DNA from: Polyangiaceae bacterium
GTDB lineage: Bacteria > Myxococcota_A > Polyangia > Polyangiales > Polyangiaceae
DNA length: 64,000 nt
Assembly (NCBI GenBank): GCA_023150915.1
Contig: JAKLKA010000009.1
Location: 1 to 64,000, forward strand
Reading direction: 5' to 3'
Part shown: positions 1-64,000 of the stretch, piece after piece
Layout: the number at the start of each line of letters is the position of its first letter
Position numbering within the stretch: position 1 is the stretch's first letter
The notes under the pieces: model-generated
The model's database searches: none
What the model was told of the DNA's origin: nothing
What the model saw: the letters and a program-made list of their open reading frames with translations, nothing else
Program-made: the position numbers and the translations under genes

Positions 1-491
1 TCGACGAACGCTTGGGACGTGCAGCTGGCGGCCGTCCCCGTCCCGACAACGGTGGTGGGGGTCGCGATGCTCTCCAGGTTCGCGTCGGCCGGCAGCGGGT
101 CGGAGCACTTGCCGTCGGGGTTGCCGGCGGGTGGGCCGCCTCCGGCGCTGGTCGCGCCGCTGCCGCCCGTACCCGTGGTGCCACCGCTCGACGTGCCACC
201 GCTCGATGTGCCACCGCTCGACGTGCCACCGCTCGACGTGCCACCGCTCGACGTGCCACCGCTCGACGTGCCACCCGTGCCGGCCCCGGCAGAGCCGCCC
301 GCGCCCGCGCCGCTGCTCCCCGCCGTTCCCCCGCTGGCGCCGCCGCTACTCGCGCCGCCGCTGCTGGCGCCCCCCGAGGTCGCGCCGCCGCTGCTCGCGC
401 CGCCGCTGCCCCCGCCGCCGTCGCCCTCGCCGCAGGCGACGAGCGAAGCCACCGTCGAAACCGCGACCCAAATCGCCGAAGCAAAGCGCAT
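1..491 (-). CDS. Lipoprotein with Gly/Ser linker, probable beta-helix protein (C-terminus off window)
   Basis: Partial gene reading leftwards from an ATG at 491; the window edge cuts it after about 163 codons. The N-terminus is a lipoprotein signal (MRFASAIWVAVSTVASLVAC), with the lipobox Cys at residue 20. A linker of about 85 residues follows, almost entirely Gly, Ser, Ala and Thr, including six TSSGG units. The last visible stretch (TTVVGTGTAASCTSQAFV) resembles the start of secreted right-handed beta-helix or polysaccharide-lyase-like domains seen in myxobacteria; that is a weak inference because the domain itself is missing. It is divergent from the lipoprotein at 603. Expected location: periplasm-facing or surface lipoprotein. 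Confidence 0.7.
   Translation of the reverse strand, partial: MRFASAIWVAVSTVASLVACGEGDGGGGSGGASSGGATSGGASSGGASSGGASGGTAGSSGAGAGGSAGAGTGGTSSGGTSSGGTSSGGTSSGGTSSGGTSSGGTTGTGGSGATSAGGGPPAGNPDGKCSDPLPADANLESIATPTTVVGTGTAASCTSQAFV
181..270. repeat. 15-bp tandem repeat, six units
   Basis: Six head-to-tail copies of the unit ccaccgctcgacgtg lie at 181-195, 196-210, 211-225, 226-240, 241-255 and 256-270. The only deviation is one C-to-T change in the second copy. Read on the minus strand they encode TSSGG repeats in the lipoprotein linker. The near identity at DNA level indicates recent expansion by slippage, and copy number may vary between strains. Confidence 0.95.
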
Positions 492-602
492 TTTCCGAAC
501 CTCCCGAGGGAAGTATCTCACGGGTCGAGGCGTACTGACGCGGCCCTTGTAGACCGTTTTGCCCGGTGGAAGCCTGGGCGCCGACAAAACCGAAGGAAAG
601 TC

Positions 603-2102
603 ATGAACAAGCTCGCGCTCGTGGGTGTGGTGGGTTGGATGGTGCTGTCGGCGGCGTGCGGCCCCGGCGGAGCACCGGGCGCCGGAGGCTCCCGCGAGTC
701 CGGGCAGAGCAAGCTGATGGGCGAGACCTTCGCCGGGAAGAACGCCTGCAACCCCGAGAGCCACGATCGCCCGTTCATCATCGAGTGGGACGCGACCGAC
801 ATGTCGCAGTTCGAGTCGATTGCCGCCAACGACGTCGTGTTCGTCAAGTACGAGGGCTGCAAGCTGACGGTGCTCGATAGCTGCAAGGACGACTCGGTCC
901 GCGGCTCGTTCGGCAGCTACAAGCCCGTCGAGTGGACCAGTGGGTCCCTCGAGAAGATGGAGATCAAGAGCGAGGCCGAGCTGTACGCCAACTTGCCGCT
1001 CGGCGTGGCGAGCCTGGGGGGGCGCGTCTCGGGTGGTGAGCAGTTCCGCATGGAGTACTACGTGGCGGGGACGCGCTCGGCGACGCGCCCGGCGGCCTAC
1101 TCGAGCGACATCAAGTCGGTCGCGGGGTGCAAGGGGGCGACGCACTACGTCTATGGCTACAACCTGGGCGCCTTCGCCCTGGGCTCGGTCACCGAGAAGA
1201 GCGCGAGCGCCGAGGCGTCGCTCTACGGCTTCGGCGCCGGTGGCAGCGCGAAGAAGAGCACCAAGGCCGACAAGCAGGGCGGGGACCTTGGCCTCTGCAA
1301 GAGCGAGACGGCCACCGAGATCCAGGGCTGCAAGGTCCCAATCCGGCTGACGCTGCGCAAGATCGAAGCCGGCGACAATCCGGACAAGACCGCCCAGAAG
1401 GCACCCGAGACCGACGCCTCGCTCAACAAAGCAGCCAAGCTCGAGGCCAAGTTCGAGGCCAAGGGCGAAGCCGGCGAGCGCTTCAAGAGCGCGCAGACCA
1501 AGTTCACGGCCAAAGACGGCAAGGGCTGCCTGGCCGAGCTCGACGCCCACGACAAGCTGAACCCGAAAGACAAGTCCAGCGAGGCGAAGTCCGGTTTTCC
1601 CCACTATCTGCGCGCGCAGTGCTTGATGGTCGCCGGCAAGTGCGACGCCGGCAAGGCCATGGCCACCAAGGGGCTCGCGGTGATGCAGGGCGACCAGTCA
1701 CCCGAGCAGATCGACGCCCACGTCGAGGCGCTGGCCAAGCTGCACTGCCAGGGCAAGATGAGCGATCGCGACACGCTGCTGCAAGCCATGCACAACCTGA
1801 CCATGGCGGGCGTGAACAAGAAGGACGTAGCGTACTGCAAGAGCAACTGGGAGACGGCCAAGCGCCTGTTCAAGACCGTCAAGCCCAAGGACGAAGACGA
1901 CACCCAGATCGTCCACGGCCCGAAGAATCTGTACGCGATGGCCGCCAGCTGCGCGGTCAAGGCCGGCGACTGCGACGCGGCGTACAAGCTTTACAAGGAC
2001 GGGTATCCGGTCGACACTCTGAAGAACACCAAGGACGATCTGAAAGAGCAGATCATGCGCGGCGCTTTCGAGGCCTCGAACCAAAAGTGCAAGAAGAAGT
2101 GA
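603..2102 (+). CDS. Secreted lipoprotein with C-terminal Cys-rich repeat-like domain
   Basis: 499 residues from ATG 603, chosen because a good ribosome site (aaggaaag) lies just upstream and a lipoprotein signal follows directly (MNKLALVGVVGWMVLSAAC, Cys 19); the open frame extends upstream but lacks these. The N-terminal part (about 40-280) has paired cysteines and reads like a soluble beta-rich domain. The C-terminal half (about 290-499) is helical, Lys-rich and has regularly spaced cysteines (GKGCLAELD, HYLRAQCLMVAGKCDAGK). That half is shared with the next gene. No known enzyme motif is visible. Expected to be a membrane-anchored envelope protein of unknown role. Confidence 0.85.
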   Translation: MNKLALVGVVGWMVLSAACGPGGAPGAGGSRESGQSKLMGETFAGKNACNPESHDRPFIIEWDATDMSQFESIAANDVVFVKYEGCKLTVLDSCKDDSVRGSFGSYKPVEWTSGSLEKMEIKSEAELYANLPLGVASLGGRVSGGEQFRMEYYVAGTRSATRPAAYSSDIKSVAGCKGATHYVYGYNLGAFALGSVTEKSASAEASLYGFGAGGSAKKSTKADKQGGDLGLCKSETATEIQGCKVPIRLTLRKIEAGDNPDKTAQKAPETDASLNKAAKLEAKFEAKGEAGERFKSAQTKFTAKDGKGCLAELDAHDKLNPKDKSSEAKSGFPHYLRAQCLMVAGKCDAGKAMATKGLAVMQGDQSPEQIDAHVEALAKLHCQGKMSDRDTLLQAMHNLTMAGVNKKDVAYCKSNWETAKRLFKTVKPKDEDDTQIVHGPKNLYAMAASCAVKAGDCDAAYKLYKDGYPVDTLKNTKDDLKEQIMRGAFEASNQKCKKK

Positions 2103-2107
2103 GGCGA

Positions 2108-2899
2108 ATGCGGCTCGCGTGCGTCGCTGCCCTGCTGTGTGCGGCTTGCCAGAAGGGCTCGCGCACGCCCGAGCCCGCGTCGAGCACTGCGCCCGCTCGC
2201 CCCGCGGCCGTGGCCGAGCCCGAGCCGGCGCCCACCGTGCCCGGGCCGGGGCCAGTCGCTCCGGCGGTGCCTCTGGGCGAAGTGGCCGTGCTCTTGCAGG
2301 CAGCCAACCGCAAGCTGATGCACGACGACGGCAAGGGCTGCCTGGAAGAGCTCGACCGGCTGAAGGCCCTCGACCCAAAGCTCGAGAGCACACTGGTCGG
2401 GATCCGCGCCCAGTGCGAGATGCTCGCCGGTCGTTGCCAGGCCGGCAAGCAAGCGCTGACCGACTATTACGTTCGCGAGCTGAACATGGCCCCAGAGCTG
2501 GCCAAGACCAGCGTCGAGGGCGTGGCCAGCATGCGCTGCCGGGGCGGGGACGAGACGGACCGCGACCGCTTGCTGCGAGCCCTGCGCGAGCTGGCGGACG
2601 GGGCCTATGTCACCACCCGCAGCGACTGCGCCGCGAACGTGAAGCGCGTGAAAGAGCTCTTGCCCAAGGTCCCCTCCAACGGGCCCGACGACGCGCAGAT
2701 CAACTCCTCGCCCAAGGCCCTGTTCCACACCGGCGCGGCGTGCCTGGCCCGCGCCGGCGACTGCAAGGCGGCGTTTCAGGTCTATGGGCAAGAGTTTCCG
2801 AGCGGCGGGCTCGACAAGCTTCCCGAGCGCGAGCGCCGCGCGGTGCTCGAGAAGAGCTTCCGCTCGGGAATTGAACGCTGCAAAGACGCCCCGCTCTGA
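2108..2899 (+). CDS. Lipoprotein paralogous to the C-terminal half of the upstream gene
   Basis: 263 residues from ATG 2108, five bases after the upstream stop, so co-transcribed. The signal is MRLACVAALLCAAC with the lipobox Cys at 14, followed by a Pro/Ala linker. The remaining sequence aligns by eye to the C-terminal half of the 603 gene: DGKGCLEELDRLKALDPK and IRAQCEMLAGRCQAGKQAL match DGKGCLAELDAHDKLNPK and LRAQCLMVAGKCDAGKAM. The cysteine spacing is conserved, suggesting disulfides in a helical TPR-like fold. The large N-terminal domain of the neighbour is absent. Function unknown; the pair looks like a partial tandem duplication. Confidence 0.85.
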   Translation: MRLACVAALLCAACQKGSRTPEPASSTAPARPAAVAEPEPAPTVPGPGPVAPAVPLGEVAVLLQAANRKLMHDDGKGCLEELDRLKALDPKLESTLVGIRAQCEMLAGRCQAGKQALTDYYVRELNMAPELAKTSVEGVASMRCRGGDETDRDRLLRALRELADGAYVTTRSDCAANVKRVKELLPKVPSNGPDDAQINSSPKALFHTGAACLARAGDCKAAFQVYGQEFPSGGLDKLPERERRAVLEKSFRSGIERCKDAPL

Positions 2900-2960
2900 G
2901 CGGACGGGTGCCCGGATCCCCTGCCAGCCGGCGCGGATCCGGGCTAGACCGGCGCCCGCC

Positions 2961-4751
2961 ATGGACGAACACGCGACGCAGCGCTCCAAGCTACTGCCCC
3001 CCGTTGGCACGTGGAAGTACCACGCGCTGCTCGCCGCCGTGGCGATCTTCGTTCTCGGGCCGCTGGGCGGGATCGCCGCGGCCTACATGAACTTCAGCCT
3101 CGGTTTCTTCATCGGCGGCCAGGTGCTCGCGGGCATCTTGGGCAGCGCGGTGACCTACGGCTACGGCGCCGACGGCAAGCACGGCGCGAACTACATGCAG
3201 ACCATGGCGGCGAGCGTCGCTTCGCTGGCAGCCATGGGTGTGCTCATCCAGGCCATGGTCTGGCTGGGGATGGACCTGCCGCCGGCCTGGCAGCTGATGG
3301 TGTTCTACTGCTGCGTCGGGATGTTCGGCGTCGGCATCGGCATGCTCTACACGCCGATCCTCGTCGACCGCATGAAGCTCACCTATCCGTCGGGCCTGGC
3401 CGTCGCGAACATCTTGCGGGCCCTCACCGACAAACGGCTGCTGAAGCGCTCGATCGCCCAGCTGGGCGCGGGCACGGGTCTCGGCGTCGTCGGCGCGGCG
3501 CTCGCCGAGCACGCCGCGTTCGTGGCTGCCAGCGCGTTCTCGGCTTCCACCGTGGGCGCAGGCATCGTGGTTGCTTCTCGGATTGCGGTCCCCGGTGTGG
3601 TGATGGGCGTGATCGGGCACTGGCTGACGCCGTCACTCAAGCAGATGGGTTGGCTGGGCGCCGACGACCCGTTCCGCAAGATCGGGTTCATGATCGCGCT
3701 GGCCATGATCCTGGGCGCCGCGCTGGTGGATCTGGCGCTGATCGCCGTTCAGGCGATCCGACGCATTCGCGACGTGAAGGACGAGAAGGCCCAGCCCGGC
3801 AGCCAGGCGGCACACCCGCTGAAGATCAAGCGGCTGGCCGTGTGGTGCACGTTCTGGGGGCTGGCGGTGCTGGGCGTGGGCCACGTGGTGCTCGGCCGTC
3901 CGCTGGGCTTTCTGGCCTTCGCCATCGGGCTTTCGTTGGTGTTCGTGCTGGTCAACGGCATCTCGACCGGCATCAGCGACAGCAACCCGATCTCCAGCGC
4001 ATTCGTGATCAGCGTGCTCTTGATGAGTCTGCTCGGCCTCAAGGATCCGATCACGGCGCTGATCGCAGCCAGCGTGCTCTTGGTCGCCTGCTCGGTGGGC
4101 GTGGACATGCAGCAAGACCGCTCTACCGGGTCGCGCCTGGGCACCAACCGCGACATACAGTTTCGCTATCAGGTGATCGGGATCGTGATGGGCTCGGTGC
4201 TGGCGGTCGTGCTGGCCCAGACCTTCATGACGGCCTACCCCGTGCTCAAGATCAACAGCTTCGACAACCCGAAGGCGGACGTCGGGCAGTGGCAGAGCGC
4301 GATGACCTTCAAGTTCGTCGGGGCGCTGCGCGACCTGGGCCACCTGCCGGCGTTCAAGATCAAGGCGCTGGGCATCGGCCTGCTGTTCGGCATCGTGACC
4401 GAGACGCTACGCAAGATCTTGCACAAGAACCCGGCCTATCGGCGCTTCGTGGACCACGGCGGCAAGCGCGGCTTCGTCTTCGGCTGGATCATGGATTCAA
4501 TCCTGCTCTCGTCGCCGTACGCGTTCTCTTTCGGCGGCTTCGTCGAGTGGCCCGTCACCGCGTGGTTCGCCGCGGGCGGCTGCGTCACCTCGCTGGTCAA
4601 CGTGATTGCCGACAGGCTTCCCAAGAAGAAGCAAGAAGACATCCCGGAAGACATGAGCACCATGAGCCTGATCGGCGGGGGGCTCGTGGCCGGCGAGTCG
4701 ATCTACGCACTGGCGATCGGCGTCTGGGGATTGCTCAAGTTGCTGCGCTAG
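2961..4751 (+). CDS. OPT-family oligopeptide transporter
   Basis: 596 residues from ATG 2961. The protein is almost entirely hydrophobic, with about 14-16 predicted membrane segments, matching the size and texture of the bacterial branch of the oligopeptide transporter (OPT) family, which imports small peptides or metal-peptide chelates with protons. Typical features are the conserved Gly/Tyr-rich N-terminal stretch (AAYMNFSLGFFIGGQVLAG), LTYPSGLAVANILRAL, and the SNPISSAF segment near 345. A short cytosolic loop with charged residues (about 258-285) splits the two halves. It stands alone between the lipoprotein pair and a convergent hydrolase; its stop overlaps the stop of that hydrolase by three bases. 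Substrate cannot be told. Confidence 0.85.
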   Translation: MDEHATQRSKLLPPVGTWKYHALLAAVAIFVLGPLGGIAAAYMNFSLGFFIGGQVLAGILGSAVTYGYGADGKHGANYMQTMAASVASLAAMGVLIQAMVWLGMDLPPAWQLMVFYCCVGMFGVGIGMLYTPILVDRMKLTYPSGLAVANILRALTDKRLLKRSIAQLGAGTGLGVVGAALAEHAAFVAASAFSASTVGAGIVVASRIAVPGVVMGVIGHWLTPSLKQMGWLGADDPFRKIGFMIALAMILGAALVDLALIAVQAIRRIRDVKDEKAQPGSQAAHPLKIKRLAVWCTFWGLAVLGVGHVVLGRPLGFLAFAIGLSLVFVLVNGISTGISDSNPISSAFVISVLLMSLLGLKDPITALIAASVLLVACSVGVDMQQDRSTGSRLGTNRDIQFRYQVIGIVMGSVLAVVLAQTFMTAYPVLKINSFDNPKADVGQWQSAMTFKFVGALRDLGHLPAFKIKALGIGLLFGIVTETLRKILHKNPAYRRFVDHGGKRGFVFGWIMDSILLSSPYAFSFGGFVEWPVTAWFAAGGCVTSLVNVIADRLPKKKQEDIPEDMSTMSLIGGGLVAGESIYALAIGVWGLLKLLR

Positions 4752-5452
4752 CAGAGCGCCGCGAACAACTCGGGCAGCTTGCGCGTCACCCGCGGCCCGT
4801 GCCCCGCGCAGAGCGTCTGGACCGGACGCTGCTCGCGCAAGAACGCGCGCGTCGCCCGGTGGCACGCCTCCACGTTCTCGCTGAAGCCGGGGATCGCCAG
4901 CGAAAGCCGGGATACCAGGCGCTGCACCGGCACGCCGCTCAGCAGCGCGTCGCCGGTGAACAGCGTCCCGCTGGGCTCGTGCAGCAAGAGCGTCGAGCCG
5001 CGGGTGTGCCCCGCGACCGGGATCACCTCGAACCCCCAGCGCCACGAGCCCTCGTCGTAGACTTCGTCTACCGGCGAGCGCGCGGGGAACCGGTCTTCGA
5101 CGCGGCACAGGGCGTCGTACGCGGCGTTGGCGCCGCGGCGGGCCAGGCGCGGGGCCGGCTCGCGGCCGCCCAGCGTCACGGCGTCGTCGGCGTGGCAGAT
5201 CACCGGGCAGCGGAGCTCGTCACGCAGCCAGGCGGCATTGCCCGCGTGGTCCGAGTGGCGATGGGTCAAGAGCACCGCTGTCAGGCCGCCGCGCCGGATC
5301 CCGGCGCGCCGCAGGCTGTAGGCCAGCGAGCGGCGCTCCACGCGGTGACCGGTGTCCACCAAGAAGGTGTGCCCTTGGCCGTCCGACAAGAGCCAGCTGT
5401 TGGCGATGCGCGGGCTCTGAAGGCTCACGCGGTGGGAGGCTCGGCCGCTCAT
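4748..5452 (-). CDS. Metallo-beta-lactamase-fold hydrolase
   Basis: 234 residues. The metal-binding signature THRHSDHAGN is complete, and later ligands are present in PVAGHTRGS (His), FTGDALL (Asp) and CAGHGPR (His), so two metals should bind. This fold covers glyoxalase II-like thioesterases, lactonases and other hydrolases; the sequence does not settle which. It begins two bases after the stop of the dihydropyrimidinase gene and surely shares its transcript, so a role in hydantoin, pyrimidine or related cyclic-amide turnover is a reasonable guess. The 3' end uses the minus-strand TAG of a CTAG shared with the convergent OPT transporter. Confidence 0.85.
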   Translation of the reverse strand: MSGRASHRVSLQSPRIANSWLLSDGQGHTFLVDTGHRVERRSLAYSLRRAGIRRGGLTAVLLTHRHSDHAGNAAWLRDELRCPVICHADDAVTLGGREPAPRLARRGANAAYDALCRVEDRFPARSPVDEVYDEGSWRWGFEVIPVAGHTRGSTLLLHEPSGTLFTGDALLSGVPVQRLVSRLSLAIPGFSENVEACHRATRAFLREQRPVQTLCAGHGPRVTRKLPELFAALC

Positions 5453-5454
5453 CT

Positions 5455-6846
5455 TCAGCGCAAGAGCTCGCCGGCCAGAGCACGCTTCACGAAGCGACCG
5501 CCGCCTCGGGTGCGCTGCTTGCCCTTCTCGACGATCACGCGCCCGCGCGAGAGCACCGTCTCCGGGTAGCCCTGCACCTCGAAGCCTTCGTAGGCGCTGT
5601 AGTCCACCTTCATGTGGTGCGTCGCCGGGTCGTTCACGCTGATGGTGACGCGCTTGCCTGGGTCGAAGACCACGATGTCCGCGTCGCTTCCCACGGCCAC
5701 GGTGCCCTTTCTCGGGAACATGCCGAAGGTGCGAGCCGCCGCCGTCGAGCTGATCTCGACGAAGCGGTTCAGGTCATAGTGGCCCTTCAGCACGCCCTGA
5801 TAGAGCAGCGTGAGGCGGTTCTCGACGCCGGGGGCGCCGTTGGGGATCTTGGTGAAGCTCTCGCGCCCCAGCTCTTTCTGGCCCTTGAAGCAGAACGGGC
5901 AGTGGTCGGTCGCCACGAGCGACAGGTGCCCCATGCGCAGGCCTTGCCAGAGCACGTCTTGGTTCCACTTCTCGCGCAAGGCCGGTGTCATCACCCACTT
6001 GGCCCCCTCGAAGTTCGGCTTCTCGTAATAGCTGTAGTCCAAGAACAAGTACTGCGGGCAGGTCTCGGCCTGGACGTCCACGCCGCGCATCCGGCCCAGC
6101 TTCACCTGCTCGAGCGCGTCGGCGCACGAGAGGTGCACGATGTGCAAGGGCACGTCCGCCACCTCGGCGATGGCAATCGCGCGGTGCACGCCCTCGGCCT
6201 CCATCCGCGTGGGCCGGGTCAGGGAGTGATACTTCGGCTCGAGCTTGCCGTCTTTGACGGCGGCCTTGATGATCTCGTCGATCACGATGCCGTTCTCGGC
6301 GTGCATGCAGATGCGGGTCTTGTTCTCTCCCGCCTGGCGGAAGGTGCGATAGAGCGTGCCGTCGTCCACGTACAAGACGCCCGGATACGCCATGAACAGC
6401 TTGTACGAGGTGACGCCGGCGTCAGCCAGCTGCTGCATCTCGGGCAGGCGCTCGTCGGGCATGTCGGTGACGATCATGTGGAAGCCGTAGTCCACCGTCG
6501 CTTTGCCCTCGGCCTTGGCGTGCCAGGCGTCCAGGCCCTTCAGAGTGCTCTCACCCTTGCTCTGGATGGCGAAGTCCACCAGGCAGGTGGTGCCGCCGAA
6601 GGCCGCCGCGATCGTGCCGCTCTCGAAGTCGTCAGCGCTGGTGGTGCCGCCGAAAGGCATGTCCAGGTGGGTGTGGGGGTCGATGCCGCCCGGGATCACC
6701 AGCTTGCCGGTGGCGTCGATCACTTCGTCGGCCGGGACCTTCAGGTCCTTTCCAATGGTGTGGACCTTCTCGCCTTCGACGTAGACGTCGGCGACGTAGT
6801 CGTCTGCCGCCGTCACCACGCGTCCGCCCTTGATCAGAATGCTCAT
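5455..6846 (-). CDS. hydA: Dihydropyrimidinase / D-hydantoinase
   Basis: 463 residues, start at ATG 6846 because GGAGG lies right before it and MSILIKGGRVV is the canonical beginning; the open frame extends 26 codons further without support. The enzyme hydrolyses the cyclic amide of dihydropyrimidines or 5-substituted hydantoins (reductive pyrimidine breakdown). All metal-centre residues of the amidohydrolase family are visible: His58 and His60 (DPHTH), carbamylated Lys149 (SYKLFMAYPG), His182 (MHAEN), His238 (IVHLS) and Asp314 (ATDHCPF). Length is normal for the family. First gene of a two-gene operon with the MBL hydrolase. Distinguishing dihydropyrimidinase from phenylhydantoinase needs biochemistry. 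Confidence 0.93.
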   Translation of the reverse strand: MSILIKGGRVVTAADDYVADVYVEGEKVHTIGKDLKVPADEVIDATGKLVIPGGIDPHTHLDMPFGGTTSADDFESGTIAAAFGGTTCLVDFAIQSKGESTLKGLDAWHAKAEGKATVDYGFHMIVTDMPDERLPEMQQLADAGVTSYKLFMAYPGVLYVDDGTLYRTFRQAGENKTRICMHAENGIVIDEIIKAAVKDGKLEPKYHSLTRPTRMEAEGVHRAIAIAEVADVPLHIVHLSCADALEQVKLGRMRGVDVQAETCPQYLFLDYSYYEKPNFEGAKWVMTPALREKWNQDVLWQGLRMGHLSLVATDHCPFCFKGQKELGRESFTKIPNGAPGVENRLTLLYQGVLKGHYDLNRFVEISSTAAARTFGMFPRKGTVAVGSDADIVVFDPGKRVTISVNDPATHHMKVDYSAYEGFEVQGYPETVLSRGRVIVEKGKQRTRGGGRFVKRALAGELLR

Positions 6847-7002
6847 GGCTCCTCCGTCTCTCGACCTTCTGCTCGCCCTGCGCTGAGGCTGGAAGCACTG
6901 CTGATTCCGGGCCGATACTGGCACGACAGCGCGGCCGCTGGCCAGAGCGGCACCGGCGCGAACCCCGGGAAGCCCGAGGCGGTGCCCCGCGTATCAGGGG
7001 CG

Positions 7003-8898
7003 ATGCGGTCAGCGGCCTGGATACTCGGTACGATCGCGCTCGGGTGCAGCGCTGCGCCCCCGCCGGCGCCGCGCCAGAAGCCGCACTCGGTCTCGGTCGC
7101 GCCGCCCGAGAAGACCCCCGACCCCGACCCGCCCCCGCCGACGGGACCGCTGATGCTCGATGTCGGCGGCGAACGCGCGCGCTTTTTCGAACCGGGCCCG
7201 GCTGGGTCGAAGGGCTACGTCTACGACGCGCTGCTGGCATCGGGCGATCGCGCCGCCCTGACGCGCACATCGGCAGGGGAATACTTCGGGTACGACGAGA
7301 GCCTGGGAGTCGTCGGCCCGCTCGAGCTCCCCGCGGGCACCCAGAAAGTGTTGTTCGGACCGTCGGACAGCCTGCTGGTCGTGACCGGCGACGGGAAGCT
7401 GGCGGCTGCCCCGAGCCTTCTGGCCGCGAAGCGCGCGCAGGGGTTCGAGCCGCGGAGTGCGCCGCAGAAGGTCACGAGCTGGGACTCGGCGGGTGACTAC
7501 CTGGTCGCTGCCGACGACAAGCAAGTGCATCTGTCGCGCGACGGCGGCAAGACCTGGACCGTGACCAAGCCCGCGGCTTGGGGAACGCCCCGCACGGTGG
7601 TGGTGCGGCCCGACGGCGTGATGGCCGTGCAGGGCGGCCCAGCGAAAGCGCCGCTCACGTTCTTGTCGCGCGACGACGGCAAGACCTGGCAGCGGTCGTC
7701 CTTCCAGCCCGACCGCATTCGCCGCAGCGGAAGCTTCATCTGGTCGGATGTCTGGAACTGCCAGGCGGTGTTGACCGAGAACGGCAGTATCTGGAGTAAA
7801 GCGGGTGACGAGATCTCACGCTTTCGCGCCGCGCGCTCGTGGACCGCGAGCTTCGGCGCGAGCACCGGCCCCGAGGGCGTCCCCGGCGGCGTGCACCCCT
7901 CGCTGACGGACCCGCCCATGCCCAAGGTGCCGCCGGCGAAGGATCGTCGCACCGGCCGGGGCTGCCCGGCGCCGCCGAAGCCCAAGGGGCGCCAATACGG
8001 CATCCTGGGCCTCTTGGGCACCGCCGACGTGAGCGGTGTCTTCTCCACCGACGGCGAGGGCATCGGCAGTATCGGCACGCTCGGCGGCGGCAGCGGCATC
8101 GTTGGGGGTATCGGGGTCGGCGGCCTGGGACATCGCGGCACATCGCCGGCCGAGCCCGCTTGGGCCACCTGCCAGGGCACGGGGTGCCTGCGCCCCACCA
8201 CGGCCGAGACCAAGCGACCCCGGACCCGGTTCGAGTTGTTTCGCGACGGGCGCTGCGCTCCCGGCACTACGGGGAAGCTGTGTACCGATGGCTTCGAGCG
8301 CGCGCCGCACGTCGCAATCATCGACACCACGACGGGCAAGCGACGAGTCGCCGACCTCCCGTCCGGCTGCCTTCCACGGCATCTGCTCGGGGTCGCCGGC
8401 CTGGGGCTATTGGCCTGCAGTGGGGCCCGCGGCCTGACGGTGCACGTGGCGGACGCGAGCGGCGCGTTCAAAGAAGAGGGCACCCTGTCCGACGCCGCCC
8501 TGCTCCGATGGCCGGTTCAGGTCGGCGTGGACGGCACGCTGCTCTTCCACGAGACCTGCGGCGGCAAGCAGTCGTGTCGAGCGCTGATCCGGCGACCGGT
8601 CGATCCGGGTACGCCTGGGGCGTTTCGCGAGGTGAAGATCGACCGCACCGTTGCCTACCGCGCCCTCACCCGCGGCCGCGCGCTGGTGGTGACCCGCGGC
8701 GGCAGCGACGCGACCTTCGATCTCGTACAAAGCGAGCCCGATCGCGAGGCTCCGCTGGTCCGCGGCTTTCGCTTCGAAGGCGATCTGCTCGAAGTCCGGG
8801 TCGACGACCGGGGGCGGGTGATCGCCCGCGAGCGCCGCAGCAAGACCGAGTCCGAAAGCTTCGTGGTGGGGGTTGACGGCAAGCGTCATCCGCTCTGA
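7003..8898 (+). CDS. Lipoprotein with BNR/Asp-box repeats and Gly-rich segment
   Basis: 631 residues from ATG 7003, which opens a lipoprotein signal (MRSAAWILGTIALGC, Cys 15) and a Pro-rich linker. Two Asp-box motifs of the form SxDxGxTW (SRDGGKTW near residue 190 and SRDDGKTW near 230) mark a beta-propeller-like fold as in sialidase/sortilin-type proteins. In the middle (about 335-385) is a Gly/Leu/Ile repeat (GILGLLGT, GSIGTLGGGSG), resembling segments in myxobacterial adventurous-motility proteins such as AgmX/GltJ, followed by a Cys-containing second half. No sialidase catalytic residues are apparent. Probably a surface recognition or structural lipoprotein. The gene ends 70 bases before the kinase. 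Confidence 0.75.
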   Translation: MRSAAWILGTIALGCSAAPPPAPRQKPHSVSVAPPEKTPDPDPPPPTGPLMLDVGGERARFFEPGPAGSKGYVYDALLASGDRAALTRTSAGEYFGYDESLGVVGPLELPAGTQKVLFGPSDSLLVVTGDGKLAAAPSLLAAKRAQGFEPRSAPQKVTSWDSAGDYLVAADDKQVHLSRDGGKTWTVTKPAAWGTPRTVVVRPDGVMAVQGGPAKAPLTFLSRDDGKTWQRSSFQPDRIRRSGSFIWSDVWNCQAVLTENGSIWSKAGDEISRFRAARSWTASFGASTGPEGVPGGVHPSLTDPPMPKVPPAKDRRTGRGCPAPPKPKGRQYGILGLLGTADVSGVFSTDGEGIGSIGTLGGGSGIVGGIGVGGLGHRGTSPAEPAWATCQGTGCLRPTTAETKRPRTRFELFRDGRCAPGTTGKLCTDGFERAPHVAIIDTTTGKRRVADLPSGCLPRHLLGVAGLGLLACSGARGLTVHVADASGAFKEEGTLSDAALLRWPVQVGVDGTLLFHETCGGKQSCRALIRRPVDPGTPGAFREVKIDRTVAYRALTRGRALVVTRGGSDATFDLVQSEPDREAPLVRGFRFEGDLLEVRVDDRGRVIARERRSKTESESFVVGVDGKRHPL

Positions 8899-8968
8899 AA
8901 CCAGGGAAATCGAGCGGGTTTTGCGCGACGGCGGCGGCGGCGCGCCAACTTGGCTAAGATGTTCTCGG

Positions 8969-10483
8969 ATGGCCGAGTCCCAGAGCGTCGGTCGCTACGT
9001 GCTCTACGACCAAATCGCGTCGGGTGGCATGGCGTCGGTCCATCTCGGGCGCTTGATCGGCCCCGTGGGGTTCTCGCGCGTGGTCGCCGTCAAACGACTG
9101 CACCCGGCCTACGCCAAGGACCAGGGCTTCGTCACCATGATGCTCGACGAGGCGCGGCTCGCCTCCCGCATCCGTCACCCCAACGTCGTCCCCATTCTGG
9201 ACGTGGTGGCGACCGCCGACGAGCTCTTGCTGGTGATGGAGTACGTTCACGGAGAGACGCTGGCGCGTCTGCTTCGTGCCGCCAAGAAGGCGGGTGAGCG
9301 CATCCCGGCGGCAGTGGGTGCGGCCATCGTGATCGACACGCTGCGTGGGCTCCACGCGGCGCACGAGGCAACGAACGCGGGGGGCGAGCCCCTGGGTATC
9401 GTGCACCGCGACGTCTCTCCACAGAACATCGTGGTGGCCACCGACGGCTCGGCGCGCATCCTGGATTTCGGTGTGGCCAAGGCCGCCTCCCGGACCCAGA
9501 GCACCGCGGAAGGCCAGCTCAAAGGCAAGCTGGGGTACTTCGCGCCCGAGCAGATTGCGGGCGGTGACGTCGATCGGCGCGTGGACATCTTTGCCGCCTC
9601 GATCGTGGCCTGGGAGTGCGTGACCGGCCGGCGCCTGTTCAGCGCAGACGACATGATCGCGACCATTGCGCAGGTGATGGATGGCGAGATCCCGTCGTTG
9701 CGCGGGTCGGACCTCGAGATCCCCGACGGCTACGCGGCAGCGGTGCGGCGGGGCCTCGATCGCAACCCAGCACAGCGCTTCCAGACCGCGGAAGAGATGG
9801 CCAGCGCCATCGAGGCCGCGCTGCGCCCGGCCTCGCGCGAGGCCGTCCGGGCCTTCGTCGAGAAGCTTGCCGGCCCCGCGCTTGCGGCTCGTCTCGACAT
9901 CATGCAGCGCATCGAGTCGGGCGAGGTGGACGACACCGTTGCGCAAGTGCCGGTGGACATCAGCCCCGATCAATCCGGCAAGGTGCCTACGCTGCGGGCC
10001 ACGCTGAGCGCTGGCCCCGAAGAGCAGAGCACCTTCCACGCGGCGCTTGCTACCGAGTCCATCGTTCCCCCACCCCAACCCAAGAGGGGTTGGAAGCGCG
10101 GCTTGCTCGTCGCCTTCGCCCTGCTGGCGGTCGGAAGCGTGGCAGCGGTGGTGCTCTTCACCCGGTTCAGGCCGCCGCCCTCGGTGGCGATTACGCCCGC
10201 GCCCTTGGCCACACCTGCGGCGCAGCCCGTGGTCGGAGCTGCCACCGCCGTGACCCCGGTGAACGCGGACCCCATGAGCCCGCCGAGCGCAGCGCCCGCG
10301 GCTTCGTCGTCGGAGCCGGCGCCCTCGGCAGCGCCCCTGCCGTCGGCAGCTCCCTCACCGGTGGTCGGGCGTTCGTCGCGGCCCCCGCCCAAGAGCGCCA
10401 AGAAGCCCAGGGAGGGTGACCCGCCGCCAGCGGTCGCTCCGCCGCCGCCCCCGACGGCAGATCCGCTCTCCGACCAGCGTTGA
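8969..10483 (+). CDS. Membrane-anchored Ser/Thr protein kinase (PknB-like)
   Basis: 504 residues from ATG 8969; the longer open frame from 8873 would overlap the upstream gene and adds no domain sequence. Kinase domain at about 10-285: Gly loop IASGGMASVHLG, ATP-anchoring Lys42 (VAVKRL), Glu61, catalytic HRD 146-148 with Asn153 (HRDVSPQN), DFG 166-168 and APE 192-194. All catalytic residues are intact, so it should be active. A single membrane segment (about 378-398) follows, then a Pro/Ala/Ser-rich outer tail of about 100 residues. It should relay an envelope signal into Ser/Thr phosphorylation. The gene downstream, 40 bases on, is a typical secreted partner of such kinases in myxobacteria. 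Confidence 0.95.
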   Translation: MAESQSVGRYVLYDQIASGGMASVHLGRLIGPVGFSRVVAVKRLHPAYAKDQGFVTMMLDEARLASRIRHPNVVPILDVVATADELLLVMEYVHGETLARLLRAAKKAGERIPAAVGAAIVIDTLRGLHAAHEATNAGGEPLGIVHRDVSPQNIVVATDGSARILDFGVAKAASRTQSTAEGQLKGKLGYFAPEQIAGGDVDRRVDIFAASIVAWECVTGRRLFSADDMIATIAQVMDGEIPSLRGSDLEIPDGYAAAVRRGLDRNPAQRFQTAEEMASAIEAALRPASREAVRAFVEKLAGPALAARLDIMQRIESGEVDDTVAQVPVDISPDQSGKVPTLRATLSAGPEEQSTFHAALATESIVPPPQPKRGWKRGLLVAFALLAVGSVAAVVLFTRFRPPPSVAITPAPLATPAAQPVVGAATAVTPVNADPMSPPSAAPAASSSEPAPSAAPLPSAAPSPVVGRSSRPPPKSAKKPREGDPPPAVAPPPPPTADPLSDQR

Positions 10484-10523
10484 TCTGGTCACCTGCCGGG
10501 CGTTGTTCCATCATGCAATCAGC

Positions 10524-11486
10524 ATGCGTGCTTGGCCTTCGGCGTTCGTGATTCTGACCCTCGCGAGTGTCGCCGCCGCCGCGCCGTCTGCCACCGAGCG
10601 CACGCTGGCTCGCGAGCTGTTCGAGCAGGGGCGCAAGCTGATGGCCGACAAGGACTACCCGAAGGCGTGCGCCAAGCTGGCCGAGAGTCAGCGGCTCGAC
10701 CCGGCGCCGGGCACCCTGCTCAACCTGGCCGTGTGCCACGAAGCCGAGGGCAAGACGGCCACCGCCTGGGCCGAGTTCAACGACGCGCTGTCGCTCGCGA
10801 AGCGCGACGGACGCAAAGATCGGATCGACCTCGCCACCCAGCACCTGGCTGACCTCGAGCCCCGGCTCTCGCGGCTCACGATCGAAGTGCCCGCGGCCTC
10901 TCGCCTGTCGGGCCTCGAGATCGAGCTCGACGGAAGTCGAGTGGGGCGACCGGCGTGGGGGAGCGGCGTGCCGGTCGATCCGGGAACGCACCAGGTGACC
11001 GCCAGAGCGCCGGGCTGGAAAGACTGGCAAGCCGAGATCACGCTCGGCGACCGGGCCGATCGCAAGACGATCACCGTGCCGGCCTTGCAGAAGGCATCCA
11101 CCAAGGTGGGGGAGGCCCCCGAGAAGCGGAAGCCAGCGGCTCGCGATGTCGGTACTGGCTCGGGGCAACGCACCACGGGGTACGTGGTCGGCGGCCTCGG
11201 GATCGTCGCGCTAGGTGTTGGCGGCTATTTCGGCCTTCGCGCGTACTCACGCTGGGACGATCGCAACGCGCACTGCACCGACGCCGGCTGCGATCCCACG
11301 GGCGTCGACGCGGGCGACGACGCGAAGCAAGCGGCGACCATCGCCAACATCGGCGTGGGCGTTGGCGCGGCGGCGCTGGCGACCGGCGTCATCCTGGTGC
11401 TCACGGCGGGCCCGTCCGAGCGGGCCGCGGCGTCGGTCACGCCCGATGGGCGAGGAATGACGCTGCGCTACCAGCGGAGTTTCTAG
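10524..11486 (+). CDS. Secreted TPR/PEGA-like protein linked to kinase
   Basis: 320 residues from ATG 10524 with a signal peptide (MRAWPSAFVILTLASVAAAA). Residues 25-120 look like TPR helices (ARELFEQGRKLMADKDYPKACAKLAESQRLDP). Residues 125-195 form a beta-rich PEGA-like module (IEVPAASRLSGLEIELDG and VPVDPGTHQVTARAPGW). Near the C-terminus are two hydrophobic segments (about 218-240 and 275-300) separated by a short Cys-containing loop, so it may be anchored in a membrane. This composition is common beside Ser/Thr kinases in myxobacteria and suggests an envelope partner of the upstream kinase, though no direct evidence shows interaction. Convergent with the next gene, sharing a CTAG at the stops. 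Confidence 0.8.
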   Translation: MRAWPSAFVILTLASVAAAAPSATERTLARELFEQGRKLMADKDYPKACAKLAESQRLDPAPGTLLNLAVCHEAEGKTATAWAEFNDALSLAKRDGRKDRIDLATQHLADLEPRLSRLTIEVPAASRLSGLEIELDGSRVGRPAWGSGVPVDPGTHQVTARAPGWKDWQAEITLGDRADRKTITVPALQKASTKVGEAPEKRKPAARDVGTGSGQRTTGYVVGGLGIVALGVGGYFGLRAYSRWDDRNAHCTDAGCDPTGVDAGDDAKQAATIANIGVGVGAAALATGVILVLTAGPSERAAASVTPDGRGMTLRYQRSF

Positions 11487-12697
11487 CAGCTGTCGTCTTT
11501 CGGGTGCTTGCCCGGGGCACACGGGCTCGGGTCGAGCTGGTTGACCGTGACCGGCCCCAGCTTTGCCGGCTCGCCCCGCATCTTCAGGCCGAGCGAGAAG
11601 TGATCACACGGCTTGCTGGGCGAGCCCAAGACCGACATGTCCGGGAAGCCGCAGACCAGGTTCTTCACGCCGCCGTACAAGAGGTTGTCGGTGCACAGCG
11701 GCTTCTTGGTCACCGGGTCCTTGGTCGACGCGAGCGCGCCCAGCACCTGCCCCACGGAGGTGATGCCGGCGAGCACGCCCTCTTCCATCGAATACGAGCT
11801 GCCCTTCTTGACCAGCTTGGCGGTCAGGAACGCAGCGGTGAAGTCGATCGACTGATCGGTGGCGAGGGCGAACGAGCCCGCGGGCAAGCTGGCGGTCAAG
11901 GTGCCCTGGGTGACATACGCCAGCTTGTCGACGTACTTCGGGTGCGCCACGTCGTATTCCACTCCGCCGTCGGCGCTGGCCTGGGGCTGGAGCGAGGTCG
12001 AAAGCACCGACCACGTGTCGTTCCCGTCCCACTTCGGCGGCGTCGGGTTGGTCACGTCGAAGTCCGCGCTGGCGTACCAGGTGACCTCGACCGCCGCGTC
12101 GTCGAGCGTACCGTTGTAGCCAGTGATCTTGATCAGAATGGTGTTGGTGCCCGTCTCGATCTTCTGGCTCAGCTGCTCGGAGCTCGCTTCCGTGATCTTG
12201 AACACGTTGCGGATTTGATAGAGGAACTCGCCCAGGGCGTTGTCGCGGCCCTCGTGCCCGTCGCACAGAGTCTTCTTCGGCCCCTTGCAGCTTCCGGCGG
12301 TGTCACCGGTGCAGGTGCACAGCTTGTCCAGATCGTAACCGATGCGCTGCCAGGTGGGGCCGATCGCGTCGGTCTGGTCGCCGAAGTCCACCTGCCGGAC
12401 GGCGACCACCACCTCGGTATCACCGCCCGGTGCCGCGCCCGTGGGCGGACTCGGCGGCTGCGCCAGCGGACAACCCGCGTCGGCGCCGCCCTCCGTGCCG
12501 CCGCCTCCCCCGCTGCCGCCGGGTGCGGCGTCGCCCGCCGAGCCCCCGGTTCCCGCCGCACCTCCGGCGCCACCGGCACCCCCCGTGCCGCCCTCCGAAG
12601 AAAGCGGCGGAGAGTCCTCGATCCCGACCAGCGACTGGCACGCGCCGACGAGCGCCACGCTGAATGCGAGGCCCAGCGCTCGTCGCACCGTGGTCAT
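11483..12697 (-). CDS. Cys-rich lipoprotein, paralogue A
   Basis: 404 residues from ATG 12697 (in-frame ATG codons up to 12733 exist, but MTTVRRALGLAFSVALVGAC is the compact lipoprotein signal, Cys 20). A Gly/Ala linker spans about 35-75. The mature domain has conserved Cys pairs (LDKLCTCTGDTAGSC, KTLCDG, PLCTDN, LVCGFPD, KPCDH) and aromatic Gly/Asp-rich beta strands. It ends in Cys. It is clearly homologous to the gene immediately upstream (12743-13954), including the mature N-terminus CQSLVGIEDSPPL. I do not recognise a characterised family; no catalytic motif is seen. Likely a surface or outer-membrane lipoprotein stabilised by disulfides. Confidence 0.82.
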   Translation of the reverse strand: MTTVRRALGLAFSVALVGACQSLVGIEDSPPLSSEGGTGGAGGAGGAAGTGGSAGDAAPGGSGGGGGTEGGADAGCPLAQPPSPPTGAAPGGDTEVVVAVRQVDFGDQTDAIGPTWQRIGYDLDKLCTCTGDTAGSCKGPKKTLCDGHEGRDNALGEFLYQIRNVFKITEASSEQLSQKIETGTNTILIKITGYNGTLDDAAVEVTWYASADFDVTNPTPPKWDGNDTWSVLSTSLQPQASADGGVEYDVAHPKYVDKLAYVTQGTLTASLPAGSFALATDQSIDFTAAFLTAKLVKKGSSYSMEEGVLAGITSVGQVLGALASTKDPVTKKPLCTDNLLYGGVKNLVCGFPDMSVLGSPSKPCDHFSLGLKMRGEPAKLGPVTVNQLDPSPCAPGKHPKDDSC

Positions 12698-12742
12698 CAC
12701 CGCAAGCATAGCGCGAGCGCGCTTCTGACCCAAACCCGCACG

Positions 12743-13954
12743 TCAGCAGCCGTCGGACGAGGGGTCCGTTGCCGGAGTGCAGGGGCTCTGCGCCTTGATC
12801 TTGACACTCACCGGCCCGAGCTTGGCCGGCACGCCCTCCACGGCCACACCCATCGACAGGTGGTCGCACGGCTTGCTCGGCAGTCCGAGCAGCGACATGT
12901 CCGGGTAGGCGCAGATCATCCCTTTGATCCCGCTGTAGATCACGTTGTCGGTACAGATCGGTTTGTCCGAGAAGGGGTCGTTCACCCAGGGAAGAGTGCC
13001 GAGCACACTGCTCACCTTGGTGAGACCCGACAGCAACCCGTTCTTCAGCGTCCACGCGCCGCTGCCGAGCTTCTCGATCTTCGCGGTGAAGATCGCCGCG
13101 ACGACGTCCACCGACACCTGCGCTGTGAACCAGAACGCGCCTTCCGGCAGGTTCGCGACCAGCTGACCGTTGGCCACGAAGGCCGCCTTGTCGACGTACT
13201 TGGGCTTGTCGGCATCGTAGGCCACCCCGCCGTCGGCGGCGGGAAGGGGCACGAGCGAGGCTGCCAGCACCGGCCACACGTCGCTGCCGTCCCACTTGGG
13301 CGGAGACATGTTGGTCACGTTGAAGTCGTCGCTCGAGAGCCACGCGACCTCGACCGAGGCGTCGTTCGGCGTGCCGTTGTAGCCACGCACCCGCATCAGC
13401 ACCGTGTTGCCGCCCTTCTGGAAGGTGGCCGACAGCTTGTCCGACGAGAGCTTGGTGACCTGGAACACGGTGCGGATCTGGTGCAAGAAGCCGCCGAGCG
13501 CGTTGTCGCGCCCGTCCACGCCGTCACAAACCACCTTCTTGGGCGCCAGGCAGCTCCCGGCCGTGTCGCCCTCGCAGGTGCACAGCTTGTCCAGGTCGTA
13601 GCCGAGCTTGCGCCAGCTGGGCCCATCCGCCAGATCGCGGTCGCCCGTGTCCACCTCGTTGACGGCCACGACGAACTCGATGGCGCCGCCCGGATCCGCG
13701 CCCGCGGTCGGCGTGGGGGGGCGCGCGGACTTGCAGCCGGCATCGCTGGCGCCATCCGAGCCGGCGGCGCCGTCCGAACCCGCCGCGCCGTCCGAACCCG
13801 CCGCGCCGCCCAGCCCCCCGGCGCCCGCCGCACCCCCTGCGCCCGAATCCGCCGGAAGGGGCGGCGAGTCCTCGATGCCGATCAACGACTGACAGCCCGC
13901 GGCCGCGACGGCGAGCGCCACTCTCGATCGGACCGCGCGCATGAGATGGACCAT
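12743..13954 (-). CDS. Cys-rich lipoprotein, paralogue B
   Basis: 403 residues from ATG 13954; an ATG four codons later (13942) is an equal alternative. Lipobox AAAGC, then CQSLIGIEDSPPL as in the neighbour. The linker contains GSDGAA units produced by an 18-bp DNA repeat around 13760-13810. The mature part shares with paralogue A the blocks LGYDLDKLCTC, GDTAGSC, GRDNALG-FL-QIR and SKPCDH. The 45-base gap to the next gene suggests one transcript. No enzyme motif is visible. The pair probably arose by tandem duplication and has diverged well beyond recent-copy level. Confidence 0.82.
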   Translation of the reverse strand: MVHLMRAVRSRVALAVAAAGCQSLIGIEDSPPLPADSGAGGAAGAGGLGGAAGSDGAAGSDGAAGSDGASDAGCKSARPPTPTAGADPGGAIEFVVAVNEVDTGDRDLADGPSWRKLGYDLDKLCTCEGDTAGSCLAPKKVVCDGVDGRDNALGGFLHQIRTVFQVTKLSSDKLSATFQKGGNTVLMRVRGYNGTPNDASVEVAWLSSDDFNVTNMSPPKWDGSDVWPVLAASLVPLPAADGGVAYDADKPKYVDKAAFVANGQLVANLPEGAFWFTAQVSVDVVAAIFTAKIEKLGSGAWTLKNGLLSGLTKVSSVLGTLPWVNDPFSDKPICTDNVIYSGIKGMICAYPDMSLLGLPSKPCDHLSMGVAVEGVPAKLGPVSVKIKAQSPCTPATDPSSDGC

Positions 13955-13998
13955 AGCGCGCGCCCCATCGCCGCGAAAGATCCGCTACGCTGCCAGCC

Positions 13999-15114
13999 AT
14001 GCCGAACCGCTTCGTCTTCGATCGTGCCCCGGCGCGCATCTACTGGGAGACCACCCGGGCATGCGACTTGGCCTGCCGGCATTGTCGCGCCGAGGCGGCA
14101 CCCATGGCGGACCCGCGCGAGCTCACGACCGAGCAGGGCAAGCAGCTCTTGGCACAGCTGGCCGGCTTCGGCGACCCCCTGCCGCACCTGGTGCTCACCG
14201 GTGGTGACCCGCTCAAACGCACGGACTTGTTCGAGCTGATCGCCACGGCAGAGTCCCACGGTCTTGCGGTGTCGGTGTCGCCCAGCGGCACGCCGCTCTT
14301 GACCGCCGACGCGATCGCGCGCCTGAAACGGGCCGGGGTCGACGCCATCTCGCTCAGCATCGACGGCGCGACGGCGCAGCACCATGACGACATTCGTCAA
14401 GTGCCCGGCTGCTTCGAGCGCACCCTCGAAGCGGCGCGGGCCGCCACTCGCGAGCAGCTGATGTTCCAGGTGAACACCCTGGTCGCCAAGGAGACGCTGG
14501 GCGACCTCGAGGCCATCTACCCGCTGGTGAAAGAGATCGGGGCTGCTCGCTGGAGCCTGTTCTTCCTGGTCACGGTCGGCCGCGGAACGGTGCTCAATCC
14601 GATCTCGGCGGACGAATGCGAGACGCTCTTCGGCTGGCTCGCCGATCTCCCGCGTGGCCGCGGGCTGCCCATCGTCACCACCACCGAGGCGCCCCACTAT
14701 CGCCGCATCTTGCTCGAGCGTGCCAAGGCGCGCCCGGCGCCCGCCGGTGGCGGCCATCCGCACGCCGGCGGTCACCCGCACGGTGGCGCGGGTCCGGTGC
14801 CGGGGCTGGGGATCCGTGACGGCAACGGCATCATGTTCATCTCGAACGTGGGCGACGTCTCGCCTTCGGGGTTTCTGCCGCTGGTCGCCGGCAACGTGAA
14901 GGTCCAGAGCCCGGTCGAGATCTATCGGAGCGCGGAGATGTTCGTCGCGCTGCGTCGCACCGAAGCGTTCGAGGGGCGCTGCGGCATCTGCGAGTTCCGC
15001 GGCCCTTGCGGCGGCTCGCGCTCGCGGGCGCTGGCGGCCACCGGCAACATGCTCGCCGAAGACCCGCTCTGCGCCTATCAGCCTCGGGTCGGCGCCTCGC
15101 TCTCGGCGGAGTGA
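13999..15114 (+). CDS. Radical SAM/SPASM enzyme, TIGR04053-like
   Basis: 371 residues. The 4Fe-4S/SAM site is TRACDLACRHC (Cys22, Cys26, Cys29); the glycine-rich SAM contact is LTGGDPL. The order WETTRACDLACRHCRAEA, DPRELTTEQG, TEAPHYRR is what I know from the TIGR04053 family of radical SAM proteins, related to haem-d1/AhbD- and peptide-modifying enzymes. The C-terminal region has extra Cys residues (CGICEFRGPCGG and a final C) for an auxiliary cluster. Residues about 245-270 carry an unusual Gly/His insertion (GGGHPHAGGHPHGG). Substrate unknown. It lies five bases upstream of a membrane protein, suggesting a shared operon. Confidence 0.88.
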   Translation: MPNRFVFDRAPARIYWETTRACDLACRHCRAEAAPMADPRELTTEQGKQLLAQLAGFGDPLPHLVLTGGDPLKRTDLFELIATAESHGLAVSVSPSGTPLLTADAIARLKRAGVDAISLSIDGATAQHHDDIRQVPGCFERTLEAARAATREQLMFQVNTLVAKETLGDLEAIYPLVKEIGAARWSLFFLVTVGRGTVLNPISADECETLFGWLADLPRGRGLPIVTTTEAPHYRRILLERAKARPAPAGGGHPHAGGHPHGGAGPVPGLGIRDGNGIMFISNVGDVSPSGFLPLVAGNVKVQSPVEIYRSAEMFVALRRTEAFEGRCGICEFRGPCGGSRSRALAATGNMLAEDPLCAYQPRVGASLSAE

Positions 15115-15118
15115 TCCC

Positions 15119-16999
15119 GTGAACGACCGGTCGACGGGCCGCCGCGGGGTGGCAGGGCTCTTGGCGGTGTTCGCGCTCTATTTCGGGCTGTTCGCCTGGT
15201 TCGCGCCGCCGCGCGTGCTGTTCTCGAAAGACCCGGTCATCGTCATCGACTACGCCCTGCACGTTTACCAAGTGGATCGGGCGCTGGCTGCGTTCCGCGC
15301 CTCGCGGCAGCTGTGGGGGTGGGACCCGCTGATGCTCGCCGGCCACCCCGCGGGCGCGCTGGAAGATCTGACCAGCAAGGGCACCGAGCTGTTCGTGATT
15401 GGCCTGCGCTCGCTCGGCGTTCACCCGGCGGTCGCGTTCAACCTGTTCATCGCGCTGGTCATGGCGCTGGTGCCCTTCGTCGGGTACGCCTCGGCTCGCC
15501 TGTTCGGCCTGACTCGACGCGCGTCGGTCATCACGGTGCTGCTCTGGACGCTGCTCTGGTTCTTCGACTCGTTCATGCACTGGACGTGGTGGATCGGGAT
15601 GATCTCCTGGTCGTTCGCGGCCTACGGCAGCGTGCTCTTCGTCGCGCTGCTCCACCGCGCGCTCGAGTCGAAGCAGACCCTCTGGTTCGCCGCGCTCGTG
15701 GCGCTCACTCCAGCGCTCGCCATCGTGCACCCGTTCTCGGGGATAGCGCTCGCCGTCCCGGGCGCGCTGCTCTACTGGCGCTCCCGAAGGCAGCTGGGTG
15801 CGCGGCAGCACGCGCTGATCTGGCTCGCGGTGAGCGCGGGCCTTGCCACCGCGCTGGTCTGGGTCTTCCCCGCGTATCGCTTCAAGCACTATGTCACGAC
15901 CGCGGACTCGTACCTCAACGCCCGCCTCGAGTACGTCTTCTACGACCTGTTCGACATCCTGAGGAACTCCGACAACACCGGCTTGCCGGTCCGCACGCTG
16001 TTCCGCACGCTGTGCTTCGCTGCGGGCGGGGTCGTGCTCTGGCGCTGGCGCAAGGCCGGCGACCGCCGCACGCTGCCGCTGGCGTCTCTGGTGCTGTGGA
16101 GCGCGGCCTGGGCCTACCTTGCCGCGTACACCAACGCGGGCCGGCAGACCCAGCCCTACCGCCAGATCGCGCCGGCCATGCTGGCTGCGGCGCTCCCCGC
16201 GGCCCAGCTCTTGAGCGAGCTGTGCACGCTCGAGGGGCTGCGGCGCCTGAACACCCAGGCTCGCCTGCTGCTCGCGCTGGCGGCCGTTGCCATCGTGCCG
16301 CGGGTCGGCCGCACCGTGATCTACTTCCTGCCCGACCTCTTGCCCACCCACCACAACTCGGTGGTCGCCATGAACGAGCCGAAACCGTTCTCGGCCCGCC
16401 TGTTCAACGCCAACGCCGAGGCTCGCGAGCTGCGCGCCTGGTTGCTCGACCACGCCGACGGCCAGGGGCGCATCGCGGTGCGCGGCGCCAGGCCCACCCA
16501 GTGGGTGTTGGCAGAGTATCTGGCGGCAACCACGCGACTGCCGATCTTGGGCGGCCTCGAGCACCGCAACGTGCACCACGCCGACGCGCACTTGTTTCGG
16601 CGCCATCGTGCCGGCAACCCGCCGGGTGAAGAGCTGCAACGGTTCTTCGACACCTACGCCGTGGGCTGGGTGGTGCTCGGTGGCGAGTACGGCGCTCTCG
16701 ACTACCGCCAGGACTACATGGAGCTCGTGGCGACCGTCGCCGAGCACCGCATCTATCGGGTGCGCAAGCCGCCAAGCTATTTCTTGCGAGGCAGCGGCCG
16801 CGTCACCGAGCAGGCGATGAACCGGGTGAAGGTCGACGGCGCCAGCGGCGACGAGGTCGTGCTGCGCTTCCACTGGTTCGAGCCGCTGGCGTGCCGCCCG
16901 GCTTGCACGGTCGAGCGGTTCACGGTGCCCGACGACCGCGTCGGCTTCATCCGGGTGCCGAACCCGCCACCCAGCTTCGAGATCTACGTGAAGTACTGA
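15119..16999 (+). CDS. Polytopic membrane protein, GT-C glycosyltransferase-like
   Basis: 626 residues from GTG 15119, five bases after the radical SAM stop. About 11 membrane segments occupy residues 10-420; the first extracytoplasmic loop has an Asp/His-containing motif (VIDYALHVYQVDRAL) in the position of the acidic motif of GT-C lipid-linked glycosyltransferases. A soluble domain of about 190 residues follows (from ARELRAWL), where alpha/beta-like motifs and a beta-rich end occur. This order matches uncharacterised bacterial YfhO/PMT-like proteins. It probably transfers a sugar from a polyprenyl phosphate outside the inner membrane, but the acceptor is unknown and enzyme activity is inferred only from topology. 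Confidence 0.7.
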   Translation: MNDRSTGRRGVAGLLAVFALYFGLFAWFAPPRVLFSKDPVIVIDYALHVYQVDRALAAFRASRQLWGWDPLMLAGHPAGALEDLTSKGTELFVIGLRSLGVHPAVAFNLFIALVMALVPFVGYASARLFGLTRRASVITVLLWTLLWFFDSFMHWTWWIGMISWSFAAYGSVLFVALLHRALESKQTLWFAALVALTPALAIVHPFSGIALAVPGALLYWRSRRQLGARQHALIWLAVSAGLATALVWVFPAYRFKHYVTTADSYLNARLEYVFYDLFDILRNSDNTGLPVRTLFRTLCFAAGGVVLWRWRKAGDRRTLPLASLVLWSAAWAYLAAYTNAGRQTQPYRQIAPAMLAAALPAAQLLSELCTLEGLRRLNTQARLLLALAAVAIVPRVGRTVIYFLPDLLPTHHNSVVAMNEPKPFSARLFNANAEARELRAWLLDHADGQGRIAVRGARPTQWVLAEYLAATTRLPILGGLEHRNVHHADAHLFRRHRAGNPPGEELQRFFDTYAVGWVVLGGEYGALDYRQDYMELVATVAEHRIYRVRKPPSYFLRGSGRVTEQAMNRVKVDGASGDEVVLRFHWFEPLACRPACTVERFTVPDDRVGFIRVPNPPPSFEIYVKY

Positions 17000-17000
17000 T

Positions 17001-17576
17001 CTACTTCTTCAAGATCGCGTCCAGCGCCTTCTTGGCGACGGCCGGCTTGCCCTCGATCACCAGGATGATCGCGACCTCGGCCTTCTCGTCCAGGAAGACC
17101 GCGCCCTTGTCCTCGCGCATCTTCGCCTGGTCCTTGGGGGACATCATGCTGCCCGAGGCGCCGGATGGGGTGCGCGCGCGCCGCACCAGCTCGAAGGTGC
17201 CCTTGTCGTTGCCCTTCATCAGGCCGAACTCGATGTTCTCGAACTTTCCGACGGTGCCCTGGTTGATCTCGACCTCTTCAGGGGCCCAACCGGCCTTCTG
17301 CACCGCGGCCACCAGCGTCTTGGCGTCGATCTCGCTGATGCTGACGCCGCCGATCGTCGCCGAGCTCTTCGGCAGCTCGGGCGCGGGGGGCGGCTCGGGC
17401 GCGGGGGCCTTGGGCGGCTCTTCGGCCTTGGGCTCGGGCTTGGGCGCCTCGGGCTGGGGCGCTGGCGGCGCCGGTGCCGGCTCCGGCGCCTTGGCAGTTT
17501 CCGGTGGCGGCGGCGCGCCGCAGGCCGACAGCAAGAACCCGATCCCCAGCACCCACCCCACGCTCGACTTCCGCAT
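17001..17576 (-). CDS. Small Pro/Ala-linker lipoprotein
   Basis: 191 residues. The signal MRKSSVGWVLGIGFLLSAC places the lipobox Cys at 19. Residues 20-72 are a Pro/Ala/Glu/Lys linker typical of periplasm-spanning segments. A compact C-terminal domain (about 75-191) contains SATIGGVSISEIDAKTLVAAVQKAGW and ends in Lys-rich helices; no family was recognised. The neighbour at 17634 has the same layout and may share its transcript (57-base gap). Convergent with the GT-C-like gene, with stops one base apart. Confidence 0.78.
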   Translation of the reverse strand: MRKSSVGWVLGIGFLLSACGAPPPPETAKAPEPAPAPPAPQPEAPKPEPKAEEPPKAPAPEPPPAPELPKSSATIGGVSISEIDAKTLVAAVQKAGWAPEEVEINQGTVGKFENIEFGLMKGNDKGTFELVRRARTPSGASGSMMSPKDQAKMREDKGAVFLDEKAEVAIILVIEGKPAVAKKALDAILKK

Positions 17577-17633
17577 GGGGGGCTTCTAACGCCGCGCTTC
17601 GCGGCCGTCTAGGGCCGGGGATGGCGCTCGCGA

Positions 17634-18305
17634 TCAGCCCCCCGAGATCGAGACGAACCGGATCGCCGACGGGCCGTCGTCCGCCTTCTTCTTGCGCATG
17701 GTGAGCGAGACTTTGTGCCCCGTCTTCCACACCCAGGTGGCCTCGAACTCGGCCATCGAGCTGTCGAGGCAGGTGGTGAAAGTCTCGTTCTTGCACTCGT
17801 CGGGGATCTTCTGGGTGTCGACGGTGGGCGGCCCGTGCAAGGTCACCAGCGCTTTCTTCAGCTCTTCGAAGCGCGCGTTCCATGCGGTGTATTCGCTGCC
17901 CTCCACGGTGACCGCCACGCCCACGGCGCACAGCGCATCACCGCAGAACGAGAGCATTGGCTTGCCGGGGATGCTCGCGCCTTCCACCGCGCGACTGCAG
18001 GTGTAGCGCTCGGCCTTCTTGCTCCACGTGCCGTTCTTGCTGCACAGCTTCTTCGAGTCCTTCACCGGCTGCCCGAAGGTGAAGCCCAGACCCTCTTTGG
18101 GGGGCGGTGAGGTCGGCTCGGGCGGCGCCGGGGGTGGCGCGGGCTTCGGCGTGTCTTCGGGCTCGGGCTCGACCCACTTCTCTTCCTTTCCGGGCGGGGC
18201 CGGCGCGACGAAGTCGTCGATGCTGCTCTGATGCTTGGCCGGCTTCTTGTGGCAGGCCGAGAGCGGGACGAGGAGGATCGGAAGGATGAGGAAAAGGCCT
18301 CGCAT
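17634..18305 (-). CDS. Small Cys-containing lipoprotein
   Basis: 223 residues. Signal MRGLFLILPILLVPLSAC with lipobox Cys 18, then a charged Pro/Glu linker to about 70. The mature domain (GLGFTFGQPVKDSKKLC onwards) has six cysteines (KLCSKNG, RYTCSRA, SFCGDALC, DECKNETFTTC), implying three disulfides, and a final beta-rich part with basic residues. The block beginning with GQPVKDSKKLCSKNGTW recurs as a type in myxobacterial secreted proteins, but I cannot name a function. Upstream of the 17001 gene on the same strand. Confidence 0.78.
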   Translation of the reverse strand: MRGLFLILPILLVPLSACHKKPAKHQSSIDDFVAPAPPGKEEKWVEPEPEDTPKPAPPPAPPEPTSPPPKEGLGFTFGQPVKDSKKLCSKNGTWSKKAERYTCSRAVEGASIPGKPMLSFCGDALCAVGVAVTVEGSEYTAWNARFEELKKALVTLHGPPTVDTQKIPDECKNETFTTCLDSSMAEFEATWVWKTGHKVSLTMRKKKADDGPSAIRFVSISGG

Positions 18306-18630
18306 GGCGGGCTTTTAGCATGAAAGAGTCAACCGACGCGAGGTTCGAGGCCGCACCGCCGAGGGGCTGCCTCGCCGGGTGGAAGCCGTTGGGCGGCCGG
18401 GCTACCACCCCAGCGGCGAGCGTGGACGCCGAGCTGGAGGCCGTGGAGGAGCGCTGGACGGAACTGCGAGCTCCAGCGCAGGACCGGAATCGTGACTTGA
18501 GAACCAAGCTCGGCCGAGCCAAGAACACGCGCGCCGCGAGCTGACCTGGATGCGTTTTCTCTTCGATGAAGACGTGAACCACGACTGGGAAGGCGTCGTG
18601 GAGTTCTTGCCGCTCACCTGAGCCCCGCGC
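18306..18630. other. 325-bp spacer with possible remnant of a small gene
   Basis: No convincing intact gene. On the plus strand a frame from ATG 18320 to 18544 encodes a charged, coiled-coil-like stretch (VDAELEAVEERWTELRAP), and in a different frame ATG 18550 to 18621 encodes a 23-residue piece with FLFDEDVNHDWEGVVEFL, which has natural-protein composition. The arrangement could be a small gene broken by one frameshift near 18530, or chance. I see no terminator, tRNA or repeat here. Confidence 0.3.
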
Positions 18631-19659
18631 TCACGGCAGCCGTTCCAGCAGCTTCAACACCCCGAGCTTGACCGGCGACCGGTGGTGCGACGCCCCGTGC
18701 CGACGGAGCACCTCTTCGCGGTGCGCTACGTACCAGTCGTAGCTGTCGGCGATCATCTCGGCGTTGCTGTACCGGGGCTTCCAGCCGATGGCCTCGGAAG
18801 TGCTGGTGATGTCGAAGAACATCTCCCGGCCGTACATCAGCGAGTGATAGTCCCCGAGCGGCGAGACCCCCAGCTTGCTGGTGACCTTCATCGCCACCAC
18901 CGTGGGTTTGAAGGGTAGCGAGCGCACCGAGCTGTGGCTGCCGGCGTGCGCCACCAGGCCCTCGAGCAGCTCGCGCATCGTGCCGAAGCGGTCGGTGCCG
19001 CAGAGAAGGACGTCGTTCTCTTTGCGGCCATCGGCCAGAAGGCAGGCCTCGGCCAGATCGTCGGCGTGCACGAACTGGTAGCGGTTGTGGCCGCTGCCAA
19101 GCAGATACACCGGGCGACTCTTCCGCACCCACTCGAACAGGATCTGGAAAATGCCGAGGCGGCCGTGGCCCAGGATGGTGCGGGGCCGGACCACGCTGAC
19201 CGACAGCCCCCGGCTGGTGACGGTCTTGGCGTACTCTTCGCCCTCGAGCTTGGCGCGGCCGTAGGCCTCGCGCGGGCTGGGTCGGGTGGCCAGGGTGACC
19301 GGGTTCGAGTCCGGTACGCCGTAGATCGCGCTGGACGAGACCAGCACCACCTTCCGCACCCCGGCCTTCAGCGCCTCGTCGAGAACGATACGCGTGCCGT
19401 CGACGTTGACCGACCAGAACTCGTGACGGTTCTTGGCCAGCGGGACCTGAGCCACGTTGTGGTGCACCACCTCGACGCCCTGCATGGCGCGCCGCACCGC
19501 GTCGCGATCGCGCACGTCGCCCCGGATCAGCTCGACGTCCTTCGGTCGATCTTCGTTGTCCACCAGGTCGAACACGCGCGCCGAGTCGCCGCGCTCGAGC
19601 AAGCGCTGCACCACGACTTCACCAAAGTACCCAGAGCCACCGGTTACCAGAGTCTTCAC
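18631..19659 (-). CDS. NAD(P)-dependent epimerase/dehydratase (extended SDR)
   Basis: 342 residues from GTG 19659. Extended short-chain dehydrogenase: nucleotide-binding TGGSGYFG at residues 6-13, GDVRDRDAV for the acidic strand, catalytic Ser/Tyr/Lys in VSSSAIYG and YGRAKLEGEE, and a substrate domain with VRPRTILG. Nucleotide-sugar epimerases, 3-beta-hydroxysteroid-type dehydrogenases and beta-keto reductases share this design. It is the last gene of a four-gene operon, seven bases after another SDR. The neighbours (GMC oxidoreductase and flippase-like protein) point to a lipid, polyol or sterol-like substrate rather than a free sugar; that is inference. Confidence 0.87.
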   Translation of the reverse strand: MKTLVTGGSGYFGEVVVQRLLERGDSARVFDLVDNEDRPKDVELIRGDVRDRDAVRRAMQGVEVVHHNVAQVPLAKNRHEFWSVNVDGTRIVLDEALKAGVRKVVLVSSSAIYGVPDSNPVTLATRPSPREAYGRAKLEGEEYAKTVTSRGLSVSVVRPRTILGHGRLGIFQILFEWVRKSRPVYLLGSGHNRYQFVHADDLAEACLLADGRKENDVLLCGTDRFGTMRELLEGLVAHAGSHSSVRSLPFKPTVVAMKVTSKLGVSPLGDYHSLMYGREMFFDITSTSEAIGWKPRYSNAEMIADSYDWYVAHREEVLRRHGASHHRSPVKLGVLKLLERLP

Positions 19660-19666
19660 GATTGCC

Positions 19667-20731
19667 TCAGAGCTTCTGGCCGTTGTCGGCCATCCAACGG
19701 ATCGAGCGGCGCATGCCCTCTTCCAGATCGACCTTCGGGTCGTACCCCAGCTCGGCTTCGGCCTTCTTCACCGAGCACGCGATGGTCTTGTTCATCTCCG
19801 ACAAGACGTGGATCTTCTGGTGGTAAAGGCCCAGCCCCTGCAGCACTTTGTCCACCAACCAGGCCACCTGACTCATGATCCCGGGCAGGCGCATGCGCTT
19901 GTGGGCAACTGCGACGCCGAAGTCCTTCTCCAGCACGCGTTCCACCGTGTCCAGGATCTCGTTCATGGTGTAGGGGCGCCGGTCGGCGATCCAGTAGGTG
20001 CCGCCGGCGGCGCGGGCCACGCGCTCGCACAGGTGCAGCCCCTGACAGATGTTGTCGACATAGGCCATGGAACGCCGGTTCTCGCCGCCGCCCACGATGG
20101 GGCCCTTGCCGTCGCGGATCATCTCGAAGAACAGGCTCTGCCGCGGCGGTTGGCCCGGGCCATAGAACCACGGCGGCCGGATGATCACGGTCTCGAGCTT
20201 TCCACGCTTGCCGGCGGCGTTCACGATCTCTTCCGCCAGCATCTTGCTCTTGCCGTAGCCCATGTACGGCGCATACGGGCTCTGCTCGTCGAACAGGTGA
20301 TCGGGGCGCGGGTTCACGCCAATGGGCGAGTTCGACGAGACGTGCACCATGCGCCGCGCACCGGCCGCCTCGGCCGCGCTCACCAGCCGGCGCGTGCCCT
20401 CGACGTTCACCTCGGTGAACTGCCTCACGCCCCGCGTGGGGTGGATGATGCCGGCGGCGTGGAACACGCTGGCGCCCGCGGCCCCCTCCAGCAGCCTCTT
20501 CACCGAGGCGTCGTCGGTCAGATCGCCCTCGACGATCTCGACGCGCGGCGAGAGCTTCTTCAAGCTGGCGGTGTCGCTGCCGGGCAGGCACAGGCAGCGC
20601 ACGCGGCGCTCGCCCAGCGGCTGCTCGAGGCCGGGCACCTCGGACAGACCAGTGACCAGGGTTTCGACGAGACGGGTGCCGAGCCAACCGGGGGCTCCGG
20701 TGACGACGGCCAGGGGGGAAGAGTCGGTCAT
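19667..20731 (-). CDS. NAD(P)-dependent oxidoreductase, 3-beta-HSD-like extended SDR
   Basis: 354 residues from ATG 20731, whose ATGA overlaps the stop of the upstream GMC oxidoreductase by four bases. Rossmann motif VTGAPGWLG, catalytic residues in VSSNSPIG and YMGYGKSKMLAEE (Tyr-x3-Lys), then RPPWFYGPGQ. The long C-terminal part, with hydrophobic helices around VAWLVDKVLQGLGLYHQK, is like that of membrane-associated 3-beta-hydroxysteroid dehydrogenase-type SDRs that act on lipids. It probably oxidises or reduces a hydroxyl made or used by the neighbouring GMC flavoenzyme. Confidence 0.87.
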   Translation of the reverse strand: MTDSSPLAVVTGAPGWLGTRLVETLVTGLSEVPGLEQPLGERRVRCLCLPGSDTASLKKLSPRVEIVEGDLTDDASVKRLLEGAAGASVFHAAGIIHPTRGVRQFTEVNVEGTRRLVSAAEAAGARRMVHVSSNSPIGVNPRPDHLFDEQSPYAPYMGYGKSKMLAEEIVNAAGKRGKLETVIIRPPWFYGPGQPPRQSLFFEMIRDGKGPIVGGGENRRSMAYVDNICQGLHLCERVARAAGGTYWIADRRPYTMNEILDTVERVLEKDFGVAVAHKRMRLPGIMSQVAWLVDKVLQGLGLYHQKIHVLSEMNKTIACSVKKAEAELGYDPKVDLEEGMRRSIRWMADNGQKL

Positions 20732-22200
20732 GAGAGTCGATCGATGAAGTGTTGGACGTTGCGCCGAGCAAAGGCCATGACGCTGCCCTGGGGGTTTACC
20801 CCAGGTGAGTCGGGCAACACACTGGCGTCGTTGACGTACAGGTTTTCGTAGCGGCGGAGCTTGCCGAACGAGTCGGCGGCGCACTTCTCGGAGCGCTCGC
20901 CGATGGGGCACGACGAGAAGGCGTGCACCGTGGTCAGGCTCAGGTTGGCCTTGGGCAGGGCCTCGTCCAGCCAGCGGATGGCCTCGTCCTCGCTGGTGAT
21001 CGACGCCATGCCCCGCACCGCCGGCAGCACCTCTTCCGCGCCGGCGGCCAAGAGCAGCGTGCACAGGCGCGCCAGCCCTTGCGAGAGGTTTTTCAGGTCG
21101 CCAGGTCCCACGTCATAGTGGATCAGCGTCGCGCCATCGCCCAGCTTCGACGGTCGCACCCAGCCGCGGCCCTCGCCGCGCACCGCCACGTAGTACGACG
21201 CCATGTTCCGGAAGCGCTGCATGCGATCCGAGGTCTCGGGCCAGTTGTCGCTCAGCCCCAGGGCCAGGTGCCCGGGCGTGAAGAACGCGCCACCCAGCGA
21301 GACGTCGGGCCAGAACTCTTTGACCTGCAAGAGCGGCAGCACGCTCTGGTGGGCGTCGATCGTCTCGGGGAAGCGCGCTGCCACCTTCAGCATGGGGTGA
21401 ACACGCAAGGTCTCGCCCACGTGGAACTTCACGCCGCTGCGGCGGAGCAGCGCCGGGGTCTCGGTCGGGCCGGCGCAGACGAAGACGTGATCGGCGTCGA
21501 TCCGCGCCAGCACTCGGCGCCCGCCTTCGACCTCGACCTCGGCCAGCACGCCGATGCAGCGATGGCGCTCGAACAGAAGCTGGTGCACGCGGCAGCGCGG
21601 AACCAGGCGCGCGCCCTTCTCGCGCGCCGTGGGCCAGAGCGCACGGCTCACTCCCCGCTTCTTGCCGGTGGGGCAGCCCGAGGCGCAGGCGTTGGTGCTC
21701 AGGCAGCCCGGCGCCGCCCGCGGCACTTCTTGGTACGCCCAGCCCATGGCCTCGATGCCCTGCGCGAACATCCGCGTGCTCTTGGGCCACTCGCGGTCGT
21801 ACTTCGAGATCCCCAGGCGCTCTTCCGCCCAGTCGAAGTGCGGGGCCATGTCGTCCACCCCCGCATCGGCCAGCCCGAACTGCGCGTGCCAGCGCAGCAG
21901 CACCTCACGCGGGGTGCGGTGCCAGAACCCGCTGTTGATCTCGGTGCTGCCGCCGACGCACGCCCCTTCGACGTAGCCCAGCGGCACTTGCCCGAGGATC
22001 GGTGTCATCCCCCGCCGCCGATAGAGCAGGCGCATCGCCTCCGGCGAGCTCTTCCCGTAGTCGTCGTCCGCGTGCTCGCCGCCCTCTTCCAGCACGGCCA
22101 CGTCGCGCCCAGCGGAAGCGAGCTCGAGGGCCGTCACCGCCCCGCCCGCGCCCGAGCCGACCACCAGCACCTCGGTCCGATGGCGTACGGCCTCAGCCAT
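20728..22200 (-). CDS. GMC-family FAD oxidoreductase (alcohol/sterol oxidase-like)
   Basis: 490 residues from ATG 22200; the longer frame upstream is unsupported because this ATG overlaps the preceding stop by eight bases. FAD site VVGSGAGGAVTALELASAG near the N-terminus; GACVGGSTEINSGFWHR is the second FAD contact. The C-terminal active site is TVHAFSSCPIG plus NLYVNDASVLPDSPGVNPQ, with the family's His and Asn. A Cys cluster (CLSTNACASGCPTGKKRG) is typical of the branch with long-chain alcohol oxidases and bacterial cholesterol-oxidase-like enzymes. It should oxidise a lipophilic alcohol. Second gene in the operon after the flippase-like protein. Confidence 0.92.
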   Translation of the reverse strand: MAEAVRHRTEVLVVGSGAGGAVTALELASAGRDVAVLEEGGEHADDDYGKSSPEAMRLLYRRRGMTPILGQVPLGYVEGACVGGSTEINSGFWHRTPREVLLRWHAQFGLADAGVDDMAPHFDWAEERLGISKYDREWPKSTRMFAQGIEAMGWAYQEVPRAAPGCLSTNACASGCPTGKKRGVSRALWPTAREKGARLVPRCRVHQLLFERHRCIGVLAEVEVEGGRRVLARIDADHVFVCAGPTETPALLRRSGVKFHVGETLRVHPMLKVAARFPETIDAHQSVLPLLQVKEFWPDVSLGGAFFTPGHLALGLSDNWPETSDRMQRFRNMASYYVAVRGEGRGWVRPSKLGDGATLIHYDVGPGDLKNLSQGLARLCTLLLAAGAEEVLPAVRGMASITSEDEAIRWLDEALPKANLSLTTVHAFSSCPIGERSEKCAADSFGKLRRYENLYVNDASVLPDSPGVNPQGSVMAFARRNVQHFIDRLS

Positions 22201-23689
22201 GGGCCTCTTCGGGCGCCGTGGTGGCGACCGGCAGGTGGCGCCGCTCTTCGGCGCCGAGCGTGGCCAGACCCGCCGGGTGCTCGTAGAAGGCGAGCAGCAC
22301 GGTGCTGCGCGGGGCGCGGAACAGCTGGCGCAGGGGGGCGATGGTCCCGAATGCCCAACCGGCCACTGCGGCGCGACGGCGGTCGAGATCCAGACCACAG
22401 AATGAACGCAGGTAGCGGACCCGCACCCAGAAGCGGAACACGCTCATGCCAATGGCGTAGAGCGTGCGCACGCGCGTGGGCAAGGCCGCGATCTGCCCCG
22501 CCAGGAAGCGGGCCGAGTCGCCCACGACGGCGGCCGACCCACCGGGGGGGAGAATGGCCTCGGTCAGCGCCCGATCGAAGTCCGACGCCTCGGCCTCTTT
22601 CGGTGGCTCGGCCAGCTGCGCGATGATCTGCATCGGCACGCCGCCTATCGTCTCGACCCGGTGCGACCGCCGAGCCGCCCGCGCCAAAGCCGCGGTGGCG
22701 CCCACCTCTACGCCGTACCAGAGCATCGCCCCCGCGCCCCACAGCGTGGCCGGCGCGTAGAAAGCGATGTGCACCAGCACCGCATAGGCGAGCGCGATCT
22801 CGGCCCCCACGCCCTGCGCAAGCAAGGCCTGCGAGCAGAAGAAGTGGAACGGGCCGACGAAGCCCGGCGTGCTGGGCACCAAGATGCCCAGGTTGGTGAC
22901 GCTCATGGCGATCACGGCCATGCCCGGCGAGGGCGCGAGCCCCAGCGCTGGCAGCACCGCCACGAACATGGCCGACTCGCACAGCCACACCACCACGCTG
23001 AGCACGCCGATCACCAGCGCGTCGAGCGGGCGTCGAAGCACCGCGGCGCCGTTCACGATGCTGGTGACCAGCCCCACCGCGGTGTCGTGCGCCCGGCGCC
23101 CCAGCGGCTGCGACAGGCGCGACGCCAGGGCCCCCAGCGCCGCCGGGAAGAACACCGCCAGCCCGAGCCCCGCGAGCGCGACGCCGAACACCAGCGCGCC
23201 CACCCGCGCCAGCTCGGCGATCCAGCCGGCGGTGTGCGTGGCCCAGCTGGCGCCGACCAGCAAGAACAAGATCGCGACGCCGTCCACCAGGCGCTCGATG
23301 AAGGTGACGGTCAGCGCTTGGGTCAGTGGAATGCCGGTGCGCTCTGCCAGCATCCCGGCCCGCACCAGCTCACCCAGGCGCGCGGGCAGCACGTTGTTGC
23401 TGGCGTACCCCACCACCACCACGTTGGTGGCGGTGGTGACCTGCAGCCCGGCTTCGCGCCGCACCAGGAACCTGAGCCGTGCCCCGCGCACGAAGTGGCC
23501 GACGACGTACGCTGCCATCGCCAGCGGGATCCACGGCAGGGGCCGCGCCGTTCGCCAGGTCTCTTTCACGCTGGCGAGATCGATGTGGCGCACCGCGACC
23601 CACAGGAACAGCGCGCTCACGCCCGCCCCCAAGACGGTGACCCAGCGTCGCGACGATTCAGAGGACATCGGGCGCCCGCTGCTTCGCAT
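22193..23689 (-). CDS. Flippase-like (LPG synthase TM/YbhN-type) membrane protein with soluble C-terminal domain
   Basis: 498 residues from ATG 23689; ATG 23668 (MSSESSRRW) is equally possible. Residues about 15-335 form the integral membrane domain of the UPF0104/LPG_synthase_TM group (RARLRFLVR, GYASNNVLPARLGELVRAGML, VTFIERLVDG, PSTPGFVGPFHFF), implicated in moving or modifying lipids. An extra region of about 130 residues follows (LTEAILPPGGSAAVVG to the end). It resembles helical small-subunit domains that accompany GMC oxidoreductases, and the gene encoding a GMC enzyme starts within its stop codon. So the protein may anchor the oxidoreductase at the membrane. First gene of the operon. 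Confidence 0.83.
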   Translation of the reverse strand: MRSSGRPMSSESSRRWVTVLGAGVSALFLWVAVRHIDLASVKETWRTARPLPWIPLAMAAYVVGHFVRGARLRFLVRREAGLQVTTATNVVVVGYASNNVLPARLGELVRAGMLAERTGIPLTQALTVTFIERLVDGVAILFLLVGASWATHTAGWIAELARVGALVFGVALAGLGLAVFFPAALGALASRLSQPLGRRAHDTAVGLVTSIVNGAAVLRRPLDALVIGVLSVVVWLCESAMFVAVLPALGLAPSPGMAVIAMSVTNLGILVPSTPGFVGPFHFFCSQALLAQGVGAEIALAYAVLVHIAFYAPATLWGAGAMLWYGVEVGATAALARAARRSHRVETIGGVPMQIIAQLAEPPKEAEASDFDRALTEAILPPGGSAAVVGDSARFLAGQIAALPTRVRTLYAIGMSVFRFWVRVRYLRSFCGLDLDRRRAAVAGWAFGTIAPLRQLFRAPRSTVLLAFYEHPAGLATLGAEERRHLPVATTAPEEAHG

Positions 23690-23897
23690 GAAAGCCGGCG
23701 GTCGTCGAGGGCCGCGGGCTTCCGAAGCGGGGCGAGGCCAGGATCAAGACCAGAGCGTCTCGACCAGCCCGGACGCCCGATGCGCTCGTCGGCCGAAAGC
23801 AGCGGGGCGCGCGGCTTCGGTGGCGGTTGAAGCTCCTTCTCGATCTGCCGGACCACCTGGGCCGAAACGGTACCGCCCTCTCGACGGGATCGTGTTT

Positions 23898-24380
23898 TCA
23901 GGCGTCCACGAGCTTCGGCTCGATGCGAACGGTCATCACTGCGGTCGCGGCCGTGTATTTCATTGCACTGCGCCACGACGCCAGCCACCCTTTCGCGAAA
24001 GGCTCGATGTGCTCGATGGTGAGGAAGCGCTTCTCCGAGCAGCGCCGCCCTTCGGCGTCCGTGAAGGTGCACTGGTCGCCGTCCCGTTCCCGCACCGCGC
24101 GCTGGACGTTGACCGGCACATGCCGCGAGTCCGGCTTGGTCTCGCGGCGCTTGCGCGGCTTACCCGCGCCGGAGCGGCGCTTCGTCTCTTCCGCAATGAG
24201 CAGGTCCAGCCCCAGCTCGAGGAGGGTGGCGAGGTCGCCGCTCGGCACCTTGTGGCTGAGCAGAGCCTGGGCCTGCTCGAGCTTCTCGCGGAACGCCGCC
24301 CGCGCGGTGAGCTCCAAGCGAACGCTCGCCGGCGACAGCGGCTCGAGGCGTGCGCGAGGGACGGGGGTCGGCGCGGGTCC
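23898..24380 (-). pseudogene. HNH endonuclease remnant
   Basis: On the minus strand, from about 24338 to 23985, the frame reads PLSPASVRLELTARAAFREKLEQ, then SGDLATLLELGLDLLIAEETKRR, then VRERDGDQCTFTDAEGRRC and FLTIEHIEPFAKG. This is the C-terminal part of an HNH-nuclease-like family that is abundant and often decayed in myxobacterial genomes. After EPFAKG the expected second half of the HNH motif is lost, with a frame change, and the N-terminal half of the family is absent. Only a fragment remains, so no activity is expected. Confidence 0.65.
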
Positions 24381-24695
24381 GGGGTTACCTGCTCCGGACC
24401 CCGACGGAAGGGGCGCGCCGGATTGCCGTCCGTGGTCTGTGGCAGCGGCAGCGTCATGGGCTCGCCGGCTCGCGAGGTGGCGCGACGCTTCGGGGTCGGA
24501 GCGGGGGTGAGCAGCACACGCCACGCACGCGGGCGGCGACCGAGTGGTGGTCACGGGCACGCCCGGGCAGGACCGGCACGACGGGACACGCGCCACGCCT
24601 CAACTGATCGAAGAAGCGTCCCCTTTTCGCAACCGTCCGGCCCGACTTCCGGGCGGGGATGGCGGTGGCGCGCGCGCGAGGCGCCACCGGCCGCG
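24381..24695. other. Spacer without recognisable gene
   Basis: GC-rich sequence between the HNH remnant and the acyl-CoA dehydrogenase. Open frames run through it on both strands, but their translations are Arg/Pro-rich and show no domain motif. It may be a further decayed portion of the HNH gene or inserted DNA. I see no repeat, tRNA or clear terminator. The stretch 23690-23897 on the other side of the remnant is similarly empty. Confidence 0.5.
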
Positions 24696-25868
24696 TCACT
24701 CGCCGTACAGCCCCAGCTCGCGGCAGATGATCTGCTGCTGGATCTCGCTCGTGCCCTCCCAGATCGGGCCGACCCGGGCGTCGCGGAAATAGCGCTCTAC
24801 GGGCAGGTCTTCCACGTAGCCGTAGGCGCCGTGGATCTGCACTGCGTCCGAGGTGATGTCCACCGCCGCCTCGGTGCAAAACAGCTTGGCCTCGCTCACC
24901 TGTCGCGTGCAGCGCGCGCCGCTGTCGAGCAGCTCCGAGGCGCGCTGCACCAGCGCCCGCGCGGCGTCGAGGCGCATGGCCATGCGCGCCACCTTGAAGC
25001 CCACGGCCTGGTGGTGGCCGATGGGCCTGTCGAACGCGCTGCGCTCTTTGGCGTACGCCAGCGACGCCTCGAACGCTGCCTGCGCCACGCCCAGGCTGAG
25101 CGCCGAGATGTACAGGCGGTTCACGTCGAGCAGCTCCATCATCTGTCGGAAACCCCGCCCCGAGCCGGTGCCACCCCCCAGCCCGCCGGCAGGCGCGAAT
25201 GCGTCGTCGAAGAACACTTCGCTGGTCTCGCTCGAGCGCATGCCCAGCTTCTTCATCGGCGGGCCGAAGCTCACCCCGGGCGTGCCACGCAAGATGACGT
25301 GAACCCCGATGCCCTTCGCGCGCTCTTGCCGGGGCAGGCCGGCGTGATCGGCGCGAACCGCCGCCACCAGGAAGGCGTCCGCCGTGGGGCCGTTCGAGAT
25401 GAACGTCTTCTGCCCGCGCAGCAGCACGCCGCCGTCGGTCTTGGTGGCGGTGGTGGTCATGCTCGCCAGATCCGAACCGCCCCGCGGCTCGGTGAAGGCC
25501 AGCGCCGGCAAGATCTGCCCCGCCATCAGCGGCTCGAGCAGCGCCTGGTTGGGCTGGTCGCCCTGCAGGCGCACCAGCACCGCCGGTGAGAGGATGCTGG
25601 CCATGGCGCCGATGGCGAACCCGCCCGCGACGCGCGCAATCTCTTCGGCCACCACGCACAGAAGCAGCGAGCCGCCGCCCGAGCCCCCGAGGGCCTCGGG
25701 CACACCCACCGACAGAAGACCGAGCTCGGCCAGGCGTGGCAGCACCCGCTCGCGCGGGAACTGCCCGCTCGCCTCGGCGCCTGCCACCAGCGGCGCGAGC
25801 TCGCGATGCGCGAATTCGCGCACAGTGTGCTGAACGGCCATCTCGTCGTCGCTCAGGCGATACCCCAT
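24696..25868 (-). CDS. Acyl-CoA dehydrogenase
   Basis: 390 residues from ATG 25868, preceded by GAGGGAAG. Flavin-dependent alpha,beta-dehydrogenation of an acyl-CoA; electrons normally go to ETF. Family signatures are all present: N-terminal helical domain with VREFAHRELAPL, LAFTEPRGGSDLASM at the FAD/substrate face, KTFISNGPTADAFLV, QIHGAYGYVEDLPVERYFRD, and WEGTSEIQQQII containing the catalytic Glu of the short/medium-chain group. Length is standard. It is divergent from the haem protein at 25958 (89-base gap) with no beta-oxidation partners nearby, so the acyl substrate is open. Confidence 0.95.
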   Translation of the reverse strand: MGYRLSDDEMAVQHTVREFAHRELAPLVAGAEASGQFPRERVLPRLAELGLLSVGVPEALGGSGGGSLLLCVVAEEIARVAGGFAIGAMASILSPAVLVRLQGDQPNQALLEPLMAGQILPALAFTEPRGGSDLASMTTTATKTDGGVLLRGQKTFISNGPTADAFLVAAVRADHAGLPRQERAKGIGVHVILRGTPGVSFGPPMKKLGMRSSETSEVFFDDAFAPAGGLGGGTGSGRGFRQMMELLDVNRLYISALSLGVAQAAFEASLAYAKERSAFDRPIGHHQAVGFKVARMAMRLDAARALVQRASELLDSGARCTRQVSEAKLFCTEAAVDITSDAVQIHGAYGYVEDLPVERYFRDARVGPIWEGTSEIQQQIICRELGLYGE

Positions 25869-25957
25869 GGCCGAAACTTCCCTCTCATCCGGCTGCGCCA
25901 CAAGTCCATGACAGCCGTCAGTGGAGCCTGCCCCGAGATTGTGGACAATCGATACCA

Positions 25958-27799
25958 ATGTCCCAACGCACCCGTCTGCTCCAGGTGGTCTGCTTCGTCG
26001 CGGCGGTTCCCGCGGTCGCGTCGGCGCAGGTCTCGGGCATCGTCCGCGACACCGCGAACAAGCCCGTGGCCGGTGCCCTCGTCACGGTGCAAGCCAGCAC
26101 CATCGAGACCAAGACGGACGCCAGCGGGGCCTATTCGCTGCCCAACGCCAGCGGCAAGGACGTGAACATCGTCGCCGCCATGCCCGGCCACTACTACGGC
26201 TTCGTCACCGTGACCGCGCCGGCCACCAGCGCCGACATTCAGATCGAGCCGGTGCCGACCACCGTCGACCCCACGTACGAGATCAAGTCACCCGAGATGT
26301 GCTCGGCCTGTCACGACGAGGCGTTCACGGCGTGGAAGGACTCGCCGATGGGCAAGGCCGGGACCAACACCTGGGTCTATGACGTGTACGACGGCAGCGC
26401 CACGCCAGGCGGCAAGGGCGGCTTCGTCTACACGCGCGACAGCATCTTGGCGAAGAAGAACCCCGCCAGCGAGTGCGCGTCGTGCCACCAGCCCGAGACC
26501 TGGTGGAACAAGCCGTATTCGCCGCTGGACCCGGTGGGCTCGAAGACCGACGCGATCGAGCACGGGGTGTCGTGCGAGGTCTGCCACAAGATCGCCAAGA
26601 TCGACGCGAAGAAGCCGAACTTTCCCGGGCTGTGGCCGGGGGTGGTCGAGCTGGCCAAGCCCGGCGGCACGCCCTTCAAGCAGGTGATGTTCGGCGTGCT
26701 GGGGGACGTGACCTACGGCATCGACAACACCATGAAGGCGGCCTATCAGCCGCAGCTCGAGGCTGACGTGTGCGCAGCGTGTCACCAGGACAAGAACGAC
26801 CCCGACGAGGACGGCGATTTCGAAGAAGACAACGGCGTGATCAGCGAGCCGACCTACATCGAATGGCGCGACTCGCCCTATGCGGACCCGGCGAACCCCA
26901 AGCACGCCACCTGCGCCGACTGCCACATGAAGCCGACCAACTCGGCGCAGGCGTGCTCCATGCAGTTCCCGCCGCTCAAGCGGCCGGCGGGCGACGTGCG
27001 TTCGCACGCCTTCCCGGGCACCACTCCCGAGTTCCTCGAGAACGCCGTGAGCATGACGATGAAGGCCACCCAGTCGGCCGGCAGCATCGAGGTGGACGTC
27101 GAGATCGAGAACGACAAGACCGGCCACCACGTGCCGACCGGCGTGACCATCCGCAACATGATCTTGGTGGTGGAAGCGTTCCGCAAGCAAGACGGCAAGA
27201 AGCTGGAGCACACCGGCAAGCAAGTGATCCACGACCTGGGCGGCGTGGGCGACCCCGAGAAGGGTTACTTCGCGGGCCTGCCGGGCAAGCTGTACGCGAA
27301 GGTGAACGGTGACGCGGCCAACAAGGGGCCGACCTTCTTCACCGACGCGGCGAACATTCTCTGGGACAATCGCATCCCGCCGCTCGGCAAAGACGCCACC
27401 AAGTACAGCTTCGCCCTGCCCAGCGACGGCGGCGAGATCCACGTGCGCGCGCGGCTGGTCTATCGGCGCTCGTGGCGCGCACTGGTCGACGCCAAGGGCT
27501 GGACCACCGACGGCCACGGCAAAGAGCTGGAAGATCTCAAGGCACCGTACTTCGGCCATTTGATGGAAGAGGCGGAAGAGGTCTTCGACCTGCCGTGCGA
27601 TGCCGGCGCCTGCGTCGACGGCGGCGCGGGCGGGGCCGGCGGCACCGGCGGCACCGGCACCGGCGGCAGCAGCGCAGGGTCTTCCGGTGACGACGACGGA
27701 GGCTGCGGCTGCCGCACGGCCGGCGGCGGCTCGCTGGCGCTCTGGGCGGGCCTCGCCGGTCTGGCGCTGGCCTTCGGCGCGGCGCGTCGGCGGCGCTGA
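25958..27799 (+). CDS. Secreted pentahaem cytochrome-like protein with MYXO-CTERM-type tail
   Basis: 613 residues from ATG 25958. Signal peptide to about 23, then a carboxypeptidase-regulatory-like beta sandwich (VSGIVRDTANKPVAGALVTVQ to about 95). Five CxxCH haem-binding motifs follow: CSACH, CASCH, CEVCH, CAACH and CADCH. Several other His residues could be distal ligands. The domain from about 360 lacks haem motifs and looks beta-rich, as in cytochrome c554/NrfA-related family members. A Gly/Thr/Ser linker leads to GGCGCR, a hydrophobic helix and ARRRR, the layout of MYXO-CTERM sorting signals, which are processed and displayed on the surface. It may carry electrons at the cell surface. 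Confidence 0.88.
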   Translation: MSQRTRLLQVVCFVAAVPAVASAQVSGIVRDTANKPVAGALVTVQASTIETKTDASGAYSLPNASGKDVNIVAAMPGHYYGFVTVTAPATSADIQIEPVPTTVDPTYEIKSPEMCSACHDEAFTAWKDSPMGKAGTNTWVYDVYDGSATPGGKGGFVYTRDSILAKKNPASECASCHQPETWWNKPYSPLDPVGSKTDAIEHGVSCEVCHKIAKIDAKKPNFPGLWPGVVELAKPGGTPFKQVMFGVLGDVTYGIDNTMKAAYQPQLEADVCAACHQDKNDPDEDGDFEEDNGVISEPTYIEWRDSPYADPANPKHATCADCHMKPTNSAQACSMQFPPLKRPAGDVRSHAFPGTTPEFLENAVSMTMKATQSAGSIEVDVEIENDKTGHHVPTGVTIRNMILVVEAFRKQDGKKLEHTGKQVIHDLGGVGDPEKGYFAGLPGKLYAKVNGDAANKGPTFFTDAANILWDNRIPPLGKDATKYSFALPSDGGEIHVRARLVYRRSWRALVDAKGWTTDGHGKELEDLKAPYFGHLMEEAEEVFDLPCDAGACVDGGAGGAGGTGGTGTGGSSAGSSGDDDGGCGCRTAGGGSLALWAGLAGLALAFGAARRRR

Positions 27800-27809
27800 G
27801 GCGCCGCGC

Positions 27810-29471
27810 TCAGCTCTTCCACGGCCGGCGCTCTAGCCAGAGCACGCGGCACGCTGCCGGCAGCGGCTTGCTCGGCTCCCAGGCCACCAGGCCCTTGCCG
27901 GCCTCGACCAGGGGAACCTCTTGGTCGAGCTCGGCCGGCGAGCGGCCTCGCCACGCTTCGGGCAGATCTCCGAAGCACAGCGCGGTGAGCCCGCCGTCTT
28001 CCACGAAGCCGACGGCGGCGTCGTCGAACAGCGCCGCGGCGGCGAACGTGGGAGCAGCGAGCCGTGACGTGCTGACCGCCAGATCCACCAGGCGCCCGGC
28101 CTCGAGCTTGGCGGCGAAGTCCGCGTCGAACACCCGCGCCACCGTGCGGATCTTCGGCGCCAGCCGCCGGGCGGTGAGCGTGATGGCCAGATTCGCCGCG
28201 TCGTCACCGGTCGCGGCGATGATGGCGGCGGCGCTCGCGACCTCGGCCCGCTGCAGCGTCGCGGCCAGCCGCGCGTCGCCCGCGACGAAAGGCCGGTTCT
28301 CGCGCAGCGCGGTCGAGAACTCGCCGTCGGGATCCACGTCCACGGCGACCACCTCGCGGCCGGCAGAGCGCAACGTGTCGACCGTGCGGTAGCCCACGTT
28401 GCCCAGCCCGACCACCACCACGTGGCCGCCCTTGGGGATGGGCGGGCGCCCCAGCTCTTTCCGCAGCTGCTCGCTCACCACGAAGCTGGTCGCGAAGGAA
28501 TACAGCACGGCCATGGTGACCGAGCCGAGCAGCATGAAGAGCGAGCCGTAGATCATCATCAACGGCCCCGAAGTGCGCGGGGTGATGTCGCCGTAGCCGG
28601 TGGTGGTGACGGTCGTGGCCGTGAAGTAGAGGGCCTCGACCAGGCTGATGGGCGGGTCGACCCCGATCCGGAAGACCACCACGCTGACCGCCGTCAGCGC
28701 GAGCAGCAACCCGAACGCGCGGCGCAGCGGCCGCGGCGAGTTCGCCCAGGCCGTGGCGAAGCTCTTCCGCACGCCGGCCTCCGCTCGGGCGCGCGGCGCT
28801 TGCTCGGTGCTGCCCCGGCTCTCGGGCAGTCGCAGATAGGCCGCGCGCTCGGCGACCACGGCCAGTCGATCGCCGGGGGCGAGCTTCTGACCCTCGGCGG
28901 CTCGTGGGGCGCCGCCGGCGATCACCCCGACACCGAAGCGCTCGCGGACCTCGCTGGCGTCGAGCCCTGCCAGGGGCGAGCCCTCGGTCACGTCCAGGTG
29001 GCCGACCAGCACCTCGGCATCGCCCAGGCTGAAGCCCGCGGTGATCTCGTGCCCCAGCGCACCGAACGCGACCACCGGCGCCGACAGCGCCGACACCCCG
29101 ACCGCCCGCGCGCGCCCGAAGCTCTGCTCGAGGGTGCGCGCCAGATCCCGATCGAAGACCCGGAGCGCGAGGCGCAGCGCAGCGCTGGCGCGCCGCGCGT
29201 CCAGCGCGACCTCCAGGTTCACCAGATCCGAGTCGGTCACGGCCACCAGCGCCGAGGCCCGCTCGATGCCGGCGCGGGCCAGCTCGGCGTCGTCCCGCGC
29301 GTCGCCCCGCAACACCTCGCCCCCACCCTGGGCGATGACGCGCACGCGATCGGCGCGGATCTCGAGGCCCAGCGCGGCCACCTTCACGCCCAGCCGCAGC
29401 AAGAGCCGGCTCACCCGGTAGCCCACGTGCCCCAACCCACAGACGACCACGTGCTCGCGCTCGGCGCTCAT
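27810..29471 (-). CDS. K+ channel/transport protein with RCK (TrkA) domains on both sides of the pore
   Basis: 553 residues from ATG 29471. The order is RCK_N-like NAD-binding domain (VVCGLGHVGYR, about 7-135), RCK_C/TrkA_C-like domain (about 140-215), two-helix pore (about 250-335) with selectivity filter TTGYGD at 290-295, then a second RCK_N domain (VVVVGLGNVGYR at about 351-362) to the end. The intact filter indicates a K+-selective channel gated by nucleotide or ion binding to RCK domains. Prokaryotic RCK channels usually have the RCK domain only after the pore. Stop lies 11 bases from the convergent haem-protein gene. Confidence 0.88.
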   Translation of the reverse strand: MSAEREHVVVCGLGHVGYRVSRLLLRLGVKVAALGLEIRADRVRVIAQGGGEVLRGDARDDAELARAGIERASALVAVTDSDLVNLEVALDARRASAALRLALRVFDRDLARTLEQSFGRARAVGVSALSAPVVAFGALGHEITAGFSLGDAEVLVGHLDVTEGSPLAGLDASEVRERFGVGVIAGGAPRAAEGQKLAPGDRLAVVAERAAYLRLPESRGSTEQAPRARAEAGVRKSFATAWANSPRPLRRAFGLLLALTAVSVVVFRIGVDPPISLVEALYFTATTVTTTGYGDITPRTSGPLMMIYGSLFMLLGSVTMAVLYSFATSFVVSEQLRKELGRPPIPKGGHVVVVGLGNVGYRTVDTLRSAGREVVAVDVDPDGEFSTALRENRPFVAGDARLAATLQRAEVASAAAIIAATGDDAANLAITLTARRLAPKIRTVARVFDADFAAKLEAGRLVDLAVSTSRLAAPTFAAAALFDDAAVGFVEDGGLTALCFGDLPEAWRGRSPAELDQEVPLVEAGKGLVAWEPSKPLPAACRVLWLERRPWKS

Positions 29472-29548
29472 TCGGGGGCGACTATACAACCCGCCCTCGG
29501 AAGCCAGAGGGGAGAGTGTTATCGTCGCCTCCGAACCCGGAGGGCGCC

Positions 29549-30739
29549 ATGCTCAGAACGCGGATTGTCGTCGATCTTCCCAGCGTCGAGGTCTTGCGGC
29601 AAAAGACCTTCGGCGAGGCCTTCCGCTCGCTCTTCGGGGCGCAGCTCGATCTGCGCACCGGCACCGAAGAGATCACGGTCACCGGGCTGGCGCTGATCCA
29701 GGCGCTGGCGAATGGCTTCCAGCTCGCCGGCATCACCAATGCAGTCGCGTTCATCGTCGATCACAAGGTGGTCTACAAGGACCCGGCCGACCAAGGCAAC
29801 GACTTGCCCCTGATCATGGCGGCCTGCCAGCAGTCGCGCCTGCTCACGCGCAAGTTCGGCGAGATGCACCTGGTGATGTCGCATGCCGAGAACGGCATGC
29901 TGGTGATCGCCGACGTGCACCTTCGCCGCGAGACCCTCAAGGGTCAGGCGGAAATGGTGGTGGACCTCTCGGGTCGGATCGACGAGCTGCGCATCGCCCG
30001 GGGCGAGACGGCCGCGGCGTATGCGGCGCGCGTGCGGGCGTTCGCGCGGACGCCGCAGGTGGCCGAGGCGTGGGAGCGCGCCTTCGAGAGCTTCGCGCGG
30101 CGCCTGGCGGCGGCGCTGGGCACGTCGCTTCCCGGGTCGCGCATCGCCGTCGAGCCGGTGAGGATCCAGCTGATCCGCCCGGGCGAGAAGCAGGTGGGGC
30201 GCTTTCGCCACTTGCAGTTCGGGGACGCGGTGCAGCGCCCGACCTATCGCCCCGCCCCGGCGCGCGAGCGCCTCGGCGCGTACGCCGACCCCTTCTACTA
30301 TTACTACTTCGACCCGTACTACGACTTCATGACGTGGGTCATCTTGGACGACATGGCCCGCCACAACTACGTGTGGAGCACGGCGCGCCTGGCCATCGTG
30401 GACGAGCACGGCGTGGACGTCACCGAGGGCGGAGCCAAGCCGCCCAAGCAGGTGCTGCGCGAGACGCTGGATGAAGACGCCGTGGACTTCTCGGACGCCG
30501 GGCTGCTCTTGATCTCGGACGACATCGACGACAGCGGCGAACTCTCGCTCGACGACCTGGCCTCGGGCAACGACTCGGACGCGTGGGGCGCCGACGCTGA
30601 CGCGAGCGGCGACAGCGCCGGCGACGGCGGCAGTGACGGCGGCGGTGGCAGCGACGGTGGAAGCAGCGACGGTGGAAGCAGCGACGGCGGGTCGTCGTGC
30701 GGGTCGTCGTGCGGCGGCGGTTGCGGCGGCGGGTACTGA
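29549..30739 (+). CDS. Uncharacterised protein with Gly/Ser/Asp/Cys-rich C-terminal tail
   Basis: 396 residues from ATG 29549 (GGAGG just upstream). No signal peptide. Residues 1-225 look like a globular alpha/beta protein of unknown family (VVDLPSVEVLRQKTFGEAF; FIVDHKVVYKDPAD). An aromatic-rich segment (PFYYYYFDPYYDFMTW) follows near 250. The last 75 residues are low complexity: Asp/Ser acidic, then GGSSDGGSSD repeats, ending GGSSCGSSCGGGCGGGY. Two identical 12-bp DNA units (30689-30712) encode GSSC. The radical SAM frame begins six bases after its stop, so they share a transcript. The tail resembles peptides modified by radical SAM or azole-forming enzymes, which makes it a candidate substrate. 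No function is known. Confidence 0.8.
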   Translation: MLRTRIVVDLPSVEVLRQKTFGEAFRSLFGAQLDLRTGTEEITVTGLALIQALANGFQLAGITNAVAFIVDHKVVYKDPADQGNDLPLIMAACQQSRLLTRKFGEMHLVMSHAENGMLVIADVHLRRETLKGQAEMVVDLSGRIDELRIARGETAAAYAARVRAFARTPQVAEAWERAFESFARRLAAALGTSLPGSRIAVEPVRIQLIRPGEKQVGRFRHLQFGDAVQRPTYRPAPARERLGAYADPFYYYYFDPYYDFMTWVILDDMARHNYVWSTARLAIVDEHGVDVTEGGAKPPKQVLRETLDEDAVDFSDAGLLLISDDIDDSGELSLDDLASGNDSDAWGADADASGDSAGDGGSDGGGGSDGGSSDGGSSDGGSSCGSSCGGGCGGGY

Positions 30740-30745
30740 GCCGGC

Positions 30746-33274
30746 ATGCTGCGTGAAGGGCGGCTCTTCGGCCGGACCAGCCGGCACTTCACACTGCAGT
30801 GGCACCTGACGCACGCCTGCACCGAAGCCTGTCGCCACTGCTACGATCGCTCACCCGTGGCCACGCTGGGCTTGCCGGCCGCGCGTGACGTGCTGGCCCA
30901 GCTGGAAGCGTTCTGCACGCACCATCAGGTGTCCGGCGGCGTCTGCTTCACCGGTGGGGACCCGCTCCTCTACCCCCACTTCTTCGAGCTGTACCGCGCC
31001 GCGGCCGCGGCCGACTTCTCGCTGAGCATATTGGGAAACCCGGCCAGCGATGACGCCCTCGACGCCCTGCTCGCCATCCGCAAGCCCCGCTACTTCCAGC
31101 TCAGCCTCGAGGGTGTCGAGGCGGTCAACGACGCGATCCGCGGGCCCGGGCACTACGCCCGCGTGATGGAGTTCTTGGGGCGCCTGCGCGCGCGTGGCGT
31201 GCGCGCGCACGTGATGCTCACCCTGCACCGCGAGAACCTGGGCAGCGTCGAGGCGCTGGCCGATGCGCTGGCCGGCAAGGTGGACCGCTTCCTGTACAAC
31301 CGGCTGGCTCAGGTCGGAGAGGGCGCAGATCTCGAGCAGCCCACGCAAGACGAGTACGTCGCGTTCATGCGGCGCTGGTTCTTGCTGGCCAAGAAACACC
31401 GCTTCGTGGGCTTCAAGGACAACCTGCTGAACATTCCCCGGCATCACTTTGGCCAGGCGCTCACGGGCGGTTGCACTGGGGCGGGGTGTGGCGCTGCGTT
31501 CAACTTCCTGGCGCTCTTGCCGAACGGCGAGCTGCATGCGTGTCGCAAGCTGCCTTCGGCGCTGGGCAGCGTGGTGGAGCAGGGGCTCGAGGCCGTCTAC
31601 CAATCGAGCGGCGCCGAGCGGTATCGCGCGGGCTGCGAGGCTTGCATGCTGTGCCCGATCCGCAACGCCTGCGGTGGGTGCCTGGCAGTGAGTCACGGCA
31701 TGGGGCTCGACCCGTTCCAGCAGGTGGACCCGCACTGCTTCTTCGACGAGCGGGCCGAGCGGATCCGTGCGGCGGCGCGGGCAGGCTCAGGCGCCCAGGT
31801 GGCGCAGCACCTCGGCGGCAACGGCGTCGGGGGCAGGCGAGGCGTCGATCCGCACGCCGAGCGCCTCGTACAGCCCGCGCCGCTGGTCCAGCTCCGCCGT
31901 GATCGCAGCAGCGGTGTTGCCGCGCAGCAGGTCGGGGCGATGCACCTGGTCAGCGGGGAGGGCGGCGAGGCGCGCCGCCAGAACGGCCGGCGAAACGTCC
32001 AGGAAGAACACGCGCGCCCCGTTGCACAAGAGGGCGCGGGTGCCCGGGGGCAGAACGGTGCCGGCGCCGGCGGAAATCACCGCGCCGCTCGGGGGCAGGT
32101 GCTCGCGCAAGAAGGCGCGTTCGGCGGTGCGAAAGGCCGGCATGCCGTGGCGCTCGATGAACGCGGCGACGGGCCCCAAGCGCTGCTCGATGATCGCGTC
32201 CACGTCCAGGTGCGGGCGCCCCAGGCGCTGGGCCACCCGGGCGCCGACCGTGGTCTTGCCCGCGCAGGTGTAACCGATCAAGACGACGTTGGCGGTCATC
32301 GGCTGCTACGCGAAGCAGGGCGCGGGCCCGGCCTGCTGGTGCTCGAGCTGACCCGGCGCTGCGGACGAAAGTGCGACGTGTGCTTCCACCGCGACATGCG
32401 CGAAATCAGGGTAGCACAGGCCGACATGTCGCTGGCCGTGGCGCGACGCGCCCTCGAGCTGGCAAGCGGGGCTGGTGTGCGGCGCGTGCGGCTCACGGGC
32501 GGCGAGCCGCTGCGCCACCCGGCCTTCGCAGCGCTGCTGGGCGAGATCCGCGAGCGTGGCTTCGAGACCTGGGTCAACACCGCGGGGCTGACCGAGGGCG
32601 GCACGCCGTGGCAGCTCTTGGGGCAGCAGGCCGACGACGTCTTGCTTCCGCTGCGCGACGCCGAGCAGCGCGCCGAGATCGCCGACGCCGTGCGGGCCAT
32701 CCGTCGGGGCGGTGCGCCCCGCGTGCGCCTGGGCGTGGTGCTCACGCCCGAGCACGTGGCCGAGCTGCCGGCCATCGCCGGACTTTCCCGCGAGCTGGGC
32801 TGCTTCCTCGAGGCGTACCGGGTGATGTCCGTTCCGGGGCAGCTGGCGGGCAGCACCGCCGGCGAGCTGGCACACGCCCTGGAGCAGCTGGACGCGGTGA
32901 ACCGCTGGTTCCCACCCGACACTCGCGTGCGGATCGCCAACGCGGTGCCCTTCTGCGTGGTGCCCGATCGCCGGCTCGTGGCTCGAAATGGCTTCGGCGC
33001 ACGCTTCGACGACGGGCGCGATCGCTTGGTGGTTTCCCCCGAAGGGGAGATCCGCCCCAGCTATTCGCTGCGCCTGGGGCTGGGGCACGTGGATCACACC
33101 ACGCTGATCGAAGCCTGGCAGCACCCGACCTTGCTCGCGCTCCACTCGGCGGGCGGGTTGCCGGCCGCGTGCCGGTCGTGCAGCGAGCTGGCCGTCTGCC
33201 GCGGTGGCAGCCGGCACGAGGCTTTGGCCGCCAGCGGAGACCTCGGGGGGATGGACCCGCTGGCGCTCGGTTGA
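30746..33274 (+). CDS. Double radical SAM open frame (SbtM-like domain, antisense linker, second radical SAM domain)
   Basis: One uninterrupted 842-codon frame from ATG 30746. Domain 1 (about 1-345) is a radical SAM/SPASM enzyme: THACTEACRHC (Cys25, 29, 32), FTGGDPL, and auxiliary-cluster cysteines in GGCTGAGCG, LHAC, CEACMLCPIRNACGGC and PHC. The pattern resembles the SbtM-type maturases of the selenobiotic peptide group. Residues about 346-517 are antisense, codon-aligned, to the shikimate kinase gene and look like a shadow rather than a real domain. Domain 2 (about 525-842) has TRRCGRKCDVC, LTGGEPLRHP, and a C-terminal CRSCSELAVC. No stop separates them. Either a true fusion, or two genes of which the first lost its stop and the second starts near GTG 32339. 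Confidence 0.75.
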   Translation: MLREGRLFGRTSRHFTLQWHLTHACTEACRHCYDRSPVATLGLPAARDVLAQLEAFCTHHQVSGGVCFTGGDPLLYPHFFELYRAAAAADFSLSILGNPASDDALDALLAIRKPRYFQLSLEGVEAVNDAIRGPGHYARVMEFLGRLRARGVRAHVMLTLHRENLGSVEALADALAGKVDRFLYNRLAQVGEGADLEQPTQDEYVAFMRRWFLLAKKHRFVGFKDNLLNIPRHHFGQALTGGCTGAGCGAAFNFLALLPNGELHACRKLPSALGSVVEQGLEAVYQSSGAERYRAGCEACMLCPIRNACGGCLAVSHGMGLDPFQQVDPHCFFDERAERIRAAARAGSGAQVAQHLGGNGVGGRRGVDPHAERLVQPAPLVQLRRDRSSGVAAQQVGAMHLVSGEGGEARRQNGRRNVQEEHARPVAQEGAGARGQNGAGAGGNHRAARGQVLAQEGAFGGAKGRHAVALDERGDGPQALLDDRVHVQVRAPQALGHPGADRGLARAGVTDQDDVGGHRLLREAGRGPGLLVLELTRRCGRKCDVCFHRDMREIRVAQADMSLAVARRALELASGAGVRRVRLTGGEPLRHPAFAALLGEIRERGFETWVNTAGLTEGGTPWQLLGQQADDVLLPLRDAEQRAEIADAVRAIRRGGAPRVRLGVVLTPEHVAELPAIAGLSRELGCFLEAYRVMSVPGQLAGSTAGELAHALEQLDAVNRWFPPDTRVRIANAVPFCVVPDRRLVARNGFGARFDDGRDRLVVSPEGEIRPSYSLRLGLGHVDHTTLIEAWQHPTLLALHSAGGLPAACRSCSELAVCRGGSRHEALAASGDLGGMDPLALG
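31787..32299 (-). CDS. Shikimate kinase-like protein, nested antisense
   Basis: 170 residues from ATG 32299. It phosphorylates shikimate in aromatic amino-acid synthesis if family function holds. Walker A is GYTCAGKTT; the substrate residues appear in LDVDAIIE (Asp pair), FRTAERAFL (Arg and Glu), the Gly-rich loop SAGAGTVLP, RPDL, and LDQRRGLYE. Length is normal. Unusually, it lies wholly within the frame of the double radical SAM gene on the opposite strand, with codons aligned. Its stop TGA is read as TCA (Ser) on the plus strand. Given the family likeness I think this is the real gene in this interval, and I assign the name aroK only tentatively. Confidence 0.8.
   Translation of the reverse strand: MTANVVLIGYTCAGKTTVGARVAQRLGRPHLDVDAIIEQRLGPVAAFIERHGMPAFRTAERAFLREHLPPSGAVISAGAGTVLPPGTRALLCNGARVFFLDVSPAVLAARLAALPADQVHRPDLLRGNTAAAITAELDQRRGLYEALGVRIDASPAPDAVAAEVLRHLGA
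32339..33274 (+). CDS. Second radical SAM domain: alternative separate gene
   Basis: Alternative reading of the 3' part of the 30746-33274 frame, given because the intervening antisense stretch is unlikely to be protein. The domain begins at LLVLELTRRCGRKCDVC, but the only start-like codon close to the right place is GTG 32339, which would cut the first beta strand. The missing good start favours either the fusion or a lost start. It has LTGGEPL, then TGLS-like loops, SPEGEIRPSYSLR, and CRSCSELAVCRGG for an auxiliary cluster. This layout is that of peptide-modifying radical SAM enzymes. The last base is the stop shared with the long frame. Confidence 0.45.
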   Translation: MLELTRRCGRKCDVCFHRDMREIRVAQADMSLAVARRALELASGAGVRRVRLTGGEPLRHPAFAALLGEIRERGFETWVNTAGLTEGGTPWQLLGQQADDVLLPLRDAEQRAEIADAVRAIRRGGAPRVRLGVVLTPEHVAELPAIAGLSRELGCFLEAYRVMSVPGQLAGSTAGELAHALEQLDAVNRWFPPDTRVRIANAVPFCVVPDRRLVARNGFGARFDDGRDRLVVSPEGEIRPSYSLRLGLGHVDHTTLIEAWQHPTLLALHSAGGLPAACRSCSELAVCRGGSRHEALAASGDLGGMDPLALG

Positions 33275-33306
33275 CGCTGCCCGCGCACCGGGGCACGAGC
33301 GCCCGC

Positions 33307-34467
33307 ATGCGTTTCTCGGTGTTGGCTCTGGGGCTCGCGCTCCTTTCGGGTTGTGGGAGCTCGGACGACTCGAGCTCGGGCAGCGGCGGCACGGCCGGCA
33401 CGGGCGGCGGCGGCGGCACGGGCGGCAGCGGCGGCGCGGGCGGCGCGGGCGGCGCGGCGGGCACGGGTGGGCAGTCTGCCGAGTGCGCGGCGCTGGGTCA
33501 GAAGCTGCAGGCGGCGCTGGACCAAGCCCGCCAGAGCACCGGCAGCCGCGATGCGGCGCTCGCCGTCACCACCGAGAAGTGCGGCACGAACGCGTTCGTC
33601 AGCGGCGAGTCGAAGCTGACGGGCAGCGAGCTGTTCCGCATCGGCAGCGTCACCAAGACCTATGTGTCGGCGGTGGTGCTGCGCCTGGTGGGCGCGGGCA
33701 AGCTGAGCCTGGACGACAAGCTCGACGGGTGGGTGAGCGGGGTGCCGAACGGCAGCGCCATCACGGTGCGCATGCTGCTCAATCACACCAGCGGCATCTT
33801 CAGCTACACCCAAGACCCGTCTTTCTTGTCGGACTTGACCAAGGCGTGGACGCCCGACGAGCTGGTCCAGCTCGCCGCGTCGCACGGGGCCGTGAACCCG
33901 CCCGGCACGAAGTGGGACTACTCCAACACCAACTACGTGTGCCTGGGCATCATCGCCGAGAAGGTCGGCGGCGGGCCCATCGCGCAGCAGATCCGGGCTC
34001 AGCTGCTCGCGCCGAATCAGCTCGATCACACCTTCTTCGACGGCGGCGAAAAGCTGGGCGACACGCTGGCGCCGGGCTTCGCCAAAGACGGAACGGACTC
34101 GACCTACGCGCTTCACCCGTCGGGGCCCTGGGCGGCCGGCGCGATGACGGCGACGGTGGCCGACACGGCGCGCTGGATCGAGCTGTACGCGACCGGCAAG
34201 GCCGTGCCCCCGGCGCAGCAGGCCGAGATGGAGAAGGGCGAGGCGGTCGGGTCCAACGTGACCTATGGCCTGGGCGTGATGATGCTCGACGCGGCCATCA
34301 CCGGCGGCGCCGGCAAGGCCTACGGCCACAACGGCAGCATCAACGGCTACCACACCCAGGCGTTCCACTTTCGCGATAGCAAGACCACCATCGTGAGCAT
34401 CGTCAACCAGGACGGCGCCGATGCGAACGACGTGACCGTGGCCGCGCTCACCACCTTGTTTCCGTGA
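33307..34467 (+). CDS. Serine beta-lactamase-like lipoprotein hydrolase
   Basis: 386 residues from ATG 33307. Lipoprotein signal MRFSVLALGLALLSGC (Cys 16) and a Gly/Thr/Ala linker to about 55. The domain matches the class C beta-lactamase/DD-peptidase/esterase fold: SxxK at Ser114-Lys117 (IGSVTKTY), YxN at Tyr205-Asn207 (YSNTNY), and a third motif HNGSINGY with His in place of the usual Lys, as is common in esterase-type members. The catalytic residues are present. A role in peptidoglycan or ester hydrolysis is likely; lactamase activity is not implied. The next gene's GTG overlaps its stop. Confidence 0.9.
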   Translation: MRFSVLALGLALLSGCGSSDDSSSGSGGTAGTGGGGGTGGSGGAGGAGGAAGTGGQSAECAALGQKLQAALDQARQSTGSRDAALAVTTEKCGTNAFVSGESKLTGSELFRIGSVTKTYVSAVVLRLVGAGKLSLDDKLDGWVSGVPNGSAITVRMLLNHTSGIFSYTQDPSFLSDLTKAWTPDELVQLAASHGAVNPPGTKWDYSNTNYVCLGIIAEKVGGGPIAQQIRAQLLAPNQLDHTFFDGGEKLGDTLAPGFAKDGTDSTYALHPSGPWAAGAMTATVADTARWIELYATGKAVPPAQQAEMEKGEAVGSNVTYGLGVMMLDAAITGGAGKAYGHNGSINGYHTQAFHFRDSKTTIVSIVNQDGADANDVTVAALTTLFP

Positions 34468-35156
34468 GACTGCCCGCCGCGCTCGCGATCTTGGCCGCGC
34501 CCTTTTCGGCGCGCGCCGAGCCCCCGGGTCCGCTGTTCCACCCCGACGGCCCGGGTGCGTATCGGCTTCGAGTGGCTGCAGGCGCGCTGGTCGACATCTT
34601 GCCGCGCCAGACCGTCGAGTCCGAGCTCCGGACCGTGCCGCAGGTGACCAGCGACGCGCGCTTCGGCCTGCCGCAGGGCTTCTCTGCCAGCGCGCGCCTC
34701 AGGGCCATCGTGCTCACCAATCAGCTCGAGCTGGGCGGCGGTTGGTCGCACCGCGTGGGGGACTTCTCGTTCGGCGTGACGGACCACTTCGGGGTCTGGT
34801 ACGGCATCGTCGAGCTCGAGGGCTTCGATACCACCGCCTGGGGCTACCTGAACCAACCCGGCGTGAGCGTGGGCGTGCCGATGGGTGACGTGCGGTTTTC
34901 GCTCGGCGTCGAGGGCATCATCATGCTGTCGCAGCACGTTCGGCTCGGCGACACGACCCACGTGAGCCGCCAGAACGTGAGCCTGGCGGGCGCACAGGCG
35001 ACGTTGATCGTCGAGAACTTCGTGGGGGAGCGCGGCGACGCGTACTACGGTATTGCCGCGATGTACGCGGCGCCGGACTATCAAGCCTGGATCGCGTTCT
35101 CGGATTCGCGTTCGCGCCTCTGGTACCCCAGGCTTCTGGCTGGCTATGCGTTTTGA
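34464..35156 (+). CDS. Small secreted beta-barrel-like protein
   Basis: 230 residues from GTG 34464, which overlaps the upstream stop by four bases; the signal peptide MRLPAALAILAAPFSARAEP follows. The rest alternates hydrophobic/polar residues in strands ending in aromatic residues and finishes with WYPRLLAGYAF, an outer-membrane-barrel style C-terminal Phe. No catalytic motif. Its gene product likely sits in the outer membrane as an 8- to 10-strand barrel. It belongs to a transcript with the serine hydrolase upstream and the phosphodiesterase downstream (11-base overlap). Confidence 0.75.
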   Translation: MRLPAALAILAAPFSARAEPPGPLFHPDGPGAYRLRVAAGALVDILPRQTVESELRTVPQVTSDARFGLPQGFSASARLRAIVLTNQLELGGGWSHRVGDFSFGVTDHFGVWYGIVELEGFDTTAWGYLNQPGVSVGVPMGDVRFSLGVEGIIMLSQHVRLGDTTHVSRQNVSLAGAQATLIVENFVGERGDAYYGIAAMYAAPDYQAWIAFSDSRSRLWYPRLLAGYAF

Positions 35157-36432
35157 ACGGGTGCTCGCTTCGGCTCTGGTCGTGCTCGCCGCGGGCGCGT
35201 CGTGCTCGTCCCGCGAGCAGGTCTTGCACCCCAAGTTCCCCGGCGGCGGCCTGTTGGCCCAGGCCACGCCCGTCGATCTGGCTGGGCTCGAGAAGCTCGA
35301 GGGGCTGTATTCGGTCCAGGCGGGCAGCGGTCACTTCGGCCCCGAAGTGGTGGTGCGCTCCACGCGCCGCGCGGTCTCGATCTTTGCTGCCAAGAACGCC
35401 AGCTATGCCGTGCTGGGGGCAGGTTGCCTCGACGGCGGACAACGGCTGGTGCTCGAGGGCTACTATCGCTACGCGGCCTCGGCGGATACGGGCCTGGTGC
35501 GGCTGTTCGTCGAGCCCGCCGCCCATGCGCGGGCGCTGTGTGGCGTCGGGCCGGCGCCCACCGACGGCTCGGAGCCCCGGCTGGCCGGCGACAGCGGCGA
35601 GGGCGAGGCGCTTCCCGATCAATCGCTGACCCTGGCGCGCGATCGCGCCCTCAGCCCCATCGCGGGCAAGTTCATGGTCGTCGGCCACCGTGGCGGCTGC
35701 CGAACCATCGACGACTGCGGCGCGTCCGAGAACAGCCTCGAGCTGATCCGCATGGCCGAGGGCCTGGGCGCCACCGCCATCGAGGTGGATGCCCAGCTCA
35801 CCCAAGACGGAGTGCCGGTGCTGTTCCACGACGAATACCTCTCGGCGCGGCTGGTCAACGGCAACTATTGCCGCGGCCGCGTGGTGGACCACACCTTCGC
35901 GCACCTGCGAGCGCTGTGCACCCTCGAGTTCGGCGAGCCCATCCCGACGGTGGACGACGCGCTGAAGGTCACGCTGGAAGAGACCGATCTCGAGGGCGTG
36001 TGGCTGGACGTGAAAGAGCCGTCTGCCGTCCAGCCCGCCCTCGATCTGGCTGCGAAGTACTCGAACATCGCCCAGGGGTCTGGTCGCAAGCTGCAGATCG
36101 CGGTGGGCCTGGGCACCCAAGAGGTGTTCGACGCTTTCCGCAAGGCCAGCCGCCCCCAGGGCCCGCACTGCGTGGTCGAGCTCGAGCCCGACGACGTGCG
36201 AAGCACGGGCTGTCACGTCTGGGCGCCGCGCTGGACCCGGGGCCCGAGCGCCAGCGACGTGAAGGCGCTTCGGGCCGAAGGCCACGCCGTCGTGTACTGG
36301 ACCATCGACGAGGTCGAGTACATCGACCTGTTCCTGAAAGAGGGGCGCCCGAACGGCATGCTGAGCAATCGGCCGGGCCTGCTCCAGCACCGCGTGCAGA
36401 GCTTTGCCGCCGAGCTGGGGCTCGAGCCATGA
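35146..36432 (+). CDS. Glycerophosphodiester phosphodiesterase lipoprotein
   Basis: 428 residues from ATG 35146. Signal with lipobox at AAGASC (Cys 20). An N-terminal domain of about 130 residues has no known match. The GDPD domain starts near residue 178 with all active-site residues: His181/Arg182 (VGHRGG), Glu195 (ASENSLEL), Glu213 and Asp215 (IEVDAQLTQDG), His228 and Asp229 (LFHDEYL). Later LDVKEP and YWTIDEVEY match the family. It would hydrolyse glycerophosphodiesters to glycerol-3-phosphate and an alcohol in the periplasm. The longer N-terminus is not typical of secreted GlpQ. Its stop overlaps the next start (ATGA). Confidence 0.92.
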   Translation: MRFERVLASALVVLAAGASCSSREQVLHPKFPGGGLLAQATPVDLAGLEKLEGLYSVQAGSGHFGPEVVVRSTRRAVSIFAAKNASYAVLGAGCLDGGQRLVLEGYYRYAASADTGLVRLFVEPAAHARALCGVGPAPTDGSEPRLAGDSGEGEALPDQSLTLARDRALSPIAGKFMVVGHRGGCRTIDDCGASENSLELIRMAEGLGATAIEVDAQLTQDGVPVLFHDEYLSARLVNGNYCRGRVVDHTFAHLRALCTLEFGEPIPTVDDALKVTLEETDLEGVWLDVKEPSAVQPALDLAAKYSNIAQGSGRKLQIAVGLGTQEVFDAFRKASRPQGPHCVVELEPDDVRSTGCHVWAPRWTRGPSASDVKALRAEGHAVVYWTIDEVEYIDLFLKEGRPNGMLSNRPGLLQHRVQSFAAELGLEP

Positions 36433-37016
36433 GGTGCGTCGCCGCCCTGCTCGTGCCGCTCGCGCTCGCGCCGCCGGCCTCGGCCGAGCCCGCGAAGAAG
36501 GCCCTCGAGGTCGGTGCCTTCGGCGGGCACTCGTGGATGCTTCGTGTGCACACCGAGAACGAAGAGCGCACCTGGCAGCGAAACGGCGGCGAAGCCTTCG
36601 CGGCCTACGCCGCGTATCGCTCGCCTTACTTCCTGGCGCCGTTCGTGGACGTCGGCTACTTCCCGCTCTTCGCGAGCCAAGAGACGCGAGAGGTCGGGCC
36701 ACCCTTCGGCACGCTGGGCTCGACCAACTCGCTGGTCACCTGGTCGTTCATGGCCGGCCCCGCCTTCGACGTCTGGCGTCTGAGGTTTCGCGCGGGGATG
36801 GGCGCATACTACTTGCGCGTGCGCTCGACCGTGCTGGGCCAGACGGTGACCCCCAGCGAGCTGGACGGCGGCTACCTGTTCGCGGTCAGTGGCTGGTTCT
36901 TGCGACAGGCGCGCGTGCGCGTGGGCGCCGAAGCCCGGCTTGGTCTGATCGTCGAGGCCGACACCCCGCTCTTCGCGCTGGGCGCCACCCTGGGCGGCGA
37001 CGCGCTGACCTGGTGA
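36429..37016 (+). CDS. Small secreted outer-membrane barrel-like protein
   Basis: 195 residues from ATG 36429, coupled to the phosphodiesterase by a 4-base overlap. Signal peptide MRCVAALLVPLALAPPASA. The mature part has alternating strands with Gly and aromatic girdle residues (AYAAYRSPYFLAPFVDVGYFP; MGAYYLRVRS) and ends GGDALTW, consistent with a small outer-membrane barrel. It is similar in design to the 34464 protein, but I cannot see strong sequence identity. Function unknown; last gene of a four-gene run. Stops one base from the convergent pgpA gene. Confidence 0.72.
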   Translation: MRCVAALLVPLALAPPASAEPAKKALEVGAFGGHSWMLRVHTENEERTWQRNGGEAFAAYAAYRSPYFLAPFVDVGYFPLFASQETREVGPPFGTLGSTNSLVTWSFMAGPAFDVWRLRFRAGMGAYYLRVRSTVLGQTVTPSELDGGYLFAVSGWFLRQARVRVGAEARLGLIVEADTPLFALGATLGGDALTW

Positions 37017-37017
37017 C

Positions 37018-37470
37018 TCAGCGGCTCAGCACTCGCGCCACCAGCCCCGCCAGCGCCCCCGCCAGAACGTCGTCCGCCATGATGCCGACGCCGGCCGGCT
37101 CGAGGTGCTGCACGCTGTCTACCGGCCCGGGCTTCCAGATGTCGAACAGGCGGAAGAGCGCGATTGCCAGCAGCTCGCCCTTGAGCCCGGTGCCGCGGGC
37201 GATCAAGAGCGCGAGCAGCACTCCGGCCACCTCGTCGACGACCACGCTCTGCGGATCGTCTTCGCCCAGCCGCTCGGCCTCGCGCTGCGCGGCCCAGGTG
37301 CCGGCTGCGGTGATCGCGGCCACCGCCACCGCATAGGGAATGGGCCCGAGCGCGCGCAGAGCGAGGTGCAGCGGCAGCGCGCCCAGCGTGCCGACCGTGC
37401 CCGGCGCCACGGGCGAGCGCCCGCAGCCGAACCAGGTGGCAAGGAGGCGAGCCGCTCGTGCCGAGTCCAT
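37018..37470 (-). CDS. pgpA: Phosphatidylglycerophosphatase A
   Basis: 150 residues. Membrane enzyme that removes the phosphate from phosphatidylglycerophosphate to give phosphatidylglycerol. The family pattern is obvious: TWFGCGRSPVAPGTVGTLGALPL at the N-terminus (with GS-P-APGT), QSVVVDEVAGVLLAL with the acidic DE, FRLFDIWKPGPV, and GIMADDVLAGALAGL at the C-terminus. Four hydrophobic segments are predicted. Length is normal. Divergent from the lipoprotein at 37592; an inverted repeat lies in that gap. Confidence 0.95.
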   Translation of the reverse strand: MDSARAARLLATWFGCGRSPVAPGTVGTLGALPLHLALRALGPIPYAVAVAAITAAGTWAAQREAERLGEDDPQSVVVDEVAGVLLALLIARGTGLKGELLAIALFRLFDIWKPGPVDSVQHLEPAGVGIMADDVLAGALAGLVARVLSR

Positions 37471-37495
37471 CGGCTCGACGATAGCCGAAAGCGGC

Positions 37496-37510
37496 TTGCC
37501 GGCGCGGCAA
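37496..37510. repeat. Inverted repeat in divergent intergenic region
   Basis: TTGCCG at 37496-37501 and CGGCAA at 37505-37510 form a perfect 6-bp palindromic pair around GCG, between the pgpA start and the lipoprotein at 37592. It could be a regulator-binding site or chance in GC-rich DNA. No -10/-35 pair was convincingly recognised. Confidence 0.25.
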
Positions 37511-37591
37511 ACCGATTGCGATCGGCCACTTCGCCGGGCGCCGGGTTTTCCGTTGTCGTCTCGACGCGACTCACCTTACGCTCCCGCCAGC

Positions 37592-39175
37592 ATGACCCGC
37601 ACCACCCTGCGCTTCGTCGCTCCCGTCATCCCGCTTGCGTTCTTCTGCGCCACCGCCTGCAACAAGGACAAACCCACGGGCGCCACCGGCGAGACCAAGG
37701 GCTCTGCGGCGCCCCTGGCGTCGGCGGCGCCCTCGCCGGCGGGCAGCGATGACCCGCGGGCGGTGGATCCGGGCGCGGTCTGCACCACCGGCGAGCGCAA
37801 GGTGCTGGCCAAGTGGGCGAACCGTCGCACGGGCATCACGCCGGTGCAGATGGGGGACACGCTGGCGCTGGGTGTTGCGGTGGGCAACAAGCCGCGCCTG
37901 GTGATGGTCGACAAGCAAGGCAAGGCCGAGATGACCAGCGTCTCGGTGGCCGAAGGCTCGGACCTTGCGACCGACATTCCGAAGAACGAGGGCAAGCGCG
38001 ACTTGCAGCGCGTGACCCCGTTCAAGACCGCGGACGGCAAGATGAGCGCATACGCCGACTACCGCGACAAGTACGAGAGCAAGCGCCGGCGCATTGCCTG
38101 TGAGCTGGCCGCCAACAAGCAGGTGGTGCTCGCGTTCGACGGCAAGCCGCTGCTCGACACCGAGAAGAAGAAGGAAGCGGCCAAGGACCCGCCGAAAGAG
38201 GCGACGCCCGCCCCGTCCGCAGGGCCGGCGGTTGCTGCGGCCCCCGCGCCGTCGGCCGGCGGCACGCCGGGGCGCCTGCGCATGCTGAGCCGGCCCGGGC
38301 TCTCGGCGCCGCCCAAGGTCGACGCCCCGGTGGCCGATGCGCCGAAGCCCGAGGCGGCCAAGGCCGACGCGGCCAAGCCCCAGGCGACCGACGAGAAGAA
38401 GAAGGCCCTGCGCGAGATCCGCGACTGCCGCACCTTCGTCGACAACGACGGCGACGTCTGGGGGCTGGGCAGCGAGCTGTACGGCGAGCCCCAGGCGGAC
38501 GATTCGGTGAAGTGGAGCATGCGCCTGTTCGTGCAGCCCAACGCTGCCGGCGGCTACTACATGCTGGACTCGATTGCTCTGCCGAAAGAGCCGAAAGAGC
38601 TGCACACCTGGGAGTCACCTTCGGCGGCCGAGCGCGCCGACGGCTCGGTCGCGCTGACCGCGCGCTACCGCGGCACGCTGGTCAGCTTCCTCTTGAACAA
38701 GGACCACAAGCCCACCGGCAAGGTGAAGAGCTATCGCGGCGGTTGGCCGGGCATGGTCGAATTCACGCCCGACGGCTCGAACCTGCTCTTGCTCACGTCG
38801 TACAAGGTGACGGGCGACAACCACGAGCTGCGGATCGGGCGTCTGGGCGAGGGGCTGCCCGCGAACCTGGACAAGCCGTCCATAGAGGGCGTGGACGCCT
38901 CGCTCTCGGAGCCCAGCCTGGCGATCAGCGGGGGCAAGCGCTGGCTCTTGGTCCACGCCGGCAAGCGTCGCGAGGCGCGCTTGGTGGTGATGCCGGTCGA
39001 CGAGAGCCTGAAGGCGACCGGCAAGTCGTACGACGTGGCCACCGGGGGCGGCGTGGCCGATTCACGTCTCTTCCCCCTGGACGGCGGCAAGGTCCTGGCA
39101 GTGTACATTCAAGCCTCGAAAGACGGCGGCGACGAGCTGGTGAGCCAGGTGCTCACCTGCGGCGTCAAGAGCTGA
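37592..39175 (+). CDS. Lipoprotein of unknown function with Pro/Ala linker and beta-propeller-like domain
   Basis: 527 residues from ATG 37592. Signal MTRTTLRFVAPVIPLAFFCATAC with the lipobox Cys at 23 and a Ser/Ala linker. The N-terminal half (about 60-195) and C-terminal half (about 285-527) read as beta-rich blades (WGLGSELYGEPQADDSVKWSMRLFV; NLLLLTSYKVTGDNHELRIGRL) separated by a Lys/Ala/Pro linker (about 195-275). No catalytic motif seen. The downstream CBS gene begins ten bases after its stop, so they are likely co-transcribed although the pairing of an envelope lipoprotein with a cytosolic CBS protein is odd. Confidence 0.8.
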   Translation: MTRTTLRFVAPVIPLAFFCATACNKDKPTGATGETKGSAAPLASAAPSPAGSDDPRAVDPGAVCTTGERKVLAKWANRRTGITPVQMGDTLALGVAVGNKPRLVMVDKQGKAEMTSVSVAEGSDLATDIPKNEGKRDLQRVTPFKTADGKMSAYADYRDKYESKRRRIACELAANKQVVLAFDGKPLLDTEKKKEAAKDPPKEATPAPSAGPAVAAAPAPSAGGTPGRLRMLSRPGLSAPPKVDAPVADAPKPEAAKADAAKPQATDEKKKALREIRDCRTFVDNDGDVWGLGSELYGEPQADDSVKWSMRLFVQPNAAGGYYMLDSIALPKEPKELHTWESPSAAERADGSVALTARYRGTLVSFLLNKDHKPTGKVKSYRGGWPGMVEFTPDGSNLLLLTSYKVTGDNHELRIGRLGEGLPANLDKPSIEGVDASLSEPSLAISGGKRWLLVHAGKRREARLVVMPVDESLKATGKSYDVATGGGVADSRLFPLDGGKVLAVYIQASKDGGDELVSQVLTCGVKS

Positions 39176-39185
39176 TGGGGGAACC

Positions 39186-39598
39186 TTGACCCACCGCCGC
39201 GTTCCCCAGCTGAAGGACGTGATGACGCCCTTCCCCCACTTCGCGGACGCTGGGCAGAGCGTCTCGGCCGCCCGCGAGCAGATGACTGCCCACGGCGTGC
39301 GTCACCTGCCGGTGAAAGACGGAGGCGAGCTCACGGGGATCGTGTCGGAGCGCGACCTCGCCGTCGCCGTGAGCTCGTCGATCGACCTGCCGCTGCGAGC
39401 GCTGTGCGACAAGGACCTGTACGTCGTCGATCTGCACACGCGTCTCGACCAAGTCGTCCTCGAAATGGCCAAGCGCCGCGTTGGCTCGGCGCTGGTGGTG
39501 CGGGACGGGCGCCTGGCGGGCATTCTCACCGCCACCGACGTCTGCCGGCTGTATGGCGAGCTCTTGACCCAGCTCGCGCCGCCGGTCGACGAACCGGC

Positions 39599-39602
<4 letters not shown>
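39186..39602 (+). CDS. CBS-pair domain protein
   Basis: 138 residues from TTG 39186, chosen for the upstream gggggaacc and because the protein then starts with a proper CBS fold. Two CBS modules: DVMTPFPHFADAGQSVSAAREQMTAHGVRHLPVKDGGELTGIVSERDL (first) and DLYVVDLHTRLDQVV to GSALVVRDGRLAGILTATDVCR (second). Such stand-alone pairs bind adenine nucleotides and act as energy or ligand sensors. No effector domain is fused. Its TAG overlaps the TAA of the convergent ABC-F gene. Confidence 0.9.
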
Positions 39603-41512
<1,910 letters not shown>

Positions 41513-41632
41513 GGCGGCGCAGGCTAGCAGCGGAGCCGATTCGCTGCGGGAAATCGCCCGCGGGTTGCCCGTGTGTCGGTCCCGAGGCAGGCTCCCCCCC
41601 AAGCGTCGCTGTCCGGCGCGAGGAGCGAGCGC

Positions 41633-43534
41633 ATGGTTCGTTATCGTTGGCTTACCTCCAGTGTGATCGGTTTGGGCCTCGTTGCCTGTGGCAGCGACAG
41701 TGGGGGAGGCGGCGGGTCGGGTCCGCCAGACATCATCGACGTCGTGGCCGACACCAGCCGCGACGGTCTGGTGAACGCGGACGACCCGAAGGACCAAGAA
41801 CGCGAGAACGAGTGGGACGCCACCGTCGGCGCGTCGTTCATCGCCAACCTGGATGACGACGACAAAGACGGCAAGCGCGACTGCGAGGACGAGATCGTCA
41901 ACGGCCCCGCCGACCTCGCCGACCTGGCCGTGTTCAAGGTGAGCCCCTGGCCCACGGCGCCCCAAGACGCCGAGGGCGTGGTCATCATCGACCCCGAGGC
42001 GGCCGAGAGCGTCCGCATCTGGCGCGACAACCCGGACGGCACCCAGGCGCTGGTGCTGGGCAGCAAGGGGCCGTGCACGTCTGCCGCCGATTGCCAGTAC
42101 CTGCTCGAGTACCGCTTCGCTCAGGCGGAAGTGCTCACCGGCGTCACCTTCCGGATCGAAGGGCGTCGCTTCAAGGGCATGCCCCTGTCGAGCCTGATCC
42201 CGCAGGACGACGGAAAAAAGTTCCTATGGTCCGGGTTCGTCGACGTGGCCTTCATGGTCGCCAAGAAGGGCACCGGCGAGCGCTACGCGACCACGGATGT
42301 CCCCGACGGGTTCGATCGGGTGAAGCTGCGGGTCGCTCCGTGGCTGATGCTCGGCAGCTTGGGGCGGCACGACACGCTCTATTCGTCTGGGTTCTACTCG
42401 CCGCTGGTCGAGGGCAACACCGCCGCGGCCCAGGCCGCGAAGGTCGCGTATAGCCCGTATTCGCCCGATCCATCGGACTTCGGCGGCTGGTCGGACATCT
42501 GGACCGAGGACTTCTTCCAGACCGGGTGGACCGGGTTCCCCGGCCCGAACGGCACCGTCCAGGGCATGCGCATCTTCAACCCTCGCCCCTGGGGTCGCCC
42601 GCCGTCGCAGAATCCAACGCCCGAGCAGGTGAAGGATTATCACCCCACGCGCTGGATCTGGGGCAACCCCGAGAAGGGGCGCCCCGCCGCGGCGCTGGGC
42701 CCGGACCAGGGCGCGGCCGAGTTCTACAACCCCGAGAACTTCCAGACCGGGAACACCCAGGACTCTCACGGTAACCACGACCTGGTCCCGCCCCACAAGG
42801 ACTACAAGATGGGGCGCATCCTCCACGGCAACAAGGTGATGCAGAACACGCAGGACTTCTACACGGCTCAAGGCGTGCAGGGTCCGCCGATCGTGCTCGA
42901 CACCACCTGGCTCGCGGTCGAGCACGTGGACGAGTTCTTCCACTTCGTACCGGCCAAGACCCCCCTCGGCTGGAAGCTCTTGGTCGCGTCGCCCGCGCTG
43001 ATGACCAAGATGCTCCAAGATCTGAAGGCCAAGGGTCAGGGGTCCGGCACCCTGCACCAGGGCCGTGGCGGCAACTTCCAGAAGACCGTCGACGAAGCCC
43101 TGGCCGACACCAAGCTGATGCAGTGGAGCGAAGCGGCCGACGTGAAGATCCAAGGCCACATCGATCAGATGAAGATGGAGACCGGGCTCACGGATGCCGA
43201 CATCATCGAGATCCCGACCTGGTTCGAAGATCTGGGCGTCAACGAGAAGGTGGCCTGGAACCCCGGGATGGTGAACATGCGCATGCTGGGCAGCGTGGCC
43301 AGCATCGCCAAGCCCTTCGGGCCCGACGTGGGTGGCAAAGACCCGTTCGAAGAGGACATCTTCGCGCGACTCGGTGGGCCCTCGAGCCAGCTGGGCTCGG
43401 ACGGTCAGGGGCTGAAGGTCTTCTTCACCGACGACTGGTCGTATCACGACTCACTTGGTGAGGTGCACTGCGCGACCAACGAGAGCGCACCGGCGCCGTT
43501 CGCGGCTGGCTTCTGGTGGGAGACTGCAAAATGA
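41633..43534 (+). CDS. Lipoprotein peptidyl-arginine deiminase (PAD family)
   Basis: 633 residues from ATG 41633, after AGGAG. Signal MVRYRWLTSSVIGLGLVAC (Cys 19). The protein follows the vertebrate PAD middle and catalytic domains: an acidic, Ca2+-site-like stretch (DTSRDGLVNADD; NLDDDDKDGKRDCEDE, residues 40-87), KLRVAPWLML (about 231-240), IWTEDFF with Asp293 in the place of PAD4 Asp350, WLAVEHVDEFFHFVP with His431 and Asp433 (PAD4 His471/Asp473), GMVNMRMLG, KPFGPDVGG, and GEVHCATN with nucleophile Cys613 (PAD4 Cys645). All four catalytic residues are intact. It should convert protein arginine to citrulline outside the cytosol. Overlaps the HEAT-like gene start (ATGA). Confidence 0.93.
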   Translation: MVRYRWLTSSVIGLGLVACGSDSGGGGGSGPPDIIDVVADTSRDGLVNADDPKDQERENEWDATVGASFIANLDDDDKDGKRDCEDEIVNGPADLADLAVFKVSPWPTAPQDAEGVVIIDPEAAESVRIWRDNPDGTQALVLGSKGPCTSAADCQYLLEYRFAQAEVLTGVTFRIEGRRFKGMPLSSLIPQDDGKKFLWSGFVDVAFMVAKKGTGERYATTDVPDGFDRVKLRVAPWLMLGSLGRHDTLYSSGFYSPLVEGNTAAAQAAKVAYSPYSPDPSDFGGWSDIWTEDFFQTGWTGFPGPNGTVQGMRIFNPRPWGRPPSQNPTPEQVKDYHPTRWIWGNPEKGRPAAALGPDQGAAEFYNPENFQTGNTQDSHGNHDLVPPHKDYKMGRILHGNKVMQNTQDFYTAQGVQGPPIVLDTTWLAVEHVDEFFHFVPAKTPLGWKLLVASPALMTKMLQDLKAKGQGSGTLHQGRGGNFQKTVDEALADTKLMQWSEAADVKIQGHIDQMKMETGLTDADIIEIPTWFEDLGVNEKVAWNPGMVNMRMLGSVASIAKPFGPDVGGKDPFEEDIFARLGGPSSQLGSDGQGLKVFFTDDWSYHDSLGEVHCATNESAPAPFAAGFWWETAK

Positions 43535-44463
43535 AAGCACTGACCCGTCTGCTTGGTATCGGTTTGTTCCTGCTGGCGCCCTCGGCGCTGGCCGACGGCA
43601 TCAGCGTTGGCCCGTCGGCGTTGCCGAACGAGGCACGCGCCAAGCTCGAGAACGACATCGCCGCTGCCAAGGCCGCTCAGCCCAAGCTGTTCGCCGCCGT
43701 GAAGAACGTGAAGGGGCACCGCCCCGAGCACTATGGCAAAAACCGCAACCCCTTCCCCACGGCCGCCCGTGAGCTGCGCGGGCTCGGCCCGGCCGCGCTC
43801 TTGCCCATGCTCGAGGCGCTGGCCTTCCAGGCGCCTGATCGCGGCAAGCTCACCGACGCCGAGTGGGATGCGCTGGCCATCGGAATGCTCGAGGCCGTGG
43901 GCGTGATCAAAGACGCGCGCTCGGGCGCCGTGGTGGGCGCGATCTTCGAAGCCAGCGCGCTCCGCCCCGGCGTGCGCCTGGCGGCGGCGCGGGCGGCGGG
44001 CCGGCTGGGCGGTGACGCCGAGCTCGCCTTGCTCACCAGCCACGCCAAGAGCGGCGACCCGCTCGAGCTTCACGCCATCCACGGCCTGGGCGAGATGATG
44101 CGCCTCGACGCGGCCAAGCACGTGGCGCAGATCCTGGGCAGCACCAAAGATGCCCAGGTGGCCGAGGCGGCGGCCACCGCCCTCGGCACGCTGGGCTCGA
44201 GCTGGGCGTGGAAGTCGCTGGGCCCGAAGGCCCAGGCGACCGGGCTCGAGGTCCGCAAGGTGTGTGCGAACGCGCTGGCCCCCCGGGCCGTGCGCGGCAA
44301 AGCTGCGCTGCGCACCGCCGCGTCCGAAGCCCTGCTGATGGTCGACCACCCCGAGACCCTGGACCTGCTCCGTGCCCAGCGCTCGGTCAGCGGGACCGAC
44401 GCGCGGGTCGTGGACGGGCTGGTTGTCCGGGTCGAGCGGAAGCGCCAGCGCGCCCCGAAGTGA
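43531..44463 (+). CDS. Secreted HEAT-repeat-like protein coupled to PAD
   Basis: 310 residues from ATG 43531, coupled to the PAD gene by a 4-base overlap. Signal peptide MKALTRLLGIGLFLLAPSALA. The rest is helical: repeated pairs of helices such as ARELRGLGPAALLPMLEAL, RLAAARAAGRLGGDAELALL, AEAAATALGTLG suggest HEAT/PBS-type alpha-solenoid repeats (about 70-270). It ends with basic residues. Such solenoids mediate protein binding; the coupling suggests it works with the PAD, as adaptor or substrate-presenting partner. No direct proof. Confidence 0.8.
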   Translation: MKALTRLLGIGLFLLAPSALADGISVGPSALPNEARAKLENDIAAAKAAQPKLFAAVKNVKGHRPEHYGKNRNPFPTAARELRGLGPAALLPMLEALAFQAPDRGKLTDAEWDALAIGMLEAVGVIKDARSGAVVGAIFEASALRPGVRLAAARAAGRLGGDAELALLTSHAKSGDPLELHAIHGLGEMMRLDAAKHVAQILGSTKDAQVAEAAATALGTLGSSWAWKSLGPKAQATGLEVRKVCANALAPRAVRGKAALRTAASEALLMVDHPETLDLLRAQRSVSGTDARVVDGLVVRVERKRQRAPK

Positions 44464-44475
44464 CCCGGCTTTTTT
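44427..44475 (+). terminator. Probable Rho-independent terminator
   Basis: CCGGGTC (44427-44433) and GACCCGG (44462-44468) pair perfectly over seven bases with a 28-base loop, followed by CTTTTTT (44469-44475). The left arm lies in the end of the HEAT-like gene and the stop codon is in the loop/stem region. It would end the PAD operon. A T-run is rare in this GC-rich sequence, which supports it; the long loop lowers confidence. Confidence 0.5.
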
Positions 44476-44558
44476 GACAGCTCCCACGCCGCCGCCGTAT
44501 CCGTCTCAGGTTGGAACGGTGGCTTTCGATGCGCTCGGCCTCCGGAGGGGGACCATAA

Positions 44559-46691
44559 ATGGTCCCTTTCCTGGGCGCGTTCGCCCTGGCCGGCCTGCTC
44601 TTGGCGTTTGGCCACGCGTCGGTGGTGGTCGTCGCGGCGAGCCTCAGCTTCGGGCTGTCCAGCGCGTTCGGCGGCGGCGCCTGGGCGGGCGCGGCGGGCA
44701 GTGTGGTGCTCAGCGCTGCGGGGCTCGTCCTGGCCGAGCTCGCCCTCCGGGCGCGGGCCGCCCGCCGCGATCCCCGCTGGGTCAGTGACGTCCGCACCCT
44801 GGCCGAGAGTCGCAGCGTGGCGCTCGACCGGATCGGCGGCGAAGCGCAGACCCTGGCGCGCGCGCTTCGCGTGGGCGTGGCGATCCCCGACACGCTGGTG
44901 CTCACCGCCGAGCTCACCGACGCCTGGCTGCGCGAGCTGCGGGTGGCGCGCCGCGGCGCCGACCCGGCCGGCGCGCTGCCCGCCGGCGCCGAGGGGCCGC
45001 TCGCCGCGTTCTTGCACGGCTGCGCGGGTGCGAAGATCACCGTGCGGGCATCGTTTCGCGGCACCGACCCCGCGGCCACGTACCCGGGCCTGTTCAGCGG
45101 CGTGACTGACGTCGACACGACCACGCTGCACTCGCTGGCAGCGGCGGTGGGCCGCGTCGTCGAATCTGCCGATTCGCCGCCCGTGCTCGACTATCGGCGC
45201 CGCATGCGCCAGGTGGCCACGCTGCACCGCTCGGTGGTGTTGCAGCGACAGGTCGACGCGGACGTCGCGGGTGTGGCGCAGTCGCGAGGCCTCGACGGTC
45301 GCGCCGACTCGATCTTGATCGACTTTGCAAAGCGTCGTGGGCCCACCATGACCGTGAGCTACGATCTGGTGGACGGCACCGTGATGGCCGTGGCTCCGGA
45401 AACGCCGCTGGACGCGACGCCCAGCTGGATGAACCGCCTGGCCGCGCTGGTGGTCGCGCTGGACAGCGAGCTTGGCGGCACGGTGTTGGTCCAGTTCGCG
45501 GTCGAGGGCGGGCGGCTCTGGGTGCAGTCGGTGCGGCGCGTGCAGACCGAGCAGCGCACCACCTGGGTCAGCGCCGGCGGCCCGCTCGAGGCGTTGTTTC
45601 CACGGCTGCCGCGCTTCGTGTGCGAGACCTTCGGCGACGGCGCGGTGCTCGCGGACGGGGTGAACGAGGCCCTGGCCGGTCTGGCGGTGGCCACGCCGGC
45701 GGACGTTCGCTTCGAAGAGGGCGTGCGCTACCTGAACGTCGAGGTGCTGCGGCGCGCGCTCGGTCGCCTGGGCGTCGAGGTTCTGTTTTCGGAACCGGTC
45801 TGGCGATTGCTCGCGCTGTCGCGCGGTCGGCCGCGGCGCGCCTTCATGAAGCCGCCCGAGGTCGACGCCGACATCGCCAAGAGCATCGACCGGCTGCGCG
45901 CCTGGCAGAGCCGCGTGCTCTTGCCGCTCTCGCGCGAGCACGTGGCGCTCGGCGTGCGCCGCTGGTTGATCGAGGCCGTGATCGGCATGCTCTCCGACGG
46001 CGCCACCGGTGAGCCGGTCCCCCGCATTCATCAGCGTCTGCGCCCCCTGCTCAAACGGCGAGCCGCCCGCTGCTCGGGCGAGCACGAGCGCGCGCGCCGC
46101 CACGTGGAAGAGAGCGAGCCGGCGGTGCGACAGCTCGCCGCTCAGATCTTGGCGCGCGGTGCCACCGACTGGAGCGGCGTGTTCGTCGGCGAGCGCCACC
46201 TGTACGCCGGGCTGGACGAGATGACGCGCTGGGCGCACTCACCGGCCGAGCGCGACGGCCTGGGTGCGGCGTGGGAAGAAGAGAAGCTCGGCTTCGAGGC
46301 GCGCCACCTGATGGAGACCCCCGAGCGGATCGTCGAGCCCGCGCCGCCCGACAGCATGCTCTCGCTGGCCGACTCGGCGCTGGCGGTGGTCGGCCTGACT
46401 GCGGGCGAAGCCGACGGCGTGGTGGCCGCGCCGACCGAGTCGCGCGGTCAGATCCCGGCTTCGGCCGTGGTGGTGTTGCCCGACGGCCGCCCGGACTTTG
46501 CCTGGGCCGTGCTCAGCGCGCGCGCGGTGGTCTTCACCGGCGGCGGCGCCCTCTCGCCCATGGCGCAACTGGCGCGCGAGCTGGGGATCCCTACGGTGAT
46601 CACCGTGCAGCGCTTGCCCGTCACCAGCCTCCCCATCGGGCGCACCGTCCACGTGGACGGCGCGCTGGGCGCGCTCGAGGTGCGACAGTGA
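44559..46691 (+). CDS. Degenerate PEP-utilising-enzyme-like membrane protein
   Basis: 710 residues from ATG 44559. N-terminal hydrophobic region with two membrane segments (about 5-65). The next part resembles the ATP-grasp (PPDK N-terminal) domain of PEP synthase-type enzymes: ITVRASFRGTDPAATYPGLFSGVTDV is the counterpart of the usual [21 protein letters not shown]. The C-terminal end (GGGALSPMAQLARELGIPTVI) is the phospho-His mobile domain, but the catalytic His of T-S-H is replaced by Pro. So phosphotransfer is probably lost. The protein may be a structural or regulatory derivative. The next gene's GTG overlaps its stop. Confidence 0.75.
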   Translation: MVPFLGAFALAGLLLAFGHASVVVVAASLSFGLSSAFGGGAWAGAAGSVVLSAAGLVLAELALRARAARRDPRWVSDVRTLAESRSVALDRIGGEAQTLARALRVGVAIPDTLVLTAELTDAWLRELRVARRGADPAGALPAGAEGPLAAFLHGCAGAKITVRASFRGTDPAATYPGLFSGVTDVDTTTLHSLAAAVGRVVESADSPPVLDYRRRMRQVATLHRSVVLQRQVDADVAGVAQSRGLDGRADSILIDFAKRRGPTMTVSYDLVDGTVMAVAPETPLDATPSWMNRLAALVVALDSELGGTVLVQFAVEGGRLWVQSVRRVQTEQRTTWVSAGGPLEALFPRLPRFVCETFGDGAVLADGVNEALAGLAVATPADVRFEEGVRYLNVEVLRRALGRLGVEVLFSEPVWRLLALSRGRPRRAFMKPPEVDADIAKSIDRLRAWQSRVLLPLSREHVALGVRRWLIEAVIGMLSDGATGEPVPRIHQRLRPLLKRRAARCSGEHERARRHVEESEPAVRQLAAQILARGATDWSGVFVGERHLYAGLDEMTRWAHSPAERDGLGAAWEEEKLGFEARHLMETPERIVEPAPPDSMLSLADSALAVVGLTAGEADGVVAAPTESRGQIPASAVVVLPDGRPDFAWAVLSARAVVFTGGGALSPMAQLARELGIPTVITVQRLPVTSLPIGRTVHVDGALGALEVRQ

Positions 46692-48202
46692 GTGGCTGGC
46701 TGGTCGGCGTCAGCATGCTCGGCGCTGGCCTGCTCTTCGCAGCCAGCTTGTTCGGTGCGCGGAAGCTGGCAGACTGGCTCGGAACGGACGAGCCGCCGGC
46801 CTGGCGCGCCGTACTGTTCCTGGTCGTGGCGTTGGGGGCGCTTCTCGCCCTTCGCTTCCTGCCCCACGCGGGCGTGCTGGCGTTCGTCACGCTCTGGGCG
46901 CTGGTCGGAACGGCGCTCGAGCAGCGTGGCAGCGCCCTGCGCGGCCGGCTAGCGGTGCTTCAGCTCTACGCGGTGCTCTTCGCCTCGGCCTATCTGTACG
47001 GCCACGCGCGCGGCCTGATCTCGGGCAGCCGCGCTTCGGCCGGGTTGAGCTTCGCGTTCGTCGATCAGCTCACGCAGATCGCGCTGCCGCTTGCCGACCG
47101 GGTGCTGGCGCTATCGCGCGGGGCCGCGCCCCAGGTCGCCACCCATGCCGTCGCGGCTGGGCTCTCGGGGCACCTGGCGTTGTGGCTCGCAATCGCGGCG
47201 TTCGCCCTGGCGGTGTACGCCTCGGCGTACTTCGCGCGCCGTCCGCTGGCGCTGCCCGGCGCCCAGCTGCTGCCGCAGCCCCGGGTCGCCGCGCTGGTCT
47301 TCGTGGTGCTGGCCATCGCGGGCGGCGTCGCGCCTCTCCCCTTCGTGTCGCTTCCGGCCATCGCGCTGGCCCCGCTGTTCGTGGCGGACGGCGGCGCGCT
47401 GGTCCACCGCTGGCTCTCGCGCTTCCGTGCTCGCGGCCTGGTGCTCTTGGTGCTGGTGGCAGCGTTCCCGCTCGTGCCCGCGCTGGCGTTCGTCGCCGCT
47501 GGCCTGGGCGTGATGTCGCAGCTCCTGGGGCTGCGCGAGCTCTTGCCGTTCGCGGCGCTCGACGAGGCACCTCTGCGCCGGCCGCGGCTGAGTGCGCTCC
47601 TGGGGTTCGTCGTGCTTTCTTCGGCGTGTGTGCTCGGCGGGTCGACCGTGGCGCATGGGGCGCTCCGGCGCGTTTCCCCCCGCCTGGGCGCGCCCGCAGA
47701 GGTGTGTGGCAGCGCCGAACCCACCGTGGACTGGGAAGCACGCACCGCGGCGTTCGCCCTACCGAGCGGGCGGCTCACCATGGACCTGGACGAGACGCCG
47801 CTCGACGAGGCCGGGCCTGGCCGTGCCTGCGAGCGTGCGGGCAAGCGGCTGTGTACCTCCGACGAGTGGTACCTGGCGTGCGCCTGCACCTATCCGCTCG
47901 AGCTCGAGGCCGGCACCAAGACCAGCACGCTGTACGCTTTCGTCGCCCGTGCCGACCGCGAGCGGAGCGCCGGCCCCCCGGAACCCCGGCAGCCCACGCT
48001 GGCCTCCGACAAGCGCAGCGAGCTTCGGGGTTTGCTCACCGGCAAGAGCGAGCTGGTGTCGCAGGGCGCGGCGCGAGCCCTGCTCGTGGCCGGGCCCAAC
48101 GACGCCCTGCACGACCCCTGGACCGTGGACTGCCGGCACCGCTCGTTCACGACTGAACGTGCGCTCCCGAGCCAGTTCGTCGCCGCGCGCTGTTGCCGCT
48201 GA
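46688..48202 (+). CDS. Polytopic membrane protein with FGE-like C-terminal segment
   Basis: 504 residues from GTG 46688, which overlaps the preceding stop (GTGA). About ten membrane helices span residues 1-340, with no transporter signature I recognise. The last 160 residues, after a helix ending HGALRRVS, lie outside and contain [17 protein letters not shown], then [20 protein letters not shown] and a final FVAARCCR. This resembles the C-terminal end of formylglycine-generating-enzyme-like (sulfatase-modifying) domains, but the core of that fold is missing. It may be a binding module. It forms a pair with the degenerate PEP-utilising protein upstream. Confidence 0.68.
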
Positions 48203-48228
48203 CGCACGCCGCGGCTAGCGTGCCGCGC

Positions 48229-49212
48229 ATGTCCAAGGTCTTCGAAGACAACTCGCAGTCCATCGGTCGCACTCCTCTGGTGAAGATCAACCGCATCACC
48301 GCCGGCGCGCCCGCCACGGTGCTTGCCAAGATCGAGGGGCGGAACCCGGCGTATTCGGTCAAGTGCCGCATCGGCGCGGCGATGGTGTGGGACGCCGAGA
48401 AACGCGGGCTGCTCGGCCCCGGCAAGGCCATCGTCGAAGCCACCAGCGGCAATACCGGCATCGCGCTGGCGTTCGCCGCCGCGTCGCGCGGGATCGAGTG
48501 CGTGCTCACCATGCCCGAGACCATGACCCTCGAGCGGCGCAAGGTGCTGGTCGCTCTGGGCGCCAAGCTGATCTTGACGCCTGGTGCCCAGGGCATGAAG
48601 GGCGCGATCGCCAAGGCCGAAGAGCTGGCCGCGGCCGAACCGAACCGCTACGTGCCGATGCGGCAGTTCGACAACCCGGCCAATCCGGCCATCCACGAGC
48701 AGACCACGGGGCCCGAGATCTGGGAGGCCACCGGCGGCAACGTGGACGTGCTCGTCTCGGGCGTCGGAACCGGCGGCACCCTGACCGGCGTGAGCCGCTT
48801 CTTCGAGAAGGGCAAGAACAAGCCGCTGCACACCGTGGCGGTCGAGCCCAAGGCTTCGCCCGTCATTGCTCAGACCTTGGCCGGCGAGCCCCTGGCCCCG
48901 TCACCCCACAAGATCCAGGGGCTTGGCGCCGGCTTCGTGCCAAAGAACCTCGATCTCTCGTTCGTGGATCAGGTCGAGCACGTCACCAACGAAGAGGCCA
49001 TCGAGATGGCTCGCCGCCTGGCGAAGGAAGAGGGCATCTTGTCGGGCATTTCCTGTGGGGCGGCCATGGTGGTGGCCGACCGCTTGGCCCGGGACCCACG
49101 GTTTGCCGGCAAGACCATCGTGGCCGTGCTGCCCGACTCGGGTGAGCGCTACCTGACCGGGGCGCTCTACGAGGGCATGTTCGACGAGGTCGTGGCCGCG
49201 ACGGCCGGCTGA
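48229..49212 (+). CDS. cysK: Cysteine synthase A (O-acetylserine sulfhydrylase)
   Basis: 327 residues from ATG 48229; the frame extends 12 codons upstream without support. PLP enzyme making cysteine from O-acetylserine and sulfide. PLP Lys45 sits in [14 protein letters not shown], the asparagine loop is TSGNTGIAL, the phosphate cup is [10 protein letters not shown], and the C-terminal ISCGAAMV and [10 protein letters not shown] motifs match CysK. The length and the Cys after the Lys resemble E. coli-type CysK more than CBS-like enzymes. Stand-alone gene 26 bases after the preceding one; could share a transcript but need not. Confidence 0.96.
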
Positions 49213-49268
49213 AGAAGAGATTCAGATCTTTTCTCCCGGCGGCGCGTAACAGCATGAAACGCCGCTGA

Positions 49269-49285
49269 GGCGCCGGACCGGCGCC
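49269..49285. repeat. Perfect 17-bp inverted repeat after cysK
   Basis: GGCGCCGG-A-CCGGCGCC, an 8-bp perfect palindrome with a single central A, lies between cysK and the VWA gene. A hairpin with such a small loop would have to open to form; no T-run follows, so it is not a standard terminator. It could be a binding site for a dimeric regulator or a rho-type stabiliser. Confidence 0.35.
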
Positions 49286-49345
49286 ACCAAACGGACAGGC
49301 CCGAGCGGTTTTCGCGCGGGTGTGTCCTCCGACAGGAGAAAAGGG

Positions 49346-50767
49346 ATGATCCGCCGTTGGCTAAGGACGCCGAGGGCCCGCCGGGGTCTGGCTTTGGGTA
49401 TCGTCGTGCTCGCAACCGGAGGCCTGGTCTTGGCCCGGGCCCCCGCGATGTCGGCCTCGTCGACCTTCGGCATCGCCCTCGGGCCCAACGCCACCAGCTT
49501 CTCGGGCCCCGGCGCCAGCGGCACGCTCGCGCTGAGCCAGACCAAGGTGCACACCTCGGGCAATCAGAACGTGTTCGCCGAGCTCAGGCTCAAGGCGGAC
49601 CCGGGGCGCGCGGTGGCCGAAGAGCGCGCACCGCTGTCCCTGGCCATCGTGATCGACACCTCGGGGTCGATGGGCGGCGAGAAGATCGAGAGCGCCAAGC
49701 GCAGCGTGGTCTCGTTCCTCCGGCAGATGCGCGATGACGACGAGGTCGCAGTGGTGCGCTACGACCACAGCCACGAGGTGCTGCAACCCCTGGCGCGCGT
49801 GGGCTCGATCAGAAACTCGCTGATCGACCGCGTGAACGCCCTGCAGGCTGCCGGTGGCACCAACATCCCTCCGGCGCTCAACCAAGGTTTGTCGCTGCTG
49901 TCGGACGCCAGCGGCCGCCGCGTGCGCCGCGTGGTGCTGGTCAGCGACGGGCTCGACAGCGGGCGCGGGCGGGCGGTCGACATCGCGCAGAACGCGTCGG
50001 ATTCGCGCGCCACGGTCTCGGCACTGGGGATCGGGCTCGACTTCGACGAGGGCTACATGTCGGCGGTGGCCAGCGCCGGCCGCGGCAACTTCGGCTTCGT
50101 GCAAGACGGCGGCGCGCTGGCGCGTTTCCTGGAACGCGAGCTGAAAGAGACGGCCAGCACGGTCATCGAATCGGCCCAGGCGCGCGTCGAGCTGCCGGCG
50201 GGGGCTCGCTTCGTGCGGGCGGTGGGCGCTCGGGCCAACGTGGTCGGAAACACGCTCGAGCTTCAGGTCGGGTCGCTGTTCGCCGGTGACGAGCGTCGGG
50301 TGGTGGTCGAGCTCTCTTTCGACGCCGAGCATGGCGAGAGCATGCCGCTCCGAGCGGACGTCTCGTGGCAGCGGGTGGGGGGTGACCGAGTCAGCTCGAA
50401 GCTCTCGGCGCTCACGGTCACCGGCGAGAACGATGCCGAGCTCGCACTGGCGTCGCGCGACGGCCGGGTCTACGCCAGCGCGCTGTCGGCCACGGCGTCG
50501 ATGCGCCAGATCGCCGCGGCCGAGGCGTATGCGCGCGGCGACACCGCCGCCGCCGAGCAGCTGCTCGCGGAGAACGAGAAGAGCCTGGACGTGGCGGTTG
50601 CCGCCGCGCCTGCGGAAGAGAAGGCGGCAGTGGAACGCCAGCGCGCCGAGGTCAGCGACGCGCGCTCCAAGTTCCGCGCGGCGGCGCCCGGATCGCCGGC
50701 GGCCAAGGCAGCCGGCAAGGCGTCGGCAGCCAAGAACGCCGAGAACCTCTCACGCCAGGCGTTCTGA
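49346..50767 (+). CDS. Secreted/membrane VWA-domain protein
   Basis: 473 residues from ATG 49346, with AGGAGAAAAGGG just upstream; an in-frame GTG at 49322 lacks such a site. A single hydrophobic N-terminal segment (about 14-30) anchors or exports it. The von Willebrand A domain (about 97-265) contains an intact metal site DTSGSMGG (Asp104, Ser106, Ser108), GGTNIPPALNQGL and LVSDGLDSG. A beta-rich region (about 265-380) and an Ala/Glu-rich helical tail follow. VWA proteins bind partners through the metal. It heads an operon with two small membrane-protein genes. Confidence 0.88.
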   Translation: MIRRWLRTPRARRGLALGIVVLATGGLVLARAPAMSASSTFGIALGPNATSFSGPGASGTLALSQTKVHTSGNQNVFAELRLKADPGRAVAEERAPLSLAIVIDTSGSMGGEKIESAKRSVVSFLRQMRDDDEVAVVRYDHSHEVLQPLARVGSIRNSLIDRVNALQAAGGTNIPPALNQGLSLLSDASGRRVRRVVLVSDGLDSGRGRAVDIAQNASDSRATVSALGIGLDFDEGYMSAVASAGRGNFGFVQDGGALARFLERELKETASTVIESAQARVELPAGARFVRAVGARANVVGNTLELQVGSLFAGDERRVVVELSFDAEHGESMPLRADVSWQRVGGDRVSSKLSALTVTGENDAELALASRDGRVYASALSATASMRQIAAAEAYARGDTAAAEQLLAENEKSLDVAVAAAPAEEKAAVERQRAEVSDARSKFRAAAPGSPAAKAAGKASAAKNAENLSRQAF

Positions 50768-50783
50768 GCTGAAGGAGCCCCCG

Positions 50784-51620
50784 ATGCGCGCACTGTCCCT
50801 GCTCTTCGCCTCGGCGCTGGCCTACGGCCTCTTGCCCTACTCGTCGCGCTTCGGCACGGTGATCGGCGCCGTCGTGGCGGTGGGCTTTGGTGTGCTCTTG
50901 GCGCTGGCTGCCAGCTTCTCGTCGAATGCCATCGCCGTCGCGTCCGGTGCGCTGGGCGCATTCGCCGCGGGCGTGCTGGCCGCCCACGCCCCGGCGCTGG
51001 CGGGCGCGGCGCTGCTGGGCCTTTCGTTTGCCGAGCGCACGCTGCGCGTCCGCGATCGCAACTCGCGCATCGTGCACCTGGGCGTCGCGCTCGGCGCCGG
51101 CGGGTTGGCGGGTCATCTGGCGATGCAGTACTCGGCCTCGGAGCCCCTGGTGCGTGCGGTGGTGGTGGTGATCGCGGCCGTGCTCTCGGCCGCCCCGCTG
51201 CTGATCCCCGCCGACGACCCGGTGGCGCACGCGCTGGACGAGCTGGCCGGGGCCATTGACGGCGAGTCTGGACCGAAGCTCAGCGCCGCCGCCGAGCTGC
51301 GGCGCTCGGTCGACGAGTCGCTGCTCGACTCGTCGGGGGCCCGCGACGCGCGGCGCGCGTGGAAGAACCTGCTCGGGCTCGGTCAGGCCCGTGTGCGCCT
51401 GTCGTCGGCCAAGGCGCCCAGCGAGCGCGCCCAAGCCGTGATGCGGCGGGTGGACCAGCGCATTGCGGAGCACGTGGACAGCCTGAACCGCATGTACACC
51501 GCGGCGGACGCCGCCAGTGCCGCGGGGCTCAGCCTGGACGACGCCGCGCTGCGCAGCGTCGAGACCACGCGCGAGACCCTGGACGAGGTCAGCAAGGCCA
51601 TCATCGAAGAGGCCGTATGA
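50784..51620 (+). CDS. Membrane protein with helical cytoplasmic tail
   Basis: 278 residues from ATG 50784 (GAAGGAG upstream). Five or six hydrophobic segments in residues 1-145, then an acidic, helix-forming soluble tail (about 145-278) with few motifs (LLGLGQARVRLSSAKAPSERAQAVMRRVDQRIAEHVDSLNRMY). It resembles nothing I can name. The next gene overlaps by 4 bases, and the VWA gene is 16 bases upstream, so these three are one transcription unit and likely function together in the envelope. Confidence 0.72.
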   Translation: MRALSLLFASALAYGLLPYSSRFGTVIGAVVAVGFGVLLALAASFSSNAIAVASGALGAFAAGVLAAHAPALAGAALLGLSFAERTLRVRDRNSRIVHLGVALGAGGLAGHLAMQYSASEPLVRAVVVVIAAVLSAAPLLIPADDPVAHALDELAGAIDGESGPKLSAAAELRRSVDESLLDSSGARDARRAWKNLLGLGQARVRLSSAKAPSERAQAVMRRVDQRIAEHVDSLNRMYTAADAASAAGLSLDDAALRSVETTRETLDEVSKAIIEEAV

Positions 51621-52045
51621 AGCGCCGCGCCGCGCGCGTGGTGCGGGTGCGGAGCTGGCTCTTGCCCACCCTGATCGGGCCCAGCCTGGGCGCGCTCTTG
51701 TTCGTGATCGGGCACGGGGTGGTCTCGGGCGCCAGCCTGGCGAAGATGGTGGCCGAGGTCGTGGCCTCGTGCCTGCTCGGCGCGGCCCTGGGCGCCGTGC
51801 TCTCGCTGGTGGACTTCGGGCTCTTGGTCGCGCGGCTGCGCACGCCGCCGACCTCGGGCCGAGCCTGGGTCTCTTCCGCCCTGGCCGGTGCCGGCGCGGT
51901 GCTGCTGTGGCGCTGGCTGCGGCCGTCGCTCTTGAGCGCGCCGTCCAGCCATCTGGTGGCGCTGCTGGCCGCGCTGATCGTCAGCGCCGTGGTGGTGCGC
52001 GTGCTCACCAGCCAGCGCCCGAGCGCATGGCTGCGGTTTTCCTAG
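51617..52045 (+). CDS. Small membrane protein
   Basis: 142 residues from ATG 51617, overlapping the upstream stop (ATGA). Basic N-terminus (MKRRAARVVRVRSW), four predicted membrane helices and short loops. No family recognised. Third gene of the VWA operon; its small size and coupling suggest it is a subunit or anchoring partner. It is followed by a 112-base convergent spacer in which I see no clear terminator. Confidence 0.68.
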   Translation: MKRRAARVVRVRSWLLPTLIGPSLGALLFVIGHGVVSGASLAKMVAEVVASCLLGAALGAVLSLVDFGLLVARLRTPPTSGRAWVSSALAGAGAVLLWRWLRPSLLSAPSSHLVALLAALIVSAVVVRVLTSQRPSAWLRFS

Positions 52046-52157
52046 GCGATGTCCGCAAGCCGCGGAACGAATCATCGCTGGCACCAGAGTGAAGGCGATG
52101 CTGCTCGGTGAGAGCTTGGCGCGCTCGGCGCCTTGGCGGTTGGTCTTTGAAGCTGCC

Positions 52158-53123
52158 TCAGTGCAAGAGCGCGCTGAACAGCAGCTGACCGCCGAGGGCC
52201 GAGTCGTCGAAGGTGTTGTCCAGGCGGTCGTGGTCGGCGCTGGCCATCACGACGCGCGCCTGTGCGCCCAGTGACCATTGGTCACCGACCCAGAAGTCGT
52301 ACCCACCGAACAGCGCACCCCCGATGCCGCTGGCCGAGTCGTTGTTGTCGTCTTGCAGCCCGATCGACGCCGGGCCCACCATCAGCCCCACGTGGGCCCC
52401 GCCCTTCGGATCGGGGAACCAATCCAAGAACACGCCCACCACGCTGATGCCCAGCGCCTCGTTGTCCATGGTGTCGCTCAGCGTGTCGTCTTGGGTTTCG
52501 ACCTCCACGTCGGGCTCGCTCAGATCTTGCCCGGCGAACCCCCCGCCCAGCACGAAGCCCGAGCCGATGGTGCCGCCAATCAGCAGCTCGAGCGCGGGCC
52601 CGAAGCCGGTATAGGTGGCCTTCACGTCCTGGTCGGCAACACTGCCCTCGGCGACCACGCGCCCGTAACCCGCGCCCATGCCCATGCGCAGATAGAACCC
52701 GTCGTGGTTGCGCTTCGACAGGTCCGGCTTCGGCGGCTGCGGCGGACCCGGCGGGGGCCCATAGCCCGGCGGGGGCCCGTAGCCCGGCGGGTAGCCTTGC
52801 CCGGGCGGGTAGTAGTAGCCGGGTGGCGGCGGGTAGTAACCCGGCGGAGGATAGCCCGGTGGGGACGCGCCGGGTTGTTGCGGCGGGTAGTAGCCCGGCG
52901 GCGGCTGCGGCGCTGCACCGGGCGGCGGTGCCGGCTGGGCCGGAGGCGCCTCGGGCGGTGGCGCCGGAGGCGCTTCGGTGCCTGGGGGTGCGGCCGGGGG
53001 TTTCGGATCGCCCGCGGGCTGGGCCGCCGGAGCAGACGGTGCCGACGGCGGTGCCGCGGACTGAGCCGAGGCGTGAGAGGTGAGAAAGCAAATCAGCGCG
53101 CAGCCCAGGGCGGTGAGACGCAT
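52158..53123 (-). CDS. Outer-membrane beta-barrel protein with long Pro/Gly/Tyr linker
   Basis: 321 residues from ATG 53123. Signal peptide MRLTALGCALICFLTSHASAQ. Residues 22-135 are Pro-rich with repeated PPGYYPP and GYGPPPG units, a stiff linker. The C-terminal domain (about 140-321) begins with NHDGFYLRMGMGAGYGRV and continues with alternating strands and loops to FSALLH, like small OmpA-type or porin-like barrels. The linker could span or cross the surface layer. A paralogous style is common in myxobacteria. Second gene of a minus-strand pair with 53148-53756. Confidence 0.82.
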   Translation of the reverse strand: MRLTALGCALICFLTSHASAQSAAPPSAPSAPAAQPAGDPKPPAAPPGTEAPPAPPPEAPPAQPAPPPGAAPQPPPGYYPPQQPGASPPGYPPPGYYPPPPGYYYPPGQGYPPGYGPPPGYGPPPGPPQPPKPDLSKRNHDGFYLRMGMGAGYGRVVAEGSVADQDVKATYTGFGPALELLIGGTIGSGFVLGGGFAGQDLSEPDVEVETQDDTLSDTMDNEALGISVVGVFLDWFPDPKGGAHVGLMVGPASIGLQDDNNDSASGIGGALFGGYDFWVGDQWSLGAQARVVMASADHDRLDNTFDDSALGGQLLFSALLH

Positions 53124-53147
53124 GGGCCCGAGGCTATCACAGGGGCG

Positions 53148-53756
53148 TCACTCGGCGGCCAGCGAGCAGCTCACCGGGCGGGCGATCATTGCCGCGCCCT
53201 CTTGCACCCAGGCCTGCCCGGGCGACCAGCGGACCTTCACGTTCTCGACCCGGCCGACGAACTTGAGCTCGCAGTCGGCGACAAAACGGGACAGCTTCTT
53301 CTGATCGACCCCCGCCGAAGGCTCACGGTGCAGCCGCAGCGCCATGTTGGGCTCGGCCCAGAGGCCAGCGATCAGCACCAGCTTGTTGTCCGGCCAGGTG
53401 CGATACGGCTGGATCAGGTTGGTGCCGTTGTCGTCCAGCGGCGCAGCCGGGTCCTTGGCGTGCGTCTCGCTGTCGGCCTTGTGCGAGCAGCGCGCACCGT
53501 CGAAGGTGTCCGGGTGGTTGCAGCCCAAGAGCTCGTAGTCGGCGGTGACCAGGGTCACCTTGGCCTTTCCGGTATTGCCGACCTGCCAGGTCGAGGTGTC
53601 CGTCGAGTCCTTCTCGGGCGGGCTCAGCCAGTTCGCCAGGGGCGAGAACGGGAACACGATCATCGCGCCAAGCAGCGCGGCCGCGATCAGGAAGTGACCG
53701 CTCGCCACCGGGATCGGCTCTTTGGGGCGTCGTCGGCGGACCGTGGTGGTTGCCAT
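53148..53756 (-). CDS. Single-span membrane protein of unknown function
   Basis: 202 residues from ATG 53756. Basic cytosolic start (MATTTVRRRRPKEP), one hydrophobic segment (about 20-40), then a soluble extracytoplasmic domain with four cysteines (LLGCNHPDTFDGARCSH, VADCELKF, PVSCSLAAE) suitable for two disulfides. The beta-rich ending resembles an Ig-like or cupredoxin-like fold, but no motif for metal binding is complete. Located 24 bases from the next gene on the same strand. Nothing else can be said. Confidence 0.7.
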   Translation of the reverse strand: MATTTVRRRRPKEPIPVASGHFLIAAALLGAMIVFPFSPLANWLSPPEKDSTDTSTWQVGNTGKAKVTLVTADYELLGCNHPDTFDGARCSHKADSETHAKDPAAPLDDNGTNLIQPYRTWPDNKLVLIAGLWAEPNMALRLHREPSAGVDQKKLSRFVADCELKFVGRVENVKVRWSPGQAWVQEGAAMIARPVSCSLAAE

Positions 53757-53830
53757 GCGGGGCGTTTTCTAGCCCCAATTTCCGGCACCGTCCATCCGTC
53801 TCGAGGGGGCTTTGAGCTATACCTGCGTCC

Positions 53831-54622
53831 GTGGCACACGACGCCTCGTCGTCCGAGCAGGGTTTCGGCAGCTTTCTGGCGGCCGGCTGGGATCGCCGGA
53901 GCCTGGTCGCGCTCGGGCTCTTGGTCGGTGTCGGCGCGGCGGTGGGCTACCGCTGGAGCGATCTGATCGATTCCGGCGGCGGCATGGACTGGCTGCTCGC
54001 CGCCACCTGGGTGTGGATGGCGGCGATGCTCACCTGGCGCGTCTCGCTGCGGCGCGACGTGGTGTTCTTGGCGGTGGGCCTGGTCGGGGGCGGCGTGATC
54101 GAGTGGTGGGGCACGCACACCCGGATCTGGACGTATTTCACCCTCGAACGCCCGCCTCTCTGGATCTTGCCGGCGTGGCCCATCGCCACCCTGGCCATCG
54201 ACCGCATGGCGCGCATGCTGGACCGCGCCCTGGCGGGGCGGGTGCCCGCTGCGTGGTTCCGGATCGCTTACTGGGTGCTGGTGCCGTCCTTCGTGATCTC
54301 GATGATCGCCTTCGCACGTCACACGGTCGGCATCACCGCCACCCAGGTCGTGATCGCGCTGATGGTCGGCGTCACGCTGGCTTCTCGGGACGCACGCCGC
54401 GATCTGGTGCTGTTCGTCGCAGGGTCGTTCCTCGGCATCTTCCTCGAGTACTGGGGAACCAGCCGTCAGTGCTGGACGTACTACACCGAGCAAGTGCCGC
54501 CGCCCGTGGCTGCCGTGGCCCATGGCTTCGCCGCCGTCGCCTTTGCCCGGGGCGCAGATGCCCTGAACCGGGTGATCGACACCGCCTTCGAACGGCGCCT
54601 GGCGGTCAGCGGCAATTCGTGA
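53831..54622 (+). CDS. Polytopic membrane protein with duplicated EWWGT-type motif
   Basis: 263 residues from GTG 53831. About seven or eight hydrophobic helices. Two copies of one motif stand out: IEWWGTHTRIWTYFT (about 95-110) and LEYWGTSRQCWTYYT (about 205-220), suggesting that each half is related and that Glu and Trp/Tyr line a site. Similar E-[WY]-W-G-T patterns are known to me from uncharacterised lipid- or carotenoid-associated membrane proteins, but I cannot assign a family. It converges on the GDSL hydrolase with a 17-base overlap. Confidence 0.72.
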   Translation: MAHDASSSEQGFGSFLAAGWDRRSLVALGLLVGVGAAVGYRWSDLIDSGGGMDWLLAATWVWMAAMLTWRVSLRRDVVFLAVGLVGGGVIEWWGTHTRIWTYFTLERPPLWILPAWPIATLAIDRMARMLDRALAGRVPAAWFRIAYWVLVPSFVISMIAFARHTVGITATQVVIALMVGVTLASRDARRDLVLFVAGSFLGIFLEYWGTSRQCWTYYTEQVPPPVAAVAHGFAAVAFARGADALNRVIDTAFERRLAVSGNS

Positions 54623-55424
54623 ACACCTGGTCGTAGATCGCCGCGCCCAGCTTCTCGTGGCCCGGCGCGCCGAAGTGCAGGCCGTCTTTCAGCGAGCCGG
54701 CCAGATCGGGGCACAGCCGCTCCGGGTCCCCGCACGAGAGGAGGCCGTGCGCGTCGATCACCCAGTCGACCTTCTTGGTCGCCCGCTGGGCCACGATCCA
54801 CTCGTTCAGCTCGCGCGTCGCGGCGGCCCGCTTGGGGTTGTAGTACTTGGTGAAGCCGCCCCAGGGCGCCACGGTGAGCGCCACCACCTTCCAGCCGCGG
54901 GCCTGGGCCGCCTGGTAGATGGCCGCGAGATCCGCGCTGATCTTGGCAGGCGTGCGGCCCGCGGTGAGGTCGCTGTAGAGATCGTTCACGCCGCCGAAGA
55001 CGACCAGATGGGTGTAGTCGGTGCCGCTCGGCAGCACGCTCTGCTCGAAGCGCCGGCGCATCTGGTTGACCATGTCGCCGCCCTTGCCGAAGTTGTGGAA
55101 GCGGCTCTCGGGGCAGCGCTTCTGCAATACCTCGAGGTACCGCCCGCCGGCCGACTTGGCGTCGGTGAGCGAGTCGCCCAGCGCGGCGACCACCACCATC
55201 TGCTTTGCCGCGGGCGGTGCCGGCACGGCCGAAACCGACGGCGCGGGCGCGGGGGGCGCAACGGGCGATGAGGACGCCGCGGGGGGCGCGGGCGCGGGAG
55301 CCGTCACCGGGGCGGGCGGGCTCGGGGTCGGGCCGCCACAGCGCACGACCACCGCCGCCAGGGCCGCCGCAGCGGCTGCCGCCAGCGTGGTGACCGAGGG
55401 CTTTTCGAAGTGCGGCGCGGCCAT
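54606..55424 (-). CDS. SGNH/GDSL hydrolase
   Basis: 272 residues from ATG 55424; a TTG three codons upstream (55433) is an alternative start. A hydrophobic N-terminal stretch and Pro/Ala linker indicate export. The four blocks of the SGNH family are present: ALGDSLTD (nucleophile Ser), a Gly in NFGKGGDM, VFGGVND (Asn), and DGLHF with Asp and His of the triad. Such enzymes are esterases, lipases or acetylhydrolases of polysaccharides. A secreted deacetylase or lysophospholipase-type role is possible. Confidence 0.9.
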   Translation of the reverse strand: MAAPHFEKPSVTTLAAAAAAALAAVVVRCGGPTPSPPAPVTAPAPAPPAASSSPVAPPAPAPSVSAVPAPPAAKQMVVVAALGDSLTDAKSAGGRYLEVLQKRCPESRFHNFGKGGDMVNQMRRRFEQSVLPSGTDYTHLVVFGGVNDLYSDLTAGRTPAKISADLAAIYQAAQARGWKVVALTVAPWGGFTKYYNPKRAAATRELNEWIVAQRATKKVDWVIDAHGLLSCGDPERLCPDLAGSLKDGLHFGAPGHEKLGAAIYDQVFTNCR

Positions 55425-55473
55425 CTCCCTCAATCTTCGCCCAGCTCTCCGAATTTCGCTATGAACCTCGGGC

Positions 55474-56190
55474 GTGGGTGCCTTCGAGGTCTACAAGAAG
55501 ACGCGCAAGCGTCCAGACCTGTTCTGGAACACCTTCGTTGCACGCCCGCCGGCGGCCGCAGTGGTGGCGCTGCTCGCCGGCACGCGGGTCACGCCCGACC
55601 AGGTGACCCTGGCGGCGTTCGTGGTGGCCATGGCCGCCGCGGCGGGGGTCGTCGCACTGCCCGGGTATTGGGGGTTCTTGGCAGCCGTGGTCGTGTTCGA
55701 GCTGTCGTACGTGCTCGACTGCGTCGACGGCATGCTGGCGCGCTGGCGCGGAACGGCCTCGGCCACCGGTCACCTGCTCGATTTCCTGATGGACGAGATC
55801 AAGGCCTTCGCCCTCTTGGGTGCGGTCTCGATCCGCATGTTCCGTCAAGCGCACGACCCGCGCTGGCTTCTGCTCGGGGTCGGTGGCCTGGTGGTGCTGG
55901 CCACCGGCATCGCCATCACCACCTTCCAGCGTCGCCCCGAGGTCAGCGGCAAGCCGGCCGACGCGAAAGATGCCCCCGCCCCACGGCGAAGCCTGGCAAG
56001 GGCAGTGGCTGGCTTGCCCCTCGCCGTTGCCAAGTTCCTGGTCCACTACCCGTCGTACATTCTCTACGTCGCGATTGCCGGGCGGCCCGAGCTCTATCTG
56101 GTCCCGTATGTTGCGGTGAACGCCCTCTACGCGCTCAAGAGCCTGGCCTGGCTGGCGCTTCGGTTCGGGCGAACGCCCGCTTCCAGGTGA
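55474..56190 (+). CDS. CDP-alcohol phosphatidyltransferase family protein
   Basis: 238 residues from GTG 55474; divergent from the GDSL gene. The family signature D-x2-D-G-x2-A-R-x8-G-x3-D-x3-D is intact: Asp82, Asp85, Gly86, Ala89, Arg90, Gly99, Asp103, Asp107. Six membrane helices are likely. It transfers a phosphatidyl or similar group from a CDP-linked lipid to an alcohol such as glycerol-phosphate or inositol-phosphate. Whether it makes a common phospholipid or a special one cannot be read from sequence. PgpA is 18 kb away and need not be related. Confidence 0.93.
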   Translation: MGAFEVYKKTRKRPDLFWNTFVARPPAAAVVALLAGTRVTPDQVTLAAFVVAMAAAAGVVALPGYWGFLAAVVVFELSYVLDCVDGMLARWRGTASATGHLLDFLMDEIKAFALLGAVSIRMFRQAHDPRWLLLGVGGLVVLATGIAITTFQRRPEVSGKPADAKDAPAPRRSLARAVAGLPLAVAKFLVHYPSYILYVAIAGRPELYLVPYVAVNALYALKSLAWLALRFGRTPASR

Positions 56191-57744
56191 TCAGCGCGCC
56201 TGCTCGCGCTCCAGCTCTTCCACCACGCTCTGATCGTGCAGCGTGGCCGCCCGCCCTGGCCGCTTCGCGCGCATGTCCATCGGCAGGTACTCGAGCTCGG
56301 CAACGGTGGTGCCCGAGAGCCACTCGCGGGTGCCCTGGAGCGACACCTTCGCCGGAGCGCGGACGAACCCCAAGACGAATCCCCAATCTCCGAGGGTCGG
56401 CACTGCCGCGTGATAGGCAGCGGTCTCGAAGTCGGCGGCGCGCAGCGTGGCCACGATCGAGTCGAAGCTGGTCGGGGCCACGAACGGCGAGACGCCCTGG
56501 ACCACGCACACCCCGTCGGGGGAAAGTCGCTCGCGCAGCTTGCGATAGAAGTAGCGGGTGAAGTTCTTGCCCTCGAGGTGGGTCTCGGGATCGGGCAGAT
56601 CCACGATCGCGACGTCGAACTGCTGGTCGTTCGCCCCGAGCCACACGATGGGCTCGTGCTCGAGCACGGTCACCCGCGGCGAACGCAGGGCGTCTTCCGA
56701 CAGGCGGCGAAGCCAGGCTTGGGTCTTGGCGACCTCGGTCACGGCGCGGTCCACCACCACCACCGTGATGGACTCGACCTCCGGGTGGCGCAAGATCTCG
56801 CGCTCTGCGAGACCGGTGCCGCCGCCCAGCAAGAGCACTCGCGCGCGGCGGGGCGCCACGGTCAGGGCAGGGTGGACCAGCGCCTCGAAGTAACGGCGCT
56901 CATCCAGGGTCGAGGCCTTGAGCCGCCCATCGAGCCAGAGCTCGAGACCCTCTTGCCCCGACGTGACCGCGACCTTGCCCCGCTCGGACGACCGGTGAAA
57001 CACCACCGGGTTCGGGTAGTGCCCGAGCTCGGCGGTGGGGACGACCCACTCGCAGGCCAGGAAGGCCGCGAGCCACAGGGCACAGACCCCCAGCGAAACG
57101 AAGCGAGCGCGCCGTGCGATCGCCCTCTGCTCCAGAAAGAAGCACAGCGTCGGCGCCCACGCGCCGAGCGCCGCCAGCACCATGCCCACCGCGATGGCCG
57201 CGCGGAGCGGGCCCACCACCGAGCTGACACCAGCGGCGACGGCGCAGGCGACGGCGACGGCGAGCAGCCGGAATGGGTGGACCAACCGCCAGAGGGCATC
57301 GAGACGAAGCAGCGTGAGCCCAAGGGCGCGGAACGCGGCCGCGGTGATGGCGCCCAGCGCGACCCCGGTGACGACCGCCGAGACCAGGCTGACTGCCGGC
57401 GCAGCCTGGCCGCGGGCGAAGGCGAGGCCGAGCGCGGGCGCCGAAGTCGCCACCGCCACCGAGCCTGCGGTGAGCAACCAGGGGAGCGCGGCGAACGCAT
57501 CTCGCACGCGCTGCCGGACCACCAGAACGCCGACTGCAGCCGCGCCGAGGCCCGTGACCCCCGTGAGACCGGGACTTGCCGTGGTGCTCAGGTAGAGGCC
57601 GGGTTGGACGAGCAGCACCTCGTGCGCCGCGCCGATCAGCGCCGCCAGGGAAAGCACGGCAAAGTAGAGCGGCGGCGCGCCGATGTCGGTCGCCGCGGCG
57701 TCACTTGCCGCCGGAGTAGACGCCCGATCCGCTTCGGTAGCCAC
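56191..57744 (-). CDS. Membrane-fused spermidine-synthase-like protein
   Basis: 517 residues from GTG 57744, overlapping the end of the DUF4178 gene by 44 bases. Seven or so membrane helices occupy residues 25-235. The soluble part is an aminopropyltransferase-like Rossmann domain: NPVVFHRSSERGKVAVT, LDERRYFEALVHPAL, then LLGGGTGLAEREIL at 305-318, and VDLPDPETH at 381-389 with the catalytic-type Asp. In standard enzymes the second motif is GGGDG; here Asp is replaced by Thr310, which may alter decarboxy-AdoMet binding. Adjacent DUF4178 protein agrees with known neighbourhoods of such membrane polyamine synthase homologues. Confidence 0.85.
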   Translation of the reverse strand: MATEADRASTPAASDAAATDIGAPPLYFAVLSLAALIGAAHEVLLVQPGLYLSTTASPGLTGVTGLGAAAVGVLVVRQRVRDAFAALPWLLTAGSVAVATSAPALGLAFARGQAAPAVSLVSAVVTGVALGAITAAAFRALGLTLLRLDALWRLVHPFRLLAVAVACAVAAGVSSVVGPLRAAIAVGMVLAALGAWAPTLCFFLEQRAIARRARFVSLGVCALWLAAFLACEWVVPTAELGHYPNPVVFHRSSERGKVAVTSGQEGLELWLDGRLKASTLDERRYFEALVHPALTVAPRRARVLLLGGGTGLAEREILRHPEVESITVVVVDRAVTEVAKTQAWLRRLSEDALRSPRVTVLEHEPIVWLGANDQQFDVAIVDLPDPETHLEGKNFTRYFYRKLRERLSPDGVCVVQGVSPFVAPTSFDSIVATLRAADFETAAYHAAVPTLGDWGFVLGFVRAPAKVSLQGTREWLSGTTVAELEYLPMDMRAKRPGRAATLHDQSVVEELEREQAR

Positions 57745-59170
57745 CGCCGCTGCTCCCGTCGCTGTCGCCGATGCACGAGCCGCACGCGCCCAGTGCGCAG
57801 ATCAGCAAGATGAGCACCACGATGATGATGATGACGGTGGTGGAAGCGCAGCCGCCGCTGCCCGAGGTGCCGCCGGCGGCCGCGACGCCCTGTGCGCCGG
57901 CGCCGTCCACCGGCAAGCCGAAGGCGTTGGCGATCACCGCCCACGGCATGGGCGCCGAGTAGCTCCAGTTTGCCTCGCCCCCGCCGGCCTCGCGCGAGAG
58001 CACGTCACCGCCGTCGACGAAGTCCGTGACCTGCGTCTCTTCGCCGAGCTCGCACTTCCAGTAGACCTCGCCCAAGACGTAGTCCACCCGGGCCACGTTC
58101 TGGTTGCGGCGCGAGAAGCCGCGCCCACCCCAGCCCACCTGGTTGGGCATCCCGGTCAAATCCAGCTCGGCCAGGTTGACGGCCGTGACCCAGCTCCAGC
58201 CCGTCTCTGGGTCCTTCACCAGCCAGCGGTAGCCCACCGTCTGCGACCAGAGCAGGAACTCTTCCCAGGTGTAGCGCTCGCCCTCGAAATCGCTCGAGCG
58301 GCGCATGTACGCGATGCAGATGTACTCGACGCCGTCGAGCGTGCCGCGGCCGCCGATGGGGATGGCCGGCAGCTGCATGGCGCGCTCTTGCTGGGCCACC
58401 ACCTGCTGCAGCGCAACGTCGCTCACCGCGCCGCAATACGGGCAGCCGATGCGTTCGGCGCGATCGCCCGCCAGCTTCGGGATGTCGCCGCCGCACTGCG
58501 GGCACTTGAGCATCGCAGACTTGATCTTCTGCGCGCTGCGCGGGCCGAGCTGGGTGACGGCCATCTGCGGTTCGTCGAACACCCAGCCGACGAACACCTC
58601 GTACGAGCCGCGATTGTCGTGATAATCGAGGGTCGCGAAGCCGTTGTTGACGGCGTAGCAGTCGGCATAGTGCCGGACGAACCCCGGGGGGTAGGCACCC
58701 GGCAGCTCGCCTTCGGCGCTCACGATGGTGCCGGTCTTGATCTCGGCGATGCGGAACACGCCCGCCGCGCCCAGCGGCACGTCCATCTCGACGTAGAGCG
58801 AGGTGTAGGGCGGGATCGCCAACCCGGGCGACTGGCTGGTGACGTACCACTTGCCCTGCGCGTACGCGAGCCAACCCCAGGCCTGGCCGTAGTCGAAGGT
58901 GACGTAGTACTCGTCCCACGGGCCCTTGCCGTGATCGAGCTGCACGCGACCCAGCACCTCGAACGGGCGACCCGCCAGCGTGCCCTGATCACCGACCGCG
59001 ATCAGCGAGGGCGTGTTCGCGATGTCGGCGACCTTGCCCAGGTTCTCGAGCCCGCGATCCGAACGGACCACCGTGGCTCGGCAGTATTCGCAGACCTTGG
59101 CGATGGACGAGCCGACGCCGAACTCGATTGACGCCCCACAGCTCGGGCAGCTCCCCTGCGCGACGGCCAT
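57701..59170 (-). CDS. DUF4178-type zinc-ribbon membrane protein
   Basis: 489 residues from ATG 59170. Begins with a Cys4 zinc ribbon (CPSCGASIEFGVG and CEYCRA), followed by a DUF4178-type beta domain (GTLAGRPFEVLGRVQ, GKGPWDEYYVTFDYGQAWGWLAY), a second ribbon (CPQCGGDIPKLAGDRAERIGCPYCG), and a second DUF4178-type copy (GRGTLDGVEYICIAYMRRS, WEEFLLWSQTVGYRWLV). One membrane segment near 450 (TVIIIIVVLILLICALG) and a Gly/Ser tail end it. DUF4178 proteins are typically found next to membrane spermidine synthase homologues, often with DUF350 and PspA, as is partly true here. Function unknown; a stress-envelope role is inferred. Confidence 0.85.
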   Translation of the reverse strand: MAVAQGSCPSCGASIEFGVGSSIAKVCEYCRATVVRSDRGLENLGKVADIANTPSLIAVGDQGTLAGRPFEVLGRVQLDHGKGPWDEYYVTFDYGQAWGWLAYAQGKWYVTSQSPGLAIPPYTSLYVEMDVPLGAAGVFRIAEIKTGTIVSAEGELPGAYPPGFVRHYADCYAVNNGFATLDYHDNRGSYEVFVGWVFDEPQMAVTQLGPRSAQKIKSAMLKCPQCGGDIPKLAGDRAERIGCPYCGAVSDVALQQVVAQQERAMQLPAIPIGGRGTLDGVEYICIAYMRRSSDFEGERYTWEEFLLWSQTVGYRWLVKDPETGWSWVTAVNLAELDLTGMPNQVGWGGRGFSRRNQNVARVDYVLGEVYWKCELGEETQVTDFVDGGDVLSREAGGGEANWSYSAPMPWAVIANAFGLPVDGAGAQGVAAAGGTSGSGGCASTTVIIIIVVLILLICALGACGSCIGDSDGSSGGGYRSGSGVYSGGK

Positions 59171-59267
59171 TCAGTTGCTCGGGTCGGACTCTAGCATCAA
59201 CCCCAGGCCGATTGACACGTTCCAATGGCCCGCCGCGGGGCAGGGAAAAACGCCTGGGTTCGGCCGC

Positions 59268-60242
59268 TCACTCGGCCTCGGCCCGCGCCGACGCGAGCGC
59301 CTCGTCCACCAGCGATGCCAGCTCGTCGGTCGAGCGGTCCTTCTTCTTGGCGGGCTTCCGCACCGGGGTGGTGGCCAGCATGGCTTCGAGCTCGGCCAGC
59401 GACAGATCGTCGTCGTGCTTCTTCTTGCCGAACAGCCCGCCGAACAGCGGGCGGTCGCGGGTCAGATCGAACTCGCCGTCGACCAGGCGCTCGGGGGCCT
59501 CGGTGAGCGCGCGGGTGAGGGTGGGGTTCTTGTCGAGCAGGGCTCGAGCGTCGTCGAACGCCTCGCGCTGGGTGGGTGGCAGCTCTTTGGCCAGGGCGCG
59601 GGCCGAGTGGCCCCCCCGGGCGACGAAGAGCATGCAGGCCAGCGCCACCTCTTGGGGACCCAGCGCCGTCAGCTTTGCAACGCTCGGGCCGCCGCACCCC
59701 TTGCTGTAGATGTGGGACCCTTCGAGCAAGAGCTCGCCGAAACCCAGCGCCACCGCCGCCAGATCGACGGTCAGCTCCACCGGTTCGTCGATCGGCGCGC
59801 CCTCGGCCTGGGTCTCGATCAAGAACACGTAGCCCAGGGCGCGCGCCACGGTGCAGGTGAGCGCCACCGGGTGGCGCAGCTCGGCGGACTGGAACTGAAG
59901 CCGCCAGCCGTCGCCGTCGTCGACCAATCGAGTGGGGGAGTCGGTGTTCGTCTTGGGCACTGCGCAGCCGCCGCCCCCGCAGCCGCCGCCCCCGTGGGCG
60001 TGCGCCTCGCCTTCCTCGTCCACCAGCACCGGCTTGATCGGAATGTCGCGCATGCCCGCGTGCTCGCGCATGCGCTTGACCAGGCGCCGCAGCGACTTGG
60101 CGTCGCCCGCGAAGGTGTCGGGGAAGAACTTCTCGGTCGGCAGCACCAGAGGTCGCTCGCCCAGCTCGCCACCCAGGCGGTGCATCAACCGGGCATAGCG
60201 CTGAACCACGGCCCGCACGACGGGATCGGGGAGGGGATCCAT
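59268..60242 (-). CDS. Uncharacterised protein with His/Gly/Cys loop
   Basis: 324 residues from ATG 60242. Soluble, no signal peptide. The first 75 residues resemble a basic helical region (RLVKRMREHAGMRDIPIKPVLV). Then a loop EAHAHGGGGCGGGGCAVPK could bind metal. The core (about 120-215) contains FGELLLEGSHIYSKGCGGPSVAKL, a conserved-looking block of an uncharacterised bacterial family, and LTALGPQEVALACMLFVARG. The tail has acidic and Lys-rich parts. The gene precedes the DUF4178 gene by 97 bases on the same strand. I cannot assign a function. Confidence 0.72.
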   Translation of the reverse strand: MDPLPDPVVRAVVQRYARLMHRLGGELGERPLVLPTEKFFPDTFAGDAKSLRRLVKRMREHAGMRDIPIKPVLVDEEGEAHAHGGGGCGGGGCAVPKTNTDSPTRLVDDGDGWRLQFQSAELRHPVALTCTVARALGYVFLIETQAEGAPIDEPVELTVDLAAVALGFGELLLEGSHIYSKGCGGPSVAKLTALGPQEVALACMLFVARGGHSARALAKELPPTQREAFDDARALLDKNPTLTRALTEAPERLVDGEFDLTRDRPLFGGLFGKKKHDDDLSLAELEAMLATTPVRKPAKKKDRSTDELASLVDEALASARAEAE

Positions 60243-60282
60243 GCCCCAATGGTGGCAGAGCTTTCGCCGAGCGCCAAGCCGC

Positions 60283-60825
60283 TCAGTCCACGGCCCGCGG
60301 CGCGCGCACTCCCGAGCGCTGCAGATCGCCCCGCCGAATCCGCTCCAATTCCGAAAGCCGGGTCACCACCCCGCGGGCCACGATGTCGAGCACGTGCTCC
60401 ACCACCTGGCGGCGCTTGCGCGCCTCGCCCGAGAACGCCAGGTGGCTCTTCGCGGCCTGCCCGCGGGGCAGCCGACCGAAGGCGGTGCAACGCACCCGCA
60501 CCACGTCGCCGTCGTCGACGATCGACAGCTCAGAGACCACGAAGCGGTACTGGATCACGTTGTTGCGACCCGCGCCCCACTTGGCCCGACGCGACTCTTT
60601 GAGCAGGCGTTTCTTCAGGTACTGGGTGTAGCCGCGCGCGTTCGCCACGTCGGGCGGAAGCTGGATCTTGTCGATCTTGATCGTGGGCCGCCCGTTGGGC
60701 GTGATCATCGCCAGGCGTGGGTCGCGCCGCTCGCGCCGCCCGGGCTCGGCAAGGGCCGTGGTGCTGGCCACGAGCAGCGCGCTGCCCAGCACCCAGGCGC
60801 GAGCGAGCTTCGAGAGCGCTTTCAT
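60283..60825 (-). CDS. Small secreted basic protein of unknown function
   Basis: 180 residues from ATG 60825; the long open frame upstream is antisense to glpA and is not used. Signal peptide MKALSKLARAWVLGSALLVASTTALA. The mature part is basic, with an alpha/beta texture (PTIKIDKIQLPPDVANARGYTQYLKKRL; IQYRFVVSELSIVDDGDVVRVRCTAFGRLP) and an Arg-rich end. No motif or cysteine pattern identifies it. It runs ahead of the 59268 gene on the same strand (40-base gap) and is divergent from glpA. Confidence 0.75.
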   Translation of the reverse strand: MKALSKLARAWVLGSALLVASTTALAEPGRRERRDPRLAMITPNGRPTIKIDKIQLPPDVANARGYTQYLKKRLLKESRRAKWGAGRNNVIQYRFVVSELSIVDDGDVVRVRCTAFGRLPRGQAAKSHLAFSGEARKRRQVVEHVLDIVARGVVTRLSELERIRRGDLQRSGVRAPRAVD

Positions 60826-60909
60826 GCCGCGCCCGGAAGCTACGCCGGGGTGAGCGGGCGGCCCAATTTCCCGCAGCGAGCCCCCGAACCTGCTATTTCC
60901 TGCCGCGCC

Positions 60910-62589
60910 ATGCCTGCCCACGACGCCTCTGACCGACCCGACGTCGATCTGGTGGTGATTGGCGGGGGCGTGAACGGCAGCGGTGTGGCGCGGGACGCCG
61001 CGCTGCGTGGCCTTCGCGTGGCGCTGTTCGAGCGCAACGACATCGCTTTCGGCGCCAGCGGCAATTCCAGCGGCATGATCCACGGCGGCCCGCGCTACCT
61101 CACCTACGACCCCGACGTGACGCACACCTCGTGCCTGGACTCGGGCCACATCCAGCGCATCGCACCCCACCTGCTGTTCCGCATCCCATTCTTGGTGCCA
61201 ATCCACGCCAGCCGCCTCACGGCCCGCGCCGCGCTGACCGGCTACGACGCCTTCTTCGATCTGTACGACAAGTACCAGGCGCTGAAGCACGGCAAGCCCC
61301 ACGTTCGCCTGACCCCCGACGAGCTTCGGCAGCTCGAGCCGGGCTTGGTGTCCGACGCGGTCGGAGGGGTGACCTTCGACGAGTGGGGCATCGACGGGGC
61401 GCGGCTCTGCATCGGCAACGTGGTCGACGCCCTGGAGCACGGCGCGAAGGTGCACGTGCACACCACCGTCACCGAGGTGCTGCGTCGCGACGACGGCAGC
61501 GTGACCGGCGTGCGCTATCGCGACCGGCTGAGCGGCGCGACCGGCTCGGTCCACTGCAAGCTGGTGGTCAACGCCACCGGCGCCTGGGCCCCGCTCACCA
61601 GCGTGCTGGCCGGGCTCGAGCCCAAGGTGGCACGCATCCGCCCGGGCAAGGGCATCCACGTGTTCCTCGATCGGCGGCTGACCAACTACGCGGTGGTCGC
61701 CACCGCCATCGACGGTCGGCAGGTCTTCCTCTTGCCGTGGCAGAACACGTCGGTGCTCGGCACCACCGACGACGACTACTACGGCGACCTGGACGACGTG
61801 ATCGCCACCGGCGACGAGGTGCGCTACCTGACGCAGGCCATCGAGCGGGTCTTCCCCGCGGTGAAGCGGGCGCGCGCCATCGGCACCTGGGGCGGCGTGC
61901 GCCCCACGCTCTACGCCTGGGGGCGCAACGAGGACAAGCTGAGCCGCGAGCACGAGGTGGTCGACCACGCACAGCACGGCGCCGACGGCCTGTACTCGAT
62001 GATCGGCGGCAAGCTGGCCAGCTATCGCATCTTCGCGGAAGAGATGACGGACGTGGTCGCGCGCCGGTTGGGCTTCACCGCCCCGAGCAAGACCCACGTC
62101 TCGCCCCTGCCGGGGGGCGACGAGACCATAGACCCACTGGCGCTTACCGAGGGCGGGCGGATCGATCCGATGGCTGCGGTGCGACTCGAGTACCGCCACG
62201 GCAGCCGAGCCCTTCGGGTGATGGAGCGAATCGCGAAGAACCCACGCGAGGCGCGTGTGGTGTGCGAGTGCGAGCCGGTGCTCGAGGCCGAGGTGCGCTA
62301 CGTGGTCGAGCACGAGCTCGCGAGCTCGGTCGAAGACGTCTCGCGCCGTACGCGCCTGGGTCTGGGCAGCTGCGGCGGCATGCGGTGCGCGGCCCGGTGC
62401 GGCGCCATCATCGCGCAGATCAAGGAGCGCTCGCCCGAGTCGGGGCGGCGCGATGCGCTGCGCTTCGTCGAGTGGACGCGCAAGCGTCGACTCGCGGCGG
62501 TGGGCCCCGAGCAAGCACGCCAAGAGGCGCTGGCCCTGGCGCACCTGCGGGCCGAGATCGGCGACGAGCCCGGCGAGGGCGAGCCGTGA
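60910..62589 (+). CDS. glpA: Glycerol-3-phosphate dehydrogenase, anaerobic-type subunit A
   Basis: 559 residues from ATG 60910. Flavoprotein that oxidises glycerol-3-phosphate to dihydroxyacetone phosphate. FAD motif VVIGGGVNGSGVARDAALRG near the start; the Gly-rich GASGNSSGMIHGGPRYL segment follows; LPWQNTSVLGTTDDDY is at the substrate/FAD face. The C-terminal region has CECEPVLEAEV and GSCGGMRCAARCG, a BFD-like [2Fe-2S]-binding domain that marks GlpA rather than plain GlpD. The GTG of glpB overlaps its stop. GlpC, the usual third subunit, is not present in this window. Confidence 0.92.
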   Translation: MPAHDASDRPDVDLVVIGGGVNGSGVARDAALRGLRVALFERNDIAFGASGNSSGMIHGGPRYLTYDPDVTHTSCLDSGHIQRIAPHLLFRIPFLVPIHASRLTARAALTGYDAFFDLYDKYQALKHGKPHVRLTPDELRQLEPGLVSDAVGGVTFDEWGIDGARLCIGNVVDALEHGAKVHVHTTVTEVLRRDDGSVTGVRYRDRLSGATGSVHCKLVVNATGAWAPLTSVLAGLEPKVARIRPGKGIHVFLDRRLTNYAVVATAIDGRQVFLLPWQNTSVLGTTDDDYYGDLDDVIATGDEVRYLTQAIERVFPAVKRARAIGTWGGVRPTLYAWGRNEDKLSREHEVVDHAQHGADGLYSMIGGKLASYRIFAEEMTDVVARRLGFTAPSKTHVSPLPGGDETIDPLALTEGGRIDPMAAVRLEYRHGSRALRVMERIAKNPREARVVCECEPVLEAEVRYVVEHELASSVEDVSRRTRLGLGSCGGMRCAARCGAIIAQIKERSPESGRRDALRFVEWTRKRRLAAVGPEQARQEALALAHLRAEIGDEPGEGEP

Positions 62590-63701
62590 AGGTGGTGGTG
62601 GTGGGCGCCGGTGTCGCCGGCACGGCCGCGGCATGGGCGGCGCGCCGCGCCGGCGCGGAAGTGGCGCTGGTGCACGATCGCGCCGGGGCCTCTGCGCTGG
62701 CGAGCGGCGCCGCCGATTGGGATCGCTGGCAGGCTGCCGCGGGGCAGCACCCGCTCGAGGCCGACGCTGTGGCGCTGGCGTCGGCGCTCGGGTACTCGAC
62801 GGACCCTTGTCTGGTCTGCACTGCTTCGGGCGTGCTCCGGCCGGCACAGGGTCGTGACCGCGCTGTCCTCGACCTTACCCTGCTGGCCGGCCGCCGCATT
62901 GGCGTCGCCGATCTCGCGCGTGACGACTGGGACGCAGAGCTGATCGCGCGCGCTCTCTCGTCCAGCGCCTGGGCGCGGACCACCGAGACGCGCTTTGCGC
63001 CCCGCGCGCTCGCGCTCTCGGACGTGCAGCACGCCTCGAGCTGGGATCTGGCCGCGCGCTTCGACGATCCGGGCGAGCGCGAGAAGCTGGCGGCCGAGCT
63101 GGTGAAGGGGCGCGGTGAGGTCGATGCCTGGCTGTGCGGACCGTGGCTGGGCACCGCGGCGGGCGCCCACGAAGCACTGAGCCAGCGAGTGGAGCTGCCG
63201 CTCGGTGAGGCCTTGTCGCCGCCGGGCGGCGCAGCCGGTGCGCGCTTCGAGTCGGCGCGGGACGCGCTGCTCGAACAAGCCGGTATCGAGACGCGTCGCG
63301 AGGCGGTGAGCGAAGTCGTCGTCGGCTCGGGCCGGATCGACGTGCATCTAGCGGGCGGCGAGCGCTGGGGCGCCGACCGCCTGGTGCTCGCGCTGGGCGG
63401 CGTGGCGGCGGGTGGCGTGCGGCTCGACGAGGCCCGCGCACGCTTCGAGCTCTCGCTGGGCGCGCCGGTGACGTTGCAGGTCGATGGCCTGAGCACGGAC
63501 GCCGTCTCGACGCTGCACGGCGTCGACTTCGCGGCTCACGGCCCGGCGCTGCTCGAGCAAGTGGGCATCGCGACGGTCGGCGCCGCGGCGCTTGGTACGC
63601 CATCGGTGTTCGTCGCCGGCGACGTGATGGCCGACCGCCCGCGGACCTGGCTGCGGGCGCTGGTGACCGGCCTTCACGCCGGCCGTGCCGCGGGGGGGTG
63701 A
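62586..63701 (+). CDS. glpB: Anaerobic glycerol-3-phosphate dehydrogenase subunit B-like
   Basis: 371 residues from GTG 62586, overlapping the glpA stop by four bases (GTGA). FAD-type Rossmann start VKVVVVGAGVAGTAAAWAARRAGAEV, then a GlpB-style layout with ASALASGAADWDRW and later ALGTPSVFVAGDVMADRP, as in the membrane-side flavoprotein subunit that passes electrons from GlpA. Length is slightly shorter than E. coli GlpB. The identification leans on the position after glpA plus these motifs. Further downstream by five bases is a UbiA-family gene. Confidence 0.85.
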   Translation: MKVVVVGAGVAGTAAAWAARRAGAEVALVHDRAGASALASGAADWDRWQAAAGQHPLEADAVALASALGYSTDPCLVCTASGVLRPAQGRDRAVLDLTLLAGRRIGVADLARDDWDAELIARALSSSAWARTTETRFAPRALALSDVQHASSWDLAARFDDPGEREKLAAELVKGRGEVDAWLCGPWLGTAAGAHEALSQRVELPLGEALSPPGGAAGARFESARDALLEQAGIETRREAVSEVVVGSGRIDVHLAGGERWGADRLVLALGGVAAGGVRLDEARARFELSLGAPVTLQVDGLSTDAVSTLHGVDFAAHGPALLEQVGIATVGAAALGTPSVFVAGDVMADRPRTWLRALVTGLHAGRAAGG

Positions 63702-63705
63702 ATCG

Positions 63706-64000
63706 GTGCCGCGCGGCGTGGGGCAGGTGCTCGCCGCTGGCGCGCGTTTCCTGGGCGACGCCCTGCGCGGCCGAGCCGAGCTCGGCGTGCCCCCCGCCAC
63801 GTTCGCGCGCGCGCTGGTGATGGGAGCGCGCCCCCACTTCTTCGCGTTCCCGTGCGCCGCGTGCCTGGCGGGCGCCGCGGCCATGCCCGGGCGAGTCAGC
63901 GACATGCGCGTCGCCGTCGCCTCGCTGGCCGTGGGGGTGGCCTGGGGGGTTGGTCAGCTGCTCAACGATCTGGTCGATCTCGACGCCGACACCGTCGACG
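63706..64000 (+). CDS. UbiA-family prenyltransferase (3' end off window)
   Basis: Partial, 98 codons from GTG 63706. Hydrophobic helices with PHFFAFPCAACLAGAAA, then the aspartate-rich NDLVDLDAD that fits N-D-x2-D-x3-D, the metal-diphosphate site of UbiA-type prenyltransferases. The rest of the gene is beyond the edge. Such enzymes attach isoprenoid chains to quinone precursors, haem, chlorophyll or glycerophosphates. Five bases after glpB, so co-transcribed; whether it links glycerol-phosphate chemistry to lipid or quinone making is only a guess. Confidence 0.8.
   Translation, partial: MPRGVGQVLAAGARFLGDALRGRAELGVPPATFARALVMGARPHFFAFPCAACLAGAAAMPGRVSDMRVAVASLAVGVAWGVGQLLNDLVDLDADTVD

Follow-up and report, generated by a model that had tools for sequence, protein, structure and literature searches.

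A myxococcal carrier protein with a cysteine tail, encoded beside an SbtM-type radical SAM enzyme as a probable substrate for tail modification

Gene arrangement and the tail of P0001

The window analyzed here, a 64,000-nucleotide stretch of contig JAKLKA010000009.1 (positions 1 to 64,000, forward strand) from a Polyangiaceae bacterium of the Myxococcota (GenBank assembly GCA_023150915.1), contains a plus-strand open reading frame at 29549-30739, P0001, which encodes 396 aa as the first-pass annotation described. Its start Met is shared by the homologues, and its stop codon, TGA, is separated by six bases (30740-30745) from the ATG of a radical SAM gene, rSAM1, confirming the close spacing that had been noted. 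Selenocysteine read-through of the TGA into rSAM1, which is in frame in the window, was ruled out because the carrier and rSAM1 lie in different frames in the sister species (G002).

The predicted folded carrier domain comprises residues 1-334 (29549-30550, plus strand), as delimited by the translation, the homologues, and an AlphaFold2 model with pLDDT values mostly of 60-97 over residues 1-330. P0001 had been described as a large globular carrier and not a short precursor, and both its length and this predicted domain agree with that description. The body gave nothing above noise against Pfam and NCBIfam and no match at E 0.1 to the TIGR04222 profile, against which a carrier used as a positive control (L081) scored 57.7 bits. 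Fold comparison of the carrier domain with PDB yielded no clear match: Foldseek returned none at E 0.001 or better, and the best VIA-align Z score, 6.0 (YwmB), was inside the range of unrelated models.

Residues 335-396 form the tail, which had pLDDT values below 50 and is predicted to be disordered. It begins with a segment of acidic Asp/Gly/Ser repeats (30551-30685), assigned from pLDDT, the repeats and a length difference from G002, and ends in the Cys tail GGSSCGSSCGGGCGGGY (30686-30736), the proposed modification site; both are on the plus strand. GSSC occurs twice, each time encoded by the same 12-bp sequence (GGGTCGTCGTGC, at 30689 and 30701), as had been claimed for the Cys-containing units generally, but the third tail Cys (GGGC) lies outside this repeat. 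A 15-bp unit is likewise duplicated exactly in the acidic segment (30656 and 30671). In G002, whose body is 91% identical to P0001, the last 17 residues are identical with silent changes in the DNA, whereas the acidic segment differs in length. An SSCG..CGG ending also occurs on homologues with only 25-45% identity to P0001. Because the ending is retained in G002 although the DNA has changed silently and the acidic part differs in length, and because it recurs on distant homologues, the tail is, as judged from sequence comparison, beyond chance.

Elsewhere in the window, a further radical SAM/SPASM gene at 13999-15114 belongs to the TIGR04053 family (432.5 bits, cut-off 395), and 25586-27799 encodes a multihaem c-type cytochrome-like protein with a Gly/Ser/Asp/Cys stretch followed by a MYXO-CTERM sorting tail. 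An ARAGORN "tRNA" at 17401-17496 was taken as spurious, since the sequence is rich in G/C, resembles a repeat and defines no anticodon.

The neighboring SbtM-type radical SAM enzyme

The radical SAM/SPASM core of rSAM1 (30746-31741, plus strand) was identified from its score against TIGR04082 (SbtM; 464.5 bits, cut-off 350), the conservation of its cysteines and its codon pattern, with substitutions mainly at third codon positions. The match covers profile positions 196-516 of 516; the N-terminal ~195 positions are absent, so that rSAM1 is not a full-length SbtM with its N-terminal region included. The same short form was found in four other genomes (G002, G006, G044, and G054), and the form in G382 covers positions 21-516. 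Eleven cysteines (25, 29, 32, 243, 248, 266, 300, 303, 309, 312, and 331) are common to rSAM1 and the full-length G382 SbtM; they represent the radical SAM CX3CX2C motif and the SPASM-region (auxiliary-cluster) cysteines. No MNIO match was found in the window, and two MNIO genes are located elsewhere in the same genome.

The reported similarity to SbtM maturases was confirmed for this core, but the reading frame continues beyond it. The frame is open from 30746 to 33274 (842 codons) and joins rSAM1 to a second radical SAM/SPASM domain, rSAM2 (32300-33274, plus strand), which is in frame with rSAM1 and has no ATG start of its own. Between them the frame crosses, in antisense, a shikimate kinase-like gene (31787-32299, minus strand; PF01202, 103.6 bits). 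In G002 the frame is likewise open, with an identical length and the same arrangement of the three parts. The substitution pattern indicated that rSAM1 and rSAM2 evolve as protein in the plus frame and that the middle segment evolves as shikimate kinase in its minus-strand frame, with 52 of 90 changes at third positions of that frame. The antisense linker was thus rejected as a selected protein segment, since the changes there fit the shikimate kinase frame and an antisense free of stops has a chance probability of ~0.7. A survey of 108 genomes from the taxonomic family found rSAM2 in just two, the window genome and G002; the domain is possibly part of the same pathway as rSAM1.

Distribution of the carrier family and its enzymes

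The body of P0001 represents a family of Myxococcota proteins that has no Pfam or NCBIfam match. Of 289 genomes from the class, 45 contain homologues, and a profile search recovered them in 40 of 377 genomes from the phylum. Coverage of named organisms is thin, as a contig scan gave 10 loci; the nearest named relative of the window is "Myxococcales bacterium NC_groundwater_781" (L090). The bodies of the homologues align over most of their length and the tails vary, being of S-C-G type, Asp-Cys repeats or Cys-free Asp/Gly/Phe/Tyr repeats, with 3 to 17 Cys in the Cys-containing ones.

Enzymes around the homologues were located by HMM scans of the surrounding DNA, scoring an SbtM-type radical SAM enzyme, an MNIO/DUF692 protein with its partner, and a radical SAM protein designated rsB. 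One of the three adjoins or lies near 28 of 33 Cys-tailed homologues (for one of the 28, it is elsewhere in the genome) and none of 18 Cys-free ones (n = 51; Fisher p ~1.2e-9, a value that ignores descent). Under strict adjacency the counts were 23/33 and 0/18. The comparison is partly exploratory because the three classes were chosen after the first loci had been inspected, and a large share of the rsB cases belong to a single family (f36) and are not independent.

The SbtM-type gene lies directly downstream of the carrier in the window, in G002 and at a distant homologue (L086, genome G115), where the enzyme scored best with TIGR04340 (231 bits, cut-off 400) and next with TIGR04082 (177 bits), both under the cut-off. 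An MNIO and partner protein occur in the carrier operon at L070, L071, L072, and L130. A further such operon was inferred in G010 (L010) across a contig break: one contig carries the partner, the MNIO and a following gene, inside which it stops, and the carrier contig picks up with this gene. The MNIO of these relatives matches PF05114 (214 bits at L070) and scores 177 bits with MNIO_BufB, under its cut-off of 310. The third enzyme, rsB, has an extra N-terminal region and scored far under every NCBIfam cut-off. Its gene (L082:8440-9945, L142:5345-6976, and 18 further loci) lies directly downstream of Asp-Cys-tailed carriers at 16 loci (L082-L084, L133, L138, L139, and L141-L150), 4-5 kb from the carrier at L135-L137, and elsewhere in the genome of the L140 host.

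None of the three enzymes was detected in the DNA surrounding the other five Cys-tailed homologues (L073, L074, L085, L132, and L159). A related MNIO/partner pair is present in G131 on a contig other than that of its Cys-tailed homologue, and G113, G171, and G176 have only more distant MNIOs. Around the SbtM homologues of G044 and G054, no Cys-tailed neighbor was found within several kb of the gene. Across the carrier family the Cys tail tracks an enzyme of Cys-modifying type, but pairing with SbtM itself is rare, and most relatives have an MNIO or another radical SAM enzyme. The arrangement that the first-pass annotation had named as a refutation, homologues without the Cys tail next to an SbtM gene, was not seen across the carrier family.

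Two other genes were observed at these loci. Several MNIO and rsB loci have a TPM-like membrane protein gene (a weak match, E 0.058; L140:5929-6783, L181:1-372) in front of the carrier gene, a position where the window lacks it. The gene directly before the Cys-tailed carrier at L132 (L132:6336-6899) has no family match and may encode an enzyme or a partner.

The tail motif follows the type of enzyme: the residue before the tail Cys is Asp for 201 of 201 cysteines of rsB-linked carriers and for none of 44 of SbtM- or MNIO-linked carriers. On the maximum-likelihood tree of the carriers, the enzyme type changes at least seven times. Independent pairs on this tree never went against the association, but only three are on well-supported branches, and the tree-corrected test is therefore without power. 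P0001 and its G002 counterpart branch among MNIO-linked carriers, within a 17-row group with 98/93 support, which suggests, given middling support at the inner forks, that SbtM took the place of MNIO on a retained S-C tail.

The same alternation was observed in an independent second case. In G006, a TIGR04222 membrane protein (L081:4806-6755; 57.7 bits, cut-off 43) whose tail ends in SSSCGSSCGGGGGCGGCGGGG is encoded directly before an SbtM-type gene, with no MNIO gene in that place, and elsewhere in the class MNIO genes adjoin five Cys-tailed carriers of the TIGR04222 type (L196, L197, L198, L200, and L201).

Proposed tail modification and alternatives

The Cys tails of its relatives adjoin one of three enzymes of Cys-modifying type, and for this reason the tail of P0001 is probably altered chemically after synthesis, most likely to bind metal. 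We consider it likely that P0001 is a protein-sized RiPP-like substrate and that rSAM1 oxidizes its tail Cys, probably to thiooxazole, with a probable metal-binding role for the product. The folded domain would present the disordered C-terminal tail to the enzyme, and rSAM1 would act on cysteines within S-C-G or G-C-G. Thiooxazole, the group demonstrated for SbtM, is the most likely product, and the mature tail would probably bind a soft metal such as copper, like thiooxazole peptides made by MNIO enzymes. The absence of the N-terminal region of SbtM from rSAM1 suggests that the short enzyme may recognize the folded domain directly. The central proposal of the first-pass annotation, modification of the tail by the maturase encoded next to it, is supported, on sequence grounds, by the TIGR04082 score, the conserved cysteines and the association of Cys tails with these enzymes.

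The enzyme might act on the same cysteines with a different outcome, rSAM1 (perhaps with rSAM2) making thioether, sactionine-type or other cross-links from Cys to neighboring Ser, Gly or Asp. The lower-scoring matches of rSAM1 to TIGR04340 (ACGX system) and thioether-forming maturases, the second radical SAM domain in its reading frame, and the best-scoring model of rsB, the PapB ranthipeptide maturase, although far under the cut-off, are consistent with this. We nonetheless regard cross-linking as unlikely, since SbtM is by far the closest curated family (464 versus 151 bits), with a thiooxazole product according to PMC11002830, and the relatives use MNIO enzymes, of which the bufferin type also forms thiooxazole (PMC12452194 Table 1).

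That the tail stays unmodified, as a low-complexity, metal-binding or disulfide-forming segment, with rSAM1 acting on another target, appears quite improbable. The five Cys-tailed homologues without a neighboring enzyme agree with it, as do the Gly/Ser/Cys tails of TIGR04222 proteins that have no MNIO neighbors (PMC12452194 and our survey of the class). Against it, no enzyme was found with the 18 carriers lacking a Cys tail, the enzyme type tracks the residue before the Cys, and rSAM1 lies 6 bp from the carrier gene, although a search for radical SAM genes of its general kind gave no more than 14 matches across the 8-Mb genome. It is very improbable that P0001 is an accessory or recognition scaffold for rSAM1, its Cys tail serving as a cluster or sulfur relay and the true substrate lying elsewhere: a partner in trans is conceivable because the N-terminal part of canonical SbtM is missing from rSAM1, but the tails are repetitive, with widely varying Cys number, matched to enzyme type and substrate-like, and a separate partner protein is already present in the MNIO operons.

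With P0001 read as a modified substrate, the carrier family would likely be a platform served, depending on lineage, by an MNIO with its partner, an SbtM-type radical SAM enzyme, or rsB acting on Asp-Cys repeats. In a broader form of this reading, the Myxococcota would have a general system for modifying protein tails with three interchangeable enzyme classes. The SbtM-type and MNIO enzymes, unrelated in fold and oxygen requirement, would interchange on S-C tails because they install the same thiooxazole, and rsB would be a new radical SAM class acting on D-C repeats. We put the broader form forward tentatively, as quite possible. If it is true, RiPP-type cysteine chemistry extends from small peptides to the tails of folded soluble proteins; the exchange offers a natural experiment, with a radical SAM enzyme and one that depends on oxygen substituting for each other on one substrate; and rsB represents an unstudied radical SAM class whose substrates, the Asp-Cys repeats of the carriers, can be read from gene order.

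Comparison with known systems

SbtM converts Cys to thiooxazole, as related in PMC11002830 (citing Lewis 2021, which is also cited in PMC12538549 and PMC13097082). The present locus resembles SbtA/SbtM in having a maturase above the curated TIGR04082 cut-off and Ser-Cys-Gly motifs in the putative substrate, and in the Myxococcota relative G382 the full-length SbtM follows a small Cys peptide with a signal-peptide-like start and the ending GGSSCGKGSCG. It differs in that P0001 is a 396-aa protein with a predicted folded domain and no Sec codon, not a short precursor of the SbtA type, and in that rSAM1 lacks the N-terminal 195 positions and has a second radical SAM domain in frame. The ACGX system (TIGR04340) is the best match of the radical SAM enzyme beside L086 (231 bits), but this score is under the 400-bit cut-off and an ACGX repeat peptide is absent here.

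MNIO enzymes install 5-thiooxazole, the same group as the SbtM product (PMC13097082, PMC12538549), and bufferin-type members make thiooxazole (PMC12452194 Table 1). Relatives of P0001 share with the bufferin and other MNIO-PME systems the use of an MNIO with a partner protein, whereas the window has no MNIO gene and P0001 is not a small Sec-exported peptide.

A further parallel is the TIGR04222/MNIO system, which has a large carrier, a C-terminal Ser/Gly/Cys tail and an adjoining RiPP-type modifying enzyme. P0001 differs from it in having no TIGR04222 match and in the enzyme beside it, which is a radical SAM protein and not an MNIO. Our literature search, with most subscription papers outside its reach, found no report on the P0001 carrier family, rsB or the MNIO/SbtM alternation. 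TIGR04222 proteins with MNIO enzymes have already been proposed as large MNIO substrates (PMC12452194), and large Cys-tailed carriers with MNIO are therefore not new in kind; what is new is the carrier family itself and the exchange of enzymes on it.

Follow-up and report, generated by a model that had tools for sequence, protein, structure and literature searches.

SbtM (TIGR04082) is a radical SAM/SPASM maturase that makes a thiooxazole on a cysteine substrate, as shown in vitro for an SbtM other than the one treated here (PMC11002830). Coding frames that face each other on opposite strands over hundreds of bases have been described for pop/ompA of E. coli O157:H7 (PMC7103648) and for adm/dmdR1 of Streptomyces (via PMC3454372). 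In both cases, the overlapping frame is itself a protein of interest. Long ORFs are in excess in frame -1, which earlier authors attributed mainly to codon usage (PMC3454372).

The locus compared here with these systems lies in a 64,000-nucleotide stretch of a Polyangiaceae genome, hereafter the window. As in pop/ompA and adm/dmdR1, both strands carry a coding frame for hundreds of bases. It differs from both in that the plus-strand overlap links two known domains and provides no new protein, and in that the conserved member, of known type, is the gene nested on the minus strand. Its parts belong to known families or superfamilies, and their arrangement differs from the described antisense pairs. 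Among open-licence papers, we found no description of a conserved gene nested antisense in a fusion linker.

The 842-codon frame and its parts

The first-pass annotation of this DNA had placed two radical SAM domains in one frame, and this was borne out. ORF reading of the window finds a single open frame of 842 codons with zero internal stops at 30746-33274 of the plus strand. Its 842-aa translation is matched twice by PF04055 in a Pfam profile search and carries CxxxCxxC motifs at residues 25 and 539 (Table 1). The stretch between the domains had been described as antisense to, and codon-aligned with, a shikimate kinase gene. This likewise holds, the gene being shikimate kinase-like and 170 aa long: the plus-strand codon TCA at 31787-31789 faces the gene's TGA exactly, and the two frames are therefore codon-aligned. 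Where the two domains are considered as separate products, they are called enzyme 1 and enzyme 2.

Table 1. Features of the locus, with positions in the window
Feature	Position	Strand	Basis or remark
Precursor-like gene, tail ...DGGSSCGSSCGGGCGGGY	29549..30739	+	similar tails at other SbtM loci; N-terminal part 91% identical in G002
Domain 1, SbtM-type radical SAM/SPASM maturase, residues 1-332	30746..31741	+	TIGR04082 464.5 bits; PF04055, PF13186; dN/dS 0.16
CxxxCxxC of domain 1, residues 25-32	30818..30841	+	
C-terminal tail of domain 1, ahead of kinase; expected stop missing	31742..31786	+	in homologues, stop at most 30 codons from residue 332
Shikimate kinase-like gene, 170 aa, ATG at 32299, TGA at 31789-31787	31787..32299	-	PF01202, PDB matches, dN/dS 0.21
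Linker codons 348-518, antisense and codon-aligned to kinase; predicted disordered, protein unconstrained	31787..32299	+	dN/dS 1.40; NS rate 0.354; pLDDT 23-32
In-frame ATG (G002: GTG), candidate internal start within antisense stretch	31940..31942	+	others at 32147, 32210
Junction codons 519-531, kinase start to GTG 32339	32300..32338	+	dN/dS 0.14
Domain 2, radical SAM/SPASM-like, PqqE-like, residue 528 to stop	32327..33274	+	PF04055/PF13353; TIGR02109; 6c8v; dN/dS 0.19
GTG, candidate own start of domain 2	32339..32341	+	also conserved in G002 and in G039; not preceded by a Shine-Dalgarno-like sequence
CxxxCxxC of domain 2, residues 539-546	32360..32383	+	

The frame is also intact, with zero indels and at 85% nucleotide identity, in G002 (JACPVJ010000193.1), a groundwater metagenome-assembled genome of the same genus as the window genome. 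As expected of a two-domain fusion, both domains thus share one stop-free frame in more than one species (the window genome and G002). A missing stop or a frameshift error could in principle join separate genes, and the assemblies give some room for this: G002 is metagenome-assembled, and the assembly that holds the window is split into 295 contigs. However, the two assemblies, 85% identical, align codon for codon free of indels, and substitutions to either side of the linker are of the coding type; such an artefact, which we consider extremely improbable, is nearly refuted.

Domain 1 scored 464.5 bits against TIGR04082, above the equivalog cut-off of 350. It has the radical SAM CxxxCxxC and SPASM cysteines of SbtM, the latter within a PF13186 match at residues 248-303, and adjoins a gene with a Cys/Gly-rich tail. 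It differs from the family in two respects. The N-terminal part of the 516-position model is absent (the match begins at position 196), as in many short-form homologues, and no stop follows, the frame running on into a second radical SAM domain. Every one of about 75 further SbtM homologues, drawn from many phyla, has its stop no more than 30 codons from residue 332 (in most, no more than 10), whereas read-through of about 500 codons beyond this residue was found only in the window genome and G002. What is unusual about enzyme 1 is its missing stop.

The precursor-like gene ends 6 nt upstream of enzyme 1 in a Cys/Gly-rich tail, SSCGSSCGGGCGGGY. Tails of this kind also end just upstream of short-form SbtM homologues in other genomes. 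Judged by this tail type, and not by a family model, enzyme 1 has the adjacent Cys/Sec precursor of SbtM systems, and the gene is, on the sequence evidence, the probable substrate of the maturase. An unnamed family of protein-size thiooxazole precursors may exist. The N-terminal part of the precursor-like gene is long, conserved and of no known family; across several phyla, short-form SbtM genes have tails like DGGSSCGSSCGGGCGGGY upstream.

The nested kinase scored 103.6 bits against PF01202 SKI (gathering cut-off 22.1), and its best PDB matches are solved shikimate kinases. Like AroK/AroL, it has the P-loop (GYTCAGKTT), D-x-D, FRxxE and RxxxY positions. It differs in lying antisense inside a fused frame and in falling under every NCBIfam equivalog cut-off for shikimate kinase (best NF002988, 88.8 vs 161). 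The genome has three SKI-type genes, counting the nested one. Given the missed cut-off and the two other SKI-type genes, we therefore call it shikimate kinase-like. Since G002 alone yielded a close orthologue, it is an accessory kinase, possibly with a substrate other than shikimate. An extended start in G002 (GTG, 200 aa) was rejected, the minus frame upstream of the ATG being unconstrained (dN/dS 1.40).

Selection on the two strands and the open antisense frame

A comparison of codon substitution on both strands had been proposed in the first-pass annotation. Our selection tests rest on the alignment of two species, the window genome and G002. Counted at plus-strand codon positions 1, 2 and 3, domain 1 has 30/36/120 differences, the linker 52/16/22 and domain 2 33/25/90. 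Within the kinase, the variable position thus shifts from plus position 3 to plus position 1, which is kinase position 3. The dN/dS ratio was 0.16 in domain 1, 0.19 in domain 2 and 0.21 on the kinase strand, against 1.40 for the linker in the plus frame. The kinase, described in the first-pass annotation as apparently intact, is a constrained gene. Of the two products of a functional antisense pair, purifying selection is found for the minus-strand gene and not for the plus-strand product.

Changes that are silent in the kinase and replace a plus-strand residue occurred at 0.354 per site, as fast as changes at the plus-strand silent sites of domain 2, which is the neutral level. In a simulation with the kinase alone constrained, plus-strand residues were as conserved as observed (P 0.55-0.58). 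No selection on the linker's plus reading was detected between the two species by either the dN/dS or the simulation. From the strand-specific rates and the simulation, it follows that the kinase is a real gene and that the spacer sequence has no detectable plus-strand function. In the same neutral simulation, a plus-strand stop arose in 27% of runs and 73% stayed open. That the frame has stayed open in two species therefore does not prove its use, and we rejected this retention as evidence of selection.

In a codon-aligned antisense frame, the TTA, CTA and TCA codons of the kinase alone would read as stops. Together these make up 0.22% of codons in 40 long ORFs of the window. This codon usage gives a probability of 0.69 that 170 antisense codons are open, and among real gene windows of that length 75% are open. 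A special cause for the open antisense frame was accordingly rejected. The match in phase between linker and domain 2 would be expected by chance in about one case in three.

The first-pass annotation had further held that a stop at 31787 (TCA to TGA) and the kinase stop are mutually exclusive. This stands for position 31787 and not for the rest of the frame: 25 other single-base changes close frame 1 with the kinase protein unaltered, two of them in codons before the kinase (335 and 338) and 23 inside it. The idea that the boundaries of three genes are locked together fails because of these 25 kinase-silent routes, and codon usage is enough to explain the open linker.

The joined frame might be an unused coincidence, with enzyme 1 ended by transcription termination or proteolysis and the antisense frame open through codon usage. 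Chance openness of 69-75% for 170-codon antisense frames and the 73% of neutral runs that keep the frame open are in keeping with this. Nevertheless, there is no terminator-like site on the plus strand between 31500 and 32500, and the stop that all other homologues have is absent from both species; we hold this explanation to be quite improbable.

Linker, second domain and the case for one polypeptide

AlphaFold2, given an alignment of 24 sequences, assigned a pLDDT mostly above 80 to residues 11-240, with lower values in the SPASM part. Over much of domain 2, values were mostly 70-92, with weak stretches in between, and for residues 351-520 they were about 23-32. The pTM was 0.45, so the relative placing of the two domains is not predicted. 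Hydrophobic residues make up 0.18 of the linker against 0.32-0.35 of the domains, as expected because hydrophobic NTN codons read backwards as NAN.

Domain 2, which makes up the final 315 residues of the frame, is closest to PqqE-like models and aligns along its length with PqqE, from residue 528 for TIGR02109 and with PDB 6c8v as structure match. Unlike PqqE and NirJ-like radical SAM-SPASM proteins, it fits no described family: it scores far under all family cut-offs (48.9 vs 381 bits), and close homologues were found only in G002 and G039, the latter a genome of another family.

In the main rival reading, translation of enzyme 2 would mostly begin internally, at GTG 32339 or at an ATG/GTG inside the antisense stretch (31940, 32147 or 32210), and yield a separate protein, with the tail of enzyme 1 tolerated or trimmed by proteases and the fusion a by-product. 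The GTG at 32339 is conserved in the window, G002 and G039 and leaves seven residues ahead of the first Cys of domain 2, and the absence of plus-strand constraint on the linker also fits such a start. Against it, no Shine-Dalgarno-like sequence precedes this GTG, and a stop in frame 1 never arose despite the 25 silent routes. In addition, the PqqE model (from residue 528) and the opening strand of domain 2, predicted by AlphaFold2 at residues 530-534, both begin before the GTG, the strand by two residues. In the window, no in-frame ATG, GTG or TTG occurs from 32213 to 32338. Given the predicted strand and this lack of starts, an independent start at 32339 would therefore be somewhat awkward but possible. 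We regard separate production of enzyme 2 as unlikely, if well worth bearing in mind; an internal start and a fusion are compatible and not mutually exclusive.

The junction, 13 codons outside the kinase, reads RLLR(E/D)AGxxPGLL in both the window and G002. Its dN/dS is 0.14 in the plus frame against 1.40 in the minus frame (Fisher p 0.008), and permuting with the types of base change preserved gave p 0.14. This coding signal is small, test-dependent and only suggestive.

Enzyme 1 has no stop in either species, and ribosomes making it must therefore enter the linker. A real fusion with a linker of antisense DNA, one of the options originally put forward, is supported by 842 codons free of indels at 85% identity and by the constraint on both domains and the kinase. 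We consider it rather probable that the loss of a stop joined two radical SAM enzymes through a flexible tether while the kinase is still made from the opposite strand. The order of events that we infer is as follows. The stop codon of an SbtM-type maturase gene would have been lost in a myxobacterial ancestor from which two species of a single genus descend. The antisense frame of the neighbouring minus-strand kinase, which like the genome's other genes hardly uses TTA, CTA or TCA, would already have been open, and would have happened to be in phase with the second radical SAM gene beyond the kinase. The product would be an 842-aa protein with an SbtM-type domain, a disordered spacer of about 190 residues and a second radical SAM domain, and the kinase gene, intact on the opposite strand, would be the sole constraint on the spacer's sequence. 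The most likely use would be for both domains to act on the Cys/Gly-rich tail encoded upstream, with the spacer as a flexible tether. That the two-enzyme radical SAM maturase is one polypeptide, its spacer of about 170 residues derived from the antisense of an intact and still-selected kinase gene, has in our estimate slightly better than an even chance.

If the protein is made, the locus would offer a concrete route for gene fusions across an oppositely oriented gene in GC-rich genomes. The antisense frame would be open by default, hydrophilic and disordered, so that a lost stop would suffice and the gene in between would keep working. SbtM thiooxazole systems would also gain an uncharacterised partner in domain 2. 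Gene callers that forbid long overlaps on opposite strands would drop either the kinase or the fusion.

Distribution and neighbourhood of the locus

The whole arrangement is known from two species only. Searches of 184 genomes of the order, 290 and 318 of the class and 379 of the phylum (overlapping draws) returned no further copies beyond G002 and a domain 2 at a contig edge in G039. Neither enzyme 1 nor enzyme 2 has a close match in G001, the genus's third genome, and domain 2 was not found in plasmid records. The first-pass annotation had named as evidence against a fusion any relatives in which frame 1 stops near 31790 and the second gene is separate. The sole relative with all three genes keeps the fused frame; distant relatives do stop near 31790, but without the kinase or enzyme 2 as neighbours.

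In G039, the domain 2 copy is 73% identical and lies at the very edge of contig 553 (1-1014). Neither an SbtM nor a close kinase was found in this assembly, which is 74% complete.

The block common to the window and G002 comprises the precursor-like gene, enzyme 1, the antisense kinase, enzyme 2 and a serine hydrolase. Similarity covers 29520-34468 of the window, and the flanks differ. The upstream neighbour (27810-29489) is of TrkA/potassium channel type by sequence, and its counterpart in G002, 83% identical, sits on a different contig; the block, at 85%, is therefore about as diverged as that gene. The block has different neighbours in the two genomes: either it was relocated whole in one lineage, or its flanks were rearranged. 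The serine hydrolase after the fusion (33307-34467, plus strand), which belongs to the block conserved in both species, is lipoprotein-like and has SVTK, YSN and HNG motifs as in beta-lactamase/DD-peptidase folds.

What the first reader, a model, noticed from the sequence alone, without database searches (positions are those of the whole stretch)
41633..44463. Bacterial lipoprotein homologue of vertebrate peptidyl-arginine deiminases with a HEAT-like partner
The catalytic residues and the acidic Ca2+-site-like part of vertebrate PADs all appear, in order, in a protein with a lipobox. Vertebrate-type PADs are known in some bacteria such as cyanobacteria, but a surface lipoprotein translationally coupled to a secreted alpha-solenoid protein is a distinct context. 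It would place citrullination at the cell envelope of a predatory-type bacterium.
Basis: partly seen in the sequence, partly recalled or inferred. Interest (0 to 1): 0.75.

Follow-up and report, generated by a model that had tools for sequence, protein, structure and literature searches.

The report
Envelope protein-arginine deiminase with HEAT partner
A myxobacterium-like bacterium encodes a relative of the human protein-citrullinating enzymes that appears to be lipid-anchored in its envelope, together with a dedicated helical-repeat partner protein, which suggests that citrullination in such bacteria is a two-protein system.

Summary
ORF 41633-43534 is a protein-arginine deiminase (Pfam PAD 3e-60; model on human PAD4 Z 45.4, 1.7 A over 508 residues) with a lipobox and the tetrad D293/H431/D433/C613. 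Its stop overlaps (ATGA) the start of an exported HEAT-repeat gene. Two corrections. It is not the vertebrate type: it lacks PAD_N, groups with Streptomyces PADs and not with PAD4 (100/99 support), keeps Ca3/Ca4 ligands, has lost the Ca2 ligands and has a rebuilt Ca1 loop. And the context is general: in 94 of 377 sampled Myxococcota genomes with PADs, 102 of 117 PAD genes or fragments have a HEAT-repeat gene on the same strand within 3 kb; 9 of the other 15 end at a contig edge and 2 have lost catalytic residues. A second PAD lineage, on PAD4's side, has its own related HEAT partner. Most are predicted lipoproteins. The one residue besides Met1 invariant in each partner family is an arginine. 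Best reading: a lipid-anchored two-domain PAD with a dedicated HEAT subunit. Activity, metal and complex are untested. The papers searched do not describe the pairing.

The parts
41633..43534 (+). lipid-anchored two-domain protein-arginine deiminase (PAD_M + PAD_C), 633 aa
   Evidence: Pfam PAD 3.1e-60 and PAD_M 7.6e-6; PAD4 fold Z 45.4
41633..41689 (+). lipoprotein signal peptide; lipobox LVAC with Cys19 at 41687-41689
   Evidence: sequence; same feature across the family
41846..41923 (+). Ca3/Ca4-type acidic segment N72-D74-D76-D83-D94-D97 (PAD4 N153, D155, D157, D165, D176, D179)
   Evidence: alignment with PAD4
42509..42511 (+). catalytic Asp293 (PAD4 D350); beside it E292 and Q296 replace the Ca1 ligands Q349 and E353, and F294 replaces the Ca2 ligand E351
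42764..42781 (+). SHGNHD (378-383): rebuilt Ca1 loop (PAD4 SFGNLE, 406-411)
42923..42931 (+). catalytic His431 and Asp433 (PAD4 H471, D473)
43469..43471 (+). catalytic Cys613 (PAD4 C645)
43531..44463 (+). HEAT-repeat partner with signal peptide, 310 aa; starts inside the PAD stop (ATGA)
   Evidence: model pLDDT 94.5; alphaRep/HEAT folds
43744..43746 (+). Arg72 of the partner: the only residue besides Met1 identical in all 47 aligned partners of this type; aligns with the invariant Arg of the other partner family

Best explanation
The locus encodes one functional unit of two exported proteins. The PAD is secreted through Sec, lipidated at Cys19 and held in the envelope (which membrane and face is not known). 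Its pentein domain hydrolyses the guanidinium of arginine side chains through C613, H431, D293 and D433 to give citrulline. Metal bound at the Ca3/Ca4 acidic cluster orders the enzyme; the catalytic-domain metal site differs from animal PADs (no Ca2 site, Ca1 rebuilt). The HEAT protein is made by translational coupling, exported, and binds the PAD as a dedicated subunit, where it regulates activity or selects the substrate. I think it most likely contacts the substrate side of the PAD with its N-terminal arginine loop. SHOWN by sequence and model: family, tetrad, lipobox, coupling, near-constant pairing. INFERRED: lipidation, location, deiminase activity, metal, physical complex. GUESSED: that the arginine loop reaches the active site.
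For: Family and fold. Tetrad 83 of 83. Ca3/Ca4 ligands in the window's type: N153, D155, D157, D165 and D179 positions 50 of 50, D176 49 of 50, D388 44 of 50. Pairing: in fetched loci 49 of 50 PADs of the window's type have the partner on the same strand, 48 downstream, 1 upstream; the exception ends 68 nt from a contig edge. Over 377 genomes, 64 of 66 strong partner matches lie next to a PAD; the other 2 are partial, in genomes whose PAD is cut by a contig edge. PAD4-side lineage: 29 of 30 (the exception has 412 nt of room) plus L092. All PAD genes or fragments: 102 of 117. Start at -4 in 32 of 47 partners. PAD and partner distances correlate, r 0.77, 5000 permutations at most 0.23. Only invariant residue of the partner besides Met1: Arg, 47 of 47 and 30 of 30, in the same hhalign column.
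Against: No complex could be modelled. The partner's Arg is also kept in 11 of 13 partner homologues that have no PAD beside them (10 of the 13 from genomes with no PAD found), so it may be structural. The Arg-to-Arg match rests on the whole-protein profile alignment; the N-terminal part alone aligned only up to the helix before it (probability 22; best of 20 shuffles 1.2). The correlation of distances is partly shared descent, and only 11 of 17 within-genome paralogues have the same nearest foreign neighbour for both proteins. Three Streptomycetaceae PADs have no partner within about 4 kb. One intact-looking PAD (L143) and one PAD fused to UCH (L144) lack one. Starts and lipoboxes were picked by a rule of mine.
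Confidence: 0.6

Rival explanations
1. The HEAT protein is an export or folding chaperone of the PAD and not part of the working enzyme.
For: Tight co-occurrence, coupling and a signal peptide of its own fit a periplasmic chaperone as well. Streptomycetaceae PADs, exported across one membrane, lack it.
Against: A folding aid need not keep one invariant Arg in a loop across two divergent families; a generic chaperone would be expected away from PADs, yet no strong window-type partner match was found in a genome without a PAD.
Confidence: 0.2
2. The HEAT protein is an inhibitor (immunity-like) that keeps the PAD silent in the producer's own envelope.
For: Same genetics as enzyme-inhibitor pairs; an invariant Arg in a partner of an arginine-modifying enzyme invites a pseudo-substrate role; in apo PAD2 an arginine of the enzyme itself fills the active site (PMC11067741, passages seen). 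Two full-length PAD homologues with a broken tetrad (L142, L145) have no partner, as expected if the partner answers to activity.
Against: Inhibitors in conflict systems vary fast (general knowledge), this Arg does not; orphan homologues keep the Arg; the PAD is anchored, not released, as far as the lipobox tells.
Confidence: 0.2
3. The enzyme is no longer a peptidyl-arginine deiminase: the rebuilt Ca1 loop and the loss of the PAD4 R372/R374 counterparts mean another guanidino substrate or a transition metal.
For: In the window's subfamily (18 of 50) eight positions around the active site are changed together: E/Q, aromatic or L, Q, R, W/F, H/Y, H, D/E.
Against: Tetrad, Trp347 equivalent and overall fold unchanged; the other window-type PADs keep most Ca1-type residues and have the same partner.
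Confidence: 0.15
4. PAD and HEAT are neighbours by chance or by inherited gene order only.
For: Related genomes keep gene order; other neighbours are shared only within limited groups.
Against: 102 of 117 PAD genes or fragments over 94 genomes, two PAD lineages, while no other neighbour family exceeded 9 loci in the clustering.
Confidence: 0.02

Closest known systems
Human PAD4 (PADI4) and the other animal PADs
   Same: PAD_M and PAD_C fold, catalytic tetrad, Trp347 equivalent, Ca3/Ca4 acidic cluster
   Different: no PAD_N domain, no Ca2 ligands, rebuilt Ca1 loop, lipid anchor, HEAT partner; other side of the PAD tree
Two-domain bacterial and fungal PADs (clade B of Cummings et al. 2021, PMC8826395)
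   Same: PAD_C plus divergent PAD_M, no PAD_N, Ca2 ligands lost; groups with Streptomyces PADs
   Different: lipobox and HEAT partner, neither found in the three Streptomycetaceae loci; Asp at the PAD4 D388 position in 44 of 50, where that paper reports glycine in actinobacteria and fungi
cyanoPADI of Cyanothece PCC 8801 (three-domain bacterial PAD, Ca2+-dependent, active in vitro)
   Same: bacterial PAD family member (PMC8826395, passages seen)
   Different: three domains, Ca2 and Ca4 sites; its gene neighbourhood could not be examined here
Porphyromonas gingivalis PPAD
   Same: bacterial citrullinating enzyme with a distant PAD_C domain (PMC8826395, passage)
   Different: lacks PAD_M; its family was not matched by the window protein
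HEAT/PBS-lyase-like solenoids such as alphaRep, CpcE/F and NblB
   Same: HEAT-repeat fold
   Different: far below the NCBIfam cut-offs of CpcE and NblB (14-23 against 300-330 bits); signal peptide; tied to PAD

Membership tests
Protein-arginine deiminase family (PAD_C, PF03068) | catalytic domain over the curated cut-off | tested here: met
   204.7 bits, cut-off 25
Protein-arginine deiminase family (PAD_C, PF03068) | Asp350/His471/Asp473/Cys645 equivalents | tested here: met
   D293, H431, D433, C613; 83 of 83
Protein-arginine deiminase family (PAD_C, PF03068) | PAD fold | tested here: met
   Z 45.4, rmsd 1.7, 508 aligned, PAD4 112-663
Protein-arginine deiminase family (PAD_C, PF03068) | citrullination of peptidyl-arginine | not testable with these tools
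   needs an assay
Vertebrate-type three-domain PAD (clade A) | PAD_N domain | tested here: not met
   no PAD_N match at E up to 1; residues 1-31 low confidence, structural match begins at PAD4 residue 112
Vertebrate-type three-domain PAD (clade A) | groups with animal PAD | tested here: not met
   PAD4 lies on the other side of a 100/99 branch; one animal and no cyanobacterial sequence used
Vertebrate-type three-domain PAD (clade A) | Ca2 ligands E351, D369 | tested here: not met
   F294 and P317; 0 of 50 in the window's type
Vertebrate-type three-domain PAD (clade A) | Ca3/Ca4 ligands | tested here: met
   N72, D74, D76, D83, D94, D97, D358
Vertebrate-type three-domain PAD (clade A) | Ca1 ligands Q349, E353, E411 | tested here: inconclusive
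   E292, Q296, D383: could still bind a metal
Two-domain PAD (clade B) | PAD_M + PAD_C, no PAD_N, Ca2 site lost, groups with actinobacterial PADs | tested here: met
   fungal sequences not available
Bacterial lipoprotein | signal peptide with lipobox | tested here: met
   MVRYRWLTSSVIGLGLVAC; rule-based scan
Bacterial lipoprotein | lipidated and in the envelope | not testable with these tools
   needs labelling and fractionation
HEAT-repeat protein | HEAT repeats over the Pfam cut-off, solenoid model | tested here: met
   HEAT_2 30.6 bits, cut-off 27.7; pLDDT 94.5 and HEAT/alphaRep matches
PPAD-type deiminase (Porphyromonas) | PPAD-family domain | tested here: not met
   only PAD and PAD_M matched among Pfam models at E up to 1

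The most novel reading that the evidence does not exclude
PADs began as a two-component envelope machine. The ancestral bacterial enzyme worked with a HEAT-repeat subunit whose invariant arginine sits in or at the active site as a built-in pseudo-substrate or first substrate. Both PAD lineages in Myxococcota, including the one on PAD4's side, still carry it, while free-standing PADs (Streptomyces, and perhaps cyanobacteria and animals) lost the partner, the latter possibly in exchange for PAD_N and homodimerisation. In the window's branch the catalytic metal site has moved from Ca2+ towards a His/Asp-ligated metal.
Probability: 0.2. Interest if true: 0.85.

Novelty: new variant of a known kind. 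Interest (0 to 1): 0.62.

Why it matters
What bacteria do with vertebrate-like citrullinating enzymes is an open question. That Myxococcota keep them as predicted envelope lipoproteins with a near-obligate HEAT partner gives a defined two-protein unit to express and assay, a candidate regulator for a family whose animal members are drug targets, and a second bacterial lineage on PAD4's side with Ca2-type ligands outside cyanobacteria, which bears on the account of how animals got the enzyme.

Tried and rejected
Rejected: 'the PAD4-side (QDE) lineage has no HEAT partner'. My first profile, built from the window-type partner, found 0 of 30 there; clustering all neighbours showed a second, divergent HEAT family, and a profile of it found 29 of 30. 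The early reading that HEAT marks one clade, also in my notes, is withdrawn.

Rejected: the window's enzyme as a vertebrate-type PAD.

Weakened: the arginine loop as proof of an active-site contact, because PAD-less homologues keep it in 11 of 13.

Led nowhere: viral-contig scans (none); a conserved third gene (none in more than 9 loci); NCBIfam. Cyanobacterial and fungal PADs could not be obtained, so the sister relations of animal PADs are untested. Model coordinates are not readable here, so exposure of Arg72 and the geometry of the metal site were not measured. An AU test of moving PAD4 to the window's subfamily did not finish; one search failed on a label error of mine and was rerun. In the tree, 68 of the 84 rows were used. 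Of 125 PAD match rows, 80 loci were fetched at first; 20 more regions followed and 9 (8 of the 15 partnerless PADs and one tandem pair); 117 genes or fragments remain after I joined pieces of one gene. L092 was missed by my PAD scan and is not in alignments A1 or A3. Partner matches in whole genomes come from a first look that scores only 6 candidates a genome, so partners may have been missed.
Full report
What is there. On the + strand, 41633-43534 encodes a 633-residue protein with a lipoprotein signal (LVAC, Cys19), a Pfam PAD_C domain (residues 228-629, 204.7 bits against a cut-off of 25) and a PAD_M domain just over its cut-off (26.1 against 24.8). Among solved structures the best sequence matches are human PAD4, then PAD1, 3, 2 and 6. 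A model built on 49 relatives (mean pLDDT 87.5) superposes on PAD4 with Z 45.4, 1.7 A over 508 residues, model 32-633 on PAD4 112-663 (2dw5). So the two C-terminal parts of a PAD are present and the first domain, PAD_N, is not. The stop codon overlaps the start of 43531-44463, which encodes a Sec-type signal peptide and HEAT repeats (HEAT_2 30.6 bits; model pLDDT 94.5; best folds alphaRep and other HEAT solenoids, Z 16.2).

Catalytic residues and metal sites. In an alignment of 83 PADs (80 from Myxococcota, 3 from Streptomycetaceae plasmids) D293, H431, D433 and C613 are invariant. Against PAD4 (residue roles from passages of PMC3559651 and PMC13023937): the Ca3/Ca4 ligands are kept (N72, D74, D76, D83, D94, D97, D358; 44 to 50 of 50 in PADs of the window's type); the Ca2 ligands are gone (E351 and D369 equivalents 0 of 50); Ca1 is partly kept in the type as a whole (Q349 42, E353 31, E411 33 of 50). 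In a well-supported subfamily of 18 that holds the window, the catalytic-domain site is changed as a block: E/Q292, Q296, R318, W/F320, and DS(H/Y)GNH(D/E) where PAD4 has DSFGNLE. That PAD4 F407 and L410 bind Ca1 through their main chain is recalled. Whether the two histidines bind a metal cannot be told without coordinates.

Distribution and lineage. This genome has two PADs. Of 377 genomes sampled from its phylum, 94 have a PAD over the cut-off; the phylum is Myxococcota by the title of a same-genus MAG (G276 has contigs of the same lengths). The tree splits the PADs in two: one side holds the window's type and the Streptomyces PADs, the other holds human PAD4 and 30 Myxococcota PADs with the PAD4-like motif QDE-x-E (support 99 on 84 rows; 100/99 on 68 rows). 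The second side keeps Ca2-type ligands (E351 30 of 30, D369 29 of 30). Cummings et al. (PMC8826395; sections 6 and 7 read, passages elsewhere) report Ca sites 2 and 4 as exclusive to the cyanobacterial/animal clade and no species with both PAD types. The QDE lineage, which has Ca2-type ligands but no PAD_M match in Pfam (0 of 30), and genome G376, which carries one PAD of each side (L041, L042; 86% complete, 1% contamination), do not fit those two statements as worded. I had no cyanobacterial sequence, so I cannot say where the QDE lineage joins.

Lipid anchor. A strict rule (start codon, charged n-region, hydrophobic core, lipobox) is met by 42 of 49 window-type PADs and 22 of 29 QDE-type PADs, one truncated in each group left out; 0 of 3 Streptomycetaceae; 41 of 546 other ORFs of 450 aa or more in the same loci. 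Several failures still show a cysteine after a hydrophobic core by eye (FPGC, LWGC, FGC), so the share is probably higher.

The partner. With a profile of the window's HEAT protein, 49 of 50 window-type PAD loci have it on the same strand: 48 downstream, 1 (L058) upstream; L050 ends 68 nt after the PAD. Over the 377 genomes there are 66 strong matches (87.7 bits or more; the next is 58.7): 64 beside a PAD and 2 partial ones in genomes whose PAD is cut by a contig edge; none in a genome without a PAD. The start overlaps the PAD stop by 4 nt in 32 of 47. Clustering every other neighbour in the fetched loci found one more large family: a second HEAT protein beside QDE-type PADs (22 loci). Its profile finds it in 29 of 30 QDE loci (L042 has 412 nt of room) and in L092; in L105 it follows two tandem PADs. 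HEAT_2 is matched in 8 of 8 tested, out of 30. All together 102 of 117 PAD genes or fragments have a partner on the same strand within 3 kb. Of the 15 others, 9 end at a contig edge, G287:C341 is a 137-residue piece, G285:C127 is a short divergent PAD 0.7 kb from a contig end, and 4 have room: L142 and L145 have lost catalytic residues, L143 looks intact, and L144 is a PAD fused to a UCH domain, with no lipobox that I could see.

Are the two partners related, and what is conserved? hhalign of the two alignments gives probability 95.8, E 7.4e-9 over 204 columns. HEAT families resemble each other, so this alone is weak; the N-terminal pre-repeat part by itself gives probability 22, with 20 column shuffles at most 1.2. 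In each alignment exactly one residue besides Met1 is invariant, and it is an arginine N-terminal to the repeats: R72 in 47 of 47 window-type partners (the two left out, L053 and L058, also have Arg there) and R95 in 30 of 30 of the other family. In one search they fall in one column. An invariant arginine in the partner of an arginine-modifying enzyme suggests a pseudo-substrate or first substrate. Against it: 15 of 52 strong matches of the second family are not beside a PAD; two of these (G256, G218) look like contig-edge cases, the other 13 form two orphan lineages nested among PAD-linked partners, and 11 of the 13 keep the Arg. So the arginine may be structural, or these homologues may have another partner.

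Co-inheritance. PAD and partner distance matrices correlate at r 0.77 over 47 pairs, permutations at most 0.23 in 5000; 11 of 17 paralogues in multi-copy genomes share the nearest foreign neighbour for both genes. This fits transfer and duplication as a unit but does not separate physical interaction from shared descent.

Mechanism and verdict. The best-supported account is a lipid-anchored two-domain PAD that works with a dedicated exported HEAT subunit. The pairing is shown; the complex, the activity, the metal and the place in the envelope are inferred. I put 0.6 on this account against a chaperone, an inhibitor or a changed substrate. PADs in bacteria are known (PMC8826395 counts 69 species of Proteobacteria); I found no paper on a HEAT partner or on lipoprotein PADs of this family in the listings, in a library without most subscription journals. 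Hence a new variant of a known kind.

Noticed in passing
L041 and L042 (genome G376): One genome carries a PAD of each lineage (window type with HEAT, and QDE type near a contig end), against the published statement that no species has both types.
   Followed up: partly
L040:3-1895 (this genome's second PAD, contig C175) and L039: A Somatomedin B domain, otherwise known mainly from animal proteins (recalled), lies N-terminal to the PAD (38.3 and 35.7 bits; 3 of 49 window-type PADs).
   Followed up: partly
L144:3674-7237 (-) (G351:C122): A 1188-residue ORF joins a divergent PAD to a UCH-type ubiquitin hydrolase domain, without a HEAT partner.
   Followed up: partly
L142 (G320:C187) and L145 (G229:C103): Two PAD homologues with room downstream have lost tetrad residues and have no HEAT partner.
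   Followed up: partly
L122-L131 (genus g113), L132-L134: Homologues of the second HEAT partner without any PAD beside them, in two nested lineages; upstream neighbours are varied.
   Followed up: partly
L149:2491-6666 (-) (G091:C110): Two tandem QDE-type PADs followed by one HEAT partner.
   Followed up: no
window 44559-46691 (+): ORF downstream of the pair with a PEP-utilising mobile domain (38.5 bits); it did not appear among the conserved neighbours.
   Followed up: no
window 17401-17496 (+): ARAGORN reports a tRNA-like gene with a two-base anticodon, probably spurious.
   Followed up: no
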